DNA from: Streptomyces sp. STR69
Lineage (GTDB): Bacteria > Actinomycetota > Actinomycetes > Streptomycetales > Streptomycetaceae
Direction of reading: 5' to 3'
NCBI RefSeq assembly: GCF_024519455.1
Contig: NZ_JALJRY010000035.1
Location: 4,920-68,919 of the forward strand
DNA length: 64,000 bases
Numbering within the stretch: the first letter of the stretch is position 1; each line of letters starts with the position of its first letter. Below are positions 1 to 64,000 of this stretch, piece by piece. Under the pieces are notes generated by a model. The model had not been told where the DNA came from. It did not search any database and saw nothing but the letters and a program-made list of their open reading frames with translations. Position numbers and translations under genes: made by a program.

Positions 1-2
1 GA

Positions 3-626
3 AAGGCCCGCCTCCCCGCCACCGGTATCGAGGTGGTCGCCGTCCGCGTGATGGCGCTGCGGCCCGAGCCCGAGGTGGAGCGGGCGCTGCGCACCCCGGC
101 CCGCGAGCAGATCCAGCAGGAGGCGGACCGGGCCACCTACGAGCGGCGGGCGGTGGCCGTCGAGCGCGAACGGGCGATCGCCGAGAACGAACTCGACAGC
201 CAGATCGAACTCGCCCGCCGCGAGGAGCAGTTGGTCGACCAGCGCGGCACGAACGCCCGCCGCGAGGCCGAGGAGCACGCGGCGGCCGACGGGGTCCGCG
301 CGGAGGCGGAGGCGACCCGTACGGTACGGCTCTCGGAGGCCGAGGCCACCCGGACGGTACGGCTCGCCGACGCCGAGGCGGCGCGTTCCGTACGGCTCGC
401 CCGTGCCGAGGCCGAGGGCTCGCGCGAGGTGGGCGACGCGCGGGCGTATGCCCAGGCCGCCTGGCTGCGGGTGCACGCCGATGTCGACGTCGCCACGCTG
501 AACGCGCTCACCGGGACGCGGCTCGCGGAGAACCTGCCGAACATCGACAGCGTCACGATCTCGCCGGACGTGCTGACGGGGCTGCTCGCCCGGCTCGGTG
601 CCGGTGGTGGCGGGGCCGGCGCGTGA
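3..626 (+). CDS. SPFH/flotillin-like protein, C-terminal part (5' end outside window)
   Basis: The reading frame is open from the left edge, so this is the C-terminal end of a longer protein. What remains is a charged Ala/Glu/Arg helix typical of the coiled-coil tail after an SPFH (band 7, stomatin/flotillin) domain, then a short hydrophobic tail ending in a Gly-rich stretch. The tail has an 11-residue repeat (AEATRTVRLSE and variants, four times), as expected of a hendecad coiled coil. SPFH proteins form membrane-associated oligomers that organise membrane domains; the role here is unknown. The last codons overlap the next gene by a GTGA, so the two are probably co-translated. The SPFH domain itself is not visible, so the family call rests on the tail. 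Confidence 0.75.
   Translation, partial: KARLPATGIEVVAVRVMALRPEPEVERALRTPAREQIQQEADRATYERRAVAVERERAIAENELDSQIELARREEQLVDQRGTNARREAEEHAAADGVRAEAEATRTVRLSEAEATRTVRLADAEAARSVRLARAEAEGSREVGDARAYAQAAWLRVHADVDVATLNALTGTRLAENLPNIDSVTISPDVLTGLLARLGAGGGGAGA
306..437 (+). repeat. 33-bp in-gene tandem repeat encoding 11-residue coiled-coil units
   Basis: Four consecutive 33-bp units at 306, 339, 372 and 405 encode AEATRTVRLSE, AEATRTVRLAD, AEAARSVRLAR and AEAEGSREVGD. The first three are close copies and the fourth is degenerate. They lie in the coiled-coil tail of the SPFH protein. Confidence 0.8.
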
Positions 627-1522
627 GTCTCGCACCGCGGGTCGTCCTCGTCCACCGGACCACGGAGTACGAGGAGTTGGTGGCCCGGCACGGGACGCAC
701 GGCCAGGCCGCGTACTTCCTGCGGTCGCGCGGCCGGGACATCGAGGAGGTCGCCGAACGGCACCGCCGGACCAGGCGGGCACTGGCCGAGGTCTCCTCGG
801 CGGTACCGCTGACATGGCGTCAGACGCAGGTCGAACGGGCCGACTTGGACCGATTCCTGTTCGCGCCGGAGGACGTGGTGGTCGTGGTCGGGCAGGACGG
901 GCTGGTCGCGAACGTCGCCAAGTACCTCACCGGGCAACCGGTGTTGGGCTTCGACACGGATCCCGGGCGCAACCCGGGTGTCCTGGTACGGCACCGGCCG
1001 TCGGACGCCGGCGTCCTGCTGGCCTCCGCCCTCGCGGCCGGCACGGGGGTGGACGAACTCACCATGGTCGAGGCCGTCGCCGACGACACGCAGCGGCTGG
1101 TCGCGCTCAACGAGATCTATCTGGGAGCCGTCGGTCATCAGACGGCCAGATACCGCCTGGGTCTGGAGGGCGACGGGGGTGTCGTCGAGGCCCAGGCGTC
1201 CTCCGGGGTGCTCGTGGGAACGGGCACCGGGGCCACGGGGTGGCTCCGGTCGGTGTGGCAGGAGCGGGGCAGTGCGCTGTCCCTGCCACACCCCTCGGAG
1301 GACCGGCTGGTGTGGTTCGTACGGGAGGCGTGGCCTTCGCCGGTGACGGGGACGTCCCTCGTCGCCGGTGAGCTGAGTGGTTCGGCGGGGTTGCAACTCA
1401 CCGTTGAGTCCGAGGAGTTGGTTGTGTTCGGGGATGGGATGGAGGGGGATGCGGTGGGGTTGACCTGGGGGCAGGGGGTGCGGGTGGGGGTTTGTGGGGA
1501 ACGGTTGCGGTTGGTGGGCTGA
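623..1522 (+). CDS. NAD kinase-like (ATP-NAD kinase fold) protein
   Basis: A 299-residue protein with a diacylglycerol/NAD-kinase fold. Visible signs are VVVVVGQDGLVANVAKYL, where NAD kinases carry a GGDG-type loop, the NEIYLG segment matching the conserved NE motif, and SSGVLVGTGTGATGW matching the Gly/Thr-rich substrate loop. The catalytic GGDG reads GQDG here, so it may not be a housekeeping NAD kinase; Streptomyces carry several such paralogues. The GTG start at 623 overlaps the upstream stop (GTGA), implying translational coupling to the SPFH gene. It converges on the RNA-repair operon, with hairpins in between. Confidence 0.75.
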   Translation: MSLAPRVVLVHRTTEYEELVARHGTHGQAAYFLRSRGRDIEEVAERHRRTRRALAEVSSAVPLTWRQTQVERADLDRFLFAPEDVVVVVGQDGLVANVAKYLTGQPVLGFDTDPGRNPGVLVRHRPSDAGVLLASALAAGTGVDELTMVEAVADDTQRLVALNEIYLGAVGHQTARYRLGLEGDGGVVEAQASSGVLVGTGTGATGWLRSVWQERGSALSLPHPSEDRLVWFVREAWPSPVTGTSLVAGELSGSAGLQLTVESEELVVFGDGMEGDAVGLTWGQGVRVGVCGERLRLVG

Positions 1523-1530
1523 AAAACAAT

Positions 1531-1607
1531 TTCCCGCCCACCCACCCGACTCGGACGCTTTGAAGGTTGACTTGTTGGCCGACCGTAAACAGGTGGGTGG
1601 GTGGGAA
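1531..1607. terminator. Long inverted repeat between convergent genes
   Basis: Arms at 1531-1546 and 1592-1607 (TTCCCGCCCACCCACC against GGTGGGTGGGTGGGAA) pair over 16 bp with one G-U, around a 45-nt loop. It lies just after the NAD-kinase-like gene and before the pnkp 3' end, so a transcription-ending or mRNA-stabilising role for either strand is likely. Confidence 0.5.
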
Positions 1608-1615
1608 GCGGGGGT

Positions 1616-1634
1616 CTGGGGGCGGAGCCCCCAG
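1616..1634. terminator. GC hairpin terminator between convergent genes
   Basis: CTGGGGG-cggag-CCCCCAG forms a perfect 7-bp stem with a 5-nt loop. It sits 29 bp from the pnkp 3' end, a hairpin type very common downstream of Streptomyces genes. No clear U tract follows. Confidence 0.55.
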
Positions 1635-1662
1635 GGACGCCTGCCCCCGCCTGCCCGTACCG

Positions 1663-4209
1663 TCACAGACGTGGGTCCACCGGCTCCGACTCCAGCGCCA
1701 GCACCGCGAACACCGCCTCGTGGACACGCCACAGCGGCTCCCCCTCCGCCAGCCTGTCGAGGGCCTCCAGACCGAGCGCGTACTCCCTGATCGCGAGTGA
1801 GCGCTTGTGGTTCAGGAAACGGCCGCGCAGGCGGGCGAGGTTGTCGGGGCGCGTGTACTCCGGGCCGTAGATGATCCGCAGGTATTCGCGGCCACGGCAC
1901 TTGATGCCCGGCTGGACCAGTCGGCCCGTCTCGCCGCGCACCACCGCGCCCACCGGCTTGACGACCATGCCCTCGCCGCCCCGGCCCGTCATCTCCAGCC
2001 ACCAGTCGACGCCCGCCCGGATCGACTCCGGGTCGCCGGTGTCGACGTACAGGCGGCGGGTGGTCTGCAGCAGGCCGGTGCTGTCGTGCTCCACCAGCCG
2101 GTCCAGCAGGGCGAGTTGTTCGTCGTGCGGGAGTGCGGCGAGGCTGCGGCCCTGGACCGCGAGGAGCTGGAACGGGGCCAGGCGGACACCGTCGAGGCCG
2201 TCCGTGGTCCAGCAGTAGCGCCGGTACGCGTCGGTGAACGCCGAGGCGTCGATGGCCCGTTCGCGCTGCCGGGACAACAGGTCGGCCACGTCGACTCCAC
2301 GGCCCGCCGCCCCCTCCAGCGCGGCCAGTGCACCCGGGAACACCGCTCCCGCCGCCGCGCCGACCGCCGCGTACTGACCGCGCAGCAGCCCGGACGCCTT
2401 CAGCGACCACGGCATCAACTCCGCGTCCAGCAGCAGCCAGTCCGTCTCCAGATCCGACCAGAGGCCCGACTCGTCCAGCGCCGTGCGCAGTCGGCCGAGG
2501 ATCTCCTCGGTCACCGCCGCGTCGTCGAAGAACGGGCGGCCGGTGCGCGTGTACAACGACCCCGTCGAACCGCCCTCCACGCCGAAGCGCTTCGCCGCCG
2601 TCTCCGCGTCCCGGCACACCAGCGCCACCGCCCGCGAACCCATGTGCTTCTCCTCGCACACGACCCGCGCGACCCCGTCCTGCGCATACTGCGCGAACGC
2701 CTCGGCCGGGTGCTCCAGGTAGCCGTCCACATGCGAGGTCGCCGTGGGAGCCATCGTCGGCGGCAGGTACGGCAGCAGGCGCGGGTCGACCGCGAAGCGG
2801 CTCATGACCTCCAGGGCCGCCGCCGCGTTCTCCTCACGGACCGACACCCGGCCGGCATGCCGGGTCTCCACCACCCGGCGGCCGTGCACGTCCGCCAGGT
2901 CGAGCGGGCGTCCGTCGTGGCCGCCGGGTGCCTCGGTGAGCAGCGGGCGGGTCGGCTCGTACCAGACCTGCTCGGCCGGTACGTCGACCAGCTCCCGCTC
3001 CGGCCAGCGCAGCGCGGTCAGCTTGCCGCCGAAGACCGCGCCCGTGTCGAGGCAGATGGTGTTGTTGAGCCAGGTGGCCTCGGGGACCGGGGTGTGGCCG
3101 TAGACGACGGCCGCGCGGCCCCGGTAGTCCTCGGCCCACGGATAGCGCACGGGCAGGCCGAACTCGTCGGTCTCGCCGGTGGTGTCGCCGTACAGCGCGT
3201 GCGAGCGGACCCGGCCGGAGGTGCGGCCGTGGTACTTCTCGGGCAGGCCCGCGTGGCAGACCACGAGCCGGCCGCCGTCGAGGACGTAGTGGCTGACGAG
3301 TCCGTCGATGAACTCCCTCACCTGGGAACGGAATTCGTCGGTCTCCTCCTCCATCTGCTCGATCGTCTCCGCCAGGCCGTGGGTGTGCTGGACCTTGCGG
3401 CCCTTGAGATAACGGCCGTACTTGTTCTCGTGGTTGCCCGGTACGCACAGCGCGTTGCCCGACCCGACCATGGTCATCACGCGGCGCAGCACGCCGGGCG
3501 AGTCGGGGCCGCGGTCGACGAGGTCGCCGACGAAGACGGCCGTGCGGCCCGCCGGGTGGACGCCGTCGTCGTAGCCCAACTTGCCGAGCAGGGTCTCCAG
3601 TTCGGCGGCGCAGCCGTGGATGTCGCCGATGATGTCGAAGGGGCCGGTGAGGTGGGTCAGGTCGTTGAAGCGCTTCTCGGTGACGACCGTGGCGTGGTCG
3701 ATCTCCTCGACGCCCCGCAGGACGTGCACCTTGCGGAAGCCCTCGCGCTCCAACCCCCGCAGGGAACGGCGGAGTTCGCGGGTGTGACGGGTGATCACGC
3801 GGCGCGGCATGTCGGCCCGGTCGGCGCGGGCGGCGTTGCGCTGGACGCACACCTCCTCCGGTACGTCGAGCACGATGGCGATGGGCAGGACGTCGTACTG
3901 CTTTGCCAGGTCGATCAGTTGGCGTCGGCTGTCCTGCTGCACGCTGGTCGCGTCGACGACCGTGCGGCGGCCGGCGGCGAGGCGCTTGCCGGCGATGTAG
4001 TGCAGGACGTCGAAGGCGTCCCGGCTGGCGCTCTGGTCGTTCTCGTCGTCGGCGACCAGGCCCCGGCAGAAGTCCGAGGAGATGATCTCGGTCGGCTTGA
4101 AGTGGCGGTGCGCGAAGGTGGACTTGCCGGAGCCGGAGGCGCCGATCAGCACCACGAGGGAGAGGTCGGTGACGGGCAGGACCCGCCCCTTGTTCTGCGT
4201 CTCGGTCAT
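1663..4209 (-). CDS. pnkp: Polynucleotide kinase-phosphatase with ligase-like domain (Pnkp), RNA repair
   Basis: An 848-residue, three-module enzyme of the bacterial Pnkp type. The N-terminal P-loop is GASGSGKST (K29), a 5'-OH polynucleotide kinase. The central metallophosphoesterase shows GDIHGC (D196, H198), GDLVDRGPDS (from G228) and GNHENK (N259, H260). The C-terminal nucleotidyltransferase (adenylyltransferase/ligase) module has EKHMGSR with the likely nucleotidyl lysine K521. In the known system, Pnkp heals and seals ribotoxin-cleaved RNA together with Hen1, which methylates the repaired end. The ATG at 4209 overlaps the hen1 stop by ATGA, so the two are coupled. Length and motif order match the family; all key residues seen are intact. 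Confidence 0.95.
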   Translation of the reverse strand: MTETQNKGRVLPVTDLSLVVLIGASGSGKSTFAHRHFKPTEIISSDFCRGLVADDENDQSASRDAFDVLHYIAGKRLAAGRRTVVDATSVQQDSRRQLIDLAKQYDVLPIAIVLDVPEEVCVQRNAARADRADMPRRVITRHTRELRRSLRGLEREGFRKVHVLRGVEEIDHATVVTEKRFNDLTHLTGPFDIIGDIHGCAAELETLLGKLGYDDGVHPAGRTAVFVGDLVDRGPDSPGVLRRVMTMVGSGNALCVPGNHENKYGRYLKGRKVQHTHGLAETIEQMEEETDEFRSQVREFIDGLVSHYVLDGGRLVVCHAGLPEKYHGRTSGRVRSHALYGDTTGETDEFGLPVRYPWAEDYRGRAAVVYGHTPVPEATWLNNTICLDTGAVFGGKLTALRWPERELVDVPAEQVWYEPTRPLLTEAPGGHDGRPLDLADVHGRRVVETRHAGRVSVREENAAAALEVMSRFAVDPRLLPYLPPTMAPTATSHVDGYLEHPAEAFAQYAQDGVARVVCEEKHMGSRAVALVCRDAETAAKRFGVEGGSTGSLYTRTGRPFFDDAAVTEEILGRLRTALDESGLWSDLETDWLLLDAELMPWSLKASGLLRGQYAAVGAAAGAVFPGALAALEGAAGRGVDVADLLSRQRERAIDASAFTDAYRRYCWTTDGLDGVRLAPFQLLAVQGRSLAALPHDEQLALLDRLVEHDSTGLLQTTRRLYVDTGDPESIRAGVDWWLEMTGRGGEGMVVKPVGAVVRGETGRLVQPGIKCRGREYLRIIYGPEYTRPDNLARLRGRFLNHKRSLAIREYALGLEALDRLAEGEPLWRVHEAVFAVLALESEPVDPRL

Positions 4210-5684
4210 GCCGCCTTCGCCTCCTTCGTGGTCGTCTGCTTGGCCGTGCTCATGGAAAAGACCGCCATCTGGGTGGGCGGTCCCACCTCGGGGTCGTCGG
4301 GTCCTACCGGTACGAACTCGACGTCGTAGCCGTGCCGTTGGGCGACCTTCGCCGCCCACTCCGCGAACTCGGCGCGGGTCCACTCGAAGCGGTGGTCGCC
4401 GTGCCGGACGTGTCCGGCGGGGAGGGTTTCCCAGCGGACGTTGTACTCGACGTTCGGGGTCGTCACGAGGACCGTCCTCGGGCGGGCGGCGCCGAACACC
4501 GCGTACTCCAGCGCCGGCAGCCGGGGCAGGTCGAGGTGCTCGACGACCTCGCTGAGCACGGCGGCGTCGTAACCCTTGAGGCGGTTGTCGGTGTAGGCGA
4601 GCGAGCTCTGGAAGAGCTGGACGCGCGAGGACTGCCGCTCCCCCATGCGGTCGAGCTTGAGGCGGCGGGCGGCGATGGTGAGCGCGCGCATCGACACGTC
4701 GACGCCGACGATCTCCGTGAACCGGGTGTCCTTGAGCAGCGTCTGCACCAACTGGCCCTGTCCGCAGCCGAGATCGAGCACGCGGGCGGCGCCGGACGCC
4801 TTGAGCGCCTCGACGATCGCGTCCCGGCGCTGCACGGCGAGGGGCGTCGGCTTCTCCTCCGTCTCCGTCTCCGGCTCGACGGCGTTGTCGATCTCCTCGA
4901 CCTCGCTGTCGTCGGCCTCGGCGAGCCGCACCAGTTCCAGTCGCTCCATGGCCTCCCGGGTCAGGGACCAACGGCGGGACAGATAGCGGCTGGTGATGAG
5001 CTTCTGCTCCGGGTGCGCGGGCAGCCAGCCCTCGCCGGCCCGCAGCAGTTTGTCGACCTCGTCGGGGGCCACCCAGTAGTGCTTGGCGTCATCGAGGACC
5101 GGGAGCAGGACGTACAGGTGGCGCAGCGCCTCGGCGAGGGTCAGCGTCTCCGATTCCAGTACGAGGCTCACGTACCGCGAGTCGCCCCACTCGGGGAACT
5201 CGGCGTCCAGTGCGACCGGTTGGGCGGTGACCGTCCAGCCGAGGGGCGCGAAGAGCTTCTGTACGAGGTCGGTTCCGCCTCTGGCGGGCAGTGCGGGTAC
5301 CTCGATGCGCAGCGGCAGCGGCCGGGCCGCGCGCTCGGGGCGGGCGTTGCACACGCCGCGCATGGCGCTGGAGAAGACCGCGCTGAGTGCGACGGCGAGC
5401 AGTGAAGAGGCCGCGTACGGACGGTCGTTGACGTACTGCGCGAGTGCAGCGTCGGGCGCGCCGCCGCGTCCCTTGCCCTTGCCGCGCCGGACCAGTGCCA
5501 CCGCGTCGACCTCCAGCAACAGCGCCGCCGTGCAGCGCTGCGCATCCGCCTCGGGGTAGAGGACGTACGCCTTGCCGTAGGACGTGGAGAACGCCTGCGC
5601 CTTCTCGGGATGCTTGTGCAGCAGGAACCCGAGGTCGGTGGCGGGGAGTTCGGGGGTGCCGGTGGTACTGATGGTCAGGAACAT
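4206..5684 (-). CDS. hen1: 3'-terminal RNA ribose 2'-O-methyltransferase Hen1
   Basis: A 492-residue protein. The N-terminal half is the bacterial-only Hen1 region that serves Pnkp-dependent ligation. The C-terminal half is an AdoMet methyltransferase with VLDLGCGQGQ and the metal-dependent signature SEVVEHLDLP; E379, E382, H383 and H431 (in DHRFEW) are the likely metal ligands by family comparison. The role is to add a 2'-O-methyl group at the 3' end of cleaved RNA before sealing, so that the repaired RNA resists recutting. The ATG at 5684 has GAGAGG just upstream. The downstream pnkp start overlaps the stop, so this is a two-gene operon transcribed leftwards. Confidence 0.95.
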   Translation of the reverse strand: MFLTISTTGTPELPATDLGFLLHKHPEKAQAFSTSYGKAYVLYPEADAQRCTAALLLEVDAVALVRRGKGKGRGGAPDAALAQYVNDRPYAASSLLAVALSAVFSSAMRGVCNARPERAARPLPLRIEVPALPARGGTDLVQKLFAPLGWTVTAQPVALDAEFPEWGDSRYVSLVLESETLTLAEALRHLYVLLPVLDDAKHYWVAPDEVDKLLRAGEGWLPAHPEQKLITSRYLSRRWSLTREAMERLELVRLAEADDSEVEEIDNAVEPETETEEKPTPLAVQRRDAIVEALKASGAARVLDLGCGQGQLVQTLLKDTRFTEIVGVDVSMRALTIAARRLKLDRMGERQSSRVQLFQSSLAYTDNRLKGYDAAVLSEVVEHLDLPRLPALEYAVFGAARPRTVLVTTPNVEYNVRWETLPAGHVRHGDHRFEWTRAEFAEWAAKVAQRHGYDVEFVPVGPDDPEVGPPTQMAVFSMSTAKQTTTKEAKAA

Positions 5685-5733
5685 GCGGAGGACCTCTCCG
5701 ACGGGTGGATGAGTGCGGTGCCGTACGTGCGGA

Positions 5734-5763
5734 AGCCCCCGGGGGTCGGTGATCCCGGGGGCT
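5734..5763 (-). terminator. Perfect 10-bp hairpin downstream of tetR-like gene
   Basis: AGCCCCCGGG at 5734-5743 pairs exactly with CCCGGGGGCT at 5754-5763 around a 10-nt loop. It lies between the end of the leftward TetR gene and the start of hen1, so it probably separates the two transcripts. Confidence 0.65.
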
Positions 5764-5815
5764 CGGCAGGACGACCGTCCCACCTTCGCACAGGGCGGGC
5801 GAGCTGCGCCTTCGG

Positions 5816-6484
5816 TTATCGCGCGGGGTTCCCGGCCAGGCGTTCCACCGTCGTGACCGTCTGGTCGAGGATCGTGTCGAAGAGGCGGGCGTGTGCGGCG
5901 GGGAGGTCGGCGAGGAGGCGGCGGAGGGCGTCCGCCGTGGGGTCGGGGGCGTCGTCGAGGAGGGCCGTCATCTCCTCGTCGGGTCTGCGGTAGCCCTCGT
6001 AGACGGCGTTGCCGAGCAGCGTCGAGGAGATGAGGGTGACGGCGAGGGCCAGGTCCTCGGCGGAGAGGCCGGCCGGGAGGAGGATCTCGCGCAGGCGGGT
6101 CAGGCCGGGGGTCCAGGCGGGGTGCCGGGTCGTCGTCATGTACGGCATGAGCTGCGGGTAGGGGCGGAGGTTGGCCTGCCCGGCGCGCATCCAGGCACGG
6201 AGCCGGTCGGGCCAGGGGCCCTCGGGGATGGGGTCGCGCCGCATGGCCTCCAGGACGTGGTCGGCGGCGGCCTGGAGGAGGGCGTCGCGGTCCGGGAAGT
6301 AGCGGTAGAGGGCCATGGGGGCGGCGCCGACGACGTCGGCGACCCGTTTGATGGTGAGGGACACGGCCGGTTCGGCGAGCAGTACCTCGACCGCGCCGTC
6401 GACGATCCGCTCCCGTGACAGCCGGGGCGGGCGCCCCCTGCCCCGGCGGCCGGAACCCGTCGCCACCTGCGTCATCCGCCGCAC
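5816..6484 (-). CDS. TetR/AcrR-family transcriptional repressor
   Basis: A 222-residue regulator. After an Arg/Gly-rich N-terminus, residues about 22-67 form the TetR helix-turn-helix (LTIKRVADVVGAAPMALYRYF). The rest is an all-helical ligand-binding domain of the TetR_C type, with a MRAGQANLRPYPQLMPYM segment. It is divergent from the MFS exporter gene, and a perfect 13-bp palindrome lies between them, fitting a local repressor of that exporter. The ligand cannot be read from the sequence. The start at 6484 is the first ATG-type codon; an internal ATG three codons later is equally possible. Confidence 0.88.
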   Translation of the reverse strand: MRRMTQVATGSGRRGRGRPPRLSRERIVDGAVEVLLAEPAVSLTIKRVADVVGAAPMALYRYFPDRDALLQAAADHVLEAMRRDPIPEGPWPDRLRAWMRAGQANLRPYPQLMPYMTTTRHPAWTPGLTRLREILLPAGLSAEDLALAVTLISSTLLGNAVYEGYRRPDEEMTALLDDAPDPTADALRRLLADLPAAHARLFDTILDQTVTTVERLAGNPAR

Positions 6485-6564
6485 CTCTCCGTCCGCGACA
6501 ACCGTGCCCGGACAGGGGAAGGCTACCGCTCCGGCCCTTCCCGATCCCGCCTCCGGCTATTTTG

Positions 6565-6577
6565 CGTATGCCATACG
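6565..6577. promoter_or_regulatory. Palindromic operator for the divergent TetR/MFS pair
   Basis: CGTATG-C-CATACG is a perfect inverted repeat, extended by flanking TTT and AAA, in the divergent intergenic region. Size and position fit a TetR-family operator controlling the MFS exporter and tetR itself. Confidence 0.65.
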
Positions 6578-6583
6578 AAAAAC

Positions 6584-8104
6584 ATGCCAGACTCGTTTCG
6601 TTCGGCCCCCTGTCGCGCGCATCAGCCGGAGGCTTCGCCATGTCCGCGTCCACCGTCCCCACCCGTCGAGGGATCCGGGCCCTCGCGCTCCGGCGCCGTG
6701 GTCTGGGTCCTGGCCCTCGGCGGGATCACCGTCTCGCTGATGCAGACGCTGATCATCCCGATCGTGCCCGAACTCCCGAAGCTGCTGAACTCCTCGCCGT
6801 CCGACGCCACTTGGGCGATCACCGCGACCCTGCTCGCCGGTGCCGTCGCCAACCCGGTGGTGGGGCGGCTCGGGGACATGTACGGCAAGCGGCGGATGCT
6901 GCTCCTCAACCTCGTTCTGCTGATAGTGGGTTCGGTGGTCGGCGCGCTCAGCGACTCGCTCGCCCCGATGATCGTCGGGCGAGCGCTCCAGGGCTTCTCG
7001 ATGGCGGTCATCCCGCTCGGCATCAGCATCATGCGCGACGAACTCCCGCCGGAGCGGCTGGGATCGGCGACCGCGCTGATGAGTGCGTCGCTGGGGGTGG
7101 GCGGTGCGCTGGGGCTGCCGACGGCCGCGTTCATCGCCGAAAAGGCGGACTGGCACGTGCTGTTCTGGACGGCGGCGGTGCTCGGTGCCGTCGTGACCGC
7201 GCTCGTCGTGGCGCTCGTACCGGAGTCGGCGGTGCGCAGCGGAGGCCGGTTCGACGTCGTGGGCGGCGTCGGGATGTCGATCGGTCTGGTGTGTCTGCTG
7301 CTCGCCGTCTCCAAGGGGGCGGACTGGGGTTGGGGCAGCGGGACGACGACGGGTCTGTTCGTCGTGGCCGTCGCCGTGCTCCTGGTGTGGGGCTGGTGGG
7401 AGTTGCGCACCGACCGGCCGCTGGTCGATCTGCGGACCAGCGCGCGACGTCAGGTGCTGCTGACCAACCTCGCGTCCGTGGTGTTCGGCTTCGCCATGTT
7501 CGCGATGTCGCTGGCCGTGCCGCAACTGCTCCAGCTGCCCACGCTCACCGGCTACGGCCTCGGCCAGACCGTGCTGGCGGCGGGTCTCACGCTCGGCCCC
7601 TCCGGTCTGGTGATGATGGCCACGGCGCCGCTGTCCGCCCGGATCTCGGCGGCGGCCGGGCCCAAGGTCACCCTCATGCTGGGCGCGTTCGTCGTGGCCG
7701 CCGGTTACGGCCTCGGCGTCGTCATGCTGGCCACGGTCTGGCAGGTCGTCGTGGTGTGCTGTGTGATCTCCGCCGGGGTCGGTTTCGCGTACGGCGCGAT
7801 GCCCGCGCTGATCATGGGGGCGGTGCCGCTGTCCGAGACGGCCGCCGCGAACAGCCTCAACAGCCTGATGCGGTCCATCGGTACGTCCGCCTCCAGCGCC
7901 GTCGCCGGAGTCGTACTGGCGCACATGACGACGACGTTCGGCTCGCTGACGGTCCCCTCCCACAACGCTTTCCGCGTGATCATGGGCATCGGTTCGGCGG
8001 CGGCCCTGGCGGCCCTGGCACTGGCCGCGTTCCTCCCGGGCCGACGACCGGCCGTCGACGCGGGGGTGCCGGCGGCGGCCTCCGCCGGGGCGGGGGTGGG
8101 GTAG
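6584..8104 (+). CDS. MFS multidrug-type exporter (DHA2-like), N-terminus uncertain
   Basis: About 500 residues with the 14-helix layout of DHA2/EmrB-QacA drug:H+ antiporters. The first helix is around AVVWVLALGGITVSLMQTLI; motif A-like GRLGDMYGKRRM follows helix 2; there is a conserved PLGISIMRDELPPER segment. It is paired with a divergent TetR gene, so export of a toxic or signalling compound is likely. The start is a problem: the ATG at 6584 lies only 7 bp past the operator and lacks a ribosome site. A better start (ATG 6640 after GGAGG, giving MSASTVPTRRG) is in another frame and would need a one-base change near 6670 to join this frame. A GTG at 6698 is the last start that keeps helix 1. 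Confidence 0.85.
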   Translation: MPDSFRSAPCRAHQPEASPCPRPPSPPVEGSGPSRSGAVVWVLALGGITVSLMQTLIIPIVPELPKLLNSSPSDATWAITATLLAGAVANPVVGRLGDMYGKRRMLLLNLVLLIVGSVVGALSDSLAPMIVGRALQGFSMAVIPLGISIMRDELPPERLGSATALMSASLGVGGALGLPTAAFIAEKADWHVLFWTAAVLGAVVTALVVALVPESAVRSGGRFDVVGGVGMSIGLVCLLLAVSKGADWGWGSGTTTGLFVVAVAVLLVWGWWELRTDRPLVDLRTSARRQVLLTNLASVVFGFAMFAMSLAVPQLLQLPTLTGYGLGQTVLAAGLTLGPSGLVMMATAPLSARISAAAGPKVTLMLGAFVVAAGYGLGVVMLATVWQVVVVCCVISAGVGFAYGAMPALIMGAVPLSETAAANSLNSLMRSIGTSASSAVAGVVLAHMTTTFGSLTVPSHNAFRVIMGIGSAAALAALALAAFLPGRRPAVDAGVPAAASAGAGVG

Positions 8105-8109
8105 GGGTT

Positions 8110-8155
8110 CCGAAAAAGTGTGTCACTTTCCCCTGAAAGTGACACACTTTTTCGG
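8110..8155. terminator. Bidirectional terminator, perfect 21-bp stem
   Basis: Arms 8110-8130 and 8135-8155 are exact reverse complements around a CCCT loop. The stem base is A-rich on one side and T-rich on the other, so both strands end in a U-rich run. It lies between the convergent MFS and LLM oxidoreductase genes. Confidence 0.9.
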
Positions 8156-8187
8156 AGAGGGTCCCGGGGCCCGGCGCCCTCGCGGTG

Positions 8188-9111
8188 CTACGACAGCTGC
8201 GACTGCACCTGGGACGAGATCAGCTCCAGGTGGTCCAGGTCGTCGAGGTCGAGGATCTGGAGGTAGATGCGCCGGGAGCCGGTCTCGGCGTAGCGGCCGA
8301 TCCTGTCGACGACCTCGGACGGGGAACCCGCCAGGCCGTTGGCCTTGAGTTCGTCGACCTCGCGGCCGATCACTGCGGCGCGGCGGGCGACCTCCTGGTC
8401 GTCCTTGCCGACGCAGACGACGAGGGCGTTGGAGTAGACGAGGTCGTCGGCCTTGCGGCCGGCCGCCTCGGCGGCGGCGCGGACCCGGCCGAACTGCAGC
8501 TCACTGTCCTCGATCGAGGCGAACGGCATGTTGAACTCGTCGGCGTACTGAGCGGCCAGCTTCGGGGTACGGCTCGCGCCGTGGCCGCCGATCAGCACGG
8601 GGATCCTGGTCTGCGCGGGCTTGGGCAGCGCGGGCGAGTCGGTCAGGTCGTAGTACGTGCCGTGGAAGTCGAAGGTGTCTCCGGGCTTGGTCTCCCACAG
8701 CCCGGTGACGATGGCCAGCTGCTCCTCCAGGCGGGCGAACTTCTCCTTCGGGAAGGGGATGCCGTACGCCTTGTGCTCCTGCTCGAACCAGCCCGCGCCC
8801 AGGCCGAGTTCGACCCGGCCGCCAGACATCTGGTCGACCTGCGCGACCTGGATGGCGAGGACGCCGGGGAGGCGGAAGGTGCCGGCCGTCATCAGGGTGC
8901 CGAGGCGTATGCGCCTGGTCTCGCGGGCGAGGGCGGCGAGGGTGAGCCAGGCGTCGGTGGGACCGGGGAGACCGTCGCCGGAACCCATGCTCAGAAAATG
9001 ATCAGAGCGGAAAAAGGCGTCGAAGCCGAGGTCCTCGGTGGCCTTGGCCACGGCGAGCAAGGTGTCGTAGGTGGCCCCCTGCTGGGGCTCGGTGAAGATG
9101 CGAAGATCCAT
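8188..9111 (-). CDS. LLM-class (luciferase-like) F420-dependent oxidoreductase
   Basis: About 307 residues with a TIM-barrel bacterial luciferase-like fold. Typical marks are LRIFTEPQQGATYD at the N-terminus, GFDAFFRSDHFLSM, RIRLGTLMTAGTFRLPGVLA, GRVELGLGAGWFEQEH and PVLIGGHGASRTPKLAAQYA. In actinobacteria these enzymes usually use coenzyme F420, though some use FMN; the substrate is unknown. The ATG at 9111 matches the usual MDLRIF start of relatives; a GTG five codons upstream is the alternative. It converges with the MFS gene across a strong terminator and appears to be a single-gene unit. Confidence 0.88.
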   Translation of the reverse strand: MDLRIFTEPQQGATYDTLLAVAKATEDLGFDAFFRSDHFLSMGSGDGLPGPTDAWLTLAALARETRRIRLGTLMTAGTFRLPGVLAIQVAQVDQMSGGRVELGLGAGWFEQEHKAYGIPFPKEKFARLEEQLAIVTGLWETKPGDTFDFHGTYYDLTDSPALPKPAQTRIPVLIGGHGASRTPKLAAQYADEFNMPFASIEDSELQFGRVRAAAEAAGRKADDLVYSNALVVCVGKDDQEVARRAAVIGREVDELKANGLAGSPSEVVDRIGRYAETGSRRIYLQILDLDDLDHLELISSQVQSQLS

Positions 9112-9355
9112 GCCTCCATCCTGCACGTCGGCCCACCGGTCAACCCCACCGGTCCCTCCGGCCCCACTCTTGCCCGGTCGGGTGAAATTGCGTCAACCGT
9201 GCGCACGGGGACTGCCCGTGCCAGTGACCCGCCCCGGTGATGATCGTTGGCTCGGGCGGAGCCGGACCGCCCGGATTCCCGCACCGGCAAGGCGACGTCG
9301 GGGCGTCACCCGCATCGGCCTCCGCTCTCGGAGGCCACGGGCCGAGGAGGCCGTC

Positions 9356-9532
9356 ATGTCCGAAGAAGCCGTGCCGCAGCAGGGCGGGCCTGCACAACCG
9401 AAGGGGTTGTTGCAGCAGATGGAAGAGCTGATGGCGTCACTGAACGCGGACCTGTCCGCCCTCGACGCGGATCTGCAGTCGGCCGGAAGCACGGGGTCGG
9501 TGTCCGCCGAGGAGGGCGGCGCGACCGCCTGA
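9356..9532 (+). CDS. Small acidic hypothetical protein
   Basis: A 58-residue protein starting MSEEAVPQQG. The middle (GLLQQMEELMASLNADLSAL) is a predicted amphipathic helix, and the acidic/Ser tail is probably disordered. The start is well supported by GAGGAGG at the correct distance from the ATG. The 244 bases upstream hold no gene I can recognise. Similar short LLQQME-type proteins occur in Streptomyces but I know no function. The ribosome site and helix support it as a real gene; product identity is unknown. Confidence 0.65.
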   Translation: MSEEAVPQQGGPAQPKGLLQQMEELMASLNADLSALDADLQSAGSTGSVSAEEGGATA

Positions 9533-9564
9533 CGCTTCTGCGGCGCCGGAGGCGGACGTCTCGG

Positions 9565-10038
9565 TCACCCCGCCTCCCGCTCCGGTACCTCCGCCCGCTC
9601 CCGGTCCGCCAGTCTTCGCAGCATCTCCAGGACCCGGTCCCGCGACTCGTCCGCCGCGTCGATCGCCTCCATGCACTGCCAGTACGTGCCCTCGTCGTCC
9701 GCCGCGCAGGCGATGCCGACCAGGGCGATACCGACCTCGCCGAGCAGGCCGCCGAGGCAGAGGAGCGCGAGGCGCGCGTCGCCCAACTCCGTGAGCTGCG
9801 CCGCCCGTAGGTCCTCGACGGCGAGCACCGGGGTGTCCAGGACTCCGCAGCCCCGGCCCGCCAGCTCCGTCAACCCCAGCGCCTCACCGCGCAGTTCGGG
9901 CGGGCCGAAGACCGCGAGGCGGCTGCCGATCGCCTGGGCGAGGGCCTGCGCCTGCCACACCTCCGTCATGGTCTGCGGCACGTCGCCGCTTCCGGCCAGG
10001 GCGCGCCTGCTCGTCACGATGAGCCGCATCGCGTCCAT
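9565..10038 (-). CDS. Hypothetical protein (resembles DUF6099-type Streptomyces proteins)
   Basis: A 157-residue, mostly helical soluble protein with no signal peptide or membrane segment. It begins MDAMRLIVTSRRALA and has an acidic, Trp-containing region (DDEGTYWQCMEAIDA). I think it belongs to an uncharacterised Streptomyces family (DUF6099), from memory of its N-terminus, not from a search. The stop lies 33 bp from the end of the small convergent acidic-protein gene. No catalytic motif is visible. Confidence 0.65.
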   Translation of the reverse strand: MDAMRLIVTSRRALAGSGDVPQTMTEVWQAQALAQAIGSRLAVFGPPELRGEALGLTELAGRGCGVLDTPVLAVEDLRAAQLTELGDARLALLCLGGLLGEVGIALVGIACAADDEGTYWQCMEAIDAADESRDRVLEMLRRLADRERAEVPEREAG

Positions 10039-10229
10039 GTGCTGCCCCCGTCATATCCCGACGTGCCGGTCGCACGTCCGCCCGAACTCCCTTGTCCACT
10101 ACCCAGAGTGAGAGTCCCTGAGACGAAAAGCCAGAGGAAGGCGGAAATCTGTGGACAACAAATCGGTTGCGGACAGATGAATGACTCCGGAGAGTGAAAA
10201 TGGACGCGCCCGCTCCCCCAACTTGTCCA

Positions 10230-10556
10230 TTACGGCCGGGGAAACCTGTCCTCGTTCCGGTCGATCTTCGCCTCCAGCGCGGCGAGCGGGTCGATGCCGA
10301 GCACCTCGCACAGCTGCAGCAGGTAGGCGAGCACATCGGCGACTTCGTCCCGCACCCGGTGCGCGCTGTCCGGGTCGTCCATGACCCGCGCGGACTCCTC
10401 GGGGGTCAACCACTGGAAGATCTCGACCAGTTCGGAGGCCTCCACGCTGAGCGCGGCGACGAGGTTCTTGGGGGTGTGGTACGGCTGCCAGTTCCTGGCG
10501 GCGGCGAACTCGGCCAGTCTGCGCTGCAGTTTCGCCACGTCGAGATGTTCTGTCAC
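10230..10556 (-). CDS. MazG-like nucleotide pyrophosphohydrolase
   Basis: A 108-residue single-domain MazG/NTP-PPase. The family's acidic metal motif is clear: SVEASELVEIFQW (ExxE) and later RVRDEVADVLAYLLQL (ExxD). Such small enzymes hydrolyse (d)NTPs or modified nucleotides to monophosphates and pyrophosphate. The GTG at 10556 overlaps the stop of the upstream ATPase gene (GTGA), so the two are translated together. The 190 bases after the stop hold no recognisable gene. Confidence 0.85.
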   Translation of the reverse strand: MTEHLDVAKLQRRLAEFAAARNWQPYHTPKNLVAALSVEASELVEIFQWLTPEESARVMDDPDSAHRVRDEVADVLAYLLQLCEVLGIDPLAALEAKIDRNEDRFPRP

Positions 10557-11779
10557 GGCTCCAGGTGTACCACCGTGACCCCCTCGATCCGGTCGGCCCA
10601 GGACGCGTCGCTCACCGCACCGACCAGCCGGATGTGCCCGCGCTCGCACATCCGGGCGGCGAGCCGCAGCAGTTCGGCCCGTTGCCGTACGTCCAGTCCG
10701 CGGTCGAGGCCGTCGGCGAGGACGGTGAGGGTCTGCATCGCGGCCGGGACCTCGCCCGGCGGGTCGACCTCCAGGACCCCGGGGCCGGTGAGGAGCACCA
10801 ACGCGAGGGCCGCGTAACGGAGTTCACCGTCACCGAGCCGTTCGAAGCCGGTGCGCCCGCGGTCGCCCCGGTCGAGCACGGCCCTGGCCGTGCCGTCGCC
10901 CAGGGGTTCCGCGAGCACGTCCGCGACGGTTCCGGCGCAGCCGGTGCGCAGGGCCGCGACGAGTTGCCCGTGCCGTCGCCCGCACTCGCTCCGGGTGCGC
11001 CACAGCACGTCGGCGAGGTTGCCGCAGTCGCGCAGCAGCCGTCCGTCGCCGATCGGCACGGGTGCGCGCATCCGCTCGGGCGCCGGATCGCAGGCGAAGA
11101 CGGAACGCAGGGCAACCACCATCTGCTCGGCGGCGGCGAGGACTTGGCGCTGTCCGTCCGTCTTGCCCGCGACCCGCAACGGCAGCAGCGCGGTGCCGAG
11201 CCGGTCGTCGGGCAGCGGGGCGCGGGTGACCGGTGACGAACCCGCCGTGTGCCAGGCGGCCTGTACCGAGCGGCGGGCGGGGTCGCGCAGGGCGGTCTCC
11301 AGGAGGACCAGGCCGCCGGACGTCAACCGCTCGCCCACAATGCGCAGTTCGGGATCGGCCTGGACGGCGACGTCGAGCCGTACCGGGCCCTCGGGTCCGT
11401 CCGCCGTACAGCCGATGCGGAAGCCGCGCCGGCGCTGGGCGTCGGGCCGGGCCCGGTCCGGGACGCAGGCGACCGGGTCCGGGAACACCTCCCCCACCTC
11501 GCCTCCGCCGCCGAGCCGCGCGAGTGCCTCGTACGCCCGCAGCGCGCTCGTCTTGCCGCAGCCGCTGGGCCCGGCGAAGAGGGTGAGCGGCCCGAGCGGG
11601 AACCCGGCGCCTCGATGCGTGGCGAACGCGGACAGCCGCAGCTCGGTGAGGTGCGGCCGGTCGGGGCAGGACTCGGGGCTCCCGGGGCTCGCCGATGACG
11701 GCCGAGTTGAGGCGGCCTGCGGCGACACGCGGGGCTCACACGGCGGAGCGGACTGCGGGGACTGCGGGGACACGGCCAT
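10553..11779 (-). CDS. AAA-family ATPase (SMC/RecF-like ABC ATPase fold)
   Basis: A 408-residue protein. After a low-complexity Pro/Ser N-terminus, LTELRLSAFATHRGAGFPLG leads into Walker A GPSGCGKT at about residues 69-76, the arrangement of AAA_21/RecF-like ATPases. The C-terminal part has a GDGELRYAALALVLLTGPG signature-like segment and a VLEVDPPGE stretch where Walker B would be; the canonical DE pair is not obvious. Its role is unknown. Coupling to a MazG-type enzyme suggests nucleotide or nucleic-acid surveillance, which is inference only. The start ATG at 11779 lacks a strong ribosome site. Confidence 0.75.
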   Translation of the reverse strand: MAVSPQSPQSAPPCEPRVSPQAASTRPSSASPGSPESCPDRPHLTELRLSAFATHRGAGFPLGPLTLFAGPSGCGKTSALRAYEALARLGGGGEVGEVFPDPVACVPDRARPDAQRRRGFRIGCTADGPEGPVRLDVAVQADPELRIVGERLTSGGLVLLETALRDPARRSVQAAWHTAGSSPVTRAPLPDDRLGTALLPLRVAGKTDGQRQVLAAAEQMVVALRSVFACDPAPERMRAPVPIGDGRLLRDCGNLADVLWRTRSECGRRHGQLVAALRTGCAGTVADVLAEPLGDGTARAVLDRGDRGRTGFERLGDGELRYAALALVLLTGPGVLEVDPPGEVPAAMQTLTVLADGLDRGLDVRQRAELLRLAARMCERGHIRLVGAVSDASWADRIEGVTVVHLEP

Positions 11780-11865
11780 ATCCGGACCGTAGGCCTCCGC
11801 CGTCAGGCGAACCGTTCCGCCCGGGGGACCTTCCTACGATCGAGCGACGGGCCTCAGGAGTCGCC

Positions 11866-12261
11866 TCACGCTCCCGGAACCCCCGCCCCCTGCATCAGCC
11901 CTCGCACTTCCGTCCCCGGAGGTGTGAGCAGGAACACATTCCGGTCGACGCGGGTCATCCCGCTGGCCAGGCCGAAGACGACGCCCGTGCTGAAGTCGAG
12001 CACCCGCTTGGCGACGTCCGTCTCCGCGCCGGTCAGGTCGAGGAGCACCGGTATGCCCGCCATCAGGGTCTCCGCGACCTCGCGGGCGTCCCCGAACACG
12101 TTCACCCGGAGGACGACGAAGCGGCGGCGCGGCTCGGTCTCGGCCTCGGGCACGGCCCGGTGGCTCACGGCGGACGGCCAGGCGTCCCGGCCTCGCAGCG
12201 GCACTACCTGCGCGAGCCCCTCCCACTGTTCGTCGGTGACATCGTGGCTGTTCACCGGCAT
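11866..12261 (-). CDS. SepF-like cell-division protein
   Basis: A 131-residue protein whose C-terminal ~85 residues match the SepF fold: RRRFVVLRVNVFGDAREVAETLMAGIPVLLDLTGAE, then AKRVLDFSTGVVFGLASGMTRVDRNVFLLTP. SepF anchors and arranges FtsZ; Streptomyces carry the principal SepF plus SepF-like paralogues (SflA, SflB). This protein has only a short N-terminus with no obvious membrane-targeting helix, so a paralogue is more likely than the main SepF, which normally sits in the division cluster. The ATG at 12261 follows GGACGGAGC. Neighbours are not division genes. Confidence 0.85.
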   Translation of the reverse strand: MPVNSHDVTDEQWEGLAQVVPLRGRDAWPSAVSHRAVPEAETEPRRRFVVLRVNVFGDAREVAETLMAGIPVLLDLTGAETDVAKRVLDFSTGVVFGLASGMTRVDRNVFLLTPPGTEVRGLMQGAGVPGA

Positions 12262-12397
12262 GCTCCGTCCTGGGTCGCGCTGGCAGTCTGCATCCGGCAA
12301 TTGTTGCGCACTGTCACCCGTTCGGCCCACCAGCGACACACTCCGCGACAAGATCGGCCGCATCTCACACCGGCCCCCGGCCGGTTGTGCAGCGCGC

Positions 12398-12436
12398 GTA
12401 ACCCCTCATGATCGAGCCGCGTGACATCGGCGTAAC
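12398..12436 (+). promoter_or_regulatory. Candidate GlnR-type site upstream of nitrate reductase
   Basis: GTAAC-N6-TGATC-N7-GTGAC-N6-GTAAC resembles the two GTnAC-N6-GAAAC boxes bound by GlnR, which is known to control nitrate assimilation in Streptomyces. The match is imperfect, and it lies only 23 bp before the start codon, unusually close for an activator site. Confidence 0.35.
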
Positions 12437-12459
12437 GGGCAATTCGTACGGTCTACGGC

Positions 12460-15400
12460 ATGACGACAAGCCTCCGGACGCAGCAGGTACGAACGGTCTG
12501 CTCGTACTGCGGTGTGGGCTGCGGCATGCTGCTCGACGTCGGGGCGGGTCCCGACGGCAGGCGTACGGTCCTCAAGGCGTCCGGCGACAAGGCGCACCCG
12601 GCGAACGCGGGGCGGCTCTGCACGAAGGGCGCGACCACGGCCGAGATGCTCGCCGCGCCGGGCCGGCTGACCACCGCGCTGGTCCGGGACGACCGGGGCG
12701 CGGAGCCACTGCCGGCGCCCGTCGCGGACGCCGTCGCCGAGACCGCGCGCCGGCTGCGGAAGATCGTCGACGAGCACGGGCCGGACGCGGTCGCCTTCTA
12801 TGTCTCCGGGCAAATGAGCCTGGAGGCGCAGTACTTGGCGAACAAGCTGGCCAAGGGGTTCGTGCGGACCAACCAGATCGAGTCCAACTCCCGGCTGTGC
12901 ATGGCGAGTGCGGGTGCCGGCTACAAGTCGTCGCTGGGCGCGGACGGGCCGCCGGGTTCGTACGAGGACTTCGAGCGGGCGGACGTGTTCCTGGTCATCG
13001 GCTCGAACATGGCCGACTGCCATCCGATTCTCTTCCTGCGGATGATGGAACGGGTCAAGGCGGGCGCCAAGTTGATCGTCGTCGACCCGCGCAGGACCGC
13101 GACGGCGGCGAAGGCGGACCTGTTCCTGCAGATCGCGCCGGGCACCGATCTCGCCCTGCTCAACGGCCTGTTGCGGCTGCTGCACGAGAACGGGCACACC
13201 GACCCGGAGTTCATCGCCGCGCACACCGAGGGCTGGGAGGCGCTGCCCGGGTTCCTCGCCGACTACGCGCCGGACGCCGTCGCCGCCCTCACCGGACTCG
13301 CCGAGGACGACATCCGTACGGCGGCCCGGCTGATCGGCGAGGCGGGCGAGTGGATGAGCTGCTGGACGATGGGGCTCAACCAGTCCACGCACGGCACCTG
13401 GAACACCAACGCCCTCGTCAACCTGCATCTCGCGACGGGCGCCATCTGCCGCCCCGGCAGCGGGCCGTTCTCCCTCACCGGCCAGCCGAACGCGATGGGC
13501 GGCCGTGAAATGGGCTACATGGGACCGGGGTTGCCCGGCCAGCGGTCCGTACTGGTCGACGCGGAACGGGAGTTCACCGAGGAGGTGTGGGGGCTGCCGC
13601 CCGACACCATCCGCGCGGACGGCGTCGGCCGGGGCACCGTCGAGATGTTCCAGAAGATGGCCGACGGCGACATCAAGGCCTGCTGGATCATCTGCACCAA
13701 CCCGGTCGCCTCCGTCGCCAACCGACGCACCGTCATCGAGGGCCTGGAAGCAGCCGAGTTCGTCGTCACCCAGGACGTCTTCACCGACACCGAGACCAAC
13801 GCCTACGCCGACGTCGTCCTCCCCGGCGCGCTGTGGACCGAGTCCGAGGGTGTCCTCGTCAACAGCGAGCGCACCCTCACCCTCGCCCGCCCCGTCGTCG
13901 ACCCGCCCGGCGAGGCCACGGCCGACTGGCGGCTCATCGCGGCCGTCGCCCGCGCGATGGGGTACGAGAAGGGCTTCTCCTACGACAGTGCAGAGGAAGT
14001 CTTCGAGGAGATACGGCAGTTCTGGAACCCGGTGACCGGGTGGGATCTGCGCGGGGTGACCTACGAGCGGCTGCGGTCCACGCCGGTGCAGTGGCCGGCG
14101 GCTGAGGAGGACGGGCCGGACCGCAATCCCATCCGGTACGTGAGTGGCGGCGAGCTGCGGTTCCCGACCGCCAGTGGGCGAGCGGTGTTTCACGCTCGCC
14201 CTCACCTGCCGGCCGCCGAACTGCCCGACGACGACTACCCGTTCGTGCTGAACACGGGGCGCCTTCAGCACCAGTGGCACACGCTGACGAAGACGGGGAA
14301 GGTCGCCAAGCTCAACAAGCTGAACCCCGGGCCCTTCGTCGAACTGCATCCGCAGGACGCAAGGGAGTTGGGCATCGCGGAGGGCGATTCGGTGGAGGTC
14401 GCGTCGCGACGGGGGCGGGCGGTGCTGCCAGCCGTGGTGACCGACCGGGTGCGGCCGGGGGGTTGCTTCGCGCCGTTCCACTGGAACGACCTCTTCGGCG
14501 AGTATCTGAGTGTCAACGCGGTGACGAGCGACGCGGTCGATCCGGTGTCGTTCCAGCCGGAGTTCAAGGTGTGCGCGGTGTCGCTGGCGAAGGTGGCGAG
14601 CGCACCACCGGCACAGCCCGAGGTTGTCCTGCCGACCTCCGTGACCCCTTCCGCCGTCACGACGGGCGGGAATCCCTTCGGTCTCGACCCCGCCCCGCCG
14701 CCCGTGCTCACCGCGCAGGAACGCGTCTATCTGACCGGCTTCCTCGCGGGCATCGAGTCCGGCGCTCCGGGTGTGCCGACGCTTCCGCCCGACGCGCCCT
14801 TCAGCGCCGAGCACGCCTTGTGGGTCAACGGTGTTCTCGCCGGGATGTACTCGCGGTCGACGGCCGCTCCCCCACAGGAACGGCAGCAACAGCCGCGGGC
14901 CGGGCGGCAGATCGTCGTCCTGTGGGCCTCGCAGACCGGCAACGCCGAGGAGTTGGCGGCGGCCACCGCGGAGCGTCTTGGCTCGGCCGGACACCGGGCG
15001 AGTCTGCTGGGCATGGACCAGGCGGACGCCGGCACGCTTCCGGCCGACGCCGATCTGCTCTTCATCACCAGCACGTTCGGTGACGGTGACGCGCCCGACA
15101 ACGGCTCCGGCTTCTGGGACACGCTCTCCGGCGAGCAGGCGCCCCGGCTGGACGGAGTGCGGTTCGCGGTGCTGGCCCTGGGCGACTCGTCGTACGACGA
15201 CTTCTGCGGGCACGGGCGCCGACTGGACGCGCGGCTCGACGAGTTGGGCGGGGTGCGGCTGACCCCGCGCACGGACTGCGAGCCGGACTTCGAGCCGTCG
15301 GCGGACGCGTGGCTGGGCCAGGTGATCACCGCGCTGGGCACCGATGCCGAGGCCCCGAAAGCACAGCCCCGTACCCCGAAACACACCCTCACCACCGCCC

Positions 15401-16500
15401 GTCTCGTGGGCAACCGGCTGCTCAGCCGGCCCGGCGCGGGCAAGGAGGTCCGCCGGTTCACCTTCGACACCAGCGGCACCGACCTGACGTACGAGACCGG
15501 TGACGCACTCGGCGTGCGGCCGGTCAACTCCCCCTCCCTGGTGGACGAATGGCTCGCCGTCACCGGCACCGATGCGGGGGCGGTCGTAGACGTGGCGGGT
15601 GTTGGCGAGTTCCCTTTCGCCGAAGCACTTCACCGTCAGCTGGACATCACCCGCATCACCCCCGACCTGCTGCGCTTCGTGGCCGAACGGGCCCGGGACG
15701 ACCGGGAGTTGCGCAAGCTGCTGCGGCCGGACAACAAGGACCGGCTGGCGCAGTGGAGTTGGGGGCGGCAGGCGGTGGACGTGCTCGCCGAGTACCCGGT
15801 GAAGGCGGCTGCGGAGGACTGGGCCGGAGTCCTCAAGAAGCTTCAGCCGCGCCTGTATTCGATCTCGTCCAGCCCACTCGTCGACCCGCACAGCGTCTCG
15901 CTGACGGTGTCGGTGGTGCGTTACGAGAATCTCAACGGCCGTCCGCGCGGCGGCGTTTGCTCACCGTTCCTGGCCGATGCCGATGCCGAGGCGGGGACCG
16001 AGGTGCCGGTGTTCGTGCAACGCGCACCGCACTTCCGGCCGCCCGCCGATCCCGCGACACCGATGGTGATGGTCGGACCCGGCACCGGTGTCGCGCCGTT
16101 CGTCGGGTTCCTCCAGGAGCGGCGCGCGCTCGGGCACGCGGCGCCGAACTGGCTGTTCTTCGGTGAACAGCACCGCGGGACGGACTTCTACTACGAGGAG
16201 GAACTCACGGAGTTGCTCGACGAGGGCACGCTCGCCCGGCTCGACACCGCCTTCTCCCGCGACCAGCGGGCCAAGGTGTACGTGCAGGACCGGATGCGTG
16301 AGCACGGGCCGGAGTTGTGGCACTGGCTGCAGCAGGGCGCCCACTTCTACGTGTGCGGTGACGCCTCGCGGATGGCGAAGGACGTGGACCGTGCGCTGCG
16401 TGACATCGCGGTCGCGCACGGCGGTCTCGACGAGGTCGAGGCGGCCTCGTACGTGAAGCAACTGGCGGCGGCGAAACGGTATGTGCGCGATGTTTACTGA
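12460..16500 (+). CDS. Assimilatory nitrate reductase fused to flavodoxin/FNR flavoprotein module
   Basis: A 1346-residue fusion. Residues 1 to ~715 are a molybdopterin oxidoreductase (NasC/NarB-like): 4Fe-4S cysteines C14, C17, C21 and C54 ([15 protein letters not shown]), then the Mo-bisMGD domains and dinucleotide-binding C-terminus ([17 protein letters not shown]). Around 817-950 is a flavodoxin domain ([21 protein letters not shown]). From ~960 on is a CysJ-like FAD/NADPH reductase (RLYSISSSP near 1130, GPGTGVAPF near 1206, [12 protein letters not shown] near 1297). It should reduce nitrate to nitrite in the cytoplasm with NADPH supplied through its own flavins, without a separate electron donor. 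It is monocistronic here; no nitrite reductase is in the window. All redox motifs look intact. Confidence 0.92.
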
Positions 16501-16645
16501 ATGAACTGATGGCTTCGGTCAGTTGAACAATGACGTTCGCTTTTGCGTCTTTCCCGCCACAAAAGCGGACTTCTTACCGCCCTCACACCCGACTCTTCAC
16601 GATGCGCGGCACCCCGCTCACCAGGGCCGAATAGCCTCCTATGTC

Positions 16646-18376
16646 GTGCACTTGGCAGAAACACCTCAGGTGACACCCGGTCGGCGGACACAGTCGGCGG
16701 TGTCCGCCCCGGAGCCCCCCGCGCAGTGGCACCGCATCCTCACCCTCCTCGCGGACATCAGTCTGTTCATCGGTGTCCGCCCGGTGTGGACGCAGGCCGC
16801 CAGCCACCGGCTCGTCGTGGCGGCGGTCGTCTCCCTGTGCTACGTCTCGATCCTGGTGTGCGGGGTGCTGGCCCTGGTGGTGCGCCGGTCGCGGTCGCTG
16901 GCCCGGGTGGATCTCGTCGTCCTGGTGACGGCGGTGCTGCTGACGCTGTCCGCGTGGTCCGTGTTCCACAACGGCGGCGACGAGGCGGTCCTCACCACCC
17001 AGGCCGCCAAGGAACTGGTCGCCGGGCACCCGGTCTACGGACAGCCCTGGCCGTGGCTCTTCCACTCCGGCCAGGGGGTCGCGCTGACCCCGACCGTGAC
17101 CGGCGGCTACGACTACACCTACGGATATCCGCCGCTGGAAACGCTGTTGACGGCGCCCCTGCTGTGGATCGGGCACGGCGGCGCCCCCGCGACGGCCGTC
17201 GCCACCGCCGCGCTCATCGCGGGCGCGGTCCTCATGTGGCGGCTGCTGCCCACCCAGTGGCGCTCAGCGGCCACCATCGCATGCCTGGGCCTCGGCCTGC
17301 TGCCGACCTACGGCCGGCAGGGCTATCCCGCCGTCCTGGCCATGGCGCTGCTGATCCCGGTGGTGGTCCGCTGGCCCCGGATCGGCAGGGGCGGCCGGCT
17401 CGGCCCTGCCGGGATCGCCCAGGCCGCGTGTCTGGGGGCGGCCTGCGCGGCGCAGCAACTCCCCTGGTTCCTCACGCCGTTCCTGCTCGCCGGGATCTAC
17501 GCCGTACGGCGCGGCGAACTCGGCGCCAGGCAGGCGGCGTTGGTGCTGCTGCGGATCATCGGGGTCGCGCTCACCGTGTGGCTGCTGATCAACACGTACT
17601 TCATCGTGCACGAGCCGGGCACCTGGATCGCGGGCATCGCGCTGCCGCTGACCCAGGGCGCGGTGGTGCACGGCCAGGGCCTGGTGGACATCTCGCTGTA
17701 CTTCACGAACGGCAGCGACCGGCTCGACTGGTACTCCCACGCGAGCATGCTGCTGGCGGCGGGACTGCTCGCCGTGTTCATGCTGTTCGTACGGCGGCTC
17801 GGCCCGGCCGCGACCGTCCTGCCCTGGTGCGCCTTCTATTTGGCGACCCGTTCGCAGGACGGCTACTACCTGATGATGACCCCGCTGTGGCTGGCGGCGG
17901 CGGTCACCACACCGCTCTCCGAGTTCCGCGACGCGTGGCAGCCGCGCCCCCGGGCGCTGTCCGGCCCGCGCGGCCGCCGGGTCAGGGTCGCGGCGGCCGT
18001 GCTGCTGCTCACGCCCGCGCTGGCGAGCGCCGCCGTCGCGGCGACGGGGGCACCGCCGATGAGCATGAAGCTCGCCGGGGTGCGGCGCGCGGCGCCCACC
18101 GTCGTGACCCGGCTGACCGTCCAGGTCACCAACTCGTCCGGCAGCGCCCTCTCGCCGCACTACATGCTCACCACGGGTCAGGGCATGAGCAGGTTCTGGT
18201 CCCAGGTGGGCGGCCCGACGACACTGCCCGCGCACAGCACGCGGCGCATCGAACTCCAGGCACCCGGGGGGAAGTTCACCCTCCCCCACAAGAAGGTCCG
18301 GATCCGGGTGCGCGCGTTCACCGCGACTCCGCAGACGCTGTCCAGCTCGGACGTCCGGCTGCAACCCGCGGGTTGA
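16646..18376 (+). CDS. Integral membrane glycosyltransferase-like protein (GT87/DUF2029 type)
   Basis: About 576 residues, with some ten transmembrane segments, ending in a ~110-residue beta-rich domain (TRLTVQVTNSSGSALSPHYML onwards) that is probably extracytoplasmic. The loop after the first helix pair contains NGGDEAVLTTQAAKELVAGHPVYG and YTYGYPPLETLL, resembling the conserved PPF/YPP loops of actinobacterial polyprenol-dependent mannosyl/arabinosyl transferases. It may transfer a sugar to a cell-wall or lipid acceptor; the substrate is unknown. The start is uncertain: GTG 16646 is chosen because the sequence before it looks non-coding, but a TTG at 16523 is also in frame. It is monocistronic and converges on the YceI gene. 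Confidence 0.65.
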   Translation: MHLAETPQVTPGRRTQSAVSAPEPPAQWHRILTLLADISLFIGVRPVWTQAASHRLVVAAVVSLCYVSILVCGVLALVVRRSRSLARVDLVVLVTAVLLTLSAWSVFHNGGDEAVLTTQAAKELVAGHPVYGQPWPWLFHSGQGVALTPTVTGGYDYTYGYPPLETLLTAPLLWIGHGGAPATAVATAALIAGAVLMWRLLPTQWRSAATIACLGLGLLPTYGRQGYPAVLAMALLIPVVVRWPRIGRGGRLGPAGIAQAACLGAACAAQQLPWFLTPFLLAGIYAVRRGELGARQAALVLLRIIGVALTVWLLINTYFIVHEPGTWIAGIALPLTQGAVVHGQGLVDISLYFTNGSDRLDWYSHASMLLAAGLLAVFMLFVRRLGPAATVLPWCAFYLATRSQDGYYLMMTPLWLAAAVTTPLSEFRDAWQPRPRALSGPRGRRVRVAAAVLLLTPALASAAVAATGAPPMSMKLAGVRRAAPTVVTRLTVQVTNSSGSALSPHYMLTTGQGMSRFWSQVGGPTTLPAHSTRRIELQAPGGKFTLPHKKVRIRVRAFTATPQTLSSSDVRLQPAG

Positions 18377-18383
18377 CGGTCCG

Positions 18384-18896
18384 TCAGGCGGCGGTACGCA
18401 GGAAACGCAGCGTGGTGGTCACGGTGGTCAGGCCGCGCAGCATGCCCATCTGGTTCCAGCCCAGGCCGAACTGGTCGCGGTCCACGGTGAATTCGGCGTC
18501 CAGGGTGAGTGCTTCGCCGGTGGCGTCCTTGAGGCGGGCCGTGAAGGTCTGCGGGCGGCTGATGCCGTGGACGGTCAGCTGGCCGACGACGTGCACGGTG
18601 TCGCCGGTCAGCTCCGCGCTGCGCACCGCGAAGGTGATCTCCGGGAACTTCTCGACGTCGAACAGGTCGGCGGAGCGCAGATGCTTGTCGCGCTTGGCGT
18701 TCTTGGTGTCCAGGGAGGCGGCGGCCAGGGTCAGCGTGCCGATCGCGGACCCGTCGGGCCGGACCTCGCCCTGACCGGTGACGGTGCCGAAGGTGCCCTT
18801 CACATTGACCAGGCCCCACATCGTCCTGTGGCTGATGCCCACGGTGGAGGCGGCCTGGTCGAGCTGCCACACCCCGGTTTCGACGGCGACGGTCAT
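18384..18896 (-). CDS. YceI-family protein
   Basis: A 170-residue protein forming the YceI lipocalin-like barrel: GVWQLDQAASTVGISHRTMWG at the start, VKGTFGTVTG, KRDKHLRSADLFDVEKFPEITF, then ARLKDATGEALTLDAEFTVDRDQFGLGWNQ. YceI proteins bind long-chain polyisoprenoid-type molecules. This one has no signal peptide, so it is cytoplasmic, as is usual for Streptomyces homologues next to MarR genes. The ATG at 18896 has GGAGAG just upstream. Divergence from a MarR gene with shared operator-like repeats suggests it is that regulator's target. Confidence 0.92.
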   Translation of the reverse strand: MTVAVETGVWQLDQAASTVGISHRTMWGLVNVKGTFGTVTGQGEVRPDGSAIGTLTLAAASLDTKNAKRDKHLRSADLFDVEKFPEITFAVRSAELTGDTVHVVGQLTVHGISRPQTFTARLKDATGEALTLDAEFTVDRDQFGLGWNQMGMLRGLTTVTTTLRFLRTAA

Positions 18897-18920
18897 GATC
18901 TCTCCACCTGGTTCCAGTAG

Positions 18921-18989
18921 TCCAAATTTGAATGAGCCACACGCTAGCCCATTATCCAAAACTGGACAACCACCTCCTCCAAAATTGGA
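18921..18989. promoter_or_regulatory. Three TCCAA-type repeats, likely MarR operators
   Basis: TCCAAATTTGAA (18921-18932), TCCAAAACTGGA (18955-18966) and TCCAAAATTGGA (18978-18989) lie in the divergent yceI/marR gap. The last is a perfect TCCAA-N2-TTGGA inverted repeat and the others are near copies. They could repress both genes. Confidence 0.65.
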
Positions 18990-19009
18990 CAACAGGTAGA
19001 CTCGGAGTC

Positions 19010-19498
19010 ATGGCCGACCCTGTTGAGCACCCTGCCGACCAGCCCGAATGTCCCTCCATGCAGGGCGGCGGGCTGCTCCCGCCCGAGCTGCGTGCCTGGA
19101 TGCTGCTGCTGGCGGCGACCGGCGCTGTGGAGCAGGAGCTGCGCTCGGTCGTGAAGGGCAACCTCGACGTCTCGCACGACGAGTTCCTGGTGCTGTGCCT
19201 GCTGGCCGAGCAGCCCGAGGGGCTGCGCATGACCCGGATCGCCGAGCTGCTCGGCCGCCCGAAGACCCGGCTGACGTATCAGATCGCCTGTCTCCAGCAC
19301 GCGGGCCTGGTCACCCGCAAGTCGGTCTGCGGGGACAAGCGCGGGGTCGAGGTCGCGCTCACGGAGAAGGCCCGACGCCTGCTGACGGAGGCGTCGGAGA
19401 CCCTCTCCGAGACGGTCAAGCAGGCCCTCACCCAGTTCGTCGGCCCGGCCCAACGCGAGGCGATGTGCGCCCTGTTGCCGGATCTGGCCGCCGACTGA
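19010..19498 (+). CDS. MarR-family transcriptional regulator
   Basis: A 162-residue winged-helix regulator. HDEFLVLCLLAEQPEGLRMTRIAELLGRPKTRLTYQIACLQHAGLV covers the recognition helix and the start of the wing, with GDKRGVEVALTEKARRLL as the wing/dimer region. The single Cys in KSVCGDKRG sits in the wing turn and could be redox-sensitive, as in some MarR sensors (inference). It is divergent from a YceI gene; three operator-like repeats lie between. The ATG at 19010 is chosen because the family usually starts shortly before such a segment; a possible ribosome site (CGGAG) precedes it closely. Confidence 0.88.
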   Translation: MADPVEHPADQPECPSMQGGGLLPPELRAWMLLLAATGAVEQELRSVVKGNLDVSHDEFLVLCLLAEQPEGLRMTRIAELLGRPKTRLTYQIACLQHAGLVTRKSVCGDKRGVEVALTEKARRLLTEASETLSETVKQALTQFVGPAQREAMCALLPDLAAD

Positions 19499-19504
19499 CA
19501 GGGT

Positions 19505-20524
19505 TCAGCTGGACTCCCGCACCACCAGCCGGCACGGCACCGTGTGCAGCCCGGGCGCCTGCTCCGCGTCGATCGCCTCCAGGAGCCGTAGGGCCGCGAT
19601 CCGGCCGATCTCGTCGAGGCTCATGTCGATCGTGGTGAGGGGCGGACGGCTGGCCAGGGACATCGTGTCCCAGTTGTCGTAGCCGACCACGGCGATGTCG
19701 GCGGGGACGCCCACCCCGCGTTCGCGCAGCGCGTCCGTGGCGCCGCGGGCGATCTGGTCGTTGCCGCAGAAGAAGGCGTCCGTGTCGGGTGCCGTGCGCA
19801 GCACCGCGTCGGCGGCACGGCGGCCCCAGGCCTCGCTCCACTCGCCGAAGTGGACTCGCCCGCCGGCGAGTTCGAGCCCGGCGCCCCGCAGGTGGTCGCT
19901 CGCGAACCGGGCCCGGTCCCGGGCGGCGGCGTGGTGGGCCGGGCCCGTGATGTGCGCGATCCGGGTGCGGCCGGTGGCCAGCAGATGTTCTACGGCGAGG
20001 CGCGCGCCACCCTCGTCGTCGGAGACCACGGAGGTGTCGTCCGGGTCGGTGGACGGGGACAGCGCGTAGACCACCGGGACCTCGTCGACGCCGGTGAGCG
20101 GGGGGCGCGGATCCGTGCGGCGGCCGGTGACGATGATGCCGTCGACCCGGCGGTCCATGAGGTTGCGCAGATGGTGCTGTTCGCGGATGGCGTCGCCCCG
20201 GGTGTCGCACAGCAGCACGGAGATCTTCCCGGCTCCGAGCGCGTCCTCGGCGCCCAGCAGCACCGGCGTACTGAACCGGCCGATGCCGTCCGTGGTCATC
20301 AGGCCGACCGTCCAGCTCCGGCCGGTGTGCAGACTCTGCGCGTTCTGGTTCGGCCGGAACCCGAGGGCCTCGACCGCGTCCAGCACCCGCTGCCGAGTCT
20401 CGGGCCGCATCCGCCCGCCGCCGTTCAGCGCCTTCGACGCGGTGCCCACGCTGACGCCCGCGAGCGCGGCGACATCGGCGAGTCTGGCCCGGCCCGCGGA
20501 GGACGAACGAGAAGCAGAGGTCAC
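19505..20524 (-). CDS. LacI-family repressor of the arabinoside locus
   Basis: A 339-residue LacI/GalR regulator. The N-terminal HTH reads ARLADVAALAGVSVGTASKALNG, followed by the hinge RPNQNAQSLHTGRS and a periplasmic-binding-like effector domain (GIIVTGRRTD, FFCGNDQIARGA, VVGYDNWDTMSLASRPPLTT). The GTG at 20524 has AAGGA upstream. It is divergent from the GH127/ABC/glycosidase operon and very likely represses it until an arabinose-type oligosaccharide or monosaccharide binds. A LacI-like operator lies in the shared promoter region. The effector is inferred from the neighbouring enzymes only. Confidence 0.9.
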   Translation of the reverse strand: MTSASRSSSAGRARLADVAALAGVSVGTASKALNGGGRMRPETRQRVLDAVEALGFRPNQNAQSLHTGRSWTVGLMTTDGIGRFSTPVLLGAEDALGAGKISVLLCDTRGDAIREQHHLRNLMDRRVDGIIVTGRRTDPRPPLTGVDEVPVVYALSPSTDPDDTSVVSDDEGGARLAVEHLLATGRTRIAHITGPAHHAAARDRARFASDHLRGAGLELAGGRVHFGEWSEAWGRRAADAVLRTAPDTDAFFCGNDQIARGATDALRERGVGVPADIAVVGYDNWDTMSLASRPPLTTIDMSLDEIGRIAALRLLEAIDAEQAPGLHTVPCRLVVRESS

Positions 20525-20626
20525 GGGCAATCCTTTTCCTTCACGTCGGCGATACGTCGGCGCTGACGGCCTCATCGGCGACAGTAGCAGCCCCTGGGTG
20601 CGCTGAAAAAACCTTTGTCTGGCTAC

Positions 20627-20677
20627 TTGACCCCGCTCTGCCCCCTCCCCTCTACTCTCCTCCAGGAAAACGATTGC
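20627..20677 (+). promoter_or_regulatory. Candidate promoter and LacI-type operator for the GH127 operon
   Basis: TTGACC at 20627 and TCTACT at 20651 are plausible -35 and -10 elements with 18-nt spacing. Immediately downstream, GAAAACGATTGC (20666-20677) has the central CG and flanking A/T pattern of LacI-family operators, placed where a bound repressor would block initiation. Confidence 0.5.
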
Positions 20678-20710
20678 TCAAACGAGTTCCTGAGAAGAAT
20701 CCGGAGAGCC

Positions 20711-22633
20711 ATGCCCCGCATCGCTACCGCCCCCTCCCCCAGCGGCCCGGTCCGGCTCGGCCCGGCCGCCCGCGCGGCACTTCGGCCCGCCACCGCCGAG
20801 GTCGACGCGGGCTTCTGGCACACCCGCCGCGAGATCAACGCCCGGGTGTCCCTCCCCCAGGGTCCCGGCCTGCTGGAATCCGCGGGCAATCTGCACAACC
20901 TGCGCCTGGCGGCCGGCACCGCCGAGGGCGAGTACCGGGGCGCGTACCCGTTCGTCGACACCGACGTCTACAAGTGGCTGGAGGCGGCCTCCTGGCAACT
21001 CGCCCAACAGCCCGACGGCGAACTGGAGTCGGAGGTCGACCGGATCATCGCCCTGGTCGCCGACGCGCAGCGGCCCGACGGCTACCTCAACACCTGGTTC
21101 CAGACGCGGGAGGGCGGCGCGCGCTACCAAGACCTGCGCTGGGGACACGAGTTGTACTGCGCGGGTCATCTGATCCAGGCGGCTGTGGCCCATCACCGGG
21201 CCTCCGGCCGACCCGAACTCCTCGATGTGGCCCGCGGGTTCGCCAATCACCTCGGCCAGGTCTTCGGCCCGCCCGGCAGCGGCAGGCCGATCGACGGCAT
21301 CGACGGGCACCCCGAGGTGGAGACCGCCCTGGTCGAGCTGTACCGGGAGACCGGTGAACGCCAACACCTCGACCTGGCGGGCTACTTCGTCGACCGGCAC
21401 GGCCACGGCCTCCTCGGCGGCGAGGCCTACTGCCAGGACCGGGTCCCGGTGCGCGAGGCGACGAACGTGGAGGGCCACGCCGTACGGCAGTTGTACCTGC
21501 TGGCCGCGGTCGCCGACCTCGCCACCGAGACGGACGATCCCGAACTGCGCTCCGCCGCCGAGCGGTTGTGGCACGCGATGACCACGACGAAGACCCACCT
21601 CACCGGCGGCCTCGGCGCGCACCACGACCAGGAGGACTTCGGCGACCCGTACGAACTGCCCAACGAGCGCGCGTACTGCGAGACCTGCGCGGCCATCGCG
21701 TCGGTCCAGTGGAGTTGGCGGATGGCCCTGCTCACCGGCGAGGCCCGCTACTCCGACCTGATCGAACGCACCCTGTACAACGGCTTCCTGGCCGGAGTCT
21801 CGCTCGACGGCGAGAGCTGGCTGTACGTCAACCCGCTCCAGGTCCGCGACGGCCACACCGACCCCGGCGGCGACCAGTCTGCGCGCCGCACCCGCTGGTT
21901 CCGCTGCGCCTGCTGCCCGCCGAACGTGATGCGGCTGCTGGCCTCCCTGGAGCACTACCTGTCGTCCGGCGACGAACAGGGCCTGCAGATCCACCAGTTC
22001 GTCACCGGCCGCTACTCCTACGGCGCGATGTCCGTGCGCGCCGAGACCGACTACCCCTGGCACGGCACGATCGCCCTCACTGTCGAGGACACCCCCGATC
22101 GGCCGTGGGCCCTGTCCCTGCGCATCCCGCAGTGGTGCCGCGAATTCCGGGTGCGCGTCGGGGAGTTGTCCTACGACCAGACGGACGCGCCCGTCTCCGG
22201 CGGCTGGCTGCGGCTCGAACGGGCCTGGGCACCAGGCGACCTGGTCGTCCTGGAACTGGGGCTCGAACCCCGCCTGACCGGCGCCGACCCGCGGGTGGAT
22301 GCCGTGCGCGGCTGCGCCGCGATCGAGCGCGGACCCCTCGTGTACTGCCTGGAACAGGTGGACCACCCCGGCGGCGGACTGGACGACATCGTCCTGGACC
22401 CCACACGCCCGCTCGCCGTGAAGCACCGCCCCGACCTGCTCGACGGTGTCACCACCGTCGTCGCAGCCGGGTACCGCAGGCGCCTTGCGGACGACGGGAG
22501 TTGGTGGCCCTACCGGGCCGCCGGACCCGACGCCGCACCGGCCGGCGACTTGGTCGAGCTCACCGCGATCCCCTACTACGCGTGGGCCAATCGGCAGGAC
22601 GGCAGCATGCGCGTCTGGCTGCCGACCTCCTGA
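20711..22633 (+). CDS. GH127-family beta-L-arabinofuranosidase-like glycosidase
   Basis: A 640-residue cytoplasmic protein of the DUF1680/GH127 family, which releases L-arabinofuranose from beta-linked arabino-oligosaccharides such as those of plant hydroxyproline-rich glycoproteins. The unusual zinc-cysteine active site is present: E324 and C326 (YCETC) and C401-C402 (CACCPPN) line up with the Glu, Cys and Cys-Cys of the characterised enzyme HypBA1. No signal peptide, so it acts on imported sugars. The ATG at 20711 follows GGAGAG. It is the first gene of a rightward operon with a sugar importer and a secreted glycosidase, opposite a LacI repressor. Other GH127 enzymes have other substrates, so specificity is not certain. 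Confidence 0.88.
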   Translation: MPRIATAPSPSGPVRLGPAARAALRPATAEVDAGFWHTRREINARVSLPQGPGLLESAGNLHNLRLAAGTAEGEYRGAYPFVDTDVYKWLEAASWQLAQQPDGELESEVDRIIALVADAQRPDGYLNTWFQTREGGARYQDLRWGHELYCAGHLIQAAVAHHRASGRPELLDVARGFANHLGQVFGPPGSGRPIDGIDGHPEVETALVELYRETGERQHLDLAGYFVDRHGHGLLGGEAYCQDRVPVREATNVEGHAVRQLYLLAAVADLATETDDPELRSAAERLWHAMTTTKTHLTGGLGAHHDQEDFGDPYELPNERAYCETCAAIASVQWSWRMALLTGEARYSDLIERTLYNGFLAGVSLDGESWLYVNPLQVRDGHTDPGGDQSARRTRWFRCACCPPNVMRLLASLEHYLSSGDEQGLQIHQFVTGRYSYGAMSVRAETDYPWHGTIALTVEDTPDRPWALSLRIPQWCREFRVRVGELSYDQTDAPVSGGWLRLERAWAPGDLVVLELGLEPRLTGADPRVDAVRGCAAIERGPLVYCLEQVDHPGGGLDDIVLDPTRPLAVKHRPDLLDGVTTVVAAGYRRRLADDGSWWPYRAAGPDAAPAGDLVELTAIPYYAWANRQDGSMRVWLPTS

Positions 22634-22681
22634 ACTCCCCTGTCCTTCAGCCCGGTTCACCCTGACAACGAGGTCACTCCC

Positions 22682-23941
22682 GTGCGAAACACCCGCCGAA
22701 TCCGCGACACCCGCAGGACCCTCCTCATCGCGCTCGCCACGACCGGTGCGCTCGTCTCCGTCGCCGCGTGCGGCTCCGGCTCCGGCTCCTCCTCGTCCTC
22801 CGGCAACTCCAAGACCTACACCTTCTGGGACCCCTACCCGCAGTTCGACGCATCCTCCGACTGGGGCAAGCGGGTCGCGCAGTGCGGCACGCAGGCCGGG
22901 GTGAAGATCAAACGGACCGCGTACGACACGTCCGACCTGGGCAACAAGGCGCTGCTGGCCGCCCAGCAGGGCAACGCGCCGGACGTGATGCTGGTGGACA
23001 ACCCCGTCGTGTCCACGCTGGTGGAGGCGGGCATCCTCAACAAGACGAGCGACCTCGGGCTCGACACGTCGGCGATCCAGAAGAACATCATCGGCGCGGG
23101 CACGCTGGACGGCTCGGCGTACGGGATACCCGTGGGTGCCAACACCCTTGCCCTCTACTACAACAAGAAGGTCCTGACCGCCGCGCACGTCGACCCGGCC
23201 TCCGTGAAGGACTGGGCCTCGCTGACGGCGGCGCTGAAGAAGGTCAAGGCCGCGGGCAAGAAGGGAATCACGTTCTCCGCGATCAACACGGAGGAGGGCA
23301 GCTTCCAGTTCCTGCCCTGGTTCTGGGGTGCGGGTGGCGACCTGACCAAGCTCAACTCGCCAGAGGGTGCTGCCGCGTTGACGCTGTGGAAGGACTGGGT
23401 CGACGCGGGGTACGCACCAAAGGACGTTCTCAACAACACCCAGACCACCAGCTGGCAGGAGTTCGCCACCGGGGACTACGCGTTCAGCGAGAACGGCACG
23501 TGGCAGCTCGGCAACGCGGACAAGGCCGGGTTCGGGTACGGGATCATCAACATCCCCGCGCAGAACGGGGGTTCGGCCCCCGTGCCGACCGGCGGCGAGT
23601 TCGTCACCGTGCCGGTGCAGAAGGACACCGGGCGGTACGACGTCAGCAAGAAGATCGTGACGTGTCTGACCAGCGCGGACAGTCTGCTGGCGACCGACAC
23701 GACGTTGACGTATGTGGCGCCGACTGCTGCGGTGCAGGCCGAACAGGTGGCTAAGAACCCGGAGTTGAAGCCTTGGGTCACTGCGGTGGCGGCAGCTCGG
23801 GGGCGGACCAGCGGCGGGCTCGGCACCAAGTACCCGACCATCTCGCAGCCCTTGTGGACGGCTGTGCAGTCGGCGCTGTCCGGAGGGAAGAGTCCGCAGG
23901 GGGCCTTGGATGTGGCTCAGTCCGCTGCGGGCAAGGGGTGA
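22682..23941 (+). CDS. ABC transporter sugar-binding lipoprotein
   Basis: A 419-residue family-1 extracellular solute-binding protein. The N-terminus is a lipoprotein signal with lipobox LVSVAAC (C30), followed by a Gly/Ser linker and the bilobal sugar-binding domain (QQGNAPDVMLVDNPVVSTLVEAG, YGIPVGANTLALYYNKKVL, GDYAFSENGTWQLGN). It should capture an arabinose-containing oligosaccharide outside the membrane and pass it to the two downstream permeases. The start is GTG 22682, 48 bp after the GH127 gene in the same operon. Confidence 0.93.
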   Translation: MRNTRRIRDTRRTLLIALATTGALVSVAACGSGSGSSSSSGNSKTYTFWDPYPQFDASSDWGKRVAQCGTQAGVKIKRTAYDTSDLGNKALLAAQQGNAPDVMLVDNPVVSTLVEAGILNKTSDLGLDTSAIQKNIIGAGTLDGSAYGIPVGANTLALYYNKKVLTAAHVDPASVKDWASLTAALKKVKAAGKKGITFSAINTEEGSFQFLPWFWGAGGDLTKLNSPEGAAALTLWKDWVDAGYAPKDVLNNTQTTSWQEFATGDYAFSENGTWQLGNADKAGFGYGIINIPAQNGGSAPVPTGGEFVTVPVQKDTGRYDVSKKIVTCLTSADSLLATDTTLTYVAPTAAVQAEQVAKNPELKPWVTAVAAARGRTSGGLGTKYPTISQPLWTAVQSALSGGKSPQGALDVAQSAAGKG

Positions 23942-23958
23942 CGGGTGGTTCTGAACCT

Positions 23959-24000
23959 GCGGGCCGGTGGGGGCTGGTCACGCAGTTCCCCGCGCCCCTG
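23959..24000. repeat. Dispersed Streptomyces intergenic repeat, copy 1
   Basis: A 42-bp element with the core GCAGTTCCCCGCGCCCC inside the 87-bp gap between binding-protein and permease genes. It matches 33126-33167 at about 37 of 42 positions. This core is a repeat I know to be widespread in Streptomyces genomes; its function is unknown. Confidence 0.75.
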
Positions 24001-24028
24001 TCGGGGCGCCCCACACCTGGGAGTTCGC

Positions 24029-24916
24029 ATGTCCCCCACTCTTCATAGGCGGCTGACCTCGCTCGCCTTCGTCGCGCCCCTCCTCGCCTACCTCGCCGCC
24101 TTCTACGCCTACCCCCTCTATCGCAATCTCGATCTGAGCCTGCGTGACTACACTGTTCGGTCGTTCGTGCAGGGGGATGCGCCGTACTCCGGGTGGGACA
24201 ACTTCTCCACCGTCCTGCATGATCCGACGTTCGGGCCGGCGATGCGGAACACGATGGTGTTCACGTTCGTGTCGATCGTCTTCCAGTACGCGGCCGGGCT
24301 GGCGCTCGCCGTGTTCTTCAACCGGCACTTCCGACTGGCCTCCACGCTCAGGGCGTTGTTCCTGATCCCGTGGCTGTTGCCGTTGATCGTGTCGGCGTCG
24401 ACCTGGTCATGGATGTTCAACAGCGAGTCGGGGGTGGTGAATTACGGCCTGCACCTGGTCGGCGTGGACCCGGTCGGCTGGCTCACCTCGCCGGACTGGG
24501 CGTTGACGTCGGTGATCGTCGCGAACATCTGGATCGGCATCCCGTTCAACCTGGTGATCCTCTACAGCGGGCTCCAGAACATTCCGGCGGAGTTGTACGA
24601 GGCGGCCTCCCTGGACGGGGCGGGTGCCTGGCAGCAGTTCCGGCGGATCACCTTCCCGCTGCTCCGCCCGGTGTCCGCGATCACCCTGCTCCTCGGACTG
24701 GTCTACACCCTCAAGGTGTTCGACCTGATCTGGATCATGACGAAGGGCGGTCCCGGCGACTCCTCGTCGACGCTGGCGACGTGGTCGTACCAGCTCGGAT
24801 TCGGCACGCTGCTGCCCAAGTTCGGGCCCGGCGCCGCCGTCGGCAACATCCTCATCCTGATCGCGCTCGTCTTCGGGCTGCTGTACATCCGCGTCCAGAG
24901 GAGGCAGGAGTCGTGA
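24029..24916 (+). CDS. Sugar ABC transporter permease (MalF type)
   Basis: A 295-residue inner-membrane permease with six predicted helices and the coupling EAA loop (EAASLDGAGAWQQFRRI) that contacts the ATPase. The N-terminal RRLTSLAFVAPLLAYLAAF starts helix 1. The ATG at 24029 follows GGGAG and matches the usual MalF-type start; the 87 bp before it carry a dispersed repeat, not protein sequence. It forms the channel with the next gene, and its stop overlaps that start (GTGA). No ATPase gene is nearby; in Streptomyces the shared MsiK ATPase usually serves such importers (family knowledge). Confidence 0.92.
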   Translation: MSPTLHRRLTSLAFVAPLLAYLAAFYAYPLYRNLDLSLRDYTVRSFVQGDAPYSGWDNFSTVLHDPTFGPAMRNTMVFTFVSIVFQYAAGLALAVFFNRHFRLASTLRALFLIPWLLPLIVSASTWSWMFNSESGVVNYGLHLVGVDPVGWLTSPDWALTSVIVANIWIGIPFNLVILYSGLQNIPAELYEAASLDGAGAWQQFRRITFPLLRPVSAITLLLGLVYTLKVFDLIWIMTKGGPGDSSSTLATWSYQLGFGTLLPKFGPGAAVGNILILIALVFGLLYIRVQRRQES

Positions 24917-25722
24917 AATCGCGCGGCTACACCGTGATCGGCCTCGTCCTCACCGCGCTGATGCTGTTCCCGGTGTACTGGATGCTGAACGTGTCCCTCA
25001 CCCCGCAGCAGGACATGCGCAGGTCCCCGCCCGACCTGTTCCCACTGCACCCCACGTTCGAGGGCTACCGGGCGGTGCTCGACGACCAACTCCCCTACCT
25101 GGGCACCAGTCTGCTGATCGGGATCGGCACGGTCGCCCTGACTCTCCTGATCGCCGCCCCGGCCGGCTACTCGCTGGCGAAACTGCGGCCACGCACCGGC
25201 GGCGCCCTGAGCCTGGCCCTGCTGATCGCCCAGATGATCCCGGGCATCGTCATGGCGATGGGCTTCTACGGCATCTTCCTGGACCTCGGCCTGCTCAACT
25301 CCTGGTGGGGACTGATCATCGCGGACTCCACCATCGCCGTGCCCTTCGGCGTCATGATCTTCACCGCGTTCATGTCGGGCATCCCCGGCGAGCTGATCTC
25401 GGCCGCCCTGATCGACGGCGCCGGGACCTGGCGCACGTTCCGGTCGGTCGTCCTGCCCCTGAGCCGCAACGCGATCGTCACGGTCTCGCTGTTCGGCTTC
25501 CTGTGGGCCTGGTCCGACTTCGTCTTCGCCAACACCCTCGACGGCGGCGGAAGTTGGCGGCCGATCACGCTCGGCATCTACAAGTACATCGGTAACAACA
25601 ACCAGGAGTGGAACTCGATCATGGCCACCGCCGTCGTCGCGTCGATCCCGGCGGCCGTCCTCCTGGTCCTCGCCCAGCGCTACGTGGCCGCGGGCGTGAC
25701 CGCGGGCGCGGTGAAGGACTGA
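24913..25722 (+). CDS. Sugar ABC transporter permease (MalG type)
   Basis: A 269-residue permease with six predicted helices. The start GYTVIGLVLTALMLFPVYWMLNVSLTP is characteristic of MalG/carbohydrate permeases. The EAA loop is ALIDGAGTWRTFRSVVLP. The GTG at 24913 overlaps the previous stop. It pairs with the MalF-type permease to import the sugar delivered by the lipoprotein. It is followed 32 bp later by the secreted glycosidase, in the same direction. Confidence 0.92.
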   Translation: MKSRGYTVIGLVLTALMLFPVYWMLNVSLTPQQDMRRSPPDLFPLHPTFEGYRAVLDDQLPYLGTSLLIGIGTVALTLLIAAPAGYSLAKLRPRTGGALSLALLIAQMIPGIVMAMGFYGIFLDLGLLNSWWGLIIADSTIAVPFGVMIFTAFMSGIPGELISAALIDGAGTWRTFRSVVLPLSRNAIVTVSLFGFLWAWSDFVFANTLDGGGSWRPITLGIYKYIGNNNQEWNSIMATAVVASIPAAVLLVLAQRYVAAGVTAGAVKD

Positions 25723-25754
25723 CAACCCGTTAACTCCTTGAGGAGACCCCAGCC

Positions 25755-27491
25755 ATGAGCCGCACATCCCTCAGAGCCACCCTAGGAGCCGCGACCCTCA
25801 CGGCCGTCGCCGCGCTCAGTACCGCCGCCCCAGCCCAGGCCGCCCCCACCTCCGCGACCACCCTGGTCGTCAACGCGGCCTCGACCCTGCGCTCGGTCAC
25901 CCATGTGGCGACCGGCAGCCTCTACGGCCTGGCCGACGCGAGCACCCCCGCCGACAGCCTGGTCACCCCGCTCAAGCCCAACACCTTCGTGCAGATGGCG
26001 CCGGGCGGCTCCCAACTGCCCAACGGTGAGCCGAAGCCCGCCGGTGACGCGCTCGTCGTGGCGTCCAAGGCGGCGCGGGCGGGCGCCAAGGTGGTGGTCC
26101 GGATGCCCGACTGGTATCCGAACTTCCCGTATCAATGGGTGAGTTGGAGCAACTGGCTGTCCGCCGTGGACCAGCAGGTCGCGTCCGTGAAGTCCTCCGG
26201 CGCCACCAACGTCAGCGCGTACGAGCTGTGGAACGAGCCCGACTGGACCTGGGACACCTCGGCGGCCGGCGCTTTCGACGCGGGGTGGGCGACGACATAC
26301 AAGGAGGTCCGCGCCAAGGACACCAGCACGCCGATCCAGGGCCCGAGTTACTCGGCGTGGAACCAGAGCTGGATGAGCACCTTCCTCACCGACGCCAAGG
26401 CGAGCGGCACCGTCCCCGACATCGTCAGCTGGCACGAGTTGCAGGGCTCGCAGAACATCGCCGCGCACGTGGCCGCGTACCGCGCGCTCGAAACGAGCCT
26501 GGGCATCAGCCCGCGCCCGATCTCGATCGAGGAGTACGGCACGACGAGCGAGGTCGGTGTCCCCGGCCAACTGGTCGGCTATGTCGCCAAGTTCGAGCGG
26601 ACCGGCGTCCACGACGCCGAACTCGCCTTCTGGAACCACTACGGCACCCTCGGCGACACCCTGACCGACACGGGCGGCTCGCCCAACGGGTCGTACTGGC
26701 TCTACAAGTGGTACGGCGACATGTCGGGCAACATGCTCACCACCACTCCCCCGGCCCAGACGGGCATCGACGGCGCCGCCGCGCTGACCGGCGACGGGAA
26801 GCAGATCAGCGTCATCTTCGGGGGTGGAGTGGGGTCAACGGCCGTACAGGTGAACGGGCTCGGGTCGTTGTCCGCCTTCGGCAGCACCGTGCACGTCAAG
26901 CTGGAGTACACGCCGTCGAAGGGGCGGACCACGGCCGTGTCGGGGCCGATCACCGTCTCGAACGCCGACTACACCGTGTCGAACGGCTCGATCACCGTGC
27001 CGGTCGCGATGAACGCGTCCGACGGCTACCACCTGGTCGTCACGCCCAGCGGGACCTCGACCTCGCTGGCGGGGACGTACCAGATCAAGAACAAGAACAG
27101 CGGGCTGGCCCTGGACACACTGGGGGCCGCAACGGCCCAGGGCACGGCGGTCGTTCAGGCGACGTCGAGCACCGGTACCAGCCAGTCCTGGACGCTGACG
27201 GCCGCCGGCTCCGGCCTCTACAAGATCACCAACAAGGCGAGCGGACTGCTGCTCGGCATCACCAACGCGAGCACCGCGGACGGCGGCACCGCCCTCATCT
27301 GGGGCGACAACGGCACCGCCGACCACCTCTGGCAGCTGATCCCGGCCGGGGACGGCACGTACAAGATCGCCAACTACAACAGCGGTCTGCTGCTCGGCGT
27401 GACCAACATGAGCACCACCTCCGGTGCGCAGGTCCTGCAGTGGGACGACAACGGGACGGCCGACCACCTGTGGAGCCTGACCGCCCGGTAG
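25755..27491 (+). CDS. Secreted clan-A glycoside hydrolase with C-terminal ricin-type domain
   Basis: A 578-residue exported protein. The signal peptide is about residues 1-29 (ends AQA). The catalytic TIM barrel has a clan-A acid/base motif ELWNEPDW (E161) and a likely nucleophile in ISIEEYG (E259 or E260), closest to GH39-like enzymes by eye. After a small beta domain (~340-430), residues ~437-577 form a RicinB_lectin_2/CBM13-like trefoil with three repeats (YQIKNKNSGL, YKITNKASGL, YKIANYNSGL). It probably trims plant arabinogalactan or extensin-type glycans outside the cell, feeding the importer and GH127 enzyme of the same operon. Exact linkage specificity cannot be told. Confidence 0.82.
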   Translation: MSRTSLRATLGAATLTAVAALSTAAPAQAAPTSATTLVVNAASTLRSVTHVATGSLYGLADASTPADSLVTPLKPNTFVQMAPGGSQLPNGEPKPAGDALVVASKAARAGAKVVVRMPDWYPNFPYQWVSWSNWLSAVDQQVASVKSSGATNVSAYELWNEPDWTWDTSAAGAFDAGWATTYKEVRAKDTSTPIQGPSYSAWNQSWMSTFLTDAKASGTVPDIVSWHELQGSQNIAAHVAAYRALETSLGISPRPISIEEYGTTSEVGVPGQLVGYVAKFERTGVHDAELAFWNHYGTLGDTLTDTGGSPNGSYWLYKWYGDMSGNMLTTTPPAQTGIDGAAALTGDGKQISVIFGGGVGSTAVQVNGLGSLSAFGSTVHVKLEYTPSKGRTTAVSGPITVSNADYTVSNGSITVPVAMNASDGYHLVVTPSGTSTSLAGTYQIKNKNSGLALDTLGAATAQGTAVVQATSSTGTSQSWTLTAAGSGLYKITNKASGLLLGITNASTADGGTALIWGDNGTADHLWQLIPAGDGTYKIANYNSGLLLGVTNMSTTSGAQVLQWDDNGTADHLWSLTAR

Positions 27492-27501
27492 GGAATCCCG
27501 G

Positions 27502-28101
27502 TCAATGAGTGGGCAGGGCGCCCTCGTCGGTCAGCAGATCCACGAGGGTGGCCCGCGCCCGGGCCACCCGTGAACGGACCGTGCCCACAGGGCAGTTGCT
27601 GATTTCCGCCGCCTCCGCATAGGGCAGACCGAGCAGTTGGGTGAGGAGGAACGCCTCACGGCGGTCGTCCGGCAGCAGGGCCAGCAGATCGAGCAGCGCC
27701 ACCCCGTCGTCGAAGCCGGGCAGGCCCTGGGGCTGGGCGAGTTCGACGGCCAGTTGCCAGTCCTGTACGTCGGACAGGCGTGGACGGGTGGCGGCGCGGC
27801 GGTAGCTGTCGATCACCGCGCGGCGGGCTATGGCCAGCAGCCAGGTACGGGCCGAGGACCGGCCCTCGAAGCGGTGCAGGCTGCCGAGCGCCCGCAGGAA
27901 CGTGTCCTGCGCGAGGTCGTCCACCGCCTGCGGGTCGGCACACAGATGGGCGACATAACGCAGGACGTCGCGGTGCAGGGCGCGCACGAGGCGGTCGACG
28001 GCGACGGGGTCGCCGTGGCGGGCGGCGAGCGCCCAGTTGGTCACCGACTCGTCGCTCGACTCCATCGAATCGGGCGCGGCGGGCAGGGCAGGAGTGATCA
28101 C
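27502..28101 (-). CDS. ECF-type RNA polymerase sigma factor
   Basis: A 199-residue sigma-70 family protein with region 2 (AVDRLVRALHRDVLRYVAHLCADPQAVDDLAQDTFLRAL, FEGRSSARTWLLAIARRAVID) and region 4 (LLPDDRREAFLLTQLLGLPYAEAAEISNCPVGTVRSRVARAR). It directs RNA polymerase to a small stress regulon. No anti-sigma factor with a zinc-finger motif is adjacent. The gene upstream in the same direction encodes a Met-rich membrane protein, which may be functionally linked. The start at 28101 is the first ATG-type codon; an internal ATG 11 codons later (MESSDES) is possible. Confidence 0.9.
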   Translation of the reverse strand: MITPALPAAPDSMESSDESVTNWALAARHGDPVAVDRLVRALHRDVLRYVAHLCADPQAVDDLAQDTFLRALGSLHRFEGRSSARTWLLAIARRAVIDSYRRAATRPRLSDVQDWQLAVELAQPQGLPGFDDGVALLDLLALLPDDRREAFLLTQLLGLPYAEAAEISNCPVGTVRSRVARARATLVDLLTDEGALPTH

Positions 28102-28222
28102 CTGGAGTCCTTCTCGGTCATCCGCGAAAGGAGAGCCGGCCGCCCTGCGGCGCCGGGAGCGGCGCGGAGGGTACGACCGGGGCCCGAGGCGCGCGGGAGC
28201 GGCCTCGGGGTGCCAGCTGTCG

Positions 28223-28882
28223 TCAGACGACAGCCGTCCCCAGGGGTGGGCCCCGAGAGGTGATCGCGTGGACGAGAAGGAGAAGCCGCGGCGCCCGGTC
28301 GGAACGGGGGCGGCGCGGACGGAGCCGCGGGCGGTGCGGTGGGGCGGGCAGCGCCAGCAGCAGTCGTAGCGGAGCCGCCAGGCGTCCGGCGACGGCCCGC
28401 AGCAGACGGAACGCGGCGCGTTCGCCGTACGCCAGCCACAGGCCGCAGAGCAGGGCGGCGAGGAGGTGGGCGGTCAGCATGCCGGGCGAGGACGTGCCCC
28501 CGACGGTGGGGGCCACCGACATATGGCCCATATCCATGGAGTCCGTGGCACTCATATGCATGGAGCCCATGTCGGCCGACCCCATATTCATGGACGCCGA
28601 CATGTCCATGGCCGTCGACCGTCCCGTCACGGGCTGCGCCAGTGAGAACGCCGAGTGGAGGGCGGCCTGGGTGGCGACCACGAGGGTCACGATCAGCGGG
28701 AGCCCGCGTTCACGGCCCGCCAGGGACCAGGCGGCGCCCGCGGTCACGGCCAGTCCGGCGGCCAGTGCCCACGCGGGGACATGGCGGCCGGACATCAGAA
28801 CGTGCCCCAGGGCGGCGAGCACCACACAGACGGCCGCGAACACCGCGGACCGTACCGTGCGCGCACCCCACCCTGCCGTCAT
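28223..28882 (-). CDS. Met-rich membrane protein
   Basis: A 219-residue protein with about five hydrophobic segments. Between helices 3 and 4 is a loop of ~35 residues packed with Met, His and Asp (MDMSASMNMGSADMG, MSATDSMDMGHMS), a composition typical of extracytoplasmic copper-binding regions. The C-terminus is a basic Pro/Arg tail. No family name can be given with certainty. It is upstream of, and in the same direction as, an ECF sigma factor (121-bp gap). A role in metal, especially copper, handling is inferred from composition alone. Confidence 0.7.
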   Translation of the reverse strand: MTAGWGARTVRSAVFAAVCVVLAALGHVLMSGRHVPAWALAAGLAVTAGAAWSLAGRERGLPLIVTLVVATQAALHSAFSLAQPVTGRSTAMDMSASMNMGSADMGSMHMSATDSMDMGHMSVAPTVGGTSSPGMLTAHLLAALLCGLWLAYGERAAFRLLRAVAGRLAAPLRLLLALPAPPHRPRLRPRRPRSDRAPRLLLLVHAITSRGPPLGTAVV

Positions 28883-28986
28883 GGCGCCTCATCCTGGCAT
28901 CCGAACCTGGGCCTCAGCCGTGGGTACGGAATTTACCGGCCCTGAACTCAGCGGGACGCGGTGGTGGCGGGCGCCGCGGAACGGCC

Positions 28987-29661
28987 CTACTCCTCGATCA
29001 CCAGGCCCTTCGCCGCCAGCACCGGGGCGAGGCCGCACATCTCGATCACCGTCCTGCCCGCCCGGTACGCGGCGATGTATCCCGCCTCGGCGTCGACCCG
29101 TTCCTGTGAGGCGCCGACCGCCTCGGCCGCGTCCTCGCGGCGGACGACGACCACGCCGTCGGCGTCGGCGCGCATGATGTCGCCGGGGCGGACGAGGACG
29201 CCGCCGATGGTGACCGGCTCGCACATGGGGCCGACGGTCTCCTTGACCGTGCCCTTGATGGAGACGCTGCGGGAGAAGACCGGGAAGCCGAGGGCCCGCA
29301 GGTCCTCGGTGTCACGGACACCCGTGTCGGTGATCAGACCGGCGAGGCCCTTGGACTGGCAGGCGTTGGCGAGGACGTCGCCGAAGGAGCCCGCCTCCTC
29401 GTAGTTACCGGCGGACACGACGACGACGTCGCCGGGCTGGGCGTAGGCGATGGCGGTCTGGAGCATGAGGTTGTCGCGCGGGGCGCACTGGACGGTGAAG
29501 GCCGGGCCGCACAGGGACATGGTGTGGTCGACCGGCTTGATGGCCGAGTCCAGCGCCCCGAGACGGCCCTGCGCCTCGTGGATCGTCGCCGAGGAGAACT
29601 CACTCAACTGCTTGACGACGGAAGGCTCCGGCCGGTCGAACTTGGTGCTGACGCGGATCAT
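28987..29661 (-). CDS. RraA-family 4-hydroxy-4-methyl-2-oxoglutarate aldolase-like enzyme
   Basis: A 224-residue protein of the class II HMG/CHA aldolase-RraA family. The catalytic loop GDVLANACQSKGLAGLITD, followed by TGVRDTEDL, carries the conserved Arg-Asp pair, and GDVVVVSAGNYEEAGSFG is the metal/pyruvate-site strand. Family enzymes cleave 4-hydroxy-4-methyl-2-oxoglutarate to two pyruvates, or 4-carboxy-4-hydroxy-2-oxoadipate to pyruvate and oxaloacetate, and decarboxylate oxaloacetate; RNase-E-inhibiting RraA lacks this activity. Location at the end of an operon with an aminotransferase and 5-oxoprolinase subunits favours the aldolase role. Confidence 0.85.
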   Translation of the reverse strand: MIRVSTKFDRPEPSVVKQLSEFSSATIHEAQGRLGALDSAIKPVDHTMSLCGPAFTVQCAPRDNLMLQTAIAYAQPGDVVVVSAGNYEEAGSFGDVLANACQSKGLAGLITDTGVRDTEDLRALGFPVFSRSVSIKGTVKETVGPMCEPVTIGGVLVRPGDIMRADADGVVVVRREDAAEAVGASQERVDAEAGYIAAYRAGRTVIEMCGLAPVLAAKGLVIEE

Positions 29662-29670
29662 GACGACCTT

Positions 29671-30888
29671 TCAGACGGAGGGGGCGGCGGACGTCAGTTC
29701 GGCGCACGCCGCCGCGATGCGCTCGCAGGCCTCGGTGAGGACGTCCGTCGACGTGGCGAAGGAGATACGGAAGTAGCCGGGGGCGCCGTACGCGGCTCCG
29801 TGGATCACCGCCACCTGCCGGCTGTCGAGGAGGTGCCGGGCGAAGTCCTCGTCGTTCTCGATCCGGGTGCCGGCGGGCGTGAACTGCCCTATGGCCGCAC
29901 GGCAGTTGACCAGGAGGTAGAAACCGCCGTCCGGGATCGTGCAGCTGAGTTGAGGCACGTCGTTGACGAGCTTCACGGTCTCGTCGCGGCGGGCGCGGTA
30001 GACGCGCACGGTGTCCTGGACGAAGTCCTGCGGTCCGGTGAGCGCGGCGGCAGCGGCGGCCTGGCTCACCGAGGAGGGGCACGAAGAGGTCTGCGACTGG
30101 AGGGTGTTGATCGCGGTGACCAGATCCGCGGGGCCGACCCCGTACCCGATGCGCCAGCCCGTCATCGCGTAGGTCTTGGAGACACCGTTGGTGAGGAACA
30201 CCCGGTCGGCCAGGCGGGGTTCGACGGCTGCGAGGGACGGGGCCGCCTCGTCGCCGTACCAGATCTCGTCGTAGATCTCGTCGGTGAGGACGCCGACGTG
30301 CGGGTGGGCCAGCAACACCTGGGCGAGGGCGCGGAGTTCGGCGGTGGTGTAGGCGGATCCGGTGGGGTTTCCCGGGGTGTTGAGGACGACCCAGCGGGTG
30401 CGTTCGGTGAGGGTCGCTGCGAGGCGCTCCGGGGTCAGCTTGAAGCCGTCCGCCTCGGGGCAGTCGACGATGACCGGGGTGCCGTCGTTGGCGCGGACCA
30501 TGTCCGGGTACGACACCCAGTACGGGGCGGGGACGACGACCTCGTCCCCCTCGTCCAAAGTGGCCATCAGCGCAAGGAAGATGACCTGCTTCGCGCCCCC
30601 GCCGACGGTGATGCGGGAGTCGGTGACGTCGAGTCCGTGGCGCTCGCGGAGTTTGCCGGAGACGGCCGCACGCAGGGCCGAAGTGCCGTTCACCGGCGTG
30701 TACTTGGTCTCGCCCGCCTCGATGGCCTTGATCGCGGCGGCCTTGACATGGTCGGGGGTGTCGAAGTCGGGCTCGCCCACGGTGAGGTCGAGGATGGTGA
30801 GCCCCTGGCTCTTCAACTCGCGTACGCGCTGGGCCGCCGCGGTGCTGGGCGAGGGCTTGATGCGCCGTAGCCGCTCTGCCGTCTTCAT
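29671..30888 (-). CDS. Class I/II PLP-dependent aminotransferase (aspartate-aminotransferase-like)
   Basis: A 405-residue fold-type I aminotransferase. Landmarks: LDLTVGEPDFDTPDHV, YTPVNGTSALRAAV, GGGAKQVIFLALMA, VLNTPGNPTGSAYT, the PLP lysine K238 in NGVSKTYAMTGWRIGYG, and the carboxylate-binding FRISFATS near the end. It probably transaminates a dicarboxylic amino acid with 2-oxoglutarate or pyruvate as acceptor. The ATG at 30888 is separated from the SDR stop by 4 bp. With PxpABC upstream and the aldolase downstream, a glutamate-like amino acid released from a pyroglutamate is the likely substrate (inference). Confidence 0.9.
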   Translation of the reverse strand: MKTAERLRRIKPSPSTAAAQRVRELKSQGLTILDLTVGEPDFDTPDHVKAAAIKAIEAGETKYTPVNGTSALRAAVSGKLRERHGLDVTDSRITVGGGAKQVIFLALMATLDEGDEVVVPAPYWVSYPDMVRANDGTPVIVDCPEADGFKLTPERLAATLTERTRWVVLNTPGNPTGSAYTTAELRALAQVLLAHPHVGVLTDEIYDEIWYGDEAAPSLAAVEPRLADRVFLTNGVSKTYAMTGWRIGYGVGPADLVTAINTLQSQTSSCPSSVSQAAAAAALTGPQDFVQDTVRVYRARRDETVKLVNDVPQLSCTIPDGGFYLLVNCRAAIGQFTPAGTRIENDEDFARHLLDSRQVAVIHGAAYGAPGYFRISFATSTDVLTEACERIAAACAELTSAAPSV

Positions 30889-30892
30889 GCGA

Positions 30893-31636
30893 TCAGCCCT
30901 CCCTGCGCTCGAAGTTGAGGCCGCCGGGCACCTGGAAGGTGGGCAGGATCTCGATGTGGCCGATGTTGACGTGCCGGGGCGCGTCGACGGCGAACTCGAT
31001 GGCGTCGGCGATGTCCTCGGGCTTGAGGGACTCGTAGCCGTCGTAGTACTCGCGCTGGGCGGCCTCCATGTCGCCGAGGAGACGGCCGAAGATCTCCGTC
31101 TCCACGCGGCCGGGGCAGATCTCGCTGACGCGGACCCGGCGGCCGTAGCCGTCGACGCGGAGCTGGCGGGAGAGGGTGTGCACGGCGGCCTTGGTGGCGT
31201 GGTAGATCGTGTTGCCGCCGAAGTTGTAGACACCGGCGATGGAGCTGATGTTGACGATGTGGCCGAGGTCGCGCTCGACCATGCCGGGCATGAGCAGGCG
31301 GACCAGGTGCAGGACGGCCTGGATGTTGACGGCGATCTGCTCGTCCACGGCGAACTCGTCGGCGGTGAGGATGTTGCCGGTGCGGGAGACGCCCGCGTTG
31401 TTGACGAGGACGTCGATCTCCAGGCCGGCCAGTACGGCGGTGAGCGCCTCGGTGTCGGTGATGTCGACGGCGTGGGGGATGCAACCGGTCTCGTCGGCAA
31501 GGGTGTTGAGCCGGTCGGCGTTGCGGGCCACGGCGTGTACTTCGAGGCCGCGCTTGGCGAGCCGTTCGACGACCACGGCTCCGATGCCGGTCGACGCTCC
31601 GGTGACGAGGGCCGTCCTGTAGTCGGAGATGGGCAT
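30893..31636 (-). CDS. Short-chain dehydrogenase/reductase
   Basis: A 247-residue classical SDR. TALVTGASTGIGAVV is the cofactor-binding TGxxxGxG motif, NNAGVSRTG the NNAG motif, and the active site is NISSIAG with YHATKAAVHTL (Tyr, Lys). The cPED-like PGRVETEIFGRL follows. The residue after the first strand suggests NAD(H) or NADP(H), not distinguishable here. It lies between the MHS transporter and aminotransferase in one leftward operon, so it probably acts on the same imported compound. Confidence 0.9.
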   Translation of the reverse strand: MPISDYRTALVTGASTGIGAVVVERLAKRGLEVHAVARNADRLNTLADETGCIPHAVDITDTEALTAVLAGLEIDVLVNNAGVSRTGNILTADEFAVDEQIAVNIQAVLHLVRLLMPGMVERDLGHIVNISSIAGVYNFGGNTIYHATKAAVHTLSRQLRVDGYGRRVRVSEICPGRVETEIFGRLLGDMEAAQREYYDGYESLKPEDIADAIEFAVDAPRHVNIGHIEILPTFQVPGGLNFERREG

Positions 31637-31695
31637 GCTGAGGTGCTCCTTGTTGTGCGGGGGGGGTGCAACGGACGTGCGGGTGCGGGGAGTTG

Positions 31696-33012
31696 TCAGG
31701 CGTCGCGCAGGGGCAGGTGGGCGCGGTCCTTCACCTTGGACACGGCGAGGAGCGTGCCCAGGGCCGTGATGACGGCGTAGAAGGCCGGCATGTTGACGTT
31801 GCCCGTGCGGTCGATGAGGTAGGTCATCAGGAGCGGGGCCGTGCCGCCGAAGAGGGCCGAGGAGACGTTGTAGCCGAGACCGTAGGCGGAGTAGCGCACA
31901 CGGGTCGGGAAGAGCTCGACGAGGAGTATGTGGATGACGCCTGTGTGGCCGGCAAACACAACTGCCATGACGCAGGCGCCGATCACGGCGAGGCCGACGT
32001 TGCCGGTGCCGATCAGCAGGTAGCAGGGGATGCCGACGATCGCCATCGCGACGGCGGCTCCGGCGAGGACCTTCTTGCGGCCGACGCGGTCGGAGAGGCG
32101 GCCCATGTAGGGGATGGCGAAACAGATCGCGACCAGGCTGGAGGCGGTGACGAGGAGGCCCTGCACCTTGCTGAAGTTCAGCTCGGTGCTCATGAAGGTG
32201 GGCATGTAGCTGAACAGGACGTAGTAGCCGGAGCCGTTCATCAGGGGGATGAACAGGGCCAGCAGCATGGCGCGGCGGTGCTCGGCGGAGGCGAAGGCCT
32301 CCTTGAGCGGGTTCTTGGAGAGGCCGTCCTCTTCTTTGAGGCGCGTGAAGTTGGGGGTGTCGCTGATGCGCTTGCGGATGTAGATGCCGGCGATGCCGAG
32401 CGGCACGGCGAGCAGGAACGGGATGCGCCAGCCCCAGGACTCCATGCGCGCGGAGCCGAGTCCGCTGGTCATCGCGGCGGCGACCAGGGTGCCGGTGAGC
32501 AGGGCGAGGAACGAGGCGATCTGCGCGTAGCTGGTGTAGAGCCCGCGCTTGCCCTCGGGGGCGTGCTCGGCGAGGAAGCTCATCGCGCCGGAGGCCTCAC
32601 CGCCGACGGAGAAGCCCTGCGCGACGCGGAGCAGGATCAGCAGGGCGGGGGCGGCGACGCCGATGCTGGCGTAGGTCGGCAGTACGCCGATGGCCGCGGT
32701 GGCGGCGCTGATGAGGAGGATGACGAAGACCAGCATCCGCTGGCGTCCGATGCGGTCGCCGAGGTGGCCGCAGATGACGGCGCCGAGGGGGCGGAAGAAG
32801 AAGGAGACTGCGTAGCCGAGGAAGACGAACTGGACGGCGGTCGCGTTGTCCGTGTTGGGGAAGAAGACGGCGGCGAGCGATCCGGCCATGAAGCCGAAGA
32901 TGCCGTTGTCGTAGAGCTCGGCGAAGATTCCGACGCAGCCCGCGAGGGTGACCTTGCGGGCGGTTCTGGGATCGACCGTGTTGGGGACGGGTTGAGCGGC
33001 CACGGTACTCAT
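31696..33012 (-). CDS. MHS-type MFS metabolite:H+ symporter
   Basis: A 438-residue, 12-helix transporter of the metabolite:H+ symporter family (ProP, ShiA, KgtP relatives). Marks include ELYDNGIFGFMAGSLAAVFFP, GHLGDRIGRQRML after helix 2, LRVAQGFSVGGEASGAMSFLAEH and the mid-protein GRLSDRVGRKKVL. MHS transporters import carboxylates, amino-acid derivatives and betaines. It sits between pxpC and the SDR in the leftward operon and is the likely uptake route for the pathway's substrate. Upstream are 101 bp containing the end of a dispersed repeat's surroundings, so a second promoter is possible. Confidence 0.9.
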   Translation of the reverse strand: MSTVAAQPVPNTVDPRTARKVTLAGCVGIFAELYDNGIFGFMAGSLAAVFFPNTDNATAVQFVFLGYAVSFFFRPLGAVICGHLGDRIGRQRMLVFVILLISAATAAIGVLPTYASIGVAAPALLILLRVAQGFSVGGEASGAMSFLAEHAPEGKRGLYTSYAQIASFLALLTGTLVAAAMTSGLGSARMESWGWRIPFLLAVPLGIAGIYIRKRISDTPNFTRLKEEDGLSKNPLKEAFASAEHRRAMLLALFIPLMNGSGYYVLFSYMPTFMSTELNFSKVQGLLVTASSLVAICFAIPYMGRLSDRVGRKKVLAGAAVAMAIVGIPCYLLIGTGNVGLAVIGACVMAVVFAGHTGVIHILLVELFPTRVRYSAYGLGYNVSSALFGGTAPLLMTYLIDRTGNVNMPAFYAVITALGTLLAVSKVKDRAHLPLRDA

Positions 33013-33113
33013 GGCGTCTCCTGTCTGGGCAGCCGGATGCTTCCAGCGGGTGAGCGGGAGTTGTTGAGCGGTGGGGCCTGGTGCGGGTGGAGTTTGTGGG
33101 CGTCAGTTGCGGT

Positions 33114-34151
33114 TCAGTGCGATATGCGGGTCGGTGGGGGCTGGGTGCGCAGTTCCCCGCGCCCCTTCAGGGCTGGCCCGTGTTGGATGCGTAGGGCCTC
33201 GAAAGCTGTGTGGACCCTCGTTCTCAGGGCGTCTATCGCGTGGCGTTGGGCGCGGTGGGCGGTGATCGCCTGGTCGAGGGTGCGGTGGCGGAAGCGGATG
33301 GTCTGGCCGGGGCGGACCTGGCCGAGGGCGGACAGGCCGGTGGCGGTGACGACGGCGAGGACGGGGTAGCCGGCCGTGACACCGCGACCGCGGTGGAGTA
33401 CGAGGAGTTCGTCGCCGGCGGGTACCTCCACGGCCCCGATGGGGACGCCTCGGGAGAGCACCTCGCCCTTGGTGACGCGGCGGGGCACCACGCCTTGCAG
33501 ACGCAGACCGATGTGGTTGCTTCGCGGGGTGACCGTGAAGGGGGCGTCGAACAGGCGTCGGCCCGTGTCGCCGAACTCGGCCCGGTCGGGGCCGTCGGTG
33601 ACGTCGATGGTCCAGCTGGTGGGGAACGGGGGGACGGGTGCGTTCAGGCGGAAGAGCGGGATCCGCGAGAAGGGGTGGTCCATGGGCGGGCAGGCCGTGC
33701 GCAGGGCGAGTTCGTCGCCCGCGCGGAGAGGCGGGCCGAAGCCCAGGATCGTGTCGGGGGCGCAGCTGCCCTGGAGGCGCTCCGCCTCGAACGAGCCGAG
33801 TACGGCCAGGTAGACGCGGAGGCCGCGGTGGATGCCGGTGACCCTGACCGTTTCGCCGGCCCGGACCGGGACCGGTTCCCACTGCGGCCGTACGACACCC
33901 TCGACGGTGACGTGGGCAGGGGCGCCCGTCACGGCGATCAGGATGTCGCCGGAGGGGACGCACGCGAAGTCGAGGGCGGTGATCTCCAGCAGCGGGGCGC
34001 GGTCGTCGTTGCCGCACAGGACGTTGGCGACGCGCGCCGAGTGCTGGTCGGCGGCACCGTTGGAGGGCAGGCCGTAGCGGGAGCGGCCGACGCGGCCGAG
34101 GTCCTGCACGGTGACGAGGCCGGCGGTGCGGACGGTGAGGGTGTCAGCCAT
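33114..34151 (-). CDS. pxpC: 5-oxoprolinase subunit PxpC-like (biotin-dependent carboxyltransferase domain)
   Basis: A 345-residue protein of the KipA/AHS2 family. LTVRTAGLVTVQDLGRVGRSRYG and GAADQHSARVANVLCGND are the family's N-terminal signature; SNHIGLRLQG and GAVEVPAGDELLVLHRGRG follow. With PxpA and PxpB it forms the ATP-dependent 5-oxoprolinase that opens the lactam of pyroglutamate. It overlaps the pxpB 3' end by 8 bp. The last ~20 residues (from PALKGRGELRTQ) are encoded by a dispersed 42-bp intergenic repeat, so the C-terminus seems to have been extended by repeat insertion or stop loss. Confidence 0.9.
   Translation of the reverse strand: MADTLTVRTAGLVTVQDLGRVGRSRYGLPSNGAADQHSARVANVLCGNDDRAPLLEITALDFACVPSGDILIAVTGAPAHVTVEGVVRPQWEPVPVRAGETVRVTGIHRGLRVYLAVLGSFEAERLQGSCAPDTILGFGPPLRAGDELALRTACPPMDHPFSRIPLFRLNAPVPPFPTSWTIDVTDGPDRAEFGDTGRRLFDAPFTVTPRSNHIGLRLQGVVPRRVTKGEVLSRGVPIGAVEVPAGDELLVLHRGRGVTAGYPVLAVVTATGLSALGQVRPGQTIRFRHRTLDQAITAHRAQRHAIDALRTRVHTAFEALRIQHGPALKGRGELRTQPPPTRISH
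33126..33167. repeat. Dispersed Streptomyces repeat, copy 2, inside the pxpC 3' end
   Basis: It shares about 37 of 42 positions with the copy at 23959-24000, including the core GCAGTTCCCCGCGCCCC, in the same plus-strand orientation. Here it overlaps the last codons of pxpC. Confidence 0.75.
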
Positions 34152-34875
34152 GGCCGACCGCCGAGTCCGCCAAGTCCGCCAGGGTCAAGTCCGTGTATTC
34201 GTCCCACTGTTGGGGTTCGATGGGCCGGAAGCGGAAGGTGTCGCCGGGGCGGTACGCGGTGATCGGGTCGCTGTGCAGGTCGAGGACACGCACGGGGGTG
34301 CGGCCCAGGAGCGGCCAGCCGCCGGGCGACGGCATCGGGCAGATGACCGCCTGCCGACCGGCGACCGCGACCGAGCCGGCGTCGACGCGGGTGCGGGGCG
34401 ACGCGAGGCGCGGTACCGGTTTCGGGAAGGGCGGGCCGTCCGTCATCGGGGCTCCGGCGGGTGCGCCGAGGCAGCGCACGGTGAGGTCGGTTCCGGAGTG
34501 CAGGGCGATGATCTCGCCCTCGGACAGGCCGAGTTGGGCGGCGACCTCCGGCAGGTCCGGTCCGTACTCGCCGCCGTAGACGACGGGGACGACGAAGCGG
34601 CGCCGGGGTGTCGTCGGCTCGGGGTGCGGGCCGAGGCGGGTCGCCTCGTGGGCCAGGACGCGGCGGACGGTGGCGTGGTCGGTGGTGGCGCAGTCGAATT
34701 CGACGAGCAGGGCGTCGTAGGTGGGCACCACGTCGTGGACACCGGTGAGTTGGACGGCGTTCAGGGCGTCGGCGAGGGCGTGGACCAGCCGCCAGGCGGG
34801 TTCGGCGTCCAGGCCGACGGCCTTGGCGACGAGGGCGGAGTCGCCGCAGTCGGTGATGGTGACGTTGGCACTCAT
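34144..34875 (-). CDS. pxpB: 5-oxoprolinase subunit PxpB-like (KipI/AHS1 domain)
   Basis: A 243-residue AHS1/KipI-type subunit. The N-terminal ITDCGDSALVAKAVG, the HDVVPTYDALLVEFD segment, RFVVPVVYGGEYGPDL and RTRVDAGSVAVAGRQAVICPMPSPGGWPLLGRT are all characteristic. It works with PxpA and PxpC in ATP-dependent opening of 5-oxoproline. The start overlaps the pxpA stop by one base and its stop overlaps pxpC, so the three are tightly coupled. Confidence 0.92.
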   Translation of the reverse strand: MSANVTITDCGDSALVAKAVGLDAEPAWRLVHALADALNAVQLTGVHDVVPTYDALLVEFDCATTDHATVRRVLAHEATRLGPHPEPTTPRRRFVVPVVYGGEYGPDLPEVAAQLGLSEGEIIALHSGTDLTVRCLGAPAGAPMTDGPPFPKPVPRLASPRTRVDAGSVAVAGRQAVICPMPSPGGWPLLGRTPVRVLDLHSDPITAYRPGDTFRFRPIEPQQWDEYTDLTLADLADSAVGHG

Positions 34876-35657
34876 CAGGCGTCCTTGCCGCTGAGGACCT
34901 TGTCGAGCGAGGTGATCTCGACGCCGGCGGTGAGGAGTTGCTCGCGGATGCGGCCGGCCAGGGCGATCGCGCCGGGGCTGTCGCCGTGCAACAGGACGGT
35001 GTCGCAGGCGACTTGGACGTCCGTGCCGTCGACGCTGCGGATGGCGCCCTCGGTGACCATGCGCAGGGTGCGGCGGGCGACCTCGTCCGGGTCGTGGATC
35101 ACCGAGCCGGGCTCGGAGCGCGGGACGAGCGTTCCGTCGGCGCGGTAGGCGCGGTCGGCGATGCCCACGATGCCGACCCGCAGGCCGCGGGCGCGGGCCG
35201 CGTCGGCGAGTTCGCCGTCCTGCGCGAGGACGATCAGGGACTCGTCCAGGGCGGCCACGGCGTCCACGACGGCGCGGGCGTAGTCGGCGCGTACGGCGAC
35301 CAGGTTGCCGAGGCGGCCGTGCGGGGCGATGTGGTGCACCCGGGTGCCGTGGGCGACGGCGAAGGCCTGGAGGGCGCCGATCTGGTAGAGCACGTCGGTG
35401 CGGACCTCGTCCGGGGTGAGGTCCATCGCGCGGCGGCCGAAGCCGACCAGGTCGGGGAAGCTGGGGTGGGCGCCCACGGCGACCTGCTTCTCCACACAGG
35501 TCCGCACGGTCGCGTCCATGATGCGGGGATCGCCGGCGTGGAATCCGCAGGCAACATTGGCGGAGGTCAGCATCTCCAGAAGGGCCGCGTCGTCGCCCAT
35601 TGTGTAGGCGCCGAACCCCTCGCCGAGATCGGCGACGAGATCAACCATGGGGGTCAT
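34875..35657 (-). CDS. pxpA: 5-oxoprolinase subunit PxpA-like (LamB/YcsF family)
   Basis: A 260-residue LamB/YcsF protein, the putative catalytic subunit. VDLVADLGEGFGAYTMGDDAA, NVACGFHAGDP, VGAHPSFPDLVGFGRR and CDTVLLHGDSPGAI are family signatures. The usual PHGALYN-type loop reads PHGRLGN here, a change near the expected active site that may alter substrate preference. The ATG at 35657 has a strong GGAGG; a second ATG three codons on is weaker. First gene of the leftward operon, divergent from a LysR gene across ~260 bp. Confidence 0.9.
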   Translation of the reverse strand: MTPMVDLVADLGEGFGAYTMGDDAALLEMLTSANVACGFHAGDPRIMDATVRTCVEKQVAVGAHPSFPDLVGFGRRAMDLTPDEVRTDVLYQIGALQAFAVAHGTRVHHIAPHGRLGNLVAVRADYARAVVDAVAALDESLIVLAQDGELADAARARGLRVGIVGIADRAYRADGTLVPRSEPGSVIHDPDEVARRTLRMVTEGAIRSVDGTDVQVACDTVLLHGDSPGAIALAGRIREQLLTAGVEITSLDKVLSGKDA

Positions 35658-35919
35658 GACGTCCTCCGGGAGAGAATGCGGGAATTCGGGAATGCGGAAC
35701 TCCGGGGAAGGGAATTCTGCGGGGAGGGTAATTCCGGTATGGGGATGCCCTGGATGTTCGGCTCAACTTATTCCGCCGGTCGCGTGATCGCCAATATCCG
35801 TTCGGTCTGGCGTTATCGCGAACCGCTATGACTCCCCTCACACCCGCCACTCGCCGGGGCTGTGCTTCGGGGTGATCCCTCCCTACGATGAGGCTTCGCT
35901 CCACCCGGAAGGCCCGCGC

Positions 35920-36834
35920 ATGGACACCAGACGTCTCTACTCGTTCATCAAGATCATCGACGCGGGGAGCATCACGCGCGCGGCCGACATCCTGCACATC
36001 GCCCAGCCGGCGCTGAGCCAGCAACTGTCCGCCCTTGAGGCGCAGTTCGGGCAGCAGCTACTGATCCGCAGCAAACGCGGGGTCGCCCCGACCGAGGCGG
36101 GCCGGGCGCTGTACCGGCACGCCCAGCTCATCCTGCGGCAGGTGGACCTCGCGCAGGCCGCCGTGGACGTCTCGGGCCGGGCCCCCGCGGGCAGCGTGTC
36201 GGTGGGCCTCGCGCCGTACAGCCTGGGCGCGGCCCTCGCGCTGCCGCTGCTCAAGAGCGTGCGCGAGCGCTACCCGGACATCCTGCTGCACATCAACGAG
36301 AACTTCGGCGGGGTGATCAGCGAGGCGATCATGACCGGCCGGATGGACATGGCGTTCATCTACGGCGCCGGGCCGCTGCGGGGTGTGCAGTTCGAGCCCG
36401 TCCGCACCGAGGACCTCTTCCTGATCGAGTGCCCCGGTGACACGGCGCCCCCGGGGCAGGGCGAGGTGCGGCTCGCGGAACTGGCGAGCCTGCCGCTGCT
36501 GTTGCCCAGCCGGATCCACACGATCCGGCAGGTGGTGGACGCGGCCTTCCAGCAGGCGTCGCTCCGGCTGAACGTGGTGGGCGAGGTGGAGTCGGCGCTG
36601 ACCCTCGTCAACGCGGTGGACGCGGGCCTCGGCGCGACGGTCCTGCCATGGTCGGCCGCGCGCGCCATTCTCGATGTCCGGGCCCTGTCCGTACGGCGGA
36701 TCGTGGAACCCGTCACCACGGTCAAACTGTCCGTGGTGACCTCGGACAATCAGCCGCTCTCGGAACCCGCGCTGGCCGTGCACGATCTGTTCCTGGAGCT
36801 GATCGACAGCGACAGGAATAAGGACGACCAATAG
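35920..36834 (+). CDS. LysR-family regulator of the pyroglutamate-type operon
   Basis: A 304-residue LTTR with N-terminal winged HTH (RRLYSFIKIIDAGSITRAADILHIAQPALSQQLSALEAQFG) and a C-terminal inducer-binding domain. It resembles Nac/CbnR-like members with the early-duplicated RLYSFIKI start. The ATG at 35920 follows GGAAGG. LTTRs typically activate a divergent operon in response to a pathway intermediate, so the pxpA operon is the likely target. The intergenic region has short AT-rich interrupted repeats (for example around 35785-35825) that could be its site, but no clear T-N11-A box stands out. Confidence 0.9.
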   Translation: MDTRRLYSFIKIIDAGSITRAADILHIAQPALSQQLSALEAQFGQQLLIRSKRGVAPTEAGRALYRHAQLILRQVDLAQAAVDVSGRAPAGSVSVGLAPYSLGAALALPLLKSVRERYPDILLHINENFGGVISEAIMTGRMDMAFIYGAGPLRGVQFEPVRTEDLFLIECPGDTAPPGQGEVRLAELASLPLLLPSRIHTIRQVVDAAFQQASLRLNVVGEVESALTLVNAVDAGLGATVLPWSAARAILDVRALSVRRIVEPVTTVKLSVVTSDNQPLSEPALAVHDLFLELIDSDRNKDDQ

Positions 36835-36958
36835 CGTCACACGAATCCGTTATTTGTTTCCGGTGACCGCCGGGGCTAGCTTTCTTCGAAACCTCTTGGC
36901 AACCACTTCGAAATCGTTCGCCCGGTCGGTAATACACGGCTCGTCACTGGAGAAGCAC

Positions 36959-37930
36959 ATGAAGAAGCGTGTCCTCGCCACCCGTGAAAACCTGCCCGGC
37001 CGAGGTCTGGACCGCCTCTCCGGGAGCGCGGAACTGGTGACCTGGCCCGGTGCAGGCAAGCCCGGACCCGCCGAACTCGCCGAACTCGCCCCCGGGGTGA
37101 GCGGTGTACTGGCCCTCGGCAACGACCCGGTCGACGGCGCCCTGATGGACGCGGCCGGCCCCTCGCTGCGCGTGATCGCGCTGGCCAGCATGGGCTTCGA
37201 CAACGTGGACCGGGCCGCCGCCGCCGAGCGCGGCATCGTCGTCACACACACGCCCCGCGTGCTCGCGGAGACCACCGCCGACCTCACCTTCGCGCTGATC
37301 CTCGCCGCCCGCCGCAGGCTCGGCGCGGCCGGGGCGAGCCTCGCGGACGGTTCCTGGGGACTGTTCCGCATGCACGACTACCTCGGCCTGGACGTCCACG
37401 GCGCCACCCTCGGCCTGATCGGCTACGGCCAGATCGGCCGCGCGGTGGCCCGCCGGGCGCACGGTTTCGGGATGCGGGTGATCCACCACGACCCGTACGC
37501 CCCGGACGACGACCTGTCGACCTCGGTCGGCCTGGCCGCGCTGCTGGCCGAGGCCGACGTCGTGTCGTTGCACGTACCGCTCACCGAGGAGACCCGCCAT
37601 CTGATCTCGGCCCGTGAGCTGGCCGCGATGAAGCCCACGGCCACGCTGGTCAGCACCTCGCGCGGCGGGGTCGTGGACGAGGAGGCGCTGCTCGACGCGG
37701 TCCGTGCGGGACGCCTGCACTCCGCCGGGCTCGATGTCTTCGAACGCGAGCCGATGGGACGGGAGTTGTCCCCGCTGGTCGCCGAGCCGAACGTGATCGC
37801 GCTCCCCCACATCGGATCGGCCACCGAGGCGACCCGGGCCGCGATGGTCGACCTGGCCGTCGACAACATCCTCGACGTGCTGGCCGAACGGCCCGCCCGT
37901 ACGCCTCTTCCGGGCAGTGCGGGGGTGTGA
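36959..37930 (+). CDS. D-isomer-specific 2-hydroxyacid dehydrogenase
   Basis: A 323-residue NAD(P)-dependent dehydrogenase. Rossmann motif GLIGYGQIGRAVARRA (GxGxxG), then the catalytic triad: Arg in TSRGGVVDEEAL, Glu in FEREP, His in LPHIGSAT. It interconverts a 2-oxoacid and the D-2-hydroxyacid. The ATG at 36959 has GGAGAAG upstream. It lies downstream of the LysR gene in the same direction, and given the neighbouring operon may reduce the 2-oxoacid formed there (inference). Confidence 0.9.
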   Translation: MKKRVLATRENLPGRGLDRLSGSAELVTWPGAGKPGPAELAELAPGVSGVLALGNDPVDGALMDAAGPSLRVIALASMGFDNVDRAAAAERGIVVTHTPRVLAETTADLTFALILAARRRLGAAGASLADGSWGLFRMHDYLGLDVHGATLGLIGYGQIGRAVARRAHGFGMRVIHHDPYAPDDDLSTSVGLAALLAEADVVSLHVPLTEETRHLISARELAAMKPTATLVSTSRGGVVDEEALLDAVRAGRLHSAGLDVFEREPMGRELSPLVAEPNVIALPHIGSATEATRAAMVDLAVDNILDVLAERPARTPLPGSAGV

Positions 37931-37944
37931 GTCAGGAGACGGCG

Positions 37945-37986
37945 AAAACTACACAAGCAACTTGGCAAAGTTACTTGTGTAGTTTT
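37945..37986. promoter_or_regulatory. Large palindromic operator upstream of marR
   Basis: Arms of 18 bp (37945-37962 and 37969-37986) match at 17 of 18 positions around a 6-nt centre; the core is ACTACACAAG with CTTGTGTAGT. It ends 12 bp before the marR start, so autoregulation of the marR-MFS-hydrolase operon is likely. Confidence 0.75.
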
Positions 37987-37997
37987 ACGGTGGGGTC

Positions 37998-38468
37998 ATG
38001 AACACGAACCCCGGGCCGCCGCCGACGGTCGCCACCGCGCAACGGCTCAGCGACGCGATCATCCGGCTGCGGGCACGGCTGCGCACCGAGTCGGGGCAGC
38101 ACGCGACCGGTCTCACGCCCACCCAGCTCGCCGTGCTGGGGAGCGTCGTACGGGAAGGACCCGTCACGGCGGCGCGGCTGGCCGCGCTGGAGCGGGTCAG
38201 CGCGCAGTCCATCGCGCAGAGTCTCGCCGTACTGAAGGCCGCCGGGCTGGTGCACAGCGAGCCCGACGCGCGGGACGGCCGCAAGAAGCTGATGAGCGCC
38301 GACCCGTCCGCCGCCGAGCTGATCGACAAGCTGCTCAGGGGCCGCGCCACCTTCCTGGCCAGGGCCATCGATCAGCTCGTCGCCCCAAAGGAGCGGAAGG
38401 ACGTCGACAAGGCCATCGAGCTGCTGGAGCGCCTCGCCGGGGCCGAGCTGGACGACGGCCGCATATGA
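37998..38468 (+). CDS. MarR-family transcriptional regulator
   Basis: A 156-residue winged-helix regulator: HATGLTPTQLAVLGSVVREGPVTAARLAALERVSAQSIAQSLAVL is the DNA-binding part, AAGLVHSEPDARDGRKKLMSA the wing. No cysteine is present, so it responds to a ligand, not redox. A large palindrome overlaps its promoter. Its stop overlaps the MFS start (ATGA), so it is co-transcribed with the transporter it probably controls. Confidence 0.92.
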   Translation: MNTNPGPPPTVATAQRLSDAIIRLRARLRTESGQHATGLTPTQLAVLGSVVREGPVTAARLAALERVSAQSIAQSLAVLKAAGLVHSEPDARDGRKKLMSADPSAAELIDKLLRGRATFLARAIDQLVAPKERKDVDKAIELLERLAGAELDDGRI

Positions 38469-39925
38469 GGACCGACGCCGCCAAAGCCGTCGCCGCGGCC
38501 CGCGACCTCGCGCGCAAGCCCTTCACCTGGACCTTCACGACCCCGCTCTATGTGGGCGCGAGCCTCAACCCGGTCAACAGCTCCATCATCGCGACGGCCC
38601 TGGTGCCGATCGCCACCGAGCTGCATGTCCCGGTCGGCAGCACCGCCGTACTGGTCTCCTCGCTCTATCTGGCCAGCGCCATCGCGCAGCCCACCGCCGG
38701 CAAGCTGGCGGAGGTGCTCGGAGCGCGCCGGATCTTCCTGGCCGGGATCGTGCTGGTGCTGCTCGGCGGTGTCGTCGGGGGCCTCGGCCAGAACCTGGCG
38801 ATGCTGACCGTCGCCCGGGTCCTGGTGGGCATCGGCACCTCGGCCGCGTTCCCCTGCGCGATGGTGCTGATCCGGCGCCGAGCCCAGGACGCCGGTCTCG
38901 ACGCCCCGCCGGGCGGAGTGCTCGGCGGGATCGCGATCGCGGGCATGGCCACGGCCGCCGTCGGCCCGCCGATCGGCGGACTGCTGGTCGGCGCGGCCGG
39001 CTGGCGCTGGGCGTTCCTGATCAACATCCCGGTCACCGCGATGGCGATGGTGATGGCGGTGCGCTGGCTGCCCAAGGACCCCGTGCTCGACCGCGCGGAC
39101 CGGCGTTTCCGCACGGTCGCCGACCGGATCGACCTGCCCGGCATCCTCGGTTTCGCCGTGACGATGAGCGCGCTGGTCGTCTTCCTGATGAACCTCCCCC
39201 GGCTCGACCGGCCCGCCCTCGCCGTCTTCGTCCTGGCCGCCGTACCCACCGTCCGCTGGGAACTGCGCAGGACCACGCCGTTCTTCGACTTCCGCGGCCT
39301 CGCCGCCAACGGCGCCCTCACCCGCACCTATCTGCGCCAGGGGCTCACCCTGCTCGGCACCTACTCCGTGATGTACGGCATGACGCAGTGGATGGAGGCC
39401 GCGCACGGATACTCCACCGTCACGGCGGGACTCCTGCTGCTGCCGATGGGCGCCGTCTCCGCGCTGCTCTCGCGCCCGCTGGCCAGCCGCAATCTGGTGC
39501 GCGGCCCGCTGATCGTCTCGGCGGTGACCATGCTGATCGGCTCGGCCGGGATCATGCTGCTCACCTCGGACAGCCCGGCGATCGCGCTCGTGCTGGTCTC
39601 GCTGATCTTCGGCGTCACCTCGGCCACCACCACCGTGGGCAACCAGACCGCCCTGTACCTCGCCGCGCCGCCGGACCAGATCGGCACCGCCTCCGGGCTG
39701 TTCCGGACCTTCGGCTACCTCGGGACGATCACGTCCGCCGTGATCGGCGGGATCGTCTTCCGCGACGGCGCGAGCGACCACGGTCTGCACATCCTCGGCC
39801 TCGTGCTGGTCGGGGCGGGCGTCGTGGTCCTCCTGCTGACCGTACTGGACCGCCGGCTGATGGGCCGCGACACGACCGACTCCCCCGCACATACGGAAAA
39901 CCCCACCAAGGAGAACCTCGCGTGA
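38465..39925 (+). CDS. MFS exporter (DHA2-like)
   Basis: A 486-residue transporter with about 14 predicted helices. The first helix PLYVGASLNPVNSSIIATALVPIA and motif SSLYLASAIAQPTAGKLAEVLGARRIFLAG are typical of drug:H+ antiporters; the motif-C-like GPPIGGLLVGAAGWRWAFLINIP is clear. A long loop (~residues 198-222) is charged. Encoded between marR and a small hydrolase with overlapping starts and stops, it should export a compound that induces the MarR regulator; the substrate is unknown. Confidence 0.9.
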   Translation: MRTDAAKAVAAARDLARKPFTWTFTTPLYVGASLNPVNSSIIATALVPIATELHVPVGSTAVLVSSLYLASAIAQPTAGKLAEVLGARRIFLAGIVLVLLGGVVGGLGQNLAMLTVARVLVGIGTSAAFPCAMVLIRRRAQDAGLDAPPGGVLGGIAIAGMATAAVGPPIGGLLVGAAGWRWAFLINIPVTAMAMVMAVRWLPKDPVLDRADRRFRTVADRIDLPGILGFAVTMSALVVFLMNLPRLDRPALAVFVLAAVPTVRWELRRTTPFFDFRGLAANGALTRTYLRQGLTLLGTYSVMYGMTQWMEAAHGYSTVTAGLLLLPMGAVSALLSRPLASRNLVRGPLIVSAVTMLIGSAGIMLLTSDSPAIALVLVSLIFGVTSATTTVGNQTALYLAAPPDQIGTASGLFRTFGYLGTITSAVIGGIVFRDGASDHGLHILGLVLVGAGVVVLLLTVLDRRLMGRDTTDSPAHTENPTKENLA

Positions 39926-40518
39926 GCACCACCCCCCTCCCCACAATCGACCCCGAGCGCACCGCCCTGCTGGTCATGGACTTCCAGAACGGGATCGTCC
40001 CGATCGCCCCCGACTCCGACGCGCTCGTCCAGCGGGTCAAGGGCTCCATCGCCGACGTCCGCGCGGCCGGCGGCACCATCGGCTACGTCCGCGTCGCCTT
40101 CACCGAGGACGACTGGGCGGCGGTCCCCGAGCACAGCGCGTCCTTCAGCGCGGTCGCCGGGGCGAAGATGCTGCACCACGAGGACGTTTCGACCCAGATC
40201 GACGAGCGGCTCGCCCCCGAGGACGGCGACGTCGTCGTCCGCAAGATCCGCTACGGCTCCGGCTCCACGACCGATCTCCACCAGCAGCTGGGCGAGCGGG
40301 GCATCGACACCCTGGTGCTCGCCGGGATCAGCACCAGCGGTGTCGTCCTGTCCACCGTCATGGACGCCGCCGACCGCGACTACCGCGTCCTCGTCCTGTC
40401 CGACGGCGTCGCCGACCCGGACGCCGAGACCCACCGGGTGCTGGTCGAGAAGGTGTTCCCGTCCCGCGCCCGGGTCATCGACACGGCGGCGCTACGAGAG
40501 CTGCTGCGCTCCGCCTGA
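39922..40518 (+). CDS. Isochorismatase-fold protein lacking the catalytic cysteine
   Basis: A 198-residue protein with the cysteine-hydrolase/isochorismatase fold. The Asp strand (TALLVMDFQNGIVP) and Lys strand (DVVVRKIRYGSGS) are present. Where most members have Thr-Asp-x-Cys, this one reads LAGISTSGVVLST, with V141 at the Cys position; isochorismatases without Cys can still act as aryl-type vinyl-ether hydrolases. The GTG at 39922 overlaps the MFS stop. Its 3' end overlaps the convergent sigma-factor gene by 27 bp. Function in the marR-MFS operon is unknown. Confidence 0.85.
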   Translation: MSTTPLPTIDPERTALLVMDFQNGIVPIAPDSDALVQRVKGSIADVRAAGGTIGYVRVAFTEDDWAAVPEHSASFSAVAGAKMLHHEDVSTQIDERLAPEDGDVVVRKIRYGSGSTTDLHQQLGERGIDTLVLAGISTSGVVLSTVMDAADRDYRVLVLSDGVADPDAETHRVLVEKVFPSRARVIDTAALRELLRSA

Positions 40519-41451
40519 CGGGGTCCCCGGGAAGACCACCCGGAGCTTCCGCACCCGCCCGTCCTGCCGGAACATCAGCCAGGCGAGGCTGGGCGGGCAG
40601 GGGTTGGAGATGCCGGCGGGGTTGACGGCCTCCATCTCCCAGATGGCGATGTCGCGGCTGGCCACGACATGGCGCAGATGCTGGGTCACGCCCTTGGTCC
40701 GGGTCTCCCGCATGGCCGGGAAGGGATGGACGCGTCCGCCCTCCTTGTTGAGGACGCCGACCAGTTCGGTCTCCGCCGGCCACAACTCCAGGATCTCACC
40801 GGGCAGTTGACCGCGCATGGCACCGTCCAGCGTGACCTCGGCCTCCTGCCGGCTGTCCTCGGTGATCGCGGCGGCGTCCTCGTGGCCCTGCGTCCGGGTG
40901 GACAGCAGCACCTTGGCCATCTTCGCCCTGGCCTGGTTGAGCCGGCTGCGCACGGTGCCGACCGGCACCTCGCAGGCCTCGGCGATCTCCTGGTACGAGG
41001 TGATCCCGCTGAAGTGCCGCAGCATCAGCACCAGCCGCTGCTGCTGCGGCAGTTCCTCCACCGCGTCCCAGATCCAGTCCCGCATCGCGTGCTGCTCGAT
41101 CAGCCGCTCGGGATGCGACGGCCCGTCGTCACGCGACCGCAGCTGCTCCAGCCCGTCGAGGCCGGGCAACTCCCGGTTGGCCCTGAGCCGCATCCGCGCG
41201 GAGTTCCGCACGATCGCCCGCAGCCACGCCCCCACGGCCGCGGGCTCCCGTACGTCACCGATGCGCCGGAGCGCGGTCAGGGCGGCATCCTGTACGGCGT
41301 CCTCGGCGTCGGGGCCGTAGCCGAGCAGGCTCAACGCGACCGCGCGCATGGGCGCCTGATGGCGTGTCAGCAAGAGTCCCAGGGCGCCGGAGTCGCCCGC
41401 CTGGGCCCTGCGGGTGAGTTCCTCGTCCGTGGGGTGGTTGAGGGGCACCAT
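40492..41451 (-). CDS. ECF sigma factor with C-terminal SnoaL-like extension
   Basis: About 319 residues. Residues ~8-75 are sigma region 2 (LGLLLTRHQAPMRAVALSLLGYGPDAEDAVQDAALTALRRIG), ~120-175 region 4 (LPQQQRLVLMLRHFSGITSYQEIAEACEVPVGTVRSRLNQ). The final ~115 residues (from AMRGQLPGEILELWPAE) look like a NTF2/SnoaL-like domain, as in extended ECF groups where it regulates activity without a separate anti-sigma. ATG 41451 is chosen since region 2 begins just after it and GGAGG lies 10 nt upstream; ATGs at 41478 and 41511 are alternatives. Transcribed after the carotenoid oxygenase gene. Confidence 0.85.
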   Translation of the reverse strand: MVPLNHPTDEELTRRAQAGDSGALGLLLTRHQAPMRAVALSLLGYGPDAEDAVQDAALTALRRIGDVREPAAVGAWLRAIVRNSARMRLRANRELPGLDGLEQLRSRDDGPSHPERLIEQHAMRDWIWDAVEELPQQQRLVLMLRHFSGITSYQEIAEACEVPVGTVRSRLNQARAKMAKVLLSTRTQGHEDAAAITEDSRQEAEVTLDGAMRGQLPGEILELWPAETELVGVLNKEGGRVHPFPAMRETRTKGVTQHLRHVVASRDIAIWEMEAVNPAGISNPCPPSLAWLMFRQDGRVRKLRVVFPGTPSGGAQQLS

Positions 41452-41571
41452 GAATCCGAAGCCTCCATGACGACGCATCGCGAACGGAGTGCTGCCAGGG
41501 ACCTCGTGCATCGGGTCGAGGGGCCCCTGCCGAGGAAGATACGCCGGAGCGGCTCCCCGGCAAGGGCGTTC

Positions 41572-42966
41572 TCAGTCCTCGGACCGGGTGCCGGGCTCGG
41601 GCAGCCAGCTGCCGTGGAAGCCGGACGGAACCGGGTACGGCAGTTCCACGACCGCCTGCACCGAGAGGTCCGCGGCGTCGAGGACGAGGAGTTCGCCCGC
41701 CGCTCCGTCGTCGTCCGAGAGGAGCGACAGGAGCCAGCCCTCGTCCTCGGCGGTGCCGTCGGCCGCGGGGACGAAGACGGCTTCGCCGGAGTAGCGGCTG
41801 CCGGGCGTCTTATGGACGTCATCGGTCTGGCGCGCGAGGTCGTGCTTGGCGATGCCGTCGCCGTTGACCGTGTAGAGGTAGCGGTTCGGGCGCCCGGTGA
41901 GGGTCTCGTTGTGGGTGGGGAACTCGGCTTCGCGGTCGTCGAGTTGGGACTCGAAGACCCGGCCGGCCACCGGGTCCAGGATCCACCGGTACAGCACGGA
42001 CGGCGCCTGGGTGTGGCCCGGTTCCCGCACCCCGACCCGCCCGCTCGGCACGCCGGGGGCGCCCGAACCGGTGGGCCCGCCGATGTCGCCCCAGACCTTC
42101 CGGAACCCGGCGTCGTCGTAGCGCACCGCGTCCAGCACCACCCGGCCCTGCGGGTCCTCATAGGCGTTGCCCACATGGAAGACGTAGCAGGGGTCGACGT
42201 CGAACCAGCGCACCTCGGTGCTGCCGGGCTCGCGCGACATGATCCCGATCCGGGCGCCGTACGCCTCGGCCCACTGGTACGGCATGCCGCCGCGCCCGGC
42301 GAGTCCGGCGTCGAAGACCACGGGCAGGTCCATCCACACGATGTGGTGCTCGGTGATGGCGAAGTCGTGCATCATCGTCGGGCCCGGCACGTCGATCGGC
42401 CGGCTGTCGAGCAGCTCGCCCTCCGGGGTGACCCGGTGGTAGGTGAGGTAGGGCGGCGCGAACCCGGTCCCGAACAGGTGGAGTTCACCGGTGACCGGGT
42501 CCTCCTTGGGGTGCGCGGTCATCGCGGTGGTGAGCTTCCCGCCGAAGTCGTACGGCCCGACGGTGTCCAGCTCCGGAGTGACCCAGTAGGGCAGGCCGAC
42601 CTCGCACAGCGCGAGCACGGTGTCGGCGTGCCGGATCACATGGGTGTTGGCGGGTGTCGCGGCGAGGTCGATGCTGAAGTCCTCGCGGACGAAGGGGTGG
42701 CCCTCCAACTCCCTGGTGCGGACCCACCTGTTGCGGTACCACTCGGCGCGGCCGTCGCGCAGCCGGATGCCGTGCAGCATGCCGGGGCCGGTGAACCAGT
42801 GACCCTTGTCCTCGCCGGGCAGCGGGTTGGGGCCGTTGCGCAGATAGCGGCCGTCCAGCTCCGGCGGCAGGGTGCCGCGCACGGTGAGCTGGGCGGCGGT
42901 GTGCTCCTCGGGGACCGGGGCGAAGCGGCCCCGGAGATACAGCGGAACGGTTGTCTCGTCGGTCAT
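41572..42966 (-). CDS. Carotenoid cleavage oxygenase family protein
   Basis: A 464-residue RPE65/carotenoid oxygenase. The four iron-binding histidines are visible: H152 (MTAHPKED), H200 (MMHDFA), H264 (YVFHVGNAYED) and H451 (GFHGSWLPEPG). GRYLRNGPNPLP is the family N-terminal signature. These seven-bladed propeller enzymes cleave carotenoids, apocarotenoids or stilbene-like double bonds with O2. No carotenoid biosynthesis gene is nearby, so it may act on a phenylpropanoid or an external apocarotenoid. The ATG at 42966 has AAGGAAAG. The 149 bases upstream hold no convincing gene. Confidence 0.93.
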   Translation of the reverse strand: MTDETTVPLYLRGRFAPVPEEHTAAQLTVRGTLPPELDGRYLRNGPNPLPGEDKGHWFTGPGMLHGIRLRDGRAEWYRNRWVRTRELEGHPFVREDFSIDLAATPANTHVIRHADTVLALCEVGLPYWVTPELDTVGPYDFGGKLTTAMTAHPKEDPVTGELHLFGTGFAPPYLTYHRVTPEGELLDSRPIDVPGPTMMHDFAITEHHIVWMDLPVVFDAGLAGRGGMPYQWAEAYGARIGIMSREPGSTEVRWFDVDPCYVFHVGNAYEDPQGRVVLDAVRYDDAGFRKVWGDIGGPTGSGAPGVPSGRVGVREPGHTQAPSVLYRWILDPVAGRVFESQLDDREAEFPTHNETLTGRPNRYLYTVNGDGIAKHDLARQTDDVHKTPGSRYSGEAVFVPAADGTAEDEGWLLSLLSDDDGAAGELLVLDAADLSVQAVVELPYPVPSGFHGSWLPEPGTRSED

Positions 42967-43115
42967 CGGTGCTTTCCTTGTCGAGCCGTGCACCCGAACC
43001 GCGTTGGTCCGGGCGGGAGTTGGCCGTGGCGGCGGACACCCGCCGGGCGTCCGCCGCCGCGGTTGCGACGGCCGCGCTGAGCACCGCGGCCGCCACGACT
43101 GCCTGCGGAGTGGCC

Positions 43116-43826
43116 TCACGCGGTGGTGCCGGACGCCGCCTTCCCGATGAACGCGGCGACCTCGGCGGGCTTGGACACGTACACGGCGTGGCTGCCGCCG
43201 GTCTCGGCGACCGTGGCACCGGCGCGCTCGGCCATGGCGCGCTGGGCGGGCGGCGGGATCATGCGGTCGTCGGTGGCGACCAGGTAGAAGGCCGGCTTGC
43301 TGCGCCACGCGGGCCGGGTGACCGCACCGCCCAACGCGTCCAGTCCCCACGGCACTTGGGAGTCGGCGAGGAACCGGGCGTCGGCGGCGGGCAGGTCCCC
43401 GGCGAAGGACGCGGCGAACTTCTCCCGGTCGAGGAAGAGGAAGCCGTCGACGGGCGGCAGGATGGGCGGCACGGGGGCCCCGGGCGGCGGGTCGGCGATG
43501 AGGGTGTTCACCGACTCGCCCTTGTCGGGCGCGAAGGCCGCGATGTAGACGAGCGCCGACACGTTCTCGTGGTTCCCGGCCTCGGAGATCACGGCGCCGC
43601 CGTAGGAGTGTCCGACGAGTACCGTCGGGCCGTCCTGGGCGTCGAGGACCCGTTTGGTCATGGCGACGTCGCCTTCGAGGGACAGGGTGGGGTTCTGGAC
43701 GACGCTGACGTGGTGGCCGTCGGCGCGGAGTGCGTCGTAGACGCCCCGCCAGCCGGATCCGTCGACGAATCCGCCGTGCACGAGGACGATGTTCCGCGCT
43801 GTGGCGGCTTCCTGTGTGGTGCTCAC
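43116..43826 (-). CDS. Alpha/beta hydrolase
   Basis: A 236-residue alpha/beta hydrolase. NIVLVHGGFVDGSGWRGVYDAL carries the oxyanion HG, the nucleophile elbow is LVGHSYGGAVI (S74), the acid is likely the Asp in ATDDRMIPP, and the base is His in GGSHAVYVS. Similar to short esterases of the AB_hydrolase_6 group, cytoplasmic with no signal peptide. Located between a membrane protein and the carotenoid oxygenase in one leftward run, it could act on an ester linked to the same substrate (inference). Confidence 0.9.
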   Translation of the reverse strand: MSTTQEAATARNIVLVHGGFVDGSGWRGVYDALRADGHHVSVVQNPTLSLEGDVAMTKRVLDAQDGPTVLVGHSYGGAVISEAGNHENVSALVYIAAFAPDKGESVNTLIADPPPGAPVPPILPPVDGFLFLDREKFAASFAGDLPAADARFLADSQVPWGLDALGGAVTRPAWRSKPAFYLVATDDRMIPPPAQRAMAERAGATVAETGGSHAVYVSKPAEVAAFIGKAASGTTA

Positions 43827-43916
43827 GATGCGCCAACTCCTTCGTGGGGGTGAGTACTTGGTGTCGAGAGGTCGTGAAGTCGCGGTACGGGGACGGTCGT
43901 CGGCCGTCCGGCCGGG

Positions 43917-44501
43917 CTACGGGACGGCCCGCACCGGCGGTTGTTGGGCCAGGGCCATGAGCCGTGCCTGGACGCGGGCGGGATAGACCTTCGTGAAGAC
44001 CGCGGGACCGACGAGCCCGACGACATGGGCGGTGATGCCGACCCACGCCGGGGCGTCCACCGCGCCGGCGACGGCCAGGCTGACGGCGATGAAGGTGAAG
44101 CCGGCTCCCCAGGCGCTGGTGACGTAGTTGTTGAACTGGAGGAACCCCGGCGTGTCCCAGTACTCGCGGGGGGTCTGCCGCTTGGCGATCCCCAGCGTGA
44201 AGGGGCTCCAGACCACCAGGCTTCCCCAGGCGGTGCCGCCCAGCCAGACGAAGGAGATGACGTCGGTGTGGTCGGCCAGCGACGATTCCGGCCTGGCGAG
44301 GGCGACGGCGCCGATCACCACGAAATAGGCGAGGGTGCTGATCTCCAGGACCAGGGCGTCGAAGCCGACCCCGCGGCGACGGTCGTTCAGCATCATCAGC
44401 AGCCCCGTGACGAGACCGCCGAGCGCGCCCCAGCGCCAGTCGAAGGACGTCAGGACGCCGGCGACGATCCAGGGGGCGAATCCGGGCAGATAAGCCAACA
44501 T
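43917..44501 (-). CDS. Membrane protein of unknown function
   Basis: A 194-residue protein with about five transmembrane helices: LAYLPGFAPWIVAGVLTSFD, WGALGGLVTGLLMML, VLEISTLAYFVVIGAVALA, FVWLGGTAWGSLVVWSP and AGFTFIAVSLAVAGAVDA. A conserved-looking WDTPGFLQFNNYVTSAWG lies between helices 4 and 5. I do not recognise the family. The ATG at 44501 follows GAGGAA. First gene of the leftward run with the hydrolase, carotenoid oxygenase and sigma factor. Confidence 0.75.
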   Translation of the reverse strand: MLAYLPGFAPWIVAGVLTSFDWRWGALGGLVTGLLMMLNDRRRGVGFDALVLEISTLAYFVVIGAVALARPESSLADHTDVISFVWLGGTAWGSLVVWSPFTLGIAKRQTPREYWDTPGFLQFNNYVTSAWGAGFTFIAVSLAVAGAVDAPAWVGITAHVVGLVGPAVFTKVYPARVQARLMALAQQPPVRAVP

Positions 44502-44666
44502 TGATTGTTCCTCGGTGGAATGGAGTGGACGCCGACTAGATGCACGGCGGCCCTCGAAGTTCGAACCCCGCTTTGTGACGCTCGCCATATGACCGTCGAC
44601 CGCTAACCGGATGAATCTATCCACTTAATGTAGGGTGGCGAACGAGACCTGTCGAGAGGAGTTCCC

Positions 44667-45353
44667 ATGCCACGCACGAACCGGCTTCCCCTGGCAGGGG
44701 CAGTCGTCCTGCTGCTGAACGCGGTGCAATGGGTGCTGTCCGAGGCGGTCTCCGCGATCGCCTGGACGTCACCGCCGTACAGCTACGCCACGAACTACAT
44801 CAGCGACCTGGGCGTCCCCGACTGCGGCACGCACTACCAGGGCCGCACCATCTGCTCGCCGGACCACACGCTGATGAACACGTCGTTCGTCGTCCAGGGA
44901 ATCCTGTTCGCGACCGGTGTCGTCCTGCTGGCGGCCACCCTGCTCACCGGCCGCGCGCGCCTGATCGTCATCGCCCTCGCCACCGCGCACGCGGTGGGCT
45001 TCGTCCTCGTCGGCCTGTTCCACGGCTCCCCGGACGGCCCGGGCCACAGCCTGGCGCTGCACGTCGGGGGCGCGTCGGTCGCCATCCTCTGCGCGAACAC
45101 GATCGCGATCCTCGCGGGCTCGCTGCGGAACCTCCAACTGCCGCGCGCCTACCGCGTGTTCAGCATCACGGTCGGCACCCTGGGGCTGCTCAGCGAGGCG
45201 TTCGTGGGCGCCTCCACGAGCACGGCCGGGATCTTCGAGCGGGGTGGTGTCTACTCGTGGCTGCTGTGGAGCGTCGTCACCGGCGTCTCCGTCCTGGTCG
45301 GGTACCTGCGCCGGCCGGTCGGGGCGAGGATGCCGGAGAATGTCCCGGCGTGA
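44667..45353 (+). CDS. DUF998-type membrane protein
   Basis: A 228-residue protein with about six or seven helices. AWTSPPYSYATNYISDLG is the family's characteristic motif, followed by NTSFVVQGILFATGVVLLA, AHAVGFVLVGLFHGSPDG and LALHVGGASVAILCAN. Function of DUF998 is unknown. Its stop overlaps the TetR-type gene's GTG (GTGA), so that regulator probably controls this operon. A ribosome site GAGAGGAG precedes the ATG at 44667. Confidence 0.85.
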   Translation: MPRTNRLPLAGAVVLLLNAVQWVLSEAVSAIAWTSPPYSYATNYISDLGVPDCGTHYQGRTICSPDHTLMNTSFVVQGILFATGVVLLAATLLTGRARLIVIALATAHAVGFVLVGLFHGSPDGPGHSLALHVGGASVAILCANTIAILAGSLRNLQLPRAYRVFSITVGTLGLLSEAFVGASTSTAGIFERGGVYSWLLWSVVTGVSVLVGYLRRPVGARMPENVPA

Positions 45354-46024
45354 GCCCCGAGACACAACGCCCGCTGCGCGCGGACGCGGAACGAAACCGC
45401 CGCCTGATCATGACGACGGCCGACCGCCTGTTCGCCCGACGCGGGGCCACCGTCCCCCTCAACGAGATCGCCCGCGAGGCGGGGCTCGGCGTCGGCACGG
45501 TGTACCGGCGCTTCCCGGACCTCCAGGCACTGGTCGACGCCCTGTTCACCGAACGGTTCGCGGTGTTCCTGCACCTCGCGGCCACGGCCGCGGAGCAGCC
45601 GGACCCGGCCGGGGCGCTACGGCACTATCTGCTGGAGGCTGCGCGGATGCGGGCCGAGGACCGCGCTCTCGAAGTCGTCCTGGCCAACGCCGACTTCACC
45701 AAGGGGACGACCGCCCGGACGCGTGACCGGCTCGGCCGGCTCGTGGACGGGCTGGTGGCACGGGCGGTGGCGGCGGGCGCGGTCCGCGAGGACTTCGCCA
45801 GCGCCGACGTGTACGCGTTCCTGTACATGATCGGCGCCGTCGCCGACCGCACGAACGACGTGGCTCCGGACGCCTGGCGCCGCTACGCGGAGGCGCTGAT
45901 GGTGGGCTTCGGCCTCGATCCTGCACCGGCACCGCACCCGACCGCCATGACCGACGACCAGCTCCTCGACAGCTGGCCGAAGCCTTCGGGCGGACAGGAC
46001 CAGGGCCTGTCCGGCGGCTCCTGA
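45350..46024 (+). CDS. TetR-family transcriptional regulator
   Basis: A 224-residue regulator. The HTH is IMTTADRLFARRGATVPLNEIAREAGLGVGTVYRRFPDLQALVDAL, very close to actinobacterial TetR proteins of the SACE_7040/TetR_C group. The C-terminal helical domain binds an unknown ligand. The GTG at 45350 overlaps the DUF998 stop. No clear palindrome is obvious before the operon. It is followed by a secreted protein in the same direction with a 96-bp gap. Confidence 0.9.
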   Translation: MSPETQRPLRADAERNRRLIMTTADRLFARRGATVPLNEIAREAGLGVGTVYRRFPDLQALVDALFTERFAVFLHLAATAAEQPDPAGALRHYLLEAARMRAEDRALEVVLANADFTKGTTARTRDRLGRLVDGLVARAVAAGAVREDFASADVYAFLYMIGAVADRTNDVAPDAWRRYAEALMVGFGLDPAPAPHPTAMTDDQLLDSWPKPSGGQDQGLSGGS

Positions 46025-46120
46025 GGTGAACCTCTCCGTACCCCGGCTACGTGTCCGGTGCAGTGCCCGTGGCGATCCCGCGGGCCCACCGATCGTCGAC
46101 GGACAGGAACGGATGACTCA

Positions 46121-47014
46121 ATGACGAGATCTACGACCGCGACCCGACTCCCGCTCGACCGTCCCACCCGCTCGCTCACCAGCCGTGGCCGCGCGCTGGG
46201 CGTGGCACTGACCCTCGGCGCGTTGCTGGCGTCGGGAGCGACAATGACCCTCGCCGCTCCGGCAGTTGCCGCGACGGGTGACGTCAAGTGCCCGTCCGCG
46301 GACTGCGTGCGGATCGCACCGGCGGCCGGCTCCCCGGTCGCCATCGCCCCCGACAACGCCGGCGCTGTGTACCTCGCGTACTCGGGCGGCGACCTGCTCG
46401 AGCTCGACCTGGCCACCGGGGCGCTCAGTACGGTCACGACCGGTCTGGGCAACCTCCGCGGAGTGGCCGTCGCCGGCGGCAACGCGTACATCACCAACTT
46501 CGACGGCACGCTCCAGCAGGTCTCGCTCGCCACCGGCAGCCGCCGCACCCTGGCCTCCGGCCTGCCCTCGCTCTTCGGTGTGGCACGCTTCGGCACCACC
46601 ACCTATGTCACGGACGGCAACGGGGAGATCGTCGCCGTCCCGGACGGCGGGACGGCCCGCGTGGTGGCCACCGGACTCGGCTTCTCCTACGGCCTCGCCT
46701 TCGACAGGGCGGGCCTCGCCTACACCGCGGACATGGGCCAGGGCCGCATCCTCCAGACGAACGTGACCACCGGCACGACACGGGTACTGGCCGGCGAGAG
46801 CTACGAACCCACGTCGATCTCGGTCGGCGGCGACGGCCTGGTCTACTTCCAGGTCGGCGACGAGGTGAAGCGGGTGAACCCCGTCACCGGGGTGCAGTCC
46901 CACGTCACCGACCTCCTCGGGATCAACGCCTTCAGCTTCTCCCTGGCGGCATCCGGCGACGCGTACACCGCCAACGACGGCCTGTGGCGCATCAACGGGC
47001 TGACGTCACGATGA
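46121..47014 (+). CDS. Secreted beta-propeller-like protein
   Basis: A 297-residue exported protein. The signal peptide is ~residues 1-51 with RR near its start and AVA just before the mature part. Two Cys (KCPSADC) follow. The rest is repeated propeller-type blades (GDLLELDLATGALSTV, NAYITNFDGTLQQVSLATG, TYVTDGNGEIVAVPDGG, GLVYFQVGDEVKRVNPVTG), as in NHL/SMP30/ScyD-like proteins. No catalytic residue can be assigned. The ATG at 46121 was chosen since the signal follows it. A strong hairpin follows the gene. Confidence 0.8.
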   Translation: MTRSTTATRLPLDRPTRSLTSRGRALGVALTLGALLASGATMTLAAPAVAATGDVKCPSADCVRIAPAAGSPVAIAPDNAGAVYLAYSGGDLLELDLATGALSTVTTGLGNLRGVAVAGGNAYITNFDGTLQQVSLATGSRRTLASGLPSLFGVARFGTTTYVTDGNGEIVAVPDGGTARVVATGLGFSYGLAFDRAGLAYTADMGQGRILQTNVTTGTTRVLAGESYEPTSISVGGDGLVYFQVGDEVKRVNPVTGVQSHVTDLLGINAFSFSLAASGDAYTANDGLWRINGLTSR

Positions 47015-47044
47015 GGCGGTAGACACCTCGTGATCAGGGAAGGG

Positions 47045-47074
47045 TGCCCGCCGGGTCTCCGCCCGGGCGGGCAT
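47045..47074 (+). terminator. Hairpin terminator after the propeller gene
   Basis: TGCCCGCCGGG and CCCGGGCGGGCA pair around TCTCCG with one bulged G, about 30 bp after the stop, followed by TCCTTC. Confidence 0.65.
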
Positions 47075-47133
47075 CCTTCGGGATCAGGGAGCGGGCCGTC
47101 GAACCCCCGGAGGGCGAAGAGCGTCCTGACGGG

Positions 47134-47433
47134 CTAGTACCGGAAGTTGGCCTCCCCGTCACGGATATGGATCATTACCGGGTCAATCACCTCGCCGTCG
47201 TCCTGCGAACAGAGTTGCAGATGAAGTTCCCTCACCGCTCTCACAGCTTCCCGCATGGCCGGTTCCGCACCGGATTCGAAAGCCTCTGCCTGAGCTTCGA
47301 AAAGGGCCTCCTTCTCCGCCCGGTCATTCCCGGGTGTGAATGCACAACGAAACCATGGTTGATTCATTTCAAGAAGAACGAGAGTCCCCAGTCGAGCGTT
47401 CTCATTTCGCAGCTCCCATGATCGTGAGGGCAC
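47134..47433 (-). CDS. Small acidic protein, probable immunity partner of the broken toxin
   Basis: A 99-residue protein from GTG 47433 (GGAAGG 6 nt upstream). It is acidic in its second half (NDRAEKEALFEAQAEAFESG, QDDGEVIDPVMIHIRDGEA) and has no domain I can name. It begins inside the end of the toxin-like frame, 32 bp overlap in another frame, the layout of a toxin-immunity pair. No toxin-like motif is visible in it. The surrounding DNA is less GC-rich than neighbours, suggesting transfer. The immunity role is inferred from position, size and charge. Confidence 0.6.
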   Translation of the reverse strand: MPSRSWELRNENARLGTLVLLEMNQPWFRCAFTPGNDRAEKEALFEAQAEAFESGAEPAMREAVRAVRELHLQLCSQDDGEVIDPVMIHIRDGEANFRY

Positions 47434-47842
47434 TTGACACCTTCCACCTGGTGACAGGTTCGGCACCGGACACAGAGAAGTCCCAGAACGTGTCAGGGGT
47501 GGGAAGATGTGCGGCAGCATCAAGCTTCTCGGAACTGACTCGCGACAGGTCCACAGCGACAATCCCCTTCTCGCCGTTGCCGCTGAATTTCCAAGCGACA
47601 TTCGGGTCACGGGACAGGGATATCCAGGGTGAGTCATTGTGCTGGACCACGTGTCGCCAAGCAGGAGTGTGGATCTCCCGGATCTGTCGCGCCAGTTCTT
47701 CTTCCTCATCCACCCGCTGCTGTCGTGTCTCCTTGTTCTTGTGCCAGGTGTAGTAGCCGGAGCGGTCCCAGACCAGGACGTCGCACATCCGCTTCACGCC
47801 GTGGGCGTTCCGGTGTTCGTCGACGAAACGGAAGCGGATCAC
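47402..47842 (-). pseudogene. Chimera: IS3 OrfB N-terminus fused to remnant of a toxin domain
   Basis: A 146-residue frame. Residues 1-~60 (VIRFRFVDEHRNAHGVKRMC, DRSGYYTW, ARQIREIH) are the start of an IS3-family transposase OrfB. After ~60 the sequence changes to SPWISLSRDPNVAWKFSGNG and GIVAVDLSRVSS, resembling the C-terminal part of ART-fold-like polymorphic toxin domains in which a 'STSRDPNVA' strand is conserved. Both pieces are incomplete: no transposase DDE, and the toxin's N-terminal half is missing. The IS apparently truncated the toxin gene, leaving its tail in frame. The GTG at 47842 overlaps the OrfA stop. Confidence 0.7.
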
Positions 47843-48210
47843 CGTGTCGTCTCCCGTGCGAAATAGGCAGCAGCTTTCCGGAGGATCTCGTTGTCCTCCT
47901 TCAGCCGGGCGTTTTCCCGCCGCAGGCGCCTGAGTTCCTCTTGTTCGCCGGCGCTCATATGGGAATCACCCCCGCCGTCCAGCGTCCGGGAACGCCGGGT
48001 GGCGTCCTCGCGGACCCACTTCCGCAGGGTTTCCAGATGGATGCCCAGGCCCCGGGCGATGTCGGTGAGAATGCGGTCCTTCGAGGAACGCACGAGGTCG
48101 ACCGCGTCCCGTTTGAACTCGTCCGGGAAATTCCTTCGCTTTGCCACCATGGATCACTTCCCCTGGATGACGAAACATCCAGCGTCCAGGTGTCGGAATC
48201 TCGGGGTCAC
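47660..48210 (-). mobile_element. Truncated IS3-family insertion element
   Basis: It contains complete OrfA and only the first ~60 codons of OrfB. The upstream end is near 48209, where the minus strand reads TGACCCCGAGATTCC, similar to IS3-family left ends. The right part, with the DDE catalytic domain and right inverted repeat, is absent and replaced by toxin-tail sequence. Boundaries are approximate. Confidence 0.6.
47839..48150 (-). CDS. IS3-family transposase OrfA
   Basis: A 103-residue OrfA: RRNFPDEFKRDAVDLVRSS, then the HTH DIARGLGIHLETLRKWVRED and a leucine-zipper-like C-terminus (ELRRLRRENARLKEDNEILRKAAAYFA). OrfA binds the element's ends. OrfB is truncated, so the element cannot move by itself. 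The ATG at 48150 follows AGGGGAAG a few nt upstream. Confidence 0.9.
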   Translation of the reverse strand: MVAKRRNFPDEFKRDAVDLVRSSKDRILTDIARGLGIHLETLRKWVREDATRRSRTLDGGGDSHMSAGEQEELRRLRRENARLKEDNEILRKAAAYFARETTR

Positions 48211-48229
48211 TCCACTCTCCGACGAACCC

Positions 48230-48262
48230 GACGGTCCCGGCCAGGTACAGGCCGGGACCGTC
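48230..48262 (-). terminator. Perfect 13-bp hairpin after the DUF2202 gene
   Basis: GACGGTCCCGGCC (48230-48242) pairs exactly with GGCCGGGACCGTC (48250-48262) around a 7-nt loop, 33 bp after the DUF2202 stop on the minus strand. It separates that gene from the IS remnant. Confidence 0.65.
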
Positions 48263-48294
48263 TCCCTTTGCTCGTCCTACTCGTGTTGCTCGTC

Positions 48295-48975
48295 CTACTC
48301 GTCGGCGATCCAGTGCTCGAATGCCGTCAAGTGCCTCTCGGAGGCGGCGAGCAGGTTGGTGTACACCTGGCGCGTGTCCGGGGCGGTGAGTCCTGACAGC
48401 GCCTTGTTCAGTGCGGCGATGTCGTCGGTCTCAACCGTGCGGCCCGCCTTCAGGGCTCCGGACAGGCTGTCTTCGCCCTGCTTCAGGAGCCGGTCGTAGG
48501 TGGCCTGCACGCCCGGGTCGGTGAACTCACCGGCCGACTTTCCGGCGGTCGGGTCGGTCACGTCGTAGCGGTCCAACAGGGTGCGCACGGCGGTCAGGTG
48601 CTGGGTCTCGGCCGACGCGATCCGCTCGAAGACCCGCACGTCGTAGCGTTCGGCGAACGCCGTGTAGAGGTCGTGCGCGAGCTTCTCCTCATCGGCCATG
48701 CTCGCCAGCGTGGCCTTCTGAGCGGCCGTCAGGGTGCCCTGCTCGGCCAGGGCCGCTCCGTTGCAGGTTCCGTCGTGCTGCCGAATGCCGTTCGTGGTGC
48801 CGCCATGGTGACGCGCCTGGTGCTGGGCGTCCGTCATCATGCTCTGGGACATGGTCTGCCCGGCCACCGGCCCGCCGCTACCGGGGTCCGCGATCACCGG
48901 GCCCACCGCCAGCACGCCGCCGATGACGAGAGCGCCCGCGGTGACCGCTGTCGCGATCTTGATGTTGCGCCTCAT
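48295..48975 (-). CDS. Secreted DUF2202 (ferritin-like) protein
   Basis: A 226-residue exported protein. The signal peptide is ~1-30 (MRRNIKIATAVTAGALVIGG). A His/Met-rich linker (MSQSMMTDAQHQARHHGG) leads to the DUF2202 four-helix domain: LASMADEEKLAHDLYTAFAERYDVRVFERIASAETQH, LLDRYDVTDPTAG, and a C-terminal helix YTNLLAASERHLTAFEHW. The EExxAHDLY and SAETQH spacing is that of ferritin-like di-iron helices, so a metal- or redox-related role outside the cell is likely, but no activity is known. The ATG at 48975 follows GAGGAGG. Divergent from a two-component system that may regulate it. Confidence 0.88.
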   Translation of the reverse strand: MRRNIKIATAVTAGALVIGGVLAVGPVIADPGSGGPVAGQTMSQSMMTDAQHQARHHGGTTNGIRQHDGTCNGAALAEQGTLTAAQKATLASMADEEKLAHDLYTAFAERYDVRVFERIASAETQHLTAVRTLLDRYDVTDPTAGKSAGEFTDPGVQATYDRLLKQGEDSLSGALKAGRTVETDDIAALNKALSGLTAPDTRQVYTNLLAASERHLTAFEHWIADE

Positions 48976-49147
48976 GGCGAACCTCCTCGGTTCCGTGGGA
49001 GCGTCTCCCGTTCCCACACCGTCACCGTCGCCCCGGGCCATGCAGTCGCCGTGCGGTGCGTGTGGAGACGGGATGGAGACGACCGGCGGGCGGGTTGGGC
49101 TGTTCGGCCCCTCCCGGGGGCGTGCGCGAGGCGCGTAAGTGTGGGAC

Positions 49148-49843
49148 ATGGCAGCCACAGTGCTCGTCGTCGAGGACGAGAGGGAGATCCGCGAGCTGCT
49201 GCGCCGCTACCTGGAGCGCGCCGGATACGGGGTATTGACGACCGGATCGGGCGCCGAGGCGGTGCGGCTGCTGGGGGAGCGTGGGATCGATCTGACGCTG
49301 CTTGATCTCGGACTGCCGGACGTGGACGGTGACGAGGTGCTGCGCGAGGCCCGCGAGCGCGGGCAGGTGCCGGTGGTGGTGCTGACCGCACGTACAACCG
49401 TCGAGGACCGCATCCACGGGCTGCGGCTGGGCGCCGATGACTACGTGACCAAGCCGTTCAGTCCCACTGAGGTGGTGCTGCGGGTGGGTGCGGTGCTGCA
49501 GCGCGCCCGGGGTACGGCGGCGGGGGCGGCACCCGTCGTGTCGTACGGCGAAGGACGGCTGCGGATCAACGAGGCCCGGCACGAGGTGGTCCTGGACGGC
49601 TCCGCGATGGAGTTGACGCCCACCGAATGGGGGCTGCTGACCACGCTGGCGTCGGTGCCGGGGCGGGTGTACTCGCGCTACGAACTGGTCAACAGGGTGC
49701 GCGGCTACGAGTTCGCCGGATACGAGCGGACGATCGACTCGCACGTGAAGAACCTGCGCCACAAGCTGGGGGACGCCGGACCCGGCATCGTGGTGACCGT
49801 GCTGGGCGTGGGCTACCGGCTGGGGTGGACCCGTGACCCGTGA
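49148..49843 (+). CDS. OmpR/PhoB-type response regulator
   Basis: A 231-residue regulator. Receiver: VLVVEDEREIRELLRRYL (acidic pocket), phosphoacceptor D53 in LLDLGLPDVDG, Thr in VVLTART, Lys in DYVTKPFS. The effector is a winged HTH (LTPTEWGLLTTLASVPGRVYSRYELVNRVRG, ERTIDSHVKNLRHKLGD). ATG 49148 is chosen because the receiver begins three residues later; a GTG at 49139 is possible. It overlaps the kinase gene by 11 bp. It is divergent from the DUF2202 gene. Confidence 0.95.
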   Translation: MAATVLVVEDEREIRELLRRYLERAGYGVLTTGSGAEAVRLLGERGIDLTLLDLGLPDVDGDEVLREARERGQVPVVVLTARTTVEDRIHGLRLGADDYVTKPFSPTEVVLRVGAVLQRARGTAAGAAPVVSYGEGRLRINEARHEVVLDGSAMELTPTEWGLLTTLASVPGRVYSRYELVNRVRGYEFAGYERTIDSHVKNLRHKLGDAGPGIVVTVLGVGYRLGWTRDP

Positions 49844-51287
49844 GCCCCGTCCCGAAGGCGTCGGCAGGGGGCCGTCCGGCGGTCTCGGCCCGCTCGGGAG
49901 GCGCTTGTTCGCCGCGTTCTCCGTGGTCGCGCTGGCGTCCGTGGCCCTGCTGACGGCCGCGGCGCTCGTCGGTGCCGACCGCGGGATCAGCAGTGCCCAC
50001 CAGGCGGACCGTCAGCACACCGCCTCCCGGGTGGCCATGGCCGCCGCCGACGCCTACCGGGCCGCGGGAGGCTGGCCGGCGGCCGACCTGTCGGCCGCGC
50101 GCTCCCTCGCCGCTGGTGTCGGGGCGGTGCTCACGGTGCGCAACGCGGACGACGAGATGATGTCCGGTGGCTCCGGGACCGAGGACGACCACGGCATGTC
50201 CGGCTCGGGTGGCGGGCATCACGGGCAGGGCTCCGGATCGGGACCCGGGGCGAGCGCGCCCGTGGTGGTCGACGGCCGCACCGTCGGTTCCGTGCACCTG
50301 GTCTTCTCGGCCGGCTCCGGGTCGGCGGGCCTGTCCGTCGCCTGGGGCTGGGTGGCCGGGGCCGCCGTCGGCGCGGTCGCCCTGGCACTGGCCGTGAGCT
50401 GGTTCGTCACCCGGCGCTTGACCGCTCCCGTGGTCCGGGTCGCGGCCACCGCCCGTGCGCTGGCCGCCGGGGACCGCAGCGCACGGACCCACATCGACGC
50501 GCCCGGCGAACTCGGCGACCTCGCCCATGCCTTCGACGCCATGGCCGACAACGTCAGCCACGCCGAGCAGGCCCGCCATCGGCTCGCAGCGGATGTCGCC
50601 CACGAACTGCGCACGCCCCTTGCCTCGTTGCAGGCGGGGCTTGAGGAGCTGCGGGACGGCTACGCCGACCCGTCGACCGAGCGTCTGGCCTCCCTGCACG
50701 ACCAGACACTGCGGCTGGGCCGCATCATCGGCGATCTGGGGGAACTCGCGGACGCCGAATCGGCCCGGCTGTCCCTGCACCTGACCCAGGTGGATCTGAC
50801 CGCCCTTGCCGTCGCCGCCGTGGCCGAGCGGGAGGCCGAGCTGCGCACCGCAGGACTGACCGTGTGCACCGTCCCGGGCCCCACTCCCCTGCTGGTCCGC
50901 GCGGACGCGGACCGGCTGCACCAGGCTCTCGGCAATCTGCTGAGCAACACCGCCCGTCACTGCCGTCCCGGCGACACCGTCACGGTCACCACCTCCGCCA
51001 CGCCCTTCGAGGCACTTGTCGAGGTGGCCGACACCGGGCCGGGCATCCCCACCGCGGAACTGCCTCATGTCTTCGACCGCCTCTGGCGCGGCACCCGCGC
51101 CCGCGCGGGCGGCGGCAGCGGCATCGGCCTCGCCGTGGTCAAGGAGCTGGTCACCGCCCACGGCGGCACGGTCACGGCGGACTCCGGACCGGGCGGCGGA
51201 ACGCGGATGACCCTCCGGCTGCCCAGGACCGAATCGCGGGGATCACGGCGCACTCCCGACCCTGCCTCCGAGCCTCGGGTTGCCTGA
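49833..51287 (+). CDS. Sensor histidine kinase
   Basis: A 484-residue membrane kinase. TM1 is ~24-46 (LFAAFSVVALASVALLTAAALV), then an extracytoplasmic domain including a His/Met/Gly-rich stretch (EDDHGMSGSGGGHHGQGS), TM2 ~172-192, HAMP, HisKA with H257 in DVAHELRTPLASLQ, and HATPase_c (NLLSNTARH, VADTGPGIP, GGGSGIGLAVVKELV). The His/Met stretch suggests that a metal ion could be the signal (inference). The GTG at 49833 overlaps the response-regulator gene. The stop is followed within 6 bp by the first sulfur-regulon operator. Confidence 0.93.
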   Translation: MTREPRPEGVGRGPSGGLGPLGRRLFAAFSVVALASVALLTAAALVGADRGISSAHQADRQHTASRVAMAAADAYRAAGGWPAADLSAARSLAAGVGAVLTVRNADDEMMSGGSGTEDDHGMSGSGGGHHGQGSGSGPGASAPVVVDGRTVGSVHLVFSAGSGSAGLSVAWGWVAGAAVGAVALALAVSWFVTRRLTAPVVRVAATARALAAGDRSARTHIDAPGELGDLAHAFDAMADNVSHAEQARHRLAADVAHELRTPLASLQAGLEELRDGYADPSTERLASLHDQTLRLGRIIGDLGELADAESARLSLHLTQVDLTALAVAAVAEREAELRTAGLTVCTVPGPTPLLVRADADRLHQALGNLLSNTARHCRPGDTVTVTTSATPFEALVEVADTGPGIPTAELPHVFDRLWRGTRARAGGGSGIGLAVVKELVTAHGGTVTADSGPGGGTRMTLRLPRTESRGSRRTPDPASEPRVA

Positions 51288-51292
51288 CAGGC

Positions 51293-51312
51293 AAATACCC
51301 CTGGGGGTATTT
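51293..51312. promoter_or_regulatory. CsoR/CstR-type operator 1
   Basis: AAATACCCCTGGGGGTATTT is a perfect 9-2-9 palindrome with core TACCCC-TG-GGGGTA. It overlaps the -35 element of the rhodanese/SQR operon, directly after the kinase stop. Confidence 0.8.
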
Positions 51313-51340
51313 GACGGGCTGCTCGCAGCCGCCTTACTCT
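51311..51340 (+). promoter_or_regulatory. Promoter of the rhodanese-SQR operon
   Basis: TTGACG at 51311 and TACTCT at 51335 with 18-nt spacing form a good vegetative-type promoter. Operator 1 overlaps the -35 and operator 2 lies 11 bp after the -10, so a bound repressor would occlude it. Confidence 0.65.
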
Positions 51341-51351
51341 CGCTGGAGAGA

Positions 51352-51365
51352 TACCCCCAGGGGTA
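51352..51365. promoter_or_regulatory. CsoR/CstR-type operator 2
   Basis: TACCCC-CA-GGGGTA, a perfect core 17 bp before the rhodanese start codon. Confidence 0.8.
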
Positions 51366-51382
51366 ATTGAGGAGGCAACGAA

Positions 51383-51709
51383 GTGGCTCGTGAAGTGACA
51401 CAGGAGACGTTCGCGGCGGCCTGGGGCGACGGTGGGCTCGTGGTCGATGTGCGAGAGGCCGGCGAGTACGCAGCCGGGCACGTACCGGGCGCGCGGCTGA
51501 TGCCGCTGCGCACCGTGCCCGCTCGGTGCGGTGAACTCCCCTCCGACCGGCCGGTATTCGTGATCTGCGCCAGCGGCAACCGCAGCCGCACCGCCGCCGA
51601 CGGGATGAACTCCCGCGGCATCGACGCCTACTCCGTGGCCGGCGGCACCTCCGCCTGGGCCCGCGCCGGACGTCCGGTCGCGGCAGGACCCGCCGAGCAC
51701 GCGGCCTGA
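51383..51709 (+). CDS. Single-domain rhodanese sulfurtransferase
   Basis: A 108-residue rhodanese. LVVDVREAGEYAAGHVPGA is the CH2A-type motif, and the active-site loop is FVICASGNRSRTA with C62 as persulfide carrier. It moves sulfane sulfur between thiols in the cytoplasm. The GTG at 51383 has GAGGAGG upstream. First gene of the reactive-sulfur block, preceded by two CsoR-type operators, and followed 62 bp later by an SQR-like flavoprotein. The gap between carries a short tandem repeat. Confidence 0.93.
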   Translation: MAREVTQETFAAAWGDGGLVVDVREAGEYAAGHVPGARLMPLRTVPARCGELPSDRPVFVICASGNRSRTAADGMNSRGIDAYSVAGGTSAWARAGRPVAAGPAEHAA

Positions 51710-51719
51710 CCCCACACCG

Positions 51720-51740
51720 ACACCTGACACCTGACACCTG
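51720..51740. repeat. Three tandem copies of ACACCTG
   Basis: The 7-bp unit ACACCTG occurs three times in a row in the gap between the rhodanese and SQR genes, followed by a partial ACATTCG. No function is evident. Confidence 0.85.
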
Positions 51741-51771
51741 ACATTCGGGCCAGAAGAGAAGGAGCTCCGCC

Positions 51772-53001
51772 TTGGCCGCCACACCCTCCCCCACCGACGC
51801 CCCGATCTCCGGCCGCCACCGCGTCGCCGTCATCGGCGGCGGCAGCGCCGGTATCAGCGCCGCCGCCCGCCTGCGCCGCGCCGGCATCAGCGACATCACT
51901 CTGATCGAACCGTCAGACACGCACTGGTACCAGCCCCTGTGGACCCTGGTCGGCGGCGGCCAGGCACCGCTGCGGGCCACCCGCCGCCCCGAAGCGTCCG
52001 TGATACCCGACGGCGTGCGCTGGATCCGCCGGCGCGCCCAGGCCGTCGACCCCGACGCCCGCACGGTGACCCTCTCCGGCGGCGACGAACTCACCTACGA
52101 GCACCTGGTGTTGGCGCCCGGTCTCCAGCTCGACTGGGGCGGCGTGCCGGGCCTGGCCGAGGCGATCGGCCACGACCGGGTGAGCAGCAACTACGCACCC
52201 GAGTACGCCCCGCGCACCTGGGAGCTGATCAAGAACATGCGCTCGGGCACCGCGGTCTTCACTCACCCTGCCACGCCCCTGAAGTGCGGCGGCGCCCCCC
52301 AGAAGATTGCCTACCTGGCCGCGGACTACTGGCGCAGGCAGAAGGTTCTCGGCGACATCCGCATCATCCTCGTCATCCCGGACCCGGCGATGTTCAAGGT
52401 GCCCGCCTGGTCACAGGTCCTGGAGAAGGTGGCCGCCCGGTACGGGATCGAGGTGCGGCTGCGCTCCGAGATGACCGCAGTCGACGGCGACGCCCGCGAG
52501 GTCACCGTCACCGACCACGCGAACGGCACGAAGGAGACCATCGGCTACGACCTCCTGCACGCCGTGCCGCCGCAGAGCGCCCCCGACTGGATCAAGACGG
52601 GCCCGCTCGCCGACCCGGCAAGCCCCCAGGGGTTCGTCACCGCGGACAAGCACACGCTCCAACACCCCTCCTACGACAATGTCTTCGCGCTCGGTGACGT
52701 GGCGAACCTGCCCACCTCGAAGACCGGTGCCGCGGTGCGCAAGCAGGCCCCGGTCGTGGCCGGCAATCTGCTCGACGTCATGAACGGCCGGGCTCCGTCG
52801 CACCGGTACGACGGCTACACGTCCTGCCCGCTGGTGACCGCCCGGGACCGGATGCTGCTCGCCGAGTTCGACTACGACCTCAACCCCACGCCCTCGTTCC
52901 CGCTGCTCGACCCGTTCAAGGAGCGGCGCACGATGTGGGTGTTCAAGCGGTACGGCCTGCCGCCGGTGTACTGGCACGGCATGCTCACCGGCCGCCTCTG
53001 A
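51772..53001 (+). CDS. sqr: Sulfide:quinone oxidoreductase-like flavoprotein
   Basis: A 409-residue FAD-dependent disulfide oxidoreductase. HRVAVIGGGSAGISAAARLRRAG is the FAD ADP-binding fold, and VFALGDVANLPTSKTGAAVRKQAPVVAGNL the second FAD motif. Conserved cysteines C172 (LKCGGAPQK) and C352 (YTSCPLV) fit the redox pair of type II/III SQRs. It oxidises sulfide to sulfane sulfur and passes electrons to membrane quinone, with the product going to rhodanese or dioxygenase partners. The TTG at 51772 has AAGGAG in front. A terminator follows. Confidence 0.9.
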   Translation: MAATPSPTDAPISGRHRVAVIGGGSAGISAAARLRRAGISDITLIEPSDTHWYQPLWTLVGGGQAPLRATRRPEASVIPDGVRWIRRRAQAVDPDARTVTLSGGDELTYEHLVLAPGLQLDWGGVPGLAEAIGHDRVSSNYAPEYAPRTWELIKNMRSGTAVFTHPATPLKCGGAPQKIAYLAADYWRRQKVLGDIRIILVIPDPAMFKVPAWSQVLEKVAARYGIEVRLRSEMTAVDGDAREVTVTDHANGTKETIGYDLLHAVPPQSAPDWIKTGPLADPASPQGFVTADKHTLQHPSYDNVFALGDVANLPTSKTGAAVRKQAPVVAGNLLDVMNGRAPSHRYDGYTSCPLVTARDRMLLAEFDYDLNPTPSFPLLDPFKERRTMWVFKRYGLPPVYWHGMLTGRL

Positions 53002-53003
53002 CC

Positions 53004-53037
53004 GGTCGGCCCGGGCATCCCCCGACCCGGGCCGACC
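53004..53037 (+). terminator. Perfect 12-bp hairpin after SQR gene
   Basis: GGTCGGCCCGGG (53004-53015) pairs with CCCGGGCCGACC (53026-53037) around a 10-nt loop, immediately after the SQR stop. Confidence 0.75.
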
Positions 53038-53080
53038 ACCATCCCCGCTCTCCGACAAGGGCGGACCAGACCCTTAGATA

Positions 53081-53094
53081 TACCCCCCGGGGTA
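53081..53094. promoter_or_regulatory. CsoR/CstR-type operator 3
   Basis: TACCCC-CC-GGGGTA, a perfect core, 33 bp before the persulfide dioxygenase start. It lies after a terminator, so this gene heads a new transcript. Confidence 0.8.
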
Positions 53095-53127
53095 ATCATG
53101 CCCTTCTGACACGGAGGTAACCCGCTC

Positions 53128-54513
53128 ATGTTCTTCGCCCAGTACTACCTCGACTGCCTCTCCCAGGCGTCCTACCTGATCGCCGACGAGTCCACCGGCA
53201 AGGCCGTCGTCGTCGACCCGCGCCGCGACGTCTCCGAATACCTCACGGACGCCGCCGAGCACGGCTTCACCATCGAAGCCGTCATCAACACCCACTTCCA
53301 CGCCGACTTCCTCGCCGGCCACCTCGAACTCGCCGACCGTACCGGCGCCTGGATCGGCTACGGGCAGCGCGCCGAGGCCGAGTACCCCATCCGCAAACTG
53401 ACCGACGGCGACCGCATCAGCCTCGGCGACGTCCACCTGCAGATCCTCGAAACCCCCGGCCACACCCCGGAGTCGATCAGCGTCCTGGTCTACGAGCACG
53501 CCGGCGACACCGTCCCCTACGGCGTCCTCACCGGCGACGCGCTGTTCATCGGCGACGTGGGCCGCCCCGACCTGCTCGCCTCGATCGGCGTGACCGCCGA
53601 CGAACTCGGCAAGATGCTCTACGACACCATCCAGCACAAACTGATGGCCCTCCCGGACGCGGTGCGCGTCTTCCCCGCGCACGGCGCCGGATCCGCCTGC
53701 GGCAAGAACCTCTCCACCCAGCGCCAGTCCACCATCGGCGAACAGCGCGCCACCAACTACGCCTGCCGGCCCATGAGCGAGGGGAAGTTCGTCTCGCTGG
53801 TGACCGAGGGCCAGCCGTCCGCGCCCGCGTACTTCGTCTACGACGCCATCCTCAACCGCAAGGAGCACGGCCTGTTCGACGCGGCCACGGCGCCCCGGCC
53901 GCTGTCCGTCGAGGAGTTCATGCAGCGGCGCGCGGCGGGGGCGGTCGTCCTCGACGCCCGCTCGCCGCAGGACTTCGCGCCCGGGTATCTGCGCGGCTCG
54001 GTCAACGTGCCCGCGGACGGCCGCTTCGCCGAGCAGGCCGGCATGGTCGTCGCCCCCGAGCAGGACGTCGTCGTCATCGCGCCCCAGGACCGCGAGGAGG
54101 AGGTCGTCACCCGGCTCGCCCGGATCGGCTTCGACAAGGTCGGCGGCTACCTGCGCGAACCCGAGGGCGCCTTCCCCGCCCTGGCCGACGAGATGGAACA
54201 GGCCAGCCGCCTGACCGCCGACGAGTTGCGTCGGCTGCTGGACGGCGAGGAACCGCCGCTGGTGCTGGACGTGCGCAACACCGCCGAGCGCGAAGAGGGC
54301 TTCATCGAAGGCTCCCTGCACATCCCGCTGGCCGAACTCGCCCGCCGTATCGACGAGATCCCGGCCGACCGGCCCCTGGTCGTCCACTGCGCGGGCGGCC
54401 ACCGGTCCTCCATCGCCGCCAGCCTGCTGCGCCATGAGGACCGCACCGACGTCTCCGACCTGCTCGGCGGCTACGGCGCCTGGCTCGCCCTGCCCGCATC
54501 GGCCGACGTCTGA
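53128..54513 (+). CDS. Persulfide dioxygenase-rhodanese fusion (CstB-like)
   Basis: A 461-residue protein. The N-terminal ~250 residues are an ETHE1-like metallo-beta-lactamase: THFHADFLAGH (H56, H58, D60, H65), TPGHTPES and TGDALFIGDVGRPD. Two rhodanese domains follow. The first (~257-350) has VIAPQDREEE where the Cys loop should be and is inactive; the second (~365-455) keeps VHCAGGHRSS with C421. As in CstB, it should oxidise persulfide to sulfite, then to thiosulfate. GGAGG precedes the ATG at 53128. Confidence 0.92.
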   Translation: MFFAQYYLDCLSQASYLIADESTGKAVVVDPRRDVSEYLTDAAEHGFTIEAVINTHFHADFLAGHLELADRTGAWIGYGQRAEAEYPIRKLTDGDRISLGDVHLQILETPGHTPESISVLVYEHAGDTVPYGVLTGDALFIGDVGRPDLLASIGVTADELGKMLYDTIQHKLMALPDAVRVFPAHGAGSACGKNLSTQRQSTIGEQRATNYACRPMSEGKFVSLVTEGQPSAPAYFVYDAILNRKEHGLFDAATAPRPLSVEEFMQRRAAGAVVLDARSPQDFAPGYLRGSVNVPADGRFAEQAGMVVAPEQDVVVIAPQDREEEVVTRLARIGFDKVGGYLREPEGAFPALADEMEQASRLTADELRRLLDGEEPPLVLDVRNTAEREEGFIEGSLHIPLAELARRIDEIPADRPLVVHCAGGHRSSIAASLLRHEDRTDVSDLLGGYGAWLALPASADV

Positions 54514-54527
54514 ACCACACCGCTCCC

Positions 54528-54558
54528 GGGCGGCGGCCGAAATCATCGGCCGCCGCCC
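54528..54558 (+). terminator. Perfect 13-bp hairpin after CstB-like gene
   Basis: GGGCGGCGGCCGA (54528-54540) pairs exactly with TCGGCCGCCGCCC (54546-54558) around AATCA. It lies 15 bp after the stop and 38 bp before the next start; partial read-through is possible since no operator follows. Confidence 0.7.
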
Positions 54559-54596
54559 ACTCCCGCCGGCCGCCCCAGCGACAGCAAGGAACCCCG

Positions 54597-55178
54597 ATGA
54601 CCACCAGTGCCGACAAACCCCGACTCGTTCCCGCGACCCTGCGCGACCTGACCCAGGAGGGCGAAGGCCCGCGCCTGCTGGACGTGCGTACGCCCGGCGA
54701 GTTCCGCACCGCCCACATCCCCGGCTCCTACAACGTGCCCCTCGACACCCTGCGCGAGCACCGCGGCGAACTGCTGCACCACCTCGACGAGGACGTCATA
54801 CTCATCTGCCGCTCCGGCGCCCGCGCCACCCAGGCCGAACAGGCCCTGGCCGAAGCCGGGCTGCCCAACCTGCGCGTCCTCGACGGCGGCGTCATGGCGT
54901 GGGAAACCGCCGGAGGCCCGCTCACCCGCGGCCCCGAACGCTGGGACCTGGAACGCCAGGTGCGCCTGGTCGCCGGATCCATCGTGGTGGTCACCGGCAT
55001 CGCGGGCGTGTTCCTGCCCGGACTGCATCTGATCGGCACGGCCGTCGGCGCCGGACTGACCGTCGCCGCACTCACCAACACCTGCGCCCTTGGCATGCTG
55101 CTGGCGAAGCTGCCCTACAACCGCGGCCCGCGCACCGACCTCGACACGGTCGTCGCCGCCCTGCGGGGCCCGTCGTGA
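54597..55178 (+). CDS. Membrane-anchored rhodanese (YgaP-like)
   Basis: A 193-residue protein. Residues ~10-112 are a rhodanese with LLDVRTPGEFRTAHIPGS and active-site loop ILICRSGARATQ (C71). The C-terminal ~60 residues form two helices (LVAGSIVVVTGIAGVFLPGL, LIGTAVGAGLTVAALTNTCALGMLLA), the DUF2892-like hairpin of YgaP. It may hand sulfur or sulfite-precursor to the membrane exporter whose start overlaps its stop. AAGGAA precedes the ATG at 54597. Confidence 0.9.
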   Translation: MTTSADKPRLVPATLRDLTQEGEGPRLLDVRTPGEFRTAHIPGSYNVPLDTLREHRGELLHHLDEDVILICRSGARATQAEQALAEAGLPNLRVLDGGVMAWETAGGPLTRGPERWDLERQVRLVAGSIVVVTGIAGVFLPGLHLIGTAVGAGLTVAALTNTCALGMLLAKLPYNRGPRTDLDTVVAALRGPS

Positions 55179-56140
55179 TCGCATTGGTCGTCGCCGCGTC
55201 CCTGCTGATCGGGGCCGGCCTGGGCGTCCTGGGCGGGGGCGGGTCCATCCTGACCGTGCCGGTCCTCGTCTACCTGGCCGGGATGGAGACCAAGGAGGCC
55301 ATCGCCACCTCCCTGTTCGTCGTCGGCGTGACCAGCGCCGCCGGAGTCGTCCCGCATGCCCGTGCCGGGCGGGTGCGGTGGCGCACCGGGCTGCTGTTCG
55401 GCGTGGCCGGCATGAGCGGCGCGTACGCGGGCGGCCGACTGGCGGCGTTCGTCCCCGGCACCGTGCTGCTCCTCCTGTTCGCCCTCATGATGATCGCCAC
55501 CGCCGTCGTCATGATCCGCGGCCGTCGGAAGCCGCAGCAGATCCGCCACGAACTTCCCATGGGACCCGTCCTGTTGAACGGCGTCGCCGTCGGCCTCGTC
55601 ACCGGGCTCGTCGGTGCCGGCGGCGGTTTCCTCATCGTCCCCGCGCTGGCCCTGTTCGGCGGGTTGCCCATGTCCGTCGCCGCCGCCACGTCCCTGCAGG
55701 TGATCGCCCTCCAGTCGTTCGCGGGGTTCGCCGGTCATCTCTCCGGTGTGCACATCGACTGGGCGCTCGCCGCCGTCGTCACGTCGACCGCCGTCGTCGG
55801 CAGCCTGGTCGGCGGCCGTCTCGCCGGGCGCATCCCGCAGGACGCGCTGCGCAGGGCCTTTGGCTGGTTCGTCGCCCTCATGGGCGCCTTCGTGCTGACC
55901 CAGCAGATCCCCTCAGGCGTGCGCCACACCCTCGTGACGAATCCATGGATCTGGTCCACGACAGCCGCGACCGCCGGGGCCCTGTTCAGCTGGTACGTGC
56001 TACGCCGCTCCGGACGGGCCCGGGACCGGGACGACGACGCGCCAGAGCCTGCAGGCGGGGACGATGGTCAGCCGCACCCACATCCCTCACACCAGGACAC
56101 GACGTCCAGCCACGCCACCCGGTCACCGCTCGACACGTAG
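55175..56140 (+). CDS. TauE/SafE-family sulfite exporter
   Basis: A 321-residue membrane protein with about eight helices. GAGLGVLGGGGSILTVPVLVYLAGM and GLVTGLVGAGGGFLIVPALALFGG are the two repeated half-motifs of TauE/SafE, with ATSLFVVGVTSAAG and AATSLQVIALQSFAG. It should move sulfite or a related anion out. The GTG at 55175 overlaps the rhodanese stop. The C-terminal tail is His/Asp-rich and disordered. Downstream is the CsoR-type regulator. Confidence 0.9.
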   Translation: MIALVVAASLLIGAGLGVLGGGGSILTVPVLVYLAGMETKEAIATSLFVVGVTSAAGVVPHARAGRVRWRTGLLFGVAGMSGAYAGGRLAAFVPGTVLLLLFALMMIATAVVMIRGRRKPQQIRHELPMGPVLLNGVAVGLVTGLVGAGGGFLIVPALALFGGLPMSVAAATSLQVIALQSFAGFAGHLSGVHIDWALAAVVTSTAVVGSLVGGRLAGRIPQDALRRAFGWFVALMGAFVLTQQIPSGVRHTLVTNPWIWSTTAATAGALFSWYVLRRSGRARDRDDDAPEPAGGDDGQPHPHPSHQDTTSSHATRSPLDT

Positions 56141-56473
<333 letters not shown>

Positions 56474-56504
56474 TCCCGGGCGCCCTGTCCCAGGGGGTGT
56501 ACAG

Positions 56505-56810
56505 GTGTTTTCCTTCCCCGTCATCACCGGGTCGGCCATCGAGCCGGGGCGCCGCTGCCCCGACACCCGCCTGGCCGGCCCAGCGACACCCGCGGCGGAC
56601 CAGCGTGCCCGCCAGGACGTCCGGGCGCGGCTCATGAGCCGGTTCCCGGATGTCCCGGCCGAGACCCTGGCGACGGCAGCGGCAGAGGCGTTCACGTACT
56701 TCGCGGACGCGCGTGTCCGGCACTACGTTCCCGTTCTGGCCTTCAAACGCGCCTCGCGGCAACTGTCCGGCCGCTTCGACACCCGGGACGATGCGGGCAG
56801 TGCGGCATGA
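56505..56810 (+). CDS. Small helical protein (three-helix bundle type)
   Basis: A 101-residue protein. After a basic N-terminus, QDVRARLMSRFPDVPAETLATAAAEAFTYFADARVRHYVPVL resembles the three-helix-bundle dimerisation domain seen in many actinobacterial small proteins. Its role is unknown. GTG 56505 follows GGGGG. It overlaps the next small gene by ATGA, so both follow the csoR gene in one transcript. Confidence 0.7.
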   Translation: MFSFPVITGSAIEPGRRCPDTRLAGPATPAADQRARQDVRARLMSRFPDVPAETLATAAAEAFTYFADARVRHYVPVLAFKRASRQLSGRFDTRDDAGSAA

Positions 56811-56986
56811 GACCGGCACCGAAGTGCGTCATCGACCGGTCCCGCCCCTGCAACGCCTGCATCGCCCCGGATCCCAGCAGCTGCCCCTATCCGTATCTGC
56901 TCGCCGGGGACGACGCGGAGGACCCGGACGACGGCAACAGTGCAGACGAGGATTCCACTGACCCGGATGAACGACCGGAGGAATGA
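56807..56986 (+). CDS. Small cysteine-rich acidic protein
   Basis: A 59-residue protein from the ATG overlapping the previous stop. It has four Cys (C7, C15, C18, C26; spacing C-x7-C-x2-C-x7-C), then a 30-residue Asp/Glu tail. The Cys cluster could bind a metal (zinc or an iron-sulfur site) or carry persulfide; neither can be shown here. Translational coupling and good codon usage support a real gene. It is easily missed because of its size. Confidence 0.65.
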   Translation: MRPAPKCVIDRSRPCNACIAPDPSSCPYPYLLAGDDAEDPDDGNSADEDSTDPDERPEE

Positions 56987-56996
56987 GGTACGCACG

Positions 56997-57602
56997 ATGG
57001 ACGCAGCAGGCTGGGACGAGCGGTATCGCGGCAGCGAGCTGGTGTGGAAGGCGGAGCCCAACCGGTTCGTCGAGGAGGAGCTGGCCGGTCTGAAGCCGCC
57101 CGGGCGGGCGGTGGACCTCGCTGCCGGAGAGGGACGCAACGCGGTCTGGCTCGCGGAACAGGGCTGGGAAGTGGACGCCGTCGACTTCTCCGCCGTCGCG
57201 CTGGAGAAGGCCGAGCAGATGGCCGCCGGCCGCGGCGTACGGCTGCACACCGTCCGCACCGATCTCACAGCCTGGGCGCCTCCGGAAGCGACGTACGACC
57301 TGGCGCTGATCGCCTATCTGCACCTGCCGTGGCCGGAGATGGCCCAGGTACTGCCCCGGGCCGCCACTGTCGTGCGCCGAGGCGGAACCCTGCTGCTCGT
57401 CGGCCACGACGCGGCCAATCCCGAGCACGGTCACGGCGGCCCGCAGGATCCGCGCGTGCTCTACGGCGCCGGGCAGGTCGCCGATCTGTGGCGGCCGTAC
57501 GCCGACATCCTGCGGGCCGAGACGGTCACCCGGCCGGTGACCGACGCCGAGGGCGGAAGCCGTACGGCCCTCGACGCGCTCGTCCGCGCCGTGCGGCGAT
57601 GA
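56997..57602 (+). CDS. SAM-dependent class I methyltransferase
   Basis: A 201-residue methyltransferase. AVDLAAGEGRNAVWLAEQGWEVDAVDFS holds the AdoMet motif (AGEGRN) and acidic strand end; LIAYLHLPWPEM and GGTLLLVGHD follow. It resembles the TehB/tellurite-resistance and thiol-methyltransferase-like group. ATG 56997 follows GAGG at 8 nt. It is downstream of csoR in the same direction, so it may methylate sulfide or a toxic oxyanion (inference). Converges on the peroxiredoxin gene with a 25-bp gap. Confidence 0.88.
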   Translation: MDAAGWDERYRGSELVWKAEPNRFVEEELAGLKPPGRAVDLAAGEGRNAVWLAEQGWEVDAVDFSAVALEKAEQMAAGRGVRLHTVRTDLTAWAPPEATYDLALIAYLHLPWPEMAQVLPRAATVVRRGGTLLLVGHDAANPEHGHGGPQDPRVLYGAGQVADLWRPYADILRAETVTRPVTDAEGGSRTALDALVRAVRR

Positions 57603-57627
57603 GGCCGTCCGGCGTGGCCATGCCGGG

Positions 57628-58305
57628 TCAGGACGGTGTGCCGGGCTTCGTCGCCAGGTACCAGTCGGTGAGCTTGACGCTGTCGTCGGCCAGCCGGGCC
57701 TCCAGTTCCGCCTGGGTGCGCGGGGCGCCCAGGACGACGTCCTCGCCGGGGTGCCAGTTGGCGGGGCAGGAGACGCCGTCGCGGTCGGAGGTCTGCAGGG
57801 CGTCGACGAGCCGCAGGATCTCGGGGATCATGCGTCCGGCGTTCATCGGGTAGTACAGCACCGCCCGTATGGTCTGCTCGGGGTCGATGACGAAGACGGC
57901 GCGTACGGCGGCGGTGCCGGAGGTGTTCGGGTGGAGCATGCCGTAGGCGTGCGAGACGCGCATGTCCAGGTCGGCGATGATCGGGAACGAGACGCGCACG
58001 CCCAGCTTCTCCTCGATCGCGCGGGTCCAGGCGAGGTGGCTGTGGACGGAGTCCACGGAGTTGCCGAGCAGGGCGGTGTTGCGGGCGGCGAACTCGTCGG
58101 CGAGTTCGGTGAAGGCGACGAACTCGGTGGTGCACACCGGGGTGAAGTCGGCCGGGTGGCTGAAGAGCACCAGCCACTGGCCGTAGTAGTCGGTCAGTCG
58201 GACGGGACCGTGGGTGGACTCGGCTTCGAAGTCCGGCGCCCTGTCGCCGATGAGAGGCAGACGGGTGTACTCGGCGGGCTCGGCCAGTTGGTCGGAGACG
58301 GTCAT
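57628..58305 (-). CDS. 1-Cys peroxiredoxin (Prx6-type)
   Basis: A 225-residue peroxiredoxin. The peroxidatic Cys is C58 in HPADFTPVCTTE, with a downstream Arg in GVRVSFPIIAD region and the Prx6-type C-terminal domain (PMNAGRMIPEILRLVDALQ, then VSCPANWHPGE with a second Cys near 188). It reduces hydroperoxides and may handle persulfides. The start follows GGAGGATCC. A CsoR-type operator lies 35 bp upstream, tying it to the sulfur regulon. Confidence 0.93.
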   Translation of the reverse strand: MTVSDQLAEPAEYTRLPLIGDRAPDFEAESTHGPVRLTDYYGQWLVLFSHPADFTPVCTTEFVAFTELADEFAARNTALLGNSVDSVHSHLAWTRAIEEKLGVRVSFPIIADLDMRVSHAYGMLHPNTSGTAAVRAVFVIDPEQTIRAVLYYPMNAGRMIPEILRLVDALQTSDRDGVSCPANWHPGEDVVLGAPRTQAELEARLADDSVKLTDWYLATKPGTPS

Positions 58306-58339
58306 CGGAGGATCCCTCCCGGACGATCACGGATTCGGA

Positions 58340-58353
58340 TACCCCCCAGGGTA
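58340..58353. promoter_or_regulatory. CsoR/CstR-type operator 4
   Basis: TACCCC-CC-AGGGTA, one mismatch from the palindrome core, 35 bp upstream of the peroxiredoxin start. Confidence 0.7.
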
Positions 58354-58516
58354 TTTTCACGACCCCGGTCGGCGGAGGACCACACGGCCTGACATTCGCC
58401 CCCGTCGGCCCTTGCGTCTGCTGTCCGACGAGACCCTCCCCGCATCGCACGGGAACACCCGGGCGGGGGCGGGGGCGGGGGCGGAACAATTCGGCCTCGC
58501 ACCGCGCTGTTCCTTA

Positions 58517-58530
58517 TACCCCTCCGGGTA
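58517..58530. promoter_or_regulatory. CsoR/CstR-type operator 5
   Basis: TACCCC-TC-CGGGTA, one mismatch from the core, 60 bp before the small protein gene at 58591. Confidence 0.7.
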
Positions 58531-58590
58531 TGCAAGTCGTAGTCGGTGCCCGGGGACCGCGACCGGACCCGGCGAAGGAGCGTGAGCCCG

Positions 58591-58884
58591 ATGGAGACAG
58601 CAGGACATGACGGACCTGCCAGGACAACCGAGGACACCTGTCTTGTGACGACCTGTGGGCGCAGGATCGCCGTGCGGTGTCTGCGGCTTGCTCCCGCGCA
58701 CCGACCCATCACCCGGGTCGCCCTGGACGTGGGCCAGGACCAGGGCGGCGAGCCGGGAGTGTGGGCGGCGCTGACCGCCGACGAGGCCCGTGACCTGGCT
58801 CGCCTGCTCCTCCTGCACGCCGGCCTGGCCGAGCGCGGCACCGACACCCTCGGGTCGCCACCGAAGAGCGGCCCTTCCTTCTGA
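58591..58884 (+). CDS. Small hypothetical protein in the sulfur regulon
   Basis: A 97-residue protein with three Cys in its first third (DTCLV, TCGRR, VRCLR) and a helical second half (TADEARDLARLLLLHAGLAE). No domain is recognised. GAAGGAG lies 10 nt before ATG 58591. A CsoR-type operator precedes it, so it probably belongs to the sulfur regulon. It converges on the PIG-L gene with an 18-bp gap. Confidence 0.65.
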   Translation: METAGHDGPARTTEDTCLVTTCGRRIAVRCLRLAPAHRPITRVALDVGQDQGGEPGVWAALTADEARDLARLLLLHAGLAERGTDTLGSPPKSGPSF

Positions 58885-58901
58885 CTTCGGCGACGGGCAC
58901 G

Positions 58902-59579
58902 TCACTCCAGGATGCGCAGGTATTCGCGGTCGCCGAGGAGTTCCAGACGGCGCCAGAGCACCGGGTTGTCCGACGACTGGCTTGCATGACAGGCGATGGC
59001 GCGGCGCTGCCGCTGCCGTGACACCGGTTCGACGACTCGGCACTCGGCCGGGCCGCGGCCCGTGAAGGACGTGCCGAACTCGGCGTTCAACCGGTCCGCC
59101 ACCTCCTGGGGCAGCGTCCAGCCCAGCATCGCAACACCGGCCCGGCGGGCGGCCGACAGCGCGGCCTCGGTGGCTCGTCGGTGGTCCCGGTGTCCTGTGA
59201 CACCTTCCGTGTCGAACACGAGCAGGTGGCTGGGGCGCTCCTCGCCGATGAGGCCGGTGACGTGGGCGGTGAGCCGGTCCAACGGGATGTCGCTCAGACC
59301 GCCATCCGGATGTCCGGCCAGTTCCACGCGCTGGACGCCCAGTTCCCGTGCGGCGCAGGCGAACTCGCCCGCGCGGACGGTGTGCAGGTCGCCGGGCCTG
59401 CCGTGCAGGGTGGACGCCTCACCGTGGGTGAAGCAGAGGACCGTCGTGGGCACGCCGCCCTCGGACAGCAGGGCCAGCAGTGCGCCCAGCCCGAACGACT
59501 CGTCGTCGGGATGGGCGACCACCGCCAGCACACGCCGCACTCCGTCCGGCAGACCGCGCCCCGAGCCAGTACCGGTCAT
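58902..59579 (-). CDS. PIG-L-family deacetylase
   Basis: A 225-residue LmbE/PIG-L zinc amidase. VLAVVAHPDDESFGLGALLA is the metal/catalytic AHPDDE motif; TEGVTGHRDHRRATEAAL gives the third ligand. Family members deacetylate GlcNAc-type substrates, including the mycothiol precursor (MshB) and mycothiol conjugates (Mca). It is the last gene of an SQR-TusE-DsrE operon, 1 bp after the DsrE stop, which suggests work on a low-molecular-weight thiol or its conjugate (inference). Smaller than MshB, so not the housekeeping enzyme. Confidence 0.88.
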   Translation of the reverse strand: MTGTGSGRGLPDGVRRVLAVVAHPDDESFGLGALLALLSEGGVPTTVLCFTHGEASTLHGRPGDLHTVRAGEFACAARELGVQRVELAGHPDGGLSDIPLDRLTAHVTGLIGEERPSHLLVFDTEGVTGHRDHRRATEAALSAARRAGVAMLGWTLPQEVADRLNAEFGTSFTGRGPAECRVVEPVSRQRQRRAIACHASQSSDNPVLWRRLELLGDREYLRILE

Positions 59580-59580
59580 C

Positions 59581-60054
59581 TCAGGTGTAGATGATCTGGC
59601 CGCCGGCCGCGTGCTCGTAGAACTCGCCGACCGTGATGATGTCCTGGACCTGCTCGACGAGGTCGTCCTTGTCGAGTTCGAAGAGGTCGACCGACGCCTT
59701 GCAGGCGTAGATGCCGGCTCCGGTGTCGGCGATCATCTCGATGAACTCGGGGATCGGCGGGATGTCGAGCTTGTCCATCTTGCGTTCCATGTAGCGGGTC
59801 ACGAGGTCGGGGACGCCCGGCATGCCGCCCAGCAGGGTGGGCAGGTGCAGACCGGGGTTGCCGACGGTGGCCAGCTTGATGTGCTCCCAGCGCTTCTTCG
59901 TGATGGCGTCGAGGCCGAAGAAGGTGAAGAACAGGTCGGCCTCGATGCCTTCGGCGCGGGCGCCGTTGGCCATGATCAGGGCCGGGTAGATCCCTTCCAG
60001 GGACCCCTTGGAGATAATGATCGAGACCTTCTCGATCGTTGCGGTGTCGGCCAT
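59581..60054 (-). CDS. DsrE/DsrF-family sulfur carrier (DsrE2-like)
   Basis: A 157-residue DsrE-fold protein. EKVSIIISKGSLEGIYPALIMANGA is the N-terminal strand-helix, FFTFFGLDAI the second, and the likely sulfur-carrying Cys is C118 in GIYACKASVDLFEL. DsrE2-like proteins take sulfane sulfur from SQR or rhodanese and pass it on to TusA/DsrC-type carriers. GAGGAG precedes ATG 60054. It follows the TusE-like gene by 64 bp in the same operon. Confidence 0.9.
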   Translation of the reverse strand: MADTATIEKVSIIISKGSLEGIYPALIMANGARAEGIEADLFFTFFGLDAITKKRWEHIKLATVGNPGLHLPTLLGGMPGVPDLVTRYMERKMDKLDIPPIPEFIEMIADTGAGIYACKASVDLFELDKDDLVEQVQDIITVGEFYEHAAGGQIIYT

Positions 60055-60118
60055 GACGGCATGCTCCTCGATGACAGAGACGGTGGCGGAGGTGATGGCG
60101 GAGGCGGTGACCGGGAGG

Positions 60119-60436
60119 TCAGATGCAGCCGCGCGGCTTGGGGATTCCGGCGATCTTCGCTGCGGTCTTGGCGGGCCCCTTGGGGAAGAGCTGGTACAGC
60201 TCCTTGACGCTCACGCCGGATGTCTTGCCGAGGACGCGGACCGTGGGGCCGGTGCCCTTGGCTGCGTATTCGGCGCGCATGAAGTGGATGACCGTCCAGT
60301 GCCGGTCGGTCAGCGCCTCGATGCCCGCCTCGTGGGCGATCTGCTCGGCCATGGGCTCGGTCCAGCGGTCGGGATCGGTGAAGAATCCCTCGTCGTCGAC
60401 GGGGACGGCTGTGGAGCCGTAGGTGGCGGTGGGCAT
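60119..60436 (-). CDS. TusE/DsrC-family sulfur carrier with one C-terminal cysteine
   Basis: A 105-residue protein of the DsrC/TusE/DsvC family: VDDEGFFTDPDRWTEPMAEQIAHEAGIEALTDRHW, then a C-terminal arm ending PKPRGCI. The penultimate Cys (C104) that carries persulfide is present. The second cysteine of true DsrC, 11 residues earlier, is replaced by A93, so it is TusE-like, not a DsrAB substrate. AAGGAG precedes ATG 60436. No DsrAB or TusBCD genes are nearby. Confidence 0.92.
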   Translation of the reverse strand: MPTATYGSTAVPVDDEGFFTDPDRWTEPMAEQIAHEAGIEALTDRHWTVIHFMRAEYAAKGTGPTVRVLGKTSGVSVKELYQLFPKGPAKTAAKIAGIPKPRGCI

Positions 60437-60479
60437 GGCGGCGTTCTCCTTCACTCAGACGGTTCAGGCGTTCAGGCGT

Positions 60480-61721
60480 TCAGGCGTGGACGTGGTGCTT
60501 GCCGTGCTCGGGCATCGCCGAGTCGATGCCGGGCAGTTCCCGGCCGGGCAGGAGGCTGTGCCAGTACAGCCACTCGAAGGCGAGCTTGCCGAGGTGGTTG
60601 GCGTGCGACTCCTTCAGCAATGGCAGGCCGAGAGCGGCCGGGAAGTGGCCGGGCAGCGGCTCGGTGTCGTAGTTGAAGTCGATCAGCAGGGCCTTGTGGA
60701 AGCCGGTCTCGACGAAGCAGTTGGTGTGCCCGTCGAAGGTCGCGTCCAGCGGCTGTCCGGCCAGGAAGCGGCCGATGTTGTGCGTCAGCGTCTCCCCCGC
60801 GAAGTGCGCCACCGAACCGGCCTTGGACGCCGGCAGCCCGGCCGCGTCGCCGATCGCGAACACCTCAGGATGCTGGGGGTGTTGGAGGGTGCGCTGGTCG
60901 ACAGGGATGAAGCCCAGTTCGTCGCCGAGGCCCGGGGAGCGTTCGACGTATTCGGCGCCGCCGTGCAGTGGCACGACCACCGCCAGGTCGAAGGGCACCT
61001 CGCGTTCGTCGTACGACACCAGCCTGCCACCGGTGCCGTCGACCTCGCCAAGCGTGAACTCGGTGACCAGCTCGATGCCCTTGGCAGCCAGCAGCCCGCC
61101 CAGCGCCTCGGCGGCGACAGGCTTGGTGAAGGCGCCGTCCAGCGGGGTGGCGTACGTCAGCTGGACCTTGTCGCGGATGCCGCGCCGCTGGAAGTACCAG
61201 TCGGCGAGAAAGGCGAACTCCAGTGGTGCGACCGGGCACTTGATGGGCAGGTCGGCCACGTTCACCACGACGCGCCCGCCCTCGAAGTGCTCCAGGGCGT
61301 GGTGCAGGCCGACGGCGCCGGGCAGGTCGTAGAAGGTGAAGACCTTCTCGCCCCAGCCGGGACCGGTCAGCCCCTCGGTCTCCTCCGGGAGGAGGGTGGC
61401 GCCGGTGGCGACGACGAGGACGTCGTAGGTCATCCGTATGCCGCCGCTGAGGTGCACCGTCCGCGCGTCCAGGTCGACCCGCTCGATGCGTGCCTGTTTG
61501 TAGTCGACGTCTGCGTGCAGCTGCTGCGGGCGGGAGCGGACGAGGTGGTGCGGCTGGGCCGCCCCGAAGGGGACGAACAGCAGGCCGGGCTGGTAGACGT
61601 GGTCGTCGTCCTGGTCGACCACGGTGATCCGGCATTCGTTCTCGTCGTACATGCGGCGCAGCCGGTTGGCCGTCAGCGTGCCTCCGGTGCCGCCTCCGAG
61701 TATCACGATGTGTGTGCCCAT
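60480..61721 (-). CDS. Second SQR-like FAD/NAD(P) oxidoreductase
   Basis: A 413-residue flavoprotein. THIVILGGGTGGTLTANRLRR is the FAD fold, EVFAIGDAAGLPASKAGSVAHF the second. Cys C162 (LPIKCPVAP) and C335 (HTNCFVETG) match SQR-type cysteines. The His-rich C-terminus (EHGKHHVHA) is unusual. Unlike the first SQR it heads an operon with TusE, DsrE and PIG-L, so its product sulfur is probably passed to protein carriers. ATG 61721 matches the family start; an upstream extension is unlikely to be coding. A CsoR-type site lies 57 bp upstream. Confidence 0.9.
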   Translation of the reverse strand: MGTHIVILGGGTGGTLTANRLRRMYDENECRITVVDQDDDHVYQPGLLFVPFGAAQPHHLVRSRPQQLHADVDYKQARIERVDLDARTVHLSGGIRMTYDVLVVATGATLLPEETEGLTGPGWGEKVFTFYDLPGAVGLHHALEHFEGGRVVVNVADLPIKCPVAPLEFAFLADWYFQRRGIRDKVQLTYATPLDGAFTKPVAAEALGGLLAAKGIELVTEFTLGEVDGTGGRLVSYDEREVPFDLAVVVPLHGGAEYVERSPGLGDELGFIPVDQRTLQHPQHPEVFAIGDAAGLPASKAGSVAHFAGETLTHNIGRFLAGQPLDATFDGHTNCFVETGFHKALLIDFNYDTEPLPGHFPAALGLPLLKESHANHLGKLAFEWLYWHSLLPGRELPGIDSAMPEHGKHHVHA

Positions 61722-61778
61722 GCCCCCACTGTCGTGCGGGAGAAGGGACCCGGGCATGGGCCACAGGTCCCCATCCGG

Positions 61779-61792
61779 TACCCACCCGGGTA
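61779..61792. promoter_or_regulatory. CsoR/CstR-type operator 6
   Basis: TACCCA-CC-CGGGTA, a 5-bp-arm version of the palindrome, upstream of the leftward SQR operon. Confidence 0.6.
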
Positions 61793-61855
61793 TACCTTCG
61801 CTCCGCCCCCGCGGGCCCGGCACGCCGCCCGCCCTCCATGAACTCCCTGAAAAAA

Positions 61856-61869
61856 TACCTACCAGGGTA
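61856..61869. promoter_or_regulatory. CsoR/CstR-type operator 7 (degenerate)
   Basis: TACCTA-CC-AGGGTA, the weakest of the seven, in the divergent gap upstream of the OsmC operon. The remaining ~275 bases between the two operons hold no gene. Confidence 0.5.
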
Positions 61870-61996
61870 TGCCACCACGGTTGTCGACGCGAGGGCCGAA
61901 CGGCCCCTGGCACACCCCGTCGGCCTCTCGATCAGCAGCACGGTTCGCGGTCGACTGGAACTGGCAGCAGTCGACCCCCACGAGAGAGGCCCGGCC

Positions 61997-62449
61997 ATGA
62001 CCGGCACCGCACCGCAGACCCTCCCCACGAACCAGCCGCAGGACGCGGACGTACACCACTTCGAGGTGACCCACGCCGAAGGCGACATCTACACCGTGGA
62101 CATCCGCGGCCACCGCTTGCATGTCGACCAGCCCGTCGAGGCGGGCGGCACCGACATCGCACCCACCCCCACCGAATTGTTCGCCGCCTCCCTGGCCACC
62201 TGCGTCGCCTTCTACGCGGGCCGTTTCCTGCACCGCCACGGCCTGGACCAGGCCGGACTGCGCGTCCATACGGAATTCACCATGGCCACCGACCGGCCCG
62301 CCCGCGTGGCCTCCCTGCACGTCACGATCGTCCCGCCGGCCGGACTGTCCGAGCAGCGCCGCGCGGCCCTGCTCGCCGTCGCCTCGCGCTGCACGGTCCA
62401 CAACACACTGCAGCAGCCGCCCGAGATCGGCATCGGGCTGGCACTATGA
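61997..62449 (+). CDS. OsmC-family protein
   Basis: A 150-residue OsmC/Ohr-fold protein. GGTDIAPTPTELFAASLATCVAFYAGRFL carries the first catalytic Cys, and AVASRCTVHNTLQQPPEIGIGL the second. Two conserved Cys give thiol-dependent peroxidase activity on organic hydroperoxides, and OsmC-like proteins also occur in persulfide detoxification loci. GAGAGG lies before ATG 61997. The stop overlaps the class V aminotransferase start (ATGA). Confidence 0.9.
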   Translation: MTGTAPQTLPTNQPQDADVHHFEVTHAEGDIYTVDIRGHRLHVDQPVEAGGTDIAPTPTELFAASLATCVAFYAGRFLHRHGLDQAGLRVHTEFTMATDRPARVASLHVTIVPPAGLSEQRRAALLAVASRCTVHNTLQQPPEIGIGLAL

Positions 62450-64000
62450 GCACGCATCTGGCACCGCCCACCTCCCCCCTTCTGGACCGCATCCGCCGCG
62501 GCCTCATCGGCGACGGCGAGGTGCTGGAGGGCCCTTACGGCCCCCGACGCCTCGTCTACGCCGACTACACCGCCTCCGGCCGTTCCCTGGACTTCGTCGA
62601 GGACTTCGTGCGCGAGCAGGTGCTGCCCCTGTACGGCAACACCCACACGGAGAGTTCCAGCACCGGACTGCAGACGACCCGGCTGCGGGAGGACGCCCGG
62701 CGGATCATCCGCGACGCGGTCGGCGGCAGCGAGGACGACCTCGTGATCTTCTGCGGCTCGGGAGCGACCGCGGCGGTCAACAAGCTGGTGGGCATCCTGG
62801 AACTGCGCCGGACCGACCCGCTGCCGCAGGCCATGCGCCCGGTCGTGTTCGTCGGCCCGTACGAGCACCACTCGAACGAACTGCCCTGGCGGGAGTCGGT
62901 CGCCGACGTCGTGGTCATCGGCGAGGACGCGGACGGTCACATCGATCTCGGCGATCTGGAGGCGCAGTTGGCCCGGTACGCCGACCGGCCGCTGCGCATC
63001 GGCAGCTTCTCCGCCGCCTCCAACGTCACCGGCATCCTCACCGACACCGACCGCATCGCCCGCCTGCTGCACGCGCACGGCGCCCTGTCCTTCTGGGACT
63101 ACGCGGCTGCCGCCCCCTACGTCTCCATCCGGGTCGCCGAGAGCGCCCCCGGCGCGGGCGACCACAAGGACGCGGTCTTCCTGTCCCCGCACAAGTTCGT
63201 CGGCGGCCCGCAGACCCCCGGCGTCCTCGTCGTCCGCCGCGAGCTGGTCCGCAACCCGGTGCCCACCGCACCGGGCGGCGGCACAGTCTCCTTCGTCGGT
63301 CCGCTCGGCCATCGCTATCTGGACGACCCGGTCGCCCGGGAGGAGGGAGGCACTCCGGCGATCGTGGAGTCGATCCGCGCCGGGCTGGTCTTCGCCCTCA
63401 AGCAGGCCGTCGGCACCGACACCATCCAGGCCGCAGAGGAGCGGCACTGGAAATGTGCGCTCGCCCGGTGGGACCGCGACCCCGGCATCGAAATCCTCGG
63501 CAGCCACCACGCCCGCCGCCTGTCCATCATCTCGTTCCGCATCCGGCACGGCAGCCACGCCTACCTGCACCACAACTACGTCGTCGCCCTCCTCAACGAC
63601 GTCTTCGGCATCCAGGCCCGCGGCGGCTGCTCCTGCGCCGGTCCCTACGGCCACCGCCTCCTCGCCATCGACGCCGCCACCTCCCACGCCCTGCTCGACG
63701 AGGTCGTCCACGGCTGCGACGGCATCAAACCCGGCTGGATCCGCATCAACTTCAACTACTTCATCAGCGACACCGTGCGCGACTACCTCATCGACGCGGT
63801 CGAGCTGATCGCCGCGTACGGCCACCGGCTCCTTCCCGACTACCGCTTCGACCCGCACACCGGGCAGTGGCGCCACCGCACCGGCCCGTCCTCTCCCCCG
63901 CTGCGGCTGACCGACGTGCGCTTCGCAGCCGACAGACGGATCACCGCGCCGACCGTCCGCCACCACCGGCTGGGCGAGGAAGCGCTGTCGGGCCAGCTCG
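62446..64000 (+). CDS. Class V aminotransferase (cysteine-desulfurase-like), 3' end outside window
   Basis: At least 518 residues without a stop before the edge. It is a fold-type I PLP enzyme: RRLVYADYTASGRSLDF start, FCGSGATAAVNKLVG, GPYEHHSNELPWRES, FWDYAAAAPYVSI, PLP lysine K250 in LSPHKFVGGPQTPG, and a C-terminal RGGCSCAGPYGHRLL (C395, C397) near the position of the desulfurase Cys loop. It may release sulfur from cysteine or act on a related amino acid. It is coupled to the OsmC gene. The long opposite-strand frame here is a shadow. Confidence 0.88.
   Translation, partial: MSTHLAPPTSPLLDRIRRGLIGDGEVLEGPYGPRRLVYADYTASGRSLDFVEDFVREQVLPLYGNTHTESSSTGLQTTRLREDARRIIRDAVGGSEDDLVIFCGSGATAAVNKLVGILELRRTDPLPQAMRPVVFVGPYEHHSNELPWRESVADVVVIGEDADGHIDLGDLEAQLARYADRPLRIGSFSAASNVTGILTDTDRIARLLHAHGALSFWDYAAAAPYVSIRVAESAPGAGDHKDAVFLSPHKFVGGPQTPGVLVVRRELVRNPVPTAPGGGTVSFVGPLGHRYLDDPVAREEGGTPAIVESIRAGLVFALKQAVGTDTIQAAEERHWKCALARWDRDPGIEILGSHHARRLSIISFRIRHGSHAYLHHNYVVALLNDVFGIQARGGCSCAGPYGHRLLAIDAATSHALLDEVVHGCDGIKPGWIRINFNYFISDTVRDYLIDAVELIAAYGHRLLPDYRFDPHTGQWRHRTGPSSPPLRLTDVRFAADRRITAPTVRHHRLGEEALSGQL

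Follow-up and report, generated by a model that had tools for sequence, protein, structure and literature searches.

Sulfide:quinone oxidoreductase (SQR) is the main entry point of sulfide detoxification from bacteria to mitochondria, and its known acceptors are small molecules, e.g., glutathione or sulfite; TusA and DsrC, in turn, are known sulfur carriers. The described gene groups that come closest to the one treated here are the type III SQR-TusA-DsrE2 operon of Methylacidiphilum fumariolicum SolV (MFUM_v2_0219-21), which according to the accessible sections of its description is up-regulated about 1.7-fold with H2S (PMC10205796), and the DsrE4 group of Metallosphaera cuprina, given in the available part of the source as SQR Mcup_1723, TusA Mcup_1722 and DsrE Mcup_1724 (PMC4175335). 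Concerning carriers of the DsrC family, sulfur transfer from DsrE-Cys78 to DsrC-Cys111 is reported as demonstrated for Allochromatium vinosum in the accessible text of PMC3397948, and the TusE/TusBCD relay of Escherichia coli combines a one-cysteine DsrC-family carrier with a DsrE-fold protein.

The window analysed here (the whole stretch of 64,000 nucleotides of Streptomyces sp. STR69) resembles the operon of M. fumariolicum in that SQR, a small carrier and DsrE stand together in one operon, whereas the carrier is TusA there and DsrC here. With A. vinosum DsrEFH-DsrC the window has in common the DsrE cysteine and the penultimate DsrC cysteine, the transfer pair in the sections of PMC3397948 at hand; it differs in that no dsrA was found, in that the second DsrC cysteine is missing and in that SQR is the linked enzyme. 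From the E. coli relay the SQR-DsrC-DsrE triad is set apart by the lack of TusD, by a DsrC clade predicted to be separate and by the linkage to SQR. The preliminary description of this DNA spoke of a new route; because SQR-TusA-DsrE is in print for Methylacidiphilum and Metallosphaera (accessible sections of PMC10205796 and PMC4175335), this term is too strong, and the difference lies in the DsrC carrier.

Gene content of the locus

The four genes listed at the outset (58902-61721) are real, correctly placed and all situated on the minus strand. SQR (SQR3; 60480-61721, 413 aa, with Cys162 and Cys335) reaches 568.8 bits against NCBIfam NF049943 (cut-off 525), a model named for the selenoprotein subtype of type III SQR, at whose eponymous position the window protein has a cysteine. 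Its profile aligns with SQOR chains, Cys162 and Cys335 fall on cysteines of 8dhk, and by this curated cut-off and the redox cysteines it is predicted to be a type III sulfide:quinone oxidoreductase; it is 88% identical to the SQR of Streptomyces sp. MNU76. The following DsrC/TusE-family carrier (60119-60436, 105 aa, single penultimate Cys104) matches PF04358 with 117.5 bits and TIGR03342 with 97 bits (cut-off 53.5); its start is placed at the ATG of position 60436, preceded by AAGGAGA, and not at the GTG of position 60454. The DsrE-family protein (59581-60054, 157 aa, single Cys118; PF13686, 103.4 bits) has an AlphaFold model with a mean pLDDT of 91 and its best PDB match in 2qs7, and a cysteine in each of 2qs7, 3pnx and 3mc3 aligns with Cys118. 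It lies under the DsrE2 equivalog cut-off NF047629 (89.5 bits, cut-off 210). A PIG-L-family hydrolase, considered accessory (58902-59579; PF02585, 96.6 bits), starts one base past the DsrE stop codon (junction TGA-G-ATG).

Conservation of the triad and the branch of its DsrC

SQR, a one-cysteine DsrC/TusE and DsrE form a conserved operon, far beyond chance. Of the 80 top-ranked SQR loci with a name, which carry ten phylum-level labels, 75 have the triad on one strand; the same holds for all nine DsrC places of the genus sample (the window and L010-L017) and for 26/26 further fetched actinobacterial loci (L048-L073). Its DsrE, in the window as at these 75/80 loci, thus takes the place downstream of SQR for which M. 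cuprina DsrE4 is named, a likeness by gene position alone, the partner there being TusA. Within the genus the DsrC is present in 8/121 genomes. Among 396 genomes of the phylum, a one-cysteine DsrC occurs in all 27 genomes having SQR at 570 bits or more, and such an SQR in 27 of the 29 genomes with a one-cysteine DsrC; the count of 29 takes in G234 and becomes 28 when defined through the triad. The tie of SQR to TusE/DsrC- and DsrE-type carriers proposed in the preliminary description, which named the lack of a conserved operon as evidence to the contrary and co-occurrence in genomes as a check, is borne out by these counts. Counting against the relay proposed below, G234 has two one-cysteine DsrC copies and no SQR of the triad group, and SQR is found without DsrC or DsrE at L124, L144 and L160, although the sequence runs on there. 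Comparing the trees of SQR, DsrC and DsrE across 103 loci gives correlations of r 0.75-0.86, against a maximum of 0.23 in permutations.

The cysteines are likewise kept: Cys162 of SQR in 109 of 111 rows (two gaps) and Cys335 in 110 (one gap), while a relative has an in-frame TGA, read as selenocysteine, exactly at the position of Cys335. Cys118 of DsrE is kept in 106/110 rows; it is replaced by Tyr in the Streptomyces DsrE of L010 and by Ser in one other row, exceptions that speak against the relay proposed below. At seven of the 80 loci a single open frame matches both the DUF1641-type and the DsrC profiles built in this analysis, and Pfam confirms DUF1641-type plus DsrC in one frame for all three of these that were tested.

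The triad is the DsrC version of the known SQR-TusA-DsrE module. In four Verrucomicrobiota genomes (Pfam run on one), TusA is situated between SQR and DsrE; the SQRs of these four are more distant (309-314 bits vs. 588-670 for the other five). Their order, DsrE-TusA-SQR, is the reverse of the triad's transcription order, which counts against a relay as proposed below. Searching plasmids with DsrE returned 128 records, none of which reaches 60% identity; the one inspected, haloarchaeal, contains TusA-DsrE, and in the 8.4 kb shown its incomplete gene table lists neither SQR nor DsrC. For Acidicaldus, Sulfobacillus, the cable bacteria and Acidithiobacillus, the accessible parts of the papers describe no SQR-DsrC-DsrE operon, and none of the titles and abstract openings listed from freely accessible journal literature concerns one.

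Concerning the DsrC itself, position -2 is Cys in 75/75 named triad loci, and the second conserved cysteine (Cys100 of A. vinosum) is missing, position -13 never being Cys (A in 69, S in 4, E in 1 and T in 1 of the 75). A gene for dsrA was found over cut-off in none of 43 triad genomes, 24 of them having matches below it (the added comparison genome G167 was positive), so that, lacking the second cysteine as well, the window protein was rejected as a dissimilatory DsrC. It was also rejected as an E. coli-type TusE equivalog, since it misses NF008562 (77 bits, cut-off 191), since TusD occurs in 0/14 triad genomes and since the tree separates it: the 111 triad DsrCs lie on one side and TusE among the 26 others, supports being 0.656 and 0.995 for the two sides of the midpoint root. 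The triad DsrCs are thus predicted to be a clade of their own, apart from TusE; the DsrC of L076 has one cysteine. That the carriers would work without DsrAB and TusBCD, as first supposed, agrees with the results for the genes searched, dsrA and TusD.

The single penultimate cysteine in the window DsrC is nevertheless the pattern of E. coli TusE (tail ATKIAGLPKPVKCI), for which the available text of PMC3397948 gives a direct interaction with MnmA, and might indicate a biosynthetic relay in which DsrC acts as a TusE and sulfur derived from SQR or a desulfurase goes to tRNA thiolation or a cofactor. We regard this as unlikely: the triad is accessory in the genus, DsrC co-occurs with SQR, the absence of TusD from 14 triad genomes and the clade apart from TusE are both at odds with it, and the predicted operators are of sulfane-sulfur type.

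Operators, sulfane-sulfur island and PIG-L

In Streptomyces, the triad is predicted from sequence to sit behind CsoR/CstR-type operators within a sulfane-sulfur island. A relaxed match (61777-61794) precedes SQR by 71 bp, and a second site (61854-61871), exact for ATACCn6GGTAT (strict site at 61855), is located between SQR and a divergent OsmC-family gene (61994-62449, plus strand; PF02566) that would have the operators in common with SQR and that adjoins the triad at 6/8 sister loci (L010-L017). At 12/12 Streptomyces loci a site is found 71-76 bp ahead of the SQR start (background 0.025 per 400 bp). The published ScCsoR motif occurs four times in the window vs. 0.00 expected (100 shuffles), and the relaxed form, defined after the window sites had been seen, seven times vs. 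0.05.

Further members of the island are, on the plus strand, a rhodanese (51383-51709, behind operators 51294 and 51350; PF00581, 56.5 bits at G000:C59:56323-56583), a second SQR-like flavoprotein of a different branch (51772-53001; NF049943, 222.7 bits, below the cut-off of 525), a protein of persulfide dioxygenase (PDO)-rhodanese type (53128-54513, behind operator 53079; Lactamase_B and Rhodanese), a rhodanese with a YgaP-like membrane domain (54597-55178), a TauE/SafE-type exporter named by resemblance, not by family search (55175-56140), and a CsoR-family regulator (56186-56473, GTG start as listed; PF02583, 63.9 bits). On the minus strand, a 1-Cys-type peroxiredoxin follows operator 58338 (57628-58305; PRK13189, 273.9 bits, cut-off 211; 1-cysPrx_C domain). 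At L054, a single strand carries in succession CsoR, rhodanese, PDO-rhodanese, the triad and OsmC. The operator motif and the nearby PDO-rhodanese, rhodanese, TauE and CsoR correspond to the ScCsoR circuit of S. coelicolor (SCO0618, sco0620, sco0621, tauE), whose four genes, in the accessible sections of PMC7533328, include no SQR, DsrC or DsrE. Regulation by sulfane sulfur would fit this setting; the window CsoR, however, has one cysteine only and lacks one of the two needed by ScCsoR, which counts against the relay explanation.

PIG-L had been called typical of mycothiol metabolism. This did not hold: it was rejected as MshB or Mca because, a PIG-L-family member like these, it scores far beneath both curated cut-offs (40.1 bits vs. 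224.35 for MshB, 38.7 vs. 277.15 for Mca) and the genome holds its true Mca and MshB elsewhere. Nor is it a core partner, since 10/12 Streptomyces triad loci have no full-length copy (full-length in two, partial matches in three). The subfamily keeps a weaker statistical link to the triad and to rhodaneses: it co-occurs with the triad in 5/10 genomes (p 2.4e-4), stands near it at five named non-Streptomyces loci (L099, L109, L119, L135, L138), and in 6/9 other genomes (0.16 expected) lies no more than 3 kb from a rhodanese, a limit set post hoc. Together with the start one base behind DsrE, this link might suggest that all four genes serve a single mycothiol-persulfide pathway, PIG-L hydrolysing mycothiol persulfide or a conjugate. 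Such a pathway appears quite improbable in view of the scores and of the patchy presence in Streptomyces, L017, this genome's second copy of the triad, having no PIG-L and the four other sampled genomes that contain both keeping them at a distance (668 kb, G181) or on separate contigs (G333, G448 and G491). The best solved relative of PIG-L is 5bmo (55 bits), which we take to be LnmX of the leinamycin cluster; the word LnmX does not appear in the paper that treats leinamycin-family hydropersulfide, and no inference is drawn for PIG-L.

A proposed protein relay for sulfane sulfur

We favour, with a probability of roughly 0.6, a sulfide-oxidation and sulfur-relay operon in which SQR loads DsrE and then DsrC, toward cytosolic users. 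In support we count the conserved triad with its correlated trees, the pairing of SQR with one-cysteine DsrC, the kept cysteines together with the selenocysteine at the Cys335 position and the structural matches of Cys118, the frames that join DUF1641-type and DsrC, TusA in the place between SQR and DsrE, the operator positions, the gene order at L054, the DsrE-to-DsrC transfer of A. vinosum and the H2S response of the M. fumariolicum operon. SQR, a membrane flavoenzyme, would oxidise H2S, pass the electrons to quinone and build sulfane sulfur on Cys162/Cys335; the sulfur would then enter a protein relay rather than leave the enzyme solely in the form of polysulfide or on a small thiol. We infer transfer first to DsrE (Cys118) and then to Cys104 on the flexible C-terminal arm of DsrC, which would ferry the sulfur to cytosolic users, DsrC standing in for the TusA that lies between SQR and DsrE in known operons. 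In this genome the acceptors would most likely be rhodaneses and persulfide dioxygenases encoded in this CsoR/CstR-type island. PIG-L would be an auxiliary hydrolase whose substrate is perhaps the persulfide of a low-molecular-weight thiol or a conjugate of it. A probable role of the operon is to pass reactive sulfur from SQR on to its carrier, bypassing the usual sulfite-reductase machinery.

Some findings count against the relay: in the accessible sections of the respective papers, neither thiosulfate nor glutathione persulfide serves as a sulfur donor to A. vinosum DsrEFH and DsrC (PMC3397948), and the Metallosphaera DsrE2B orthologue is unreactive with every sulfur compound tested (PMC4175335). 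The closest solved relative of the window DsrE is DsrE2B. Outside loci with Streptomyces in their title, a PDO-like gene is near the triad in only 3/77 named and 2/26 unnamed cases; the acceptor therefore differs there or is encoded elsewhere. This rarity, and a Cys118 that is not strictly kept (L010), would also suit a sensor or safety device, in which DsrE and DsrC take up persulfide sulfur reversibly, protecting or tuning SQR, and carry nothing onward. That role seems rather unlikely to us, as the one-cysteine DsrC arm and the exchange with TusA, both proteins being known carriers, fit a carrier function.

More tentatively, at slightly under even odds, the relay by DsrE and DsrC may extend to many bacteria: the triad DsrCs may be a third, one-cysteine and SQR-dedicated branch of the family, serving a protein-bound sulfane-sulfur relay without DsrAB or TusBCD and interchangeable with TusA, in which SQR would hand sulfur to a protein and not to a small thiol only, the actinobacterial PIG-L of sulfane-sulfur clusters being an optional fourth member. 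Through the exchange of TusA and DsrC, three proteins are enough to put the question to a direct test in vitro. If the proposal is true, dsrC alone in an environmental genome would be no proof of DsrAB-based sulfite reduction or sulfur oxidation, and a one-cysteine dsrC beside SQR would have to be read as a marker of sulfide handling. A conserved protein acceptor for SQR would, if true, give these organisms a controlled, low-leak path for reactive sulfur.

Conservation of the SQR-DsrC-DsrE operon

The operon on the minus strand of the window (58902-61721) comprises four genes, encoding an SQR of 413 aa, a DsrC/TusE-family protein of 105 aa, a DsrE-family protein of 157 aa and a PIG-L protein of 225 aa, the latter starting one base past the DsrE stop. 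The SQR shares 88% identity with its counterpart in Streptomyces sp. MNU76, and the host genome (10.7 Mb) contains a second full SQR-DsrC-DsrE copy (L017) with OsmC and operator, without PIG-L. DsrC is rare in the genus sample (8 of 121 genomes; nine places, with two in the window's own genome), and at all nine places SQR, DsrC and DsrE are situated on the same strand.

In the phylum sample, DsrC matches were found in 50 of 396 genomes at 62 places, three of which were already covered, and 33 of the other 59, picked by lower scores, were examined with wide flanks. The triad is present in all 26 loci of this sample with a short DsrC possessing the penultimate cysteine only (L048-L073), the SQR being a fragment in L053 and containing a stop codon in L048. 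The DsrC C-termini were read at all places except those of genomes G374 and G162, whose matches are weak and below the cut-off. An SQR of at least 570 bits occurs in 27 of the 396 genomes, all with one-cysteine DsrC, and thus in 27 of the 29 genomes with such a DsrC; the two exceptions are G460, with an SQR fragment, and G234, which has no triad SQR and carries two one-cysteine copies (L076 and L208) and one two-cysteine copy. The next SQR tier begins at 492 bits, such that the SQR groups are well separated.

Among the best 80 of at least 584 SQR loci, a sample in which distant SQRs are under-represented, DsrC and DsrE follow SQR downstream on the same strand in 75. In L105 and L147 the sequence stops less than 340 bp from SQR, and L124, L144 and L160 possess SQR with neither DsrC nor DsrE. 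These 75 loci and the 27 phylum genomes confirm, for SQR-DsrC-DsrE, the operon assumed in the preliminary description. The triad records are labelled Actinomycetota, Dormiibacterota, Planctomycetota, Acidobacteriota, Gemmatimonadetes, Myxococcales/Deltaproteobacteria, Ideonella, Verrucomicrobia, Bacteroidota and Aminicenantes, and the genomes across these groups are for the most part metagenome-assembled.

Conserved cysteines and the proposed sulfur relay

The penultimate cysteine of DsrC is found in all 75 triad loci (among the best 80 of at least 584) and a second DsrC cysteine in none of them; a further 35 triad rows exhibit the same pattern. According to PMC3397948, the second cysteine is almost always Ala, Ser or Thr in organisms without DsrAB. 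A dsrA match above the cut-off was found in none of 43 triad genomes (24 had weaker matches; the comparison genome G167 was positive), and TusD in none of the 14 triad genomes searched, in agreement, as regards DsrA and TusD, with the earlier suggestion of an SQR feeding carriers without DsrAB or TusBCD. In the DsrC tree, 111 triad rows form one side, opposite to 26 rows including E. coli TusE, two-cysteine DsrC, the one-cysteine L076 and cysteine-free relatives. DsrC-family proteins without C-terminal cysteine and with a differing C-terminal end (L075, L077, L209-L216) occur in genomes that also carry a two-cysteine DsrC or belong to the same group.

Cys118 of DsrE is kept in 106 of 110 rows, the rest being one Tyr (L010), one Ser and two gaps; the L010 protein (8336-8806) is 94% identical to the window's DsrE. 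Both Cys162 and Cys335 of SQR are conserved and align with SQOR cysteines. In the SQR relative of L078 (8729-9997), which is divergent from a two-cysteine DsrC (8049-8378), an in-frame TGA is situated exactly at the Cys335 position, in keeping with a redox site. SQRs with internal TGA were found in seven genomes of one family of the phylum sample.

The best-supported mechanism is a relay in which sulfur would pass from SQR to DsrE-Cys118, then to DsrC-Cys104 and finally to cytosolic users, the position of DsrE ahead of DsrC being adopted by analogy from A. vinosum; direct transfer from SQR to DsrC is possible. An end user of sulfane-sulfur type is supported by L054, where CsoR, rhodanese, PDO-rhodanese, SQR, DsrC, DsrE and OsmC follow one another on one strand. 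The relay is weakened by the L010 DsrE without Cys118, by the inert DsrE2B of Metallosphaera (PMC4175335), and by the small number of loci outside Streptomyces in which a PDO-like gene lies close to the triad (3 of 77 triad-collection loci, L103, L111 and L123; 2 of 26 phylum-sample loci, L054 and L057).

Exchanged and fused carriers

Related SQRs occur in 9 of 194 Verrucomicrobiota genomes. Four small genomes possess DsrE-TusA-SQR on one strand, that is, with a carrier between SQR and DsrE in reversed transcription order; DsrC and DsrE accompany SQR in four of the remaining five, and the short flank of the fifth (L182) yielded neither. The SQR-TusA-DsrE combination is known from publications on M. 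fumariolicum (PMC10205796) and on Metallosphaera cuprina (PMC4175335), the DsrE4 group of the latter being defined by its position downstream of SQR. The carrier in these modules is TusA, whereas it is DsrC in the window's triad. The new route proposed earlier goes too far with regard to the module itself; the DsrC version, judged from searches of the open-access literature, is apparently not yet described.

A single ORF matching both DUF1641-type and DsrC profiles lies beside SQR in seven of the best 80 of at least 584 loci (L152, L153, L161, L162, L165, L170 and L174; labelled Myxococcales, Myxococcaceae or Deltaproteobacteria), and Pfam upheld the double match in all three ORFs tested. In several other loci a protein similar to the DUF1641-type one has its own gene between SQR and DsrC; the window contains none there. 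The start of an ORF in L090 (331-1713) resembles a class V aminotransferase/cysteine desulfurase, and a later part of it gives a TusA score; the ORF is possibly a fusion.

PIG-L and the sulfane-sulfur island of Streptomyces

Full-length PIG-L is found in two of the 12 Streptomyces triad loci, the window and L013 (72% identity), with partial matches in L014, L015 and L096 and none in the other seven. Outside Streptomyces, PIG-L of 53-57% identity occurs in 5 of 77 triad-collection loci (L099, L109, L119, L135, L138). The subfamily is present in 10 of 396 phylum genomes, five of which also possess the triad (p 2.4e-4), adjacent to PIG-L among these five in the window only. In 6 of the 9 other genomes, against an expectation of 0.16, PIG-L has a rhodanese domain no more than 3 kb away, a limit fixed after the loci were seen; at a distance of up to 1.1 kb, it has one in 4 of 9. 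PIG-L is an optional extra to the triad; its supposed affiliation to mycothiol metabolism is not supported, as it scores below the MshB and Mca cut-offs and both enzymes are encoded elsewhere in the genome.

The SQR operon is part of a sulfane-sulfur island in the order rhodanese, second SQR-like flavoprotein, PDO-rhodanese, rhodanese-YgaP, TauE-type exporter, CsoR, methyltransferase, 1-Cys-type peroxiredoxin, followed by the operon and a divergent OsmC. After OsmC lies a cysteine-desulfurase-like protein (about 62500-64000, plus strand, running past the window), and downstream of it a thioredoxin-like protein (both by resemblance). The CsoR-family regulator (56186-56473, plus strand) has Arg at the first sensing cysteine of ScCsoR-type proteins; a similar one-cysteine CsoR is found in L096 (9767-10051), and the closest sister (L013) has both cysteines. 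A second CsoR, of confirmed identity and with both cysteines (L092:6193-6486, G000:C59), is encoded just past the right end of the window. Its neighbours, named by resemblance, are a PDO-rhodanese, a further rhodanese and a TauE-type protein, and the group is similar to the published ScCsoR circuit of S. coelicolor.

The ScCsoR operator motif ATACCn6GGTAT (PMC7533328) occurs at four sites in the window versus 0.00 expected (100 shuffles), and a relaxed form, drawn up once sites in the window were known, at seven versus 0.05. In 58515-58884 (plus strand), one strict site precedes a small ORF that terminates at 58884. The relaxed motif lies 71-76 bp upstream of the SQR start in all 12 Streptomyces triad loci; such a site is present within 400 bp of SQR in 19 of the 107 loci whose upstream sequence reaches 300 bp or more (background 0.025 per 400 bp). 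The triad is a real and widespread DsrC version of the SQR-TusA-DsrE module, which in Streptomyces is embedded in a sulfane-sulfur island.
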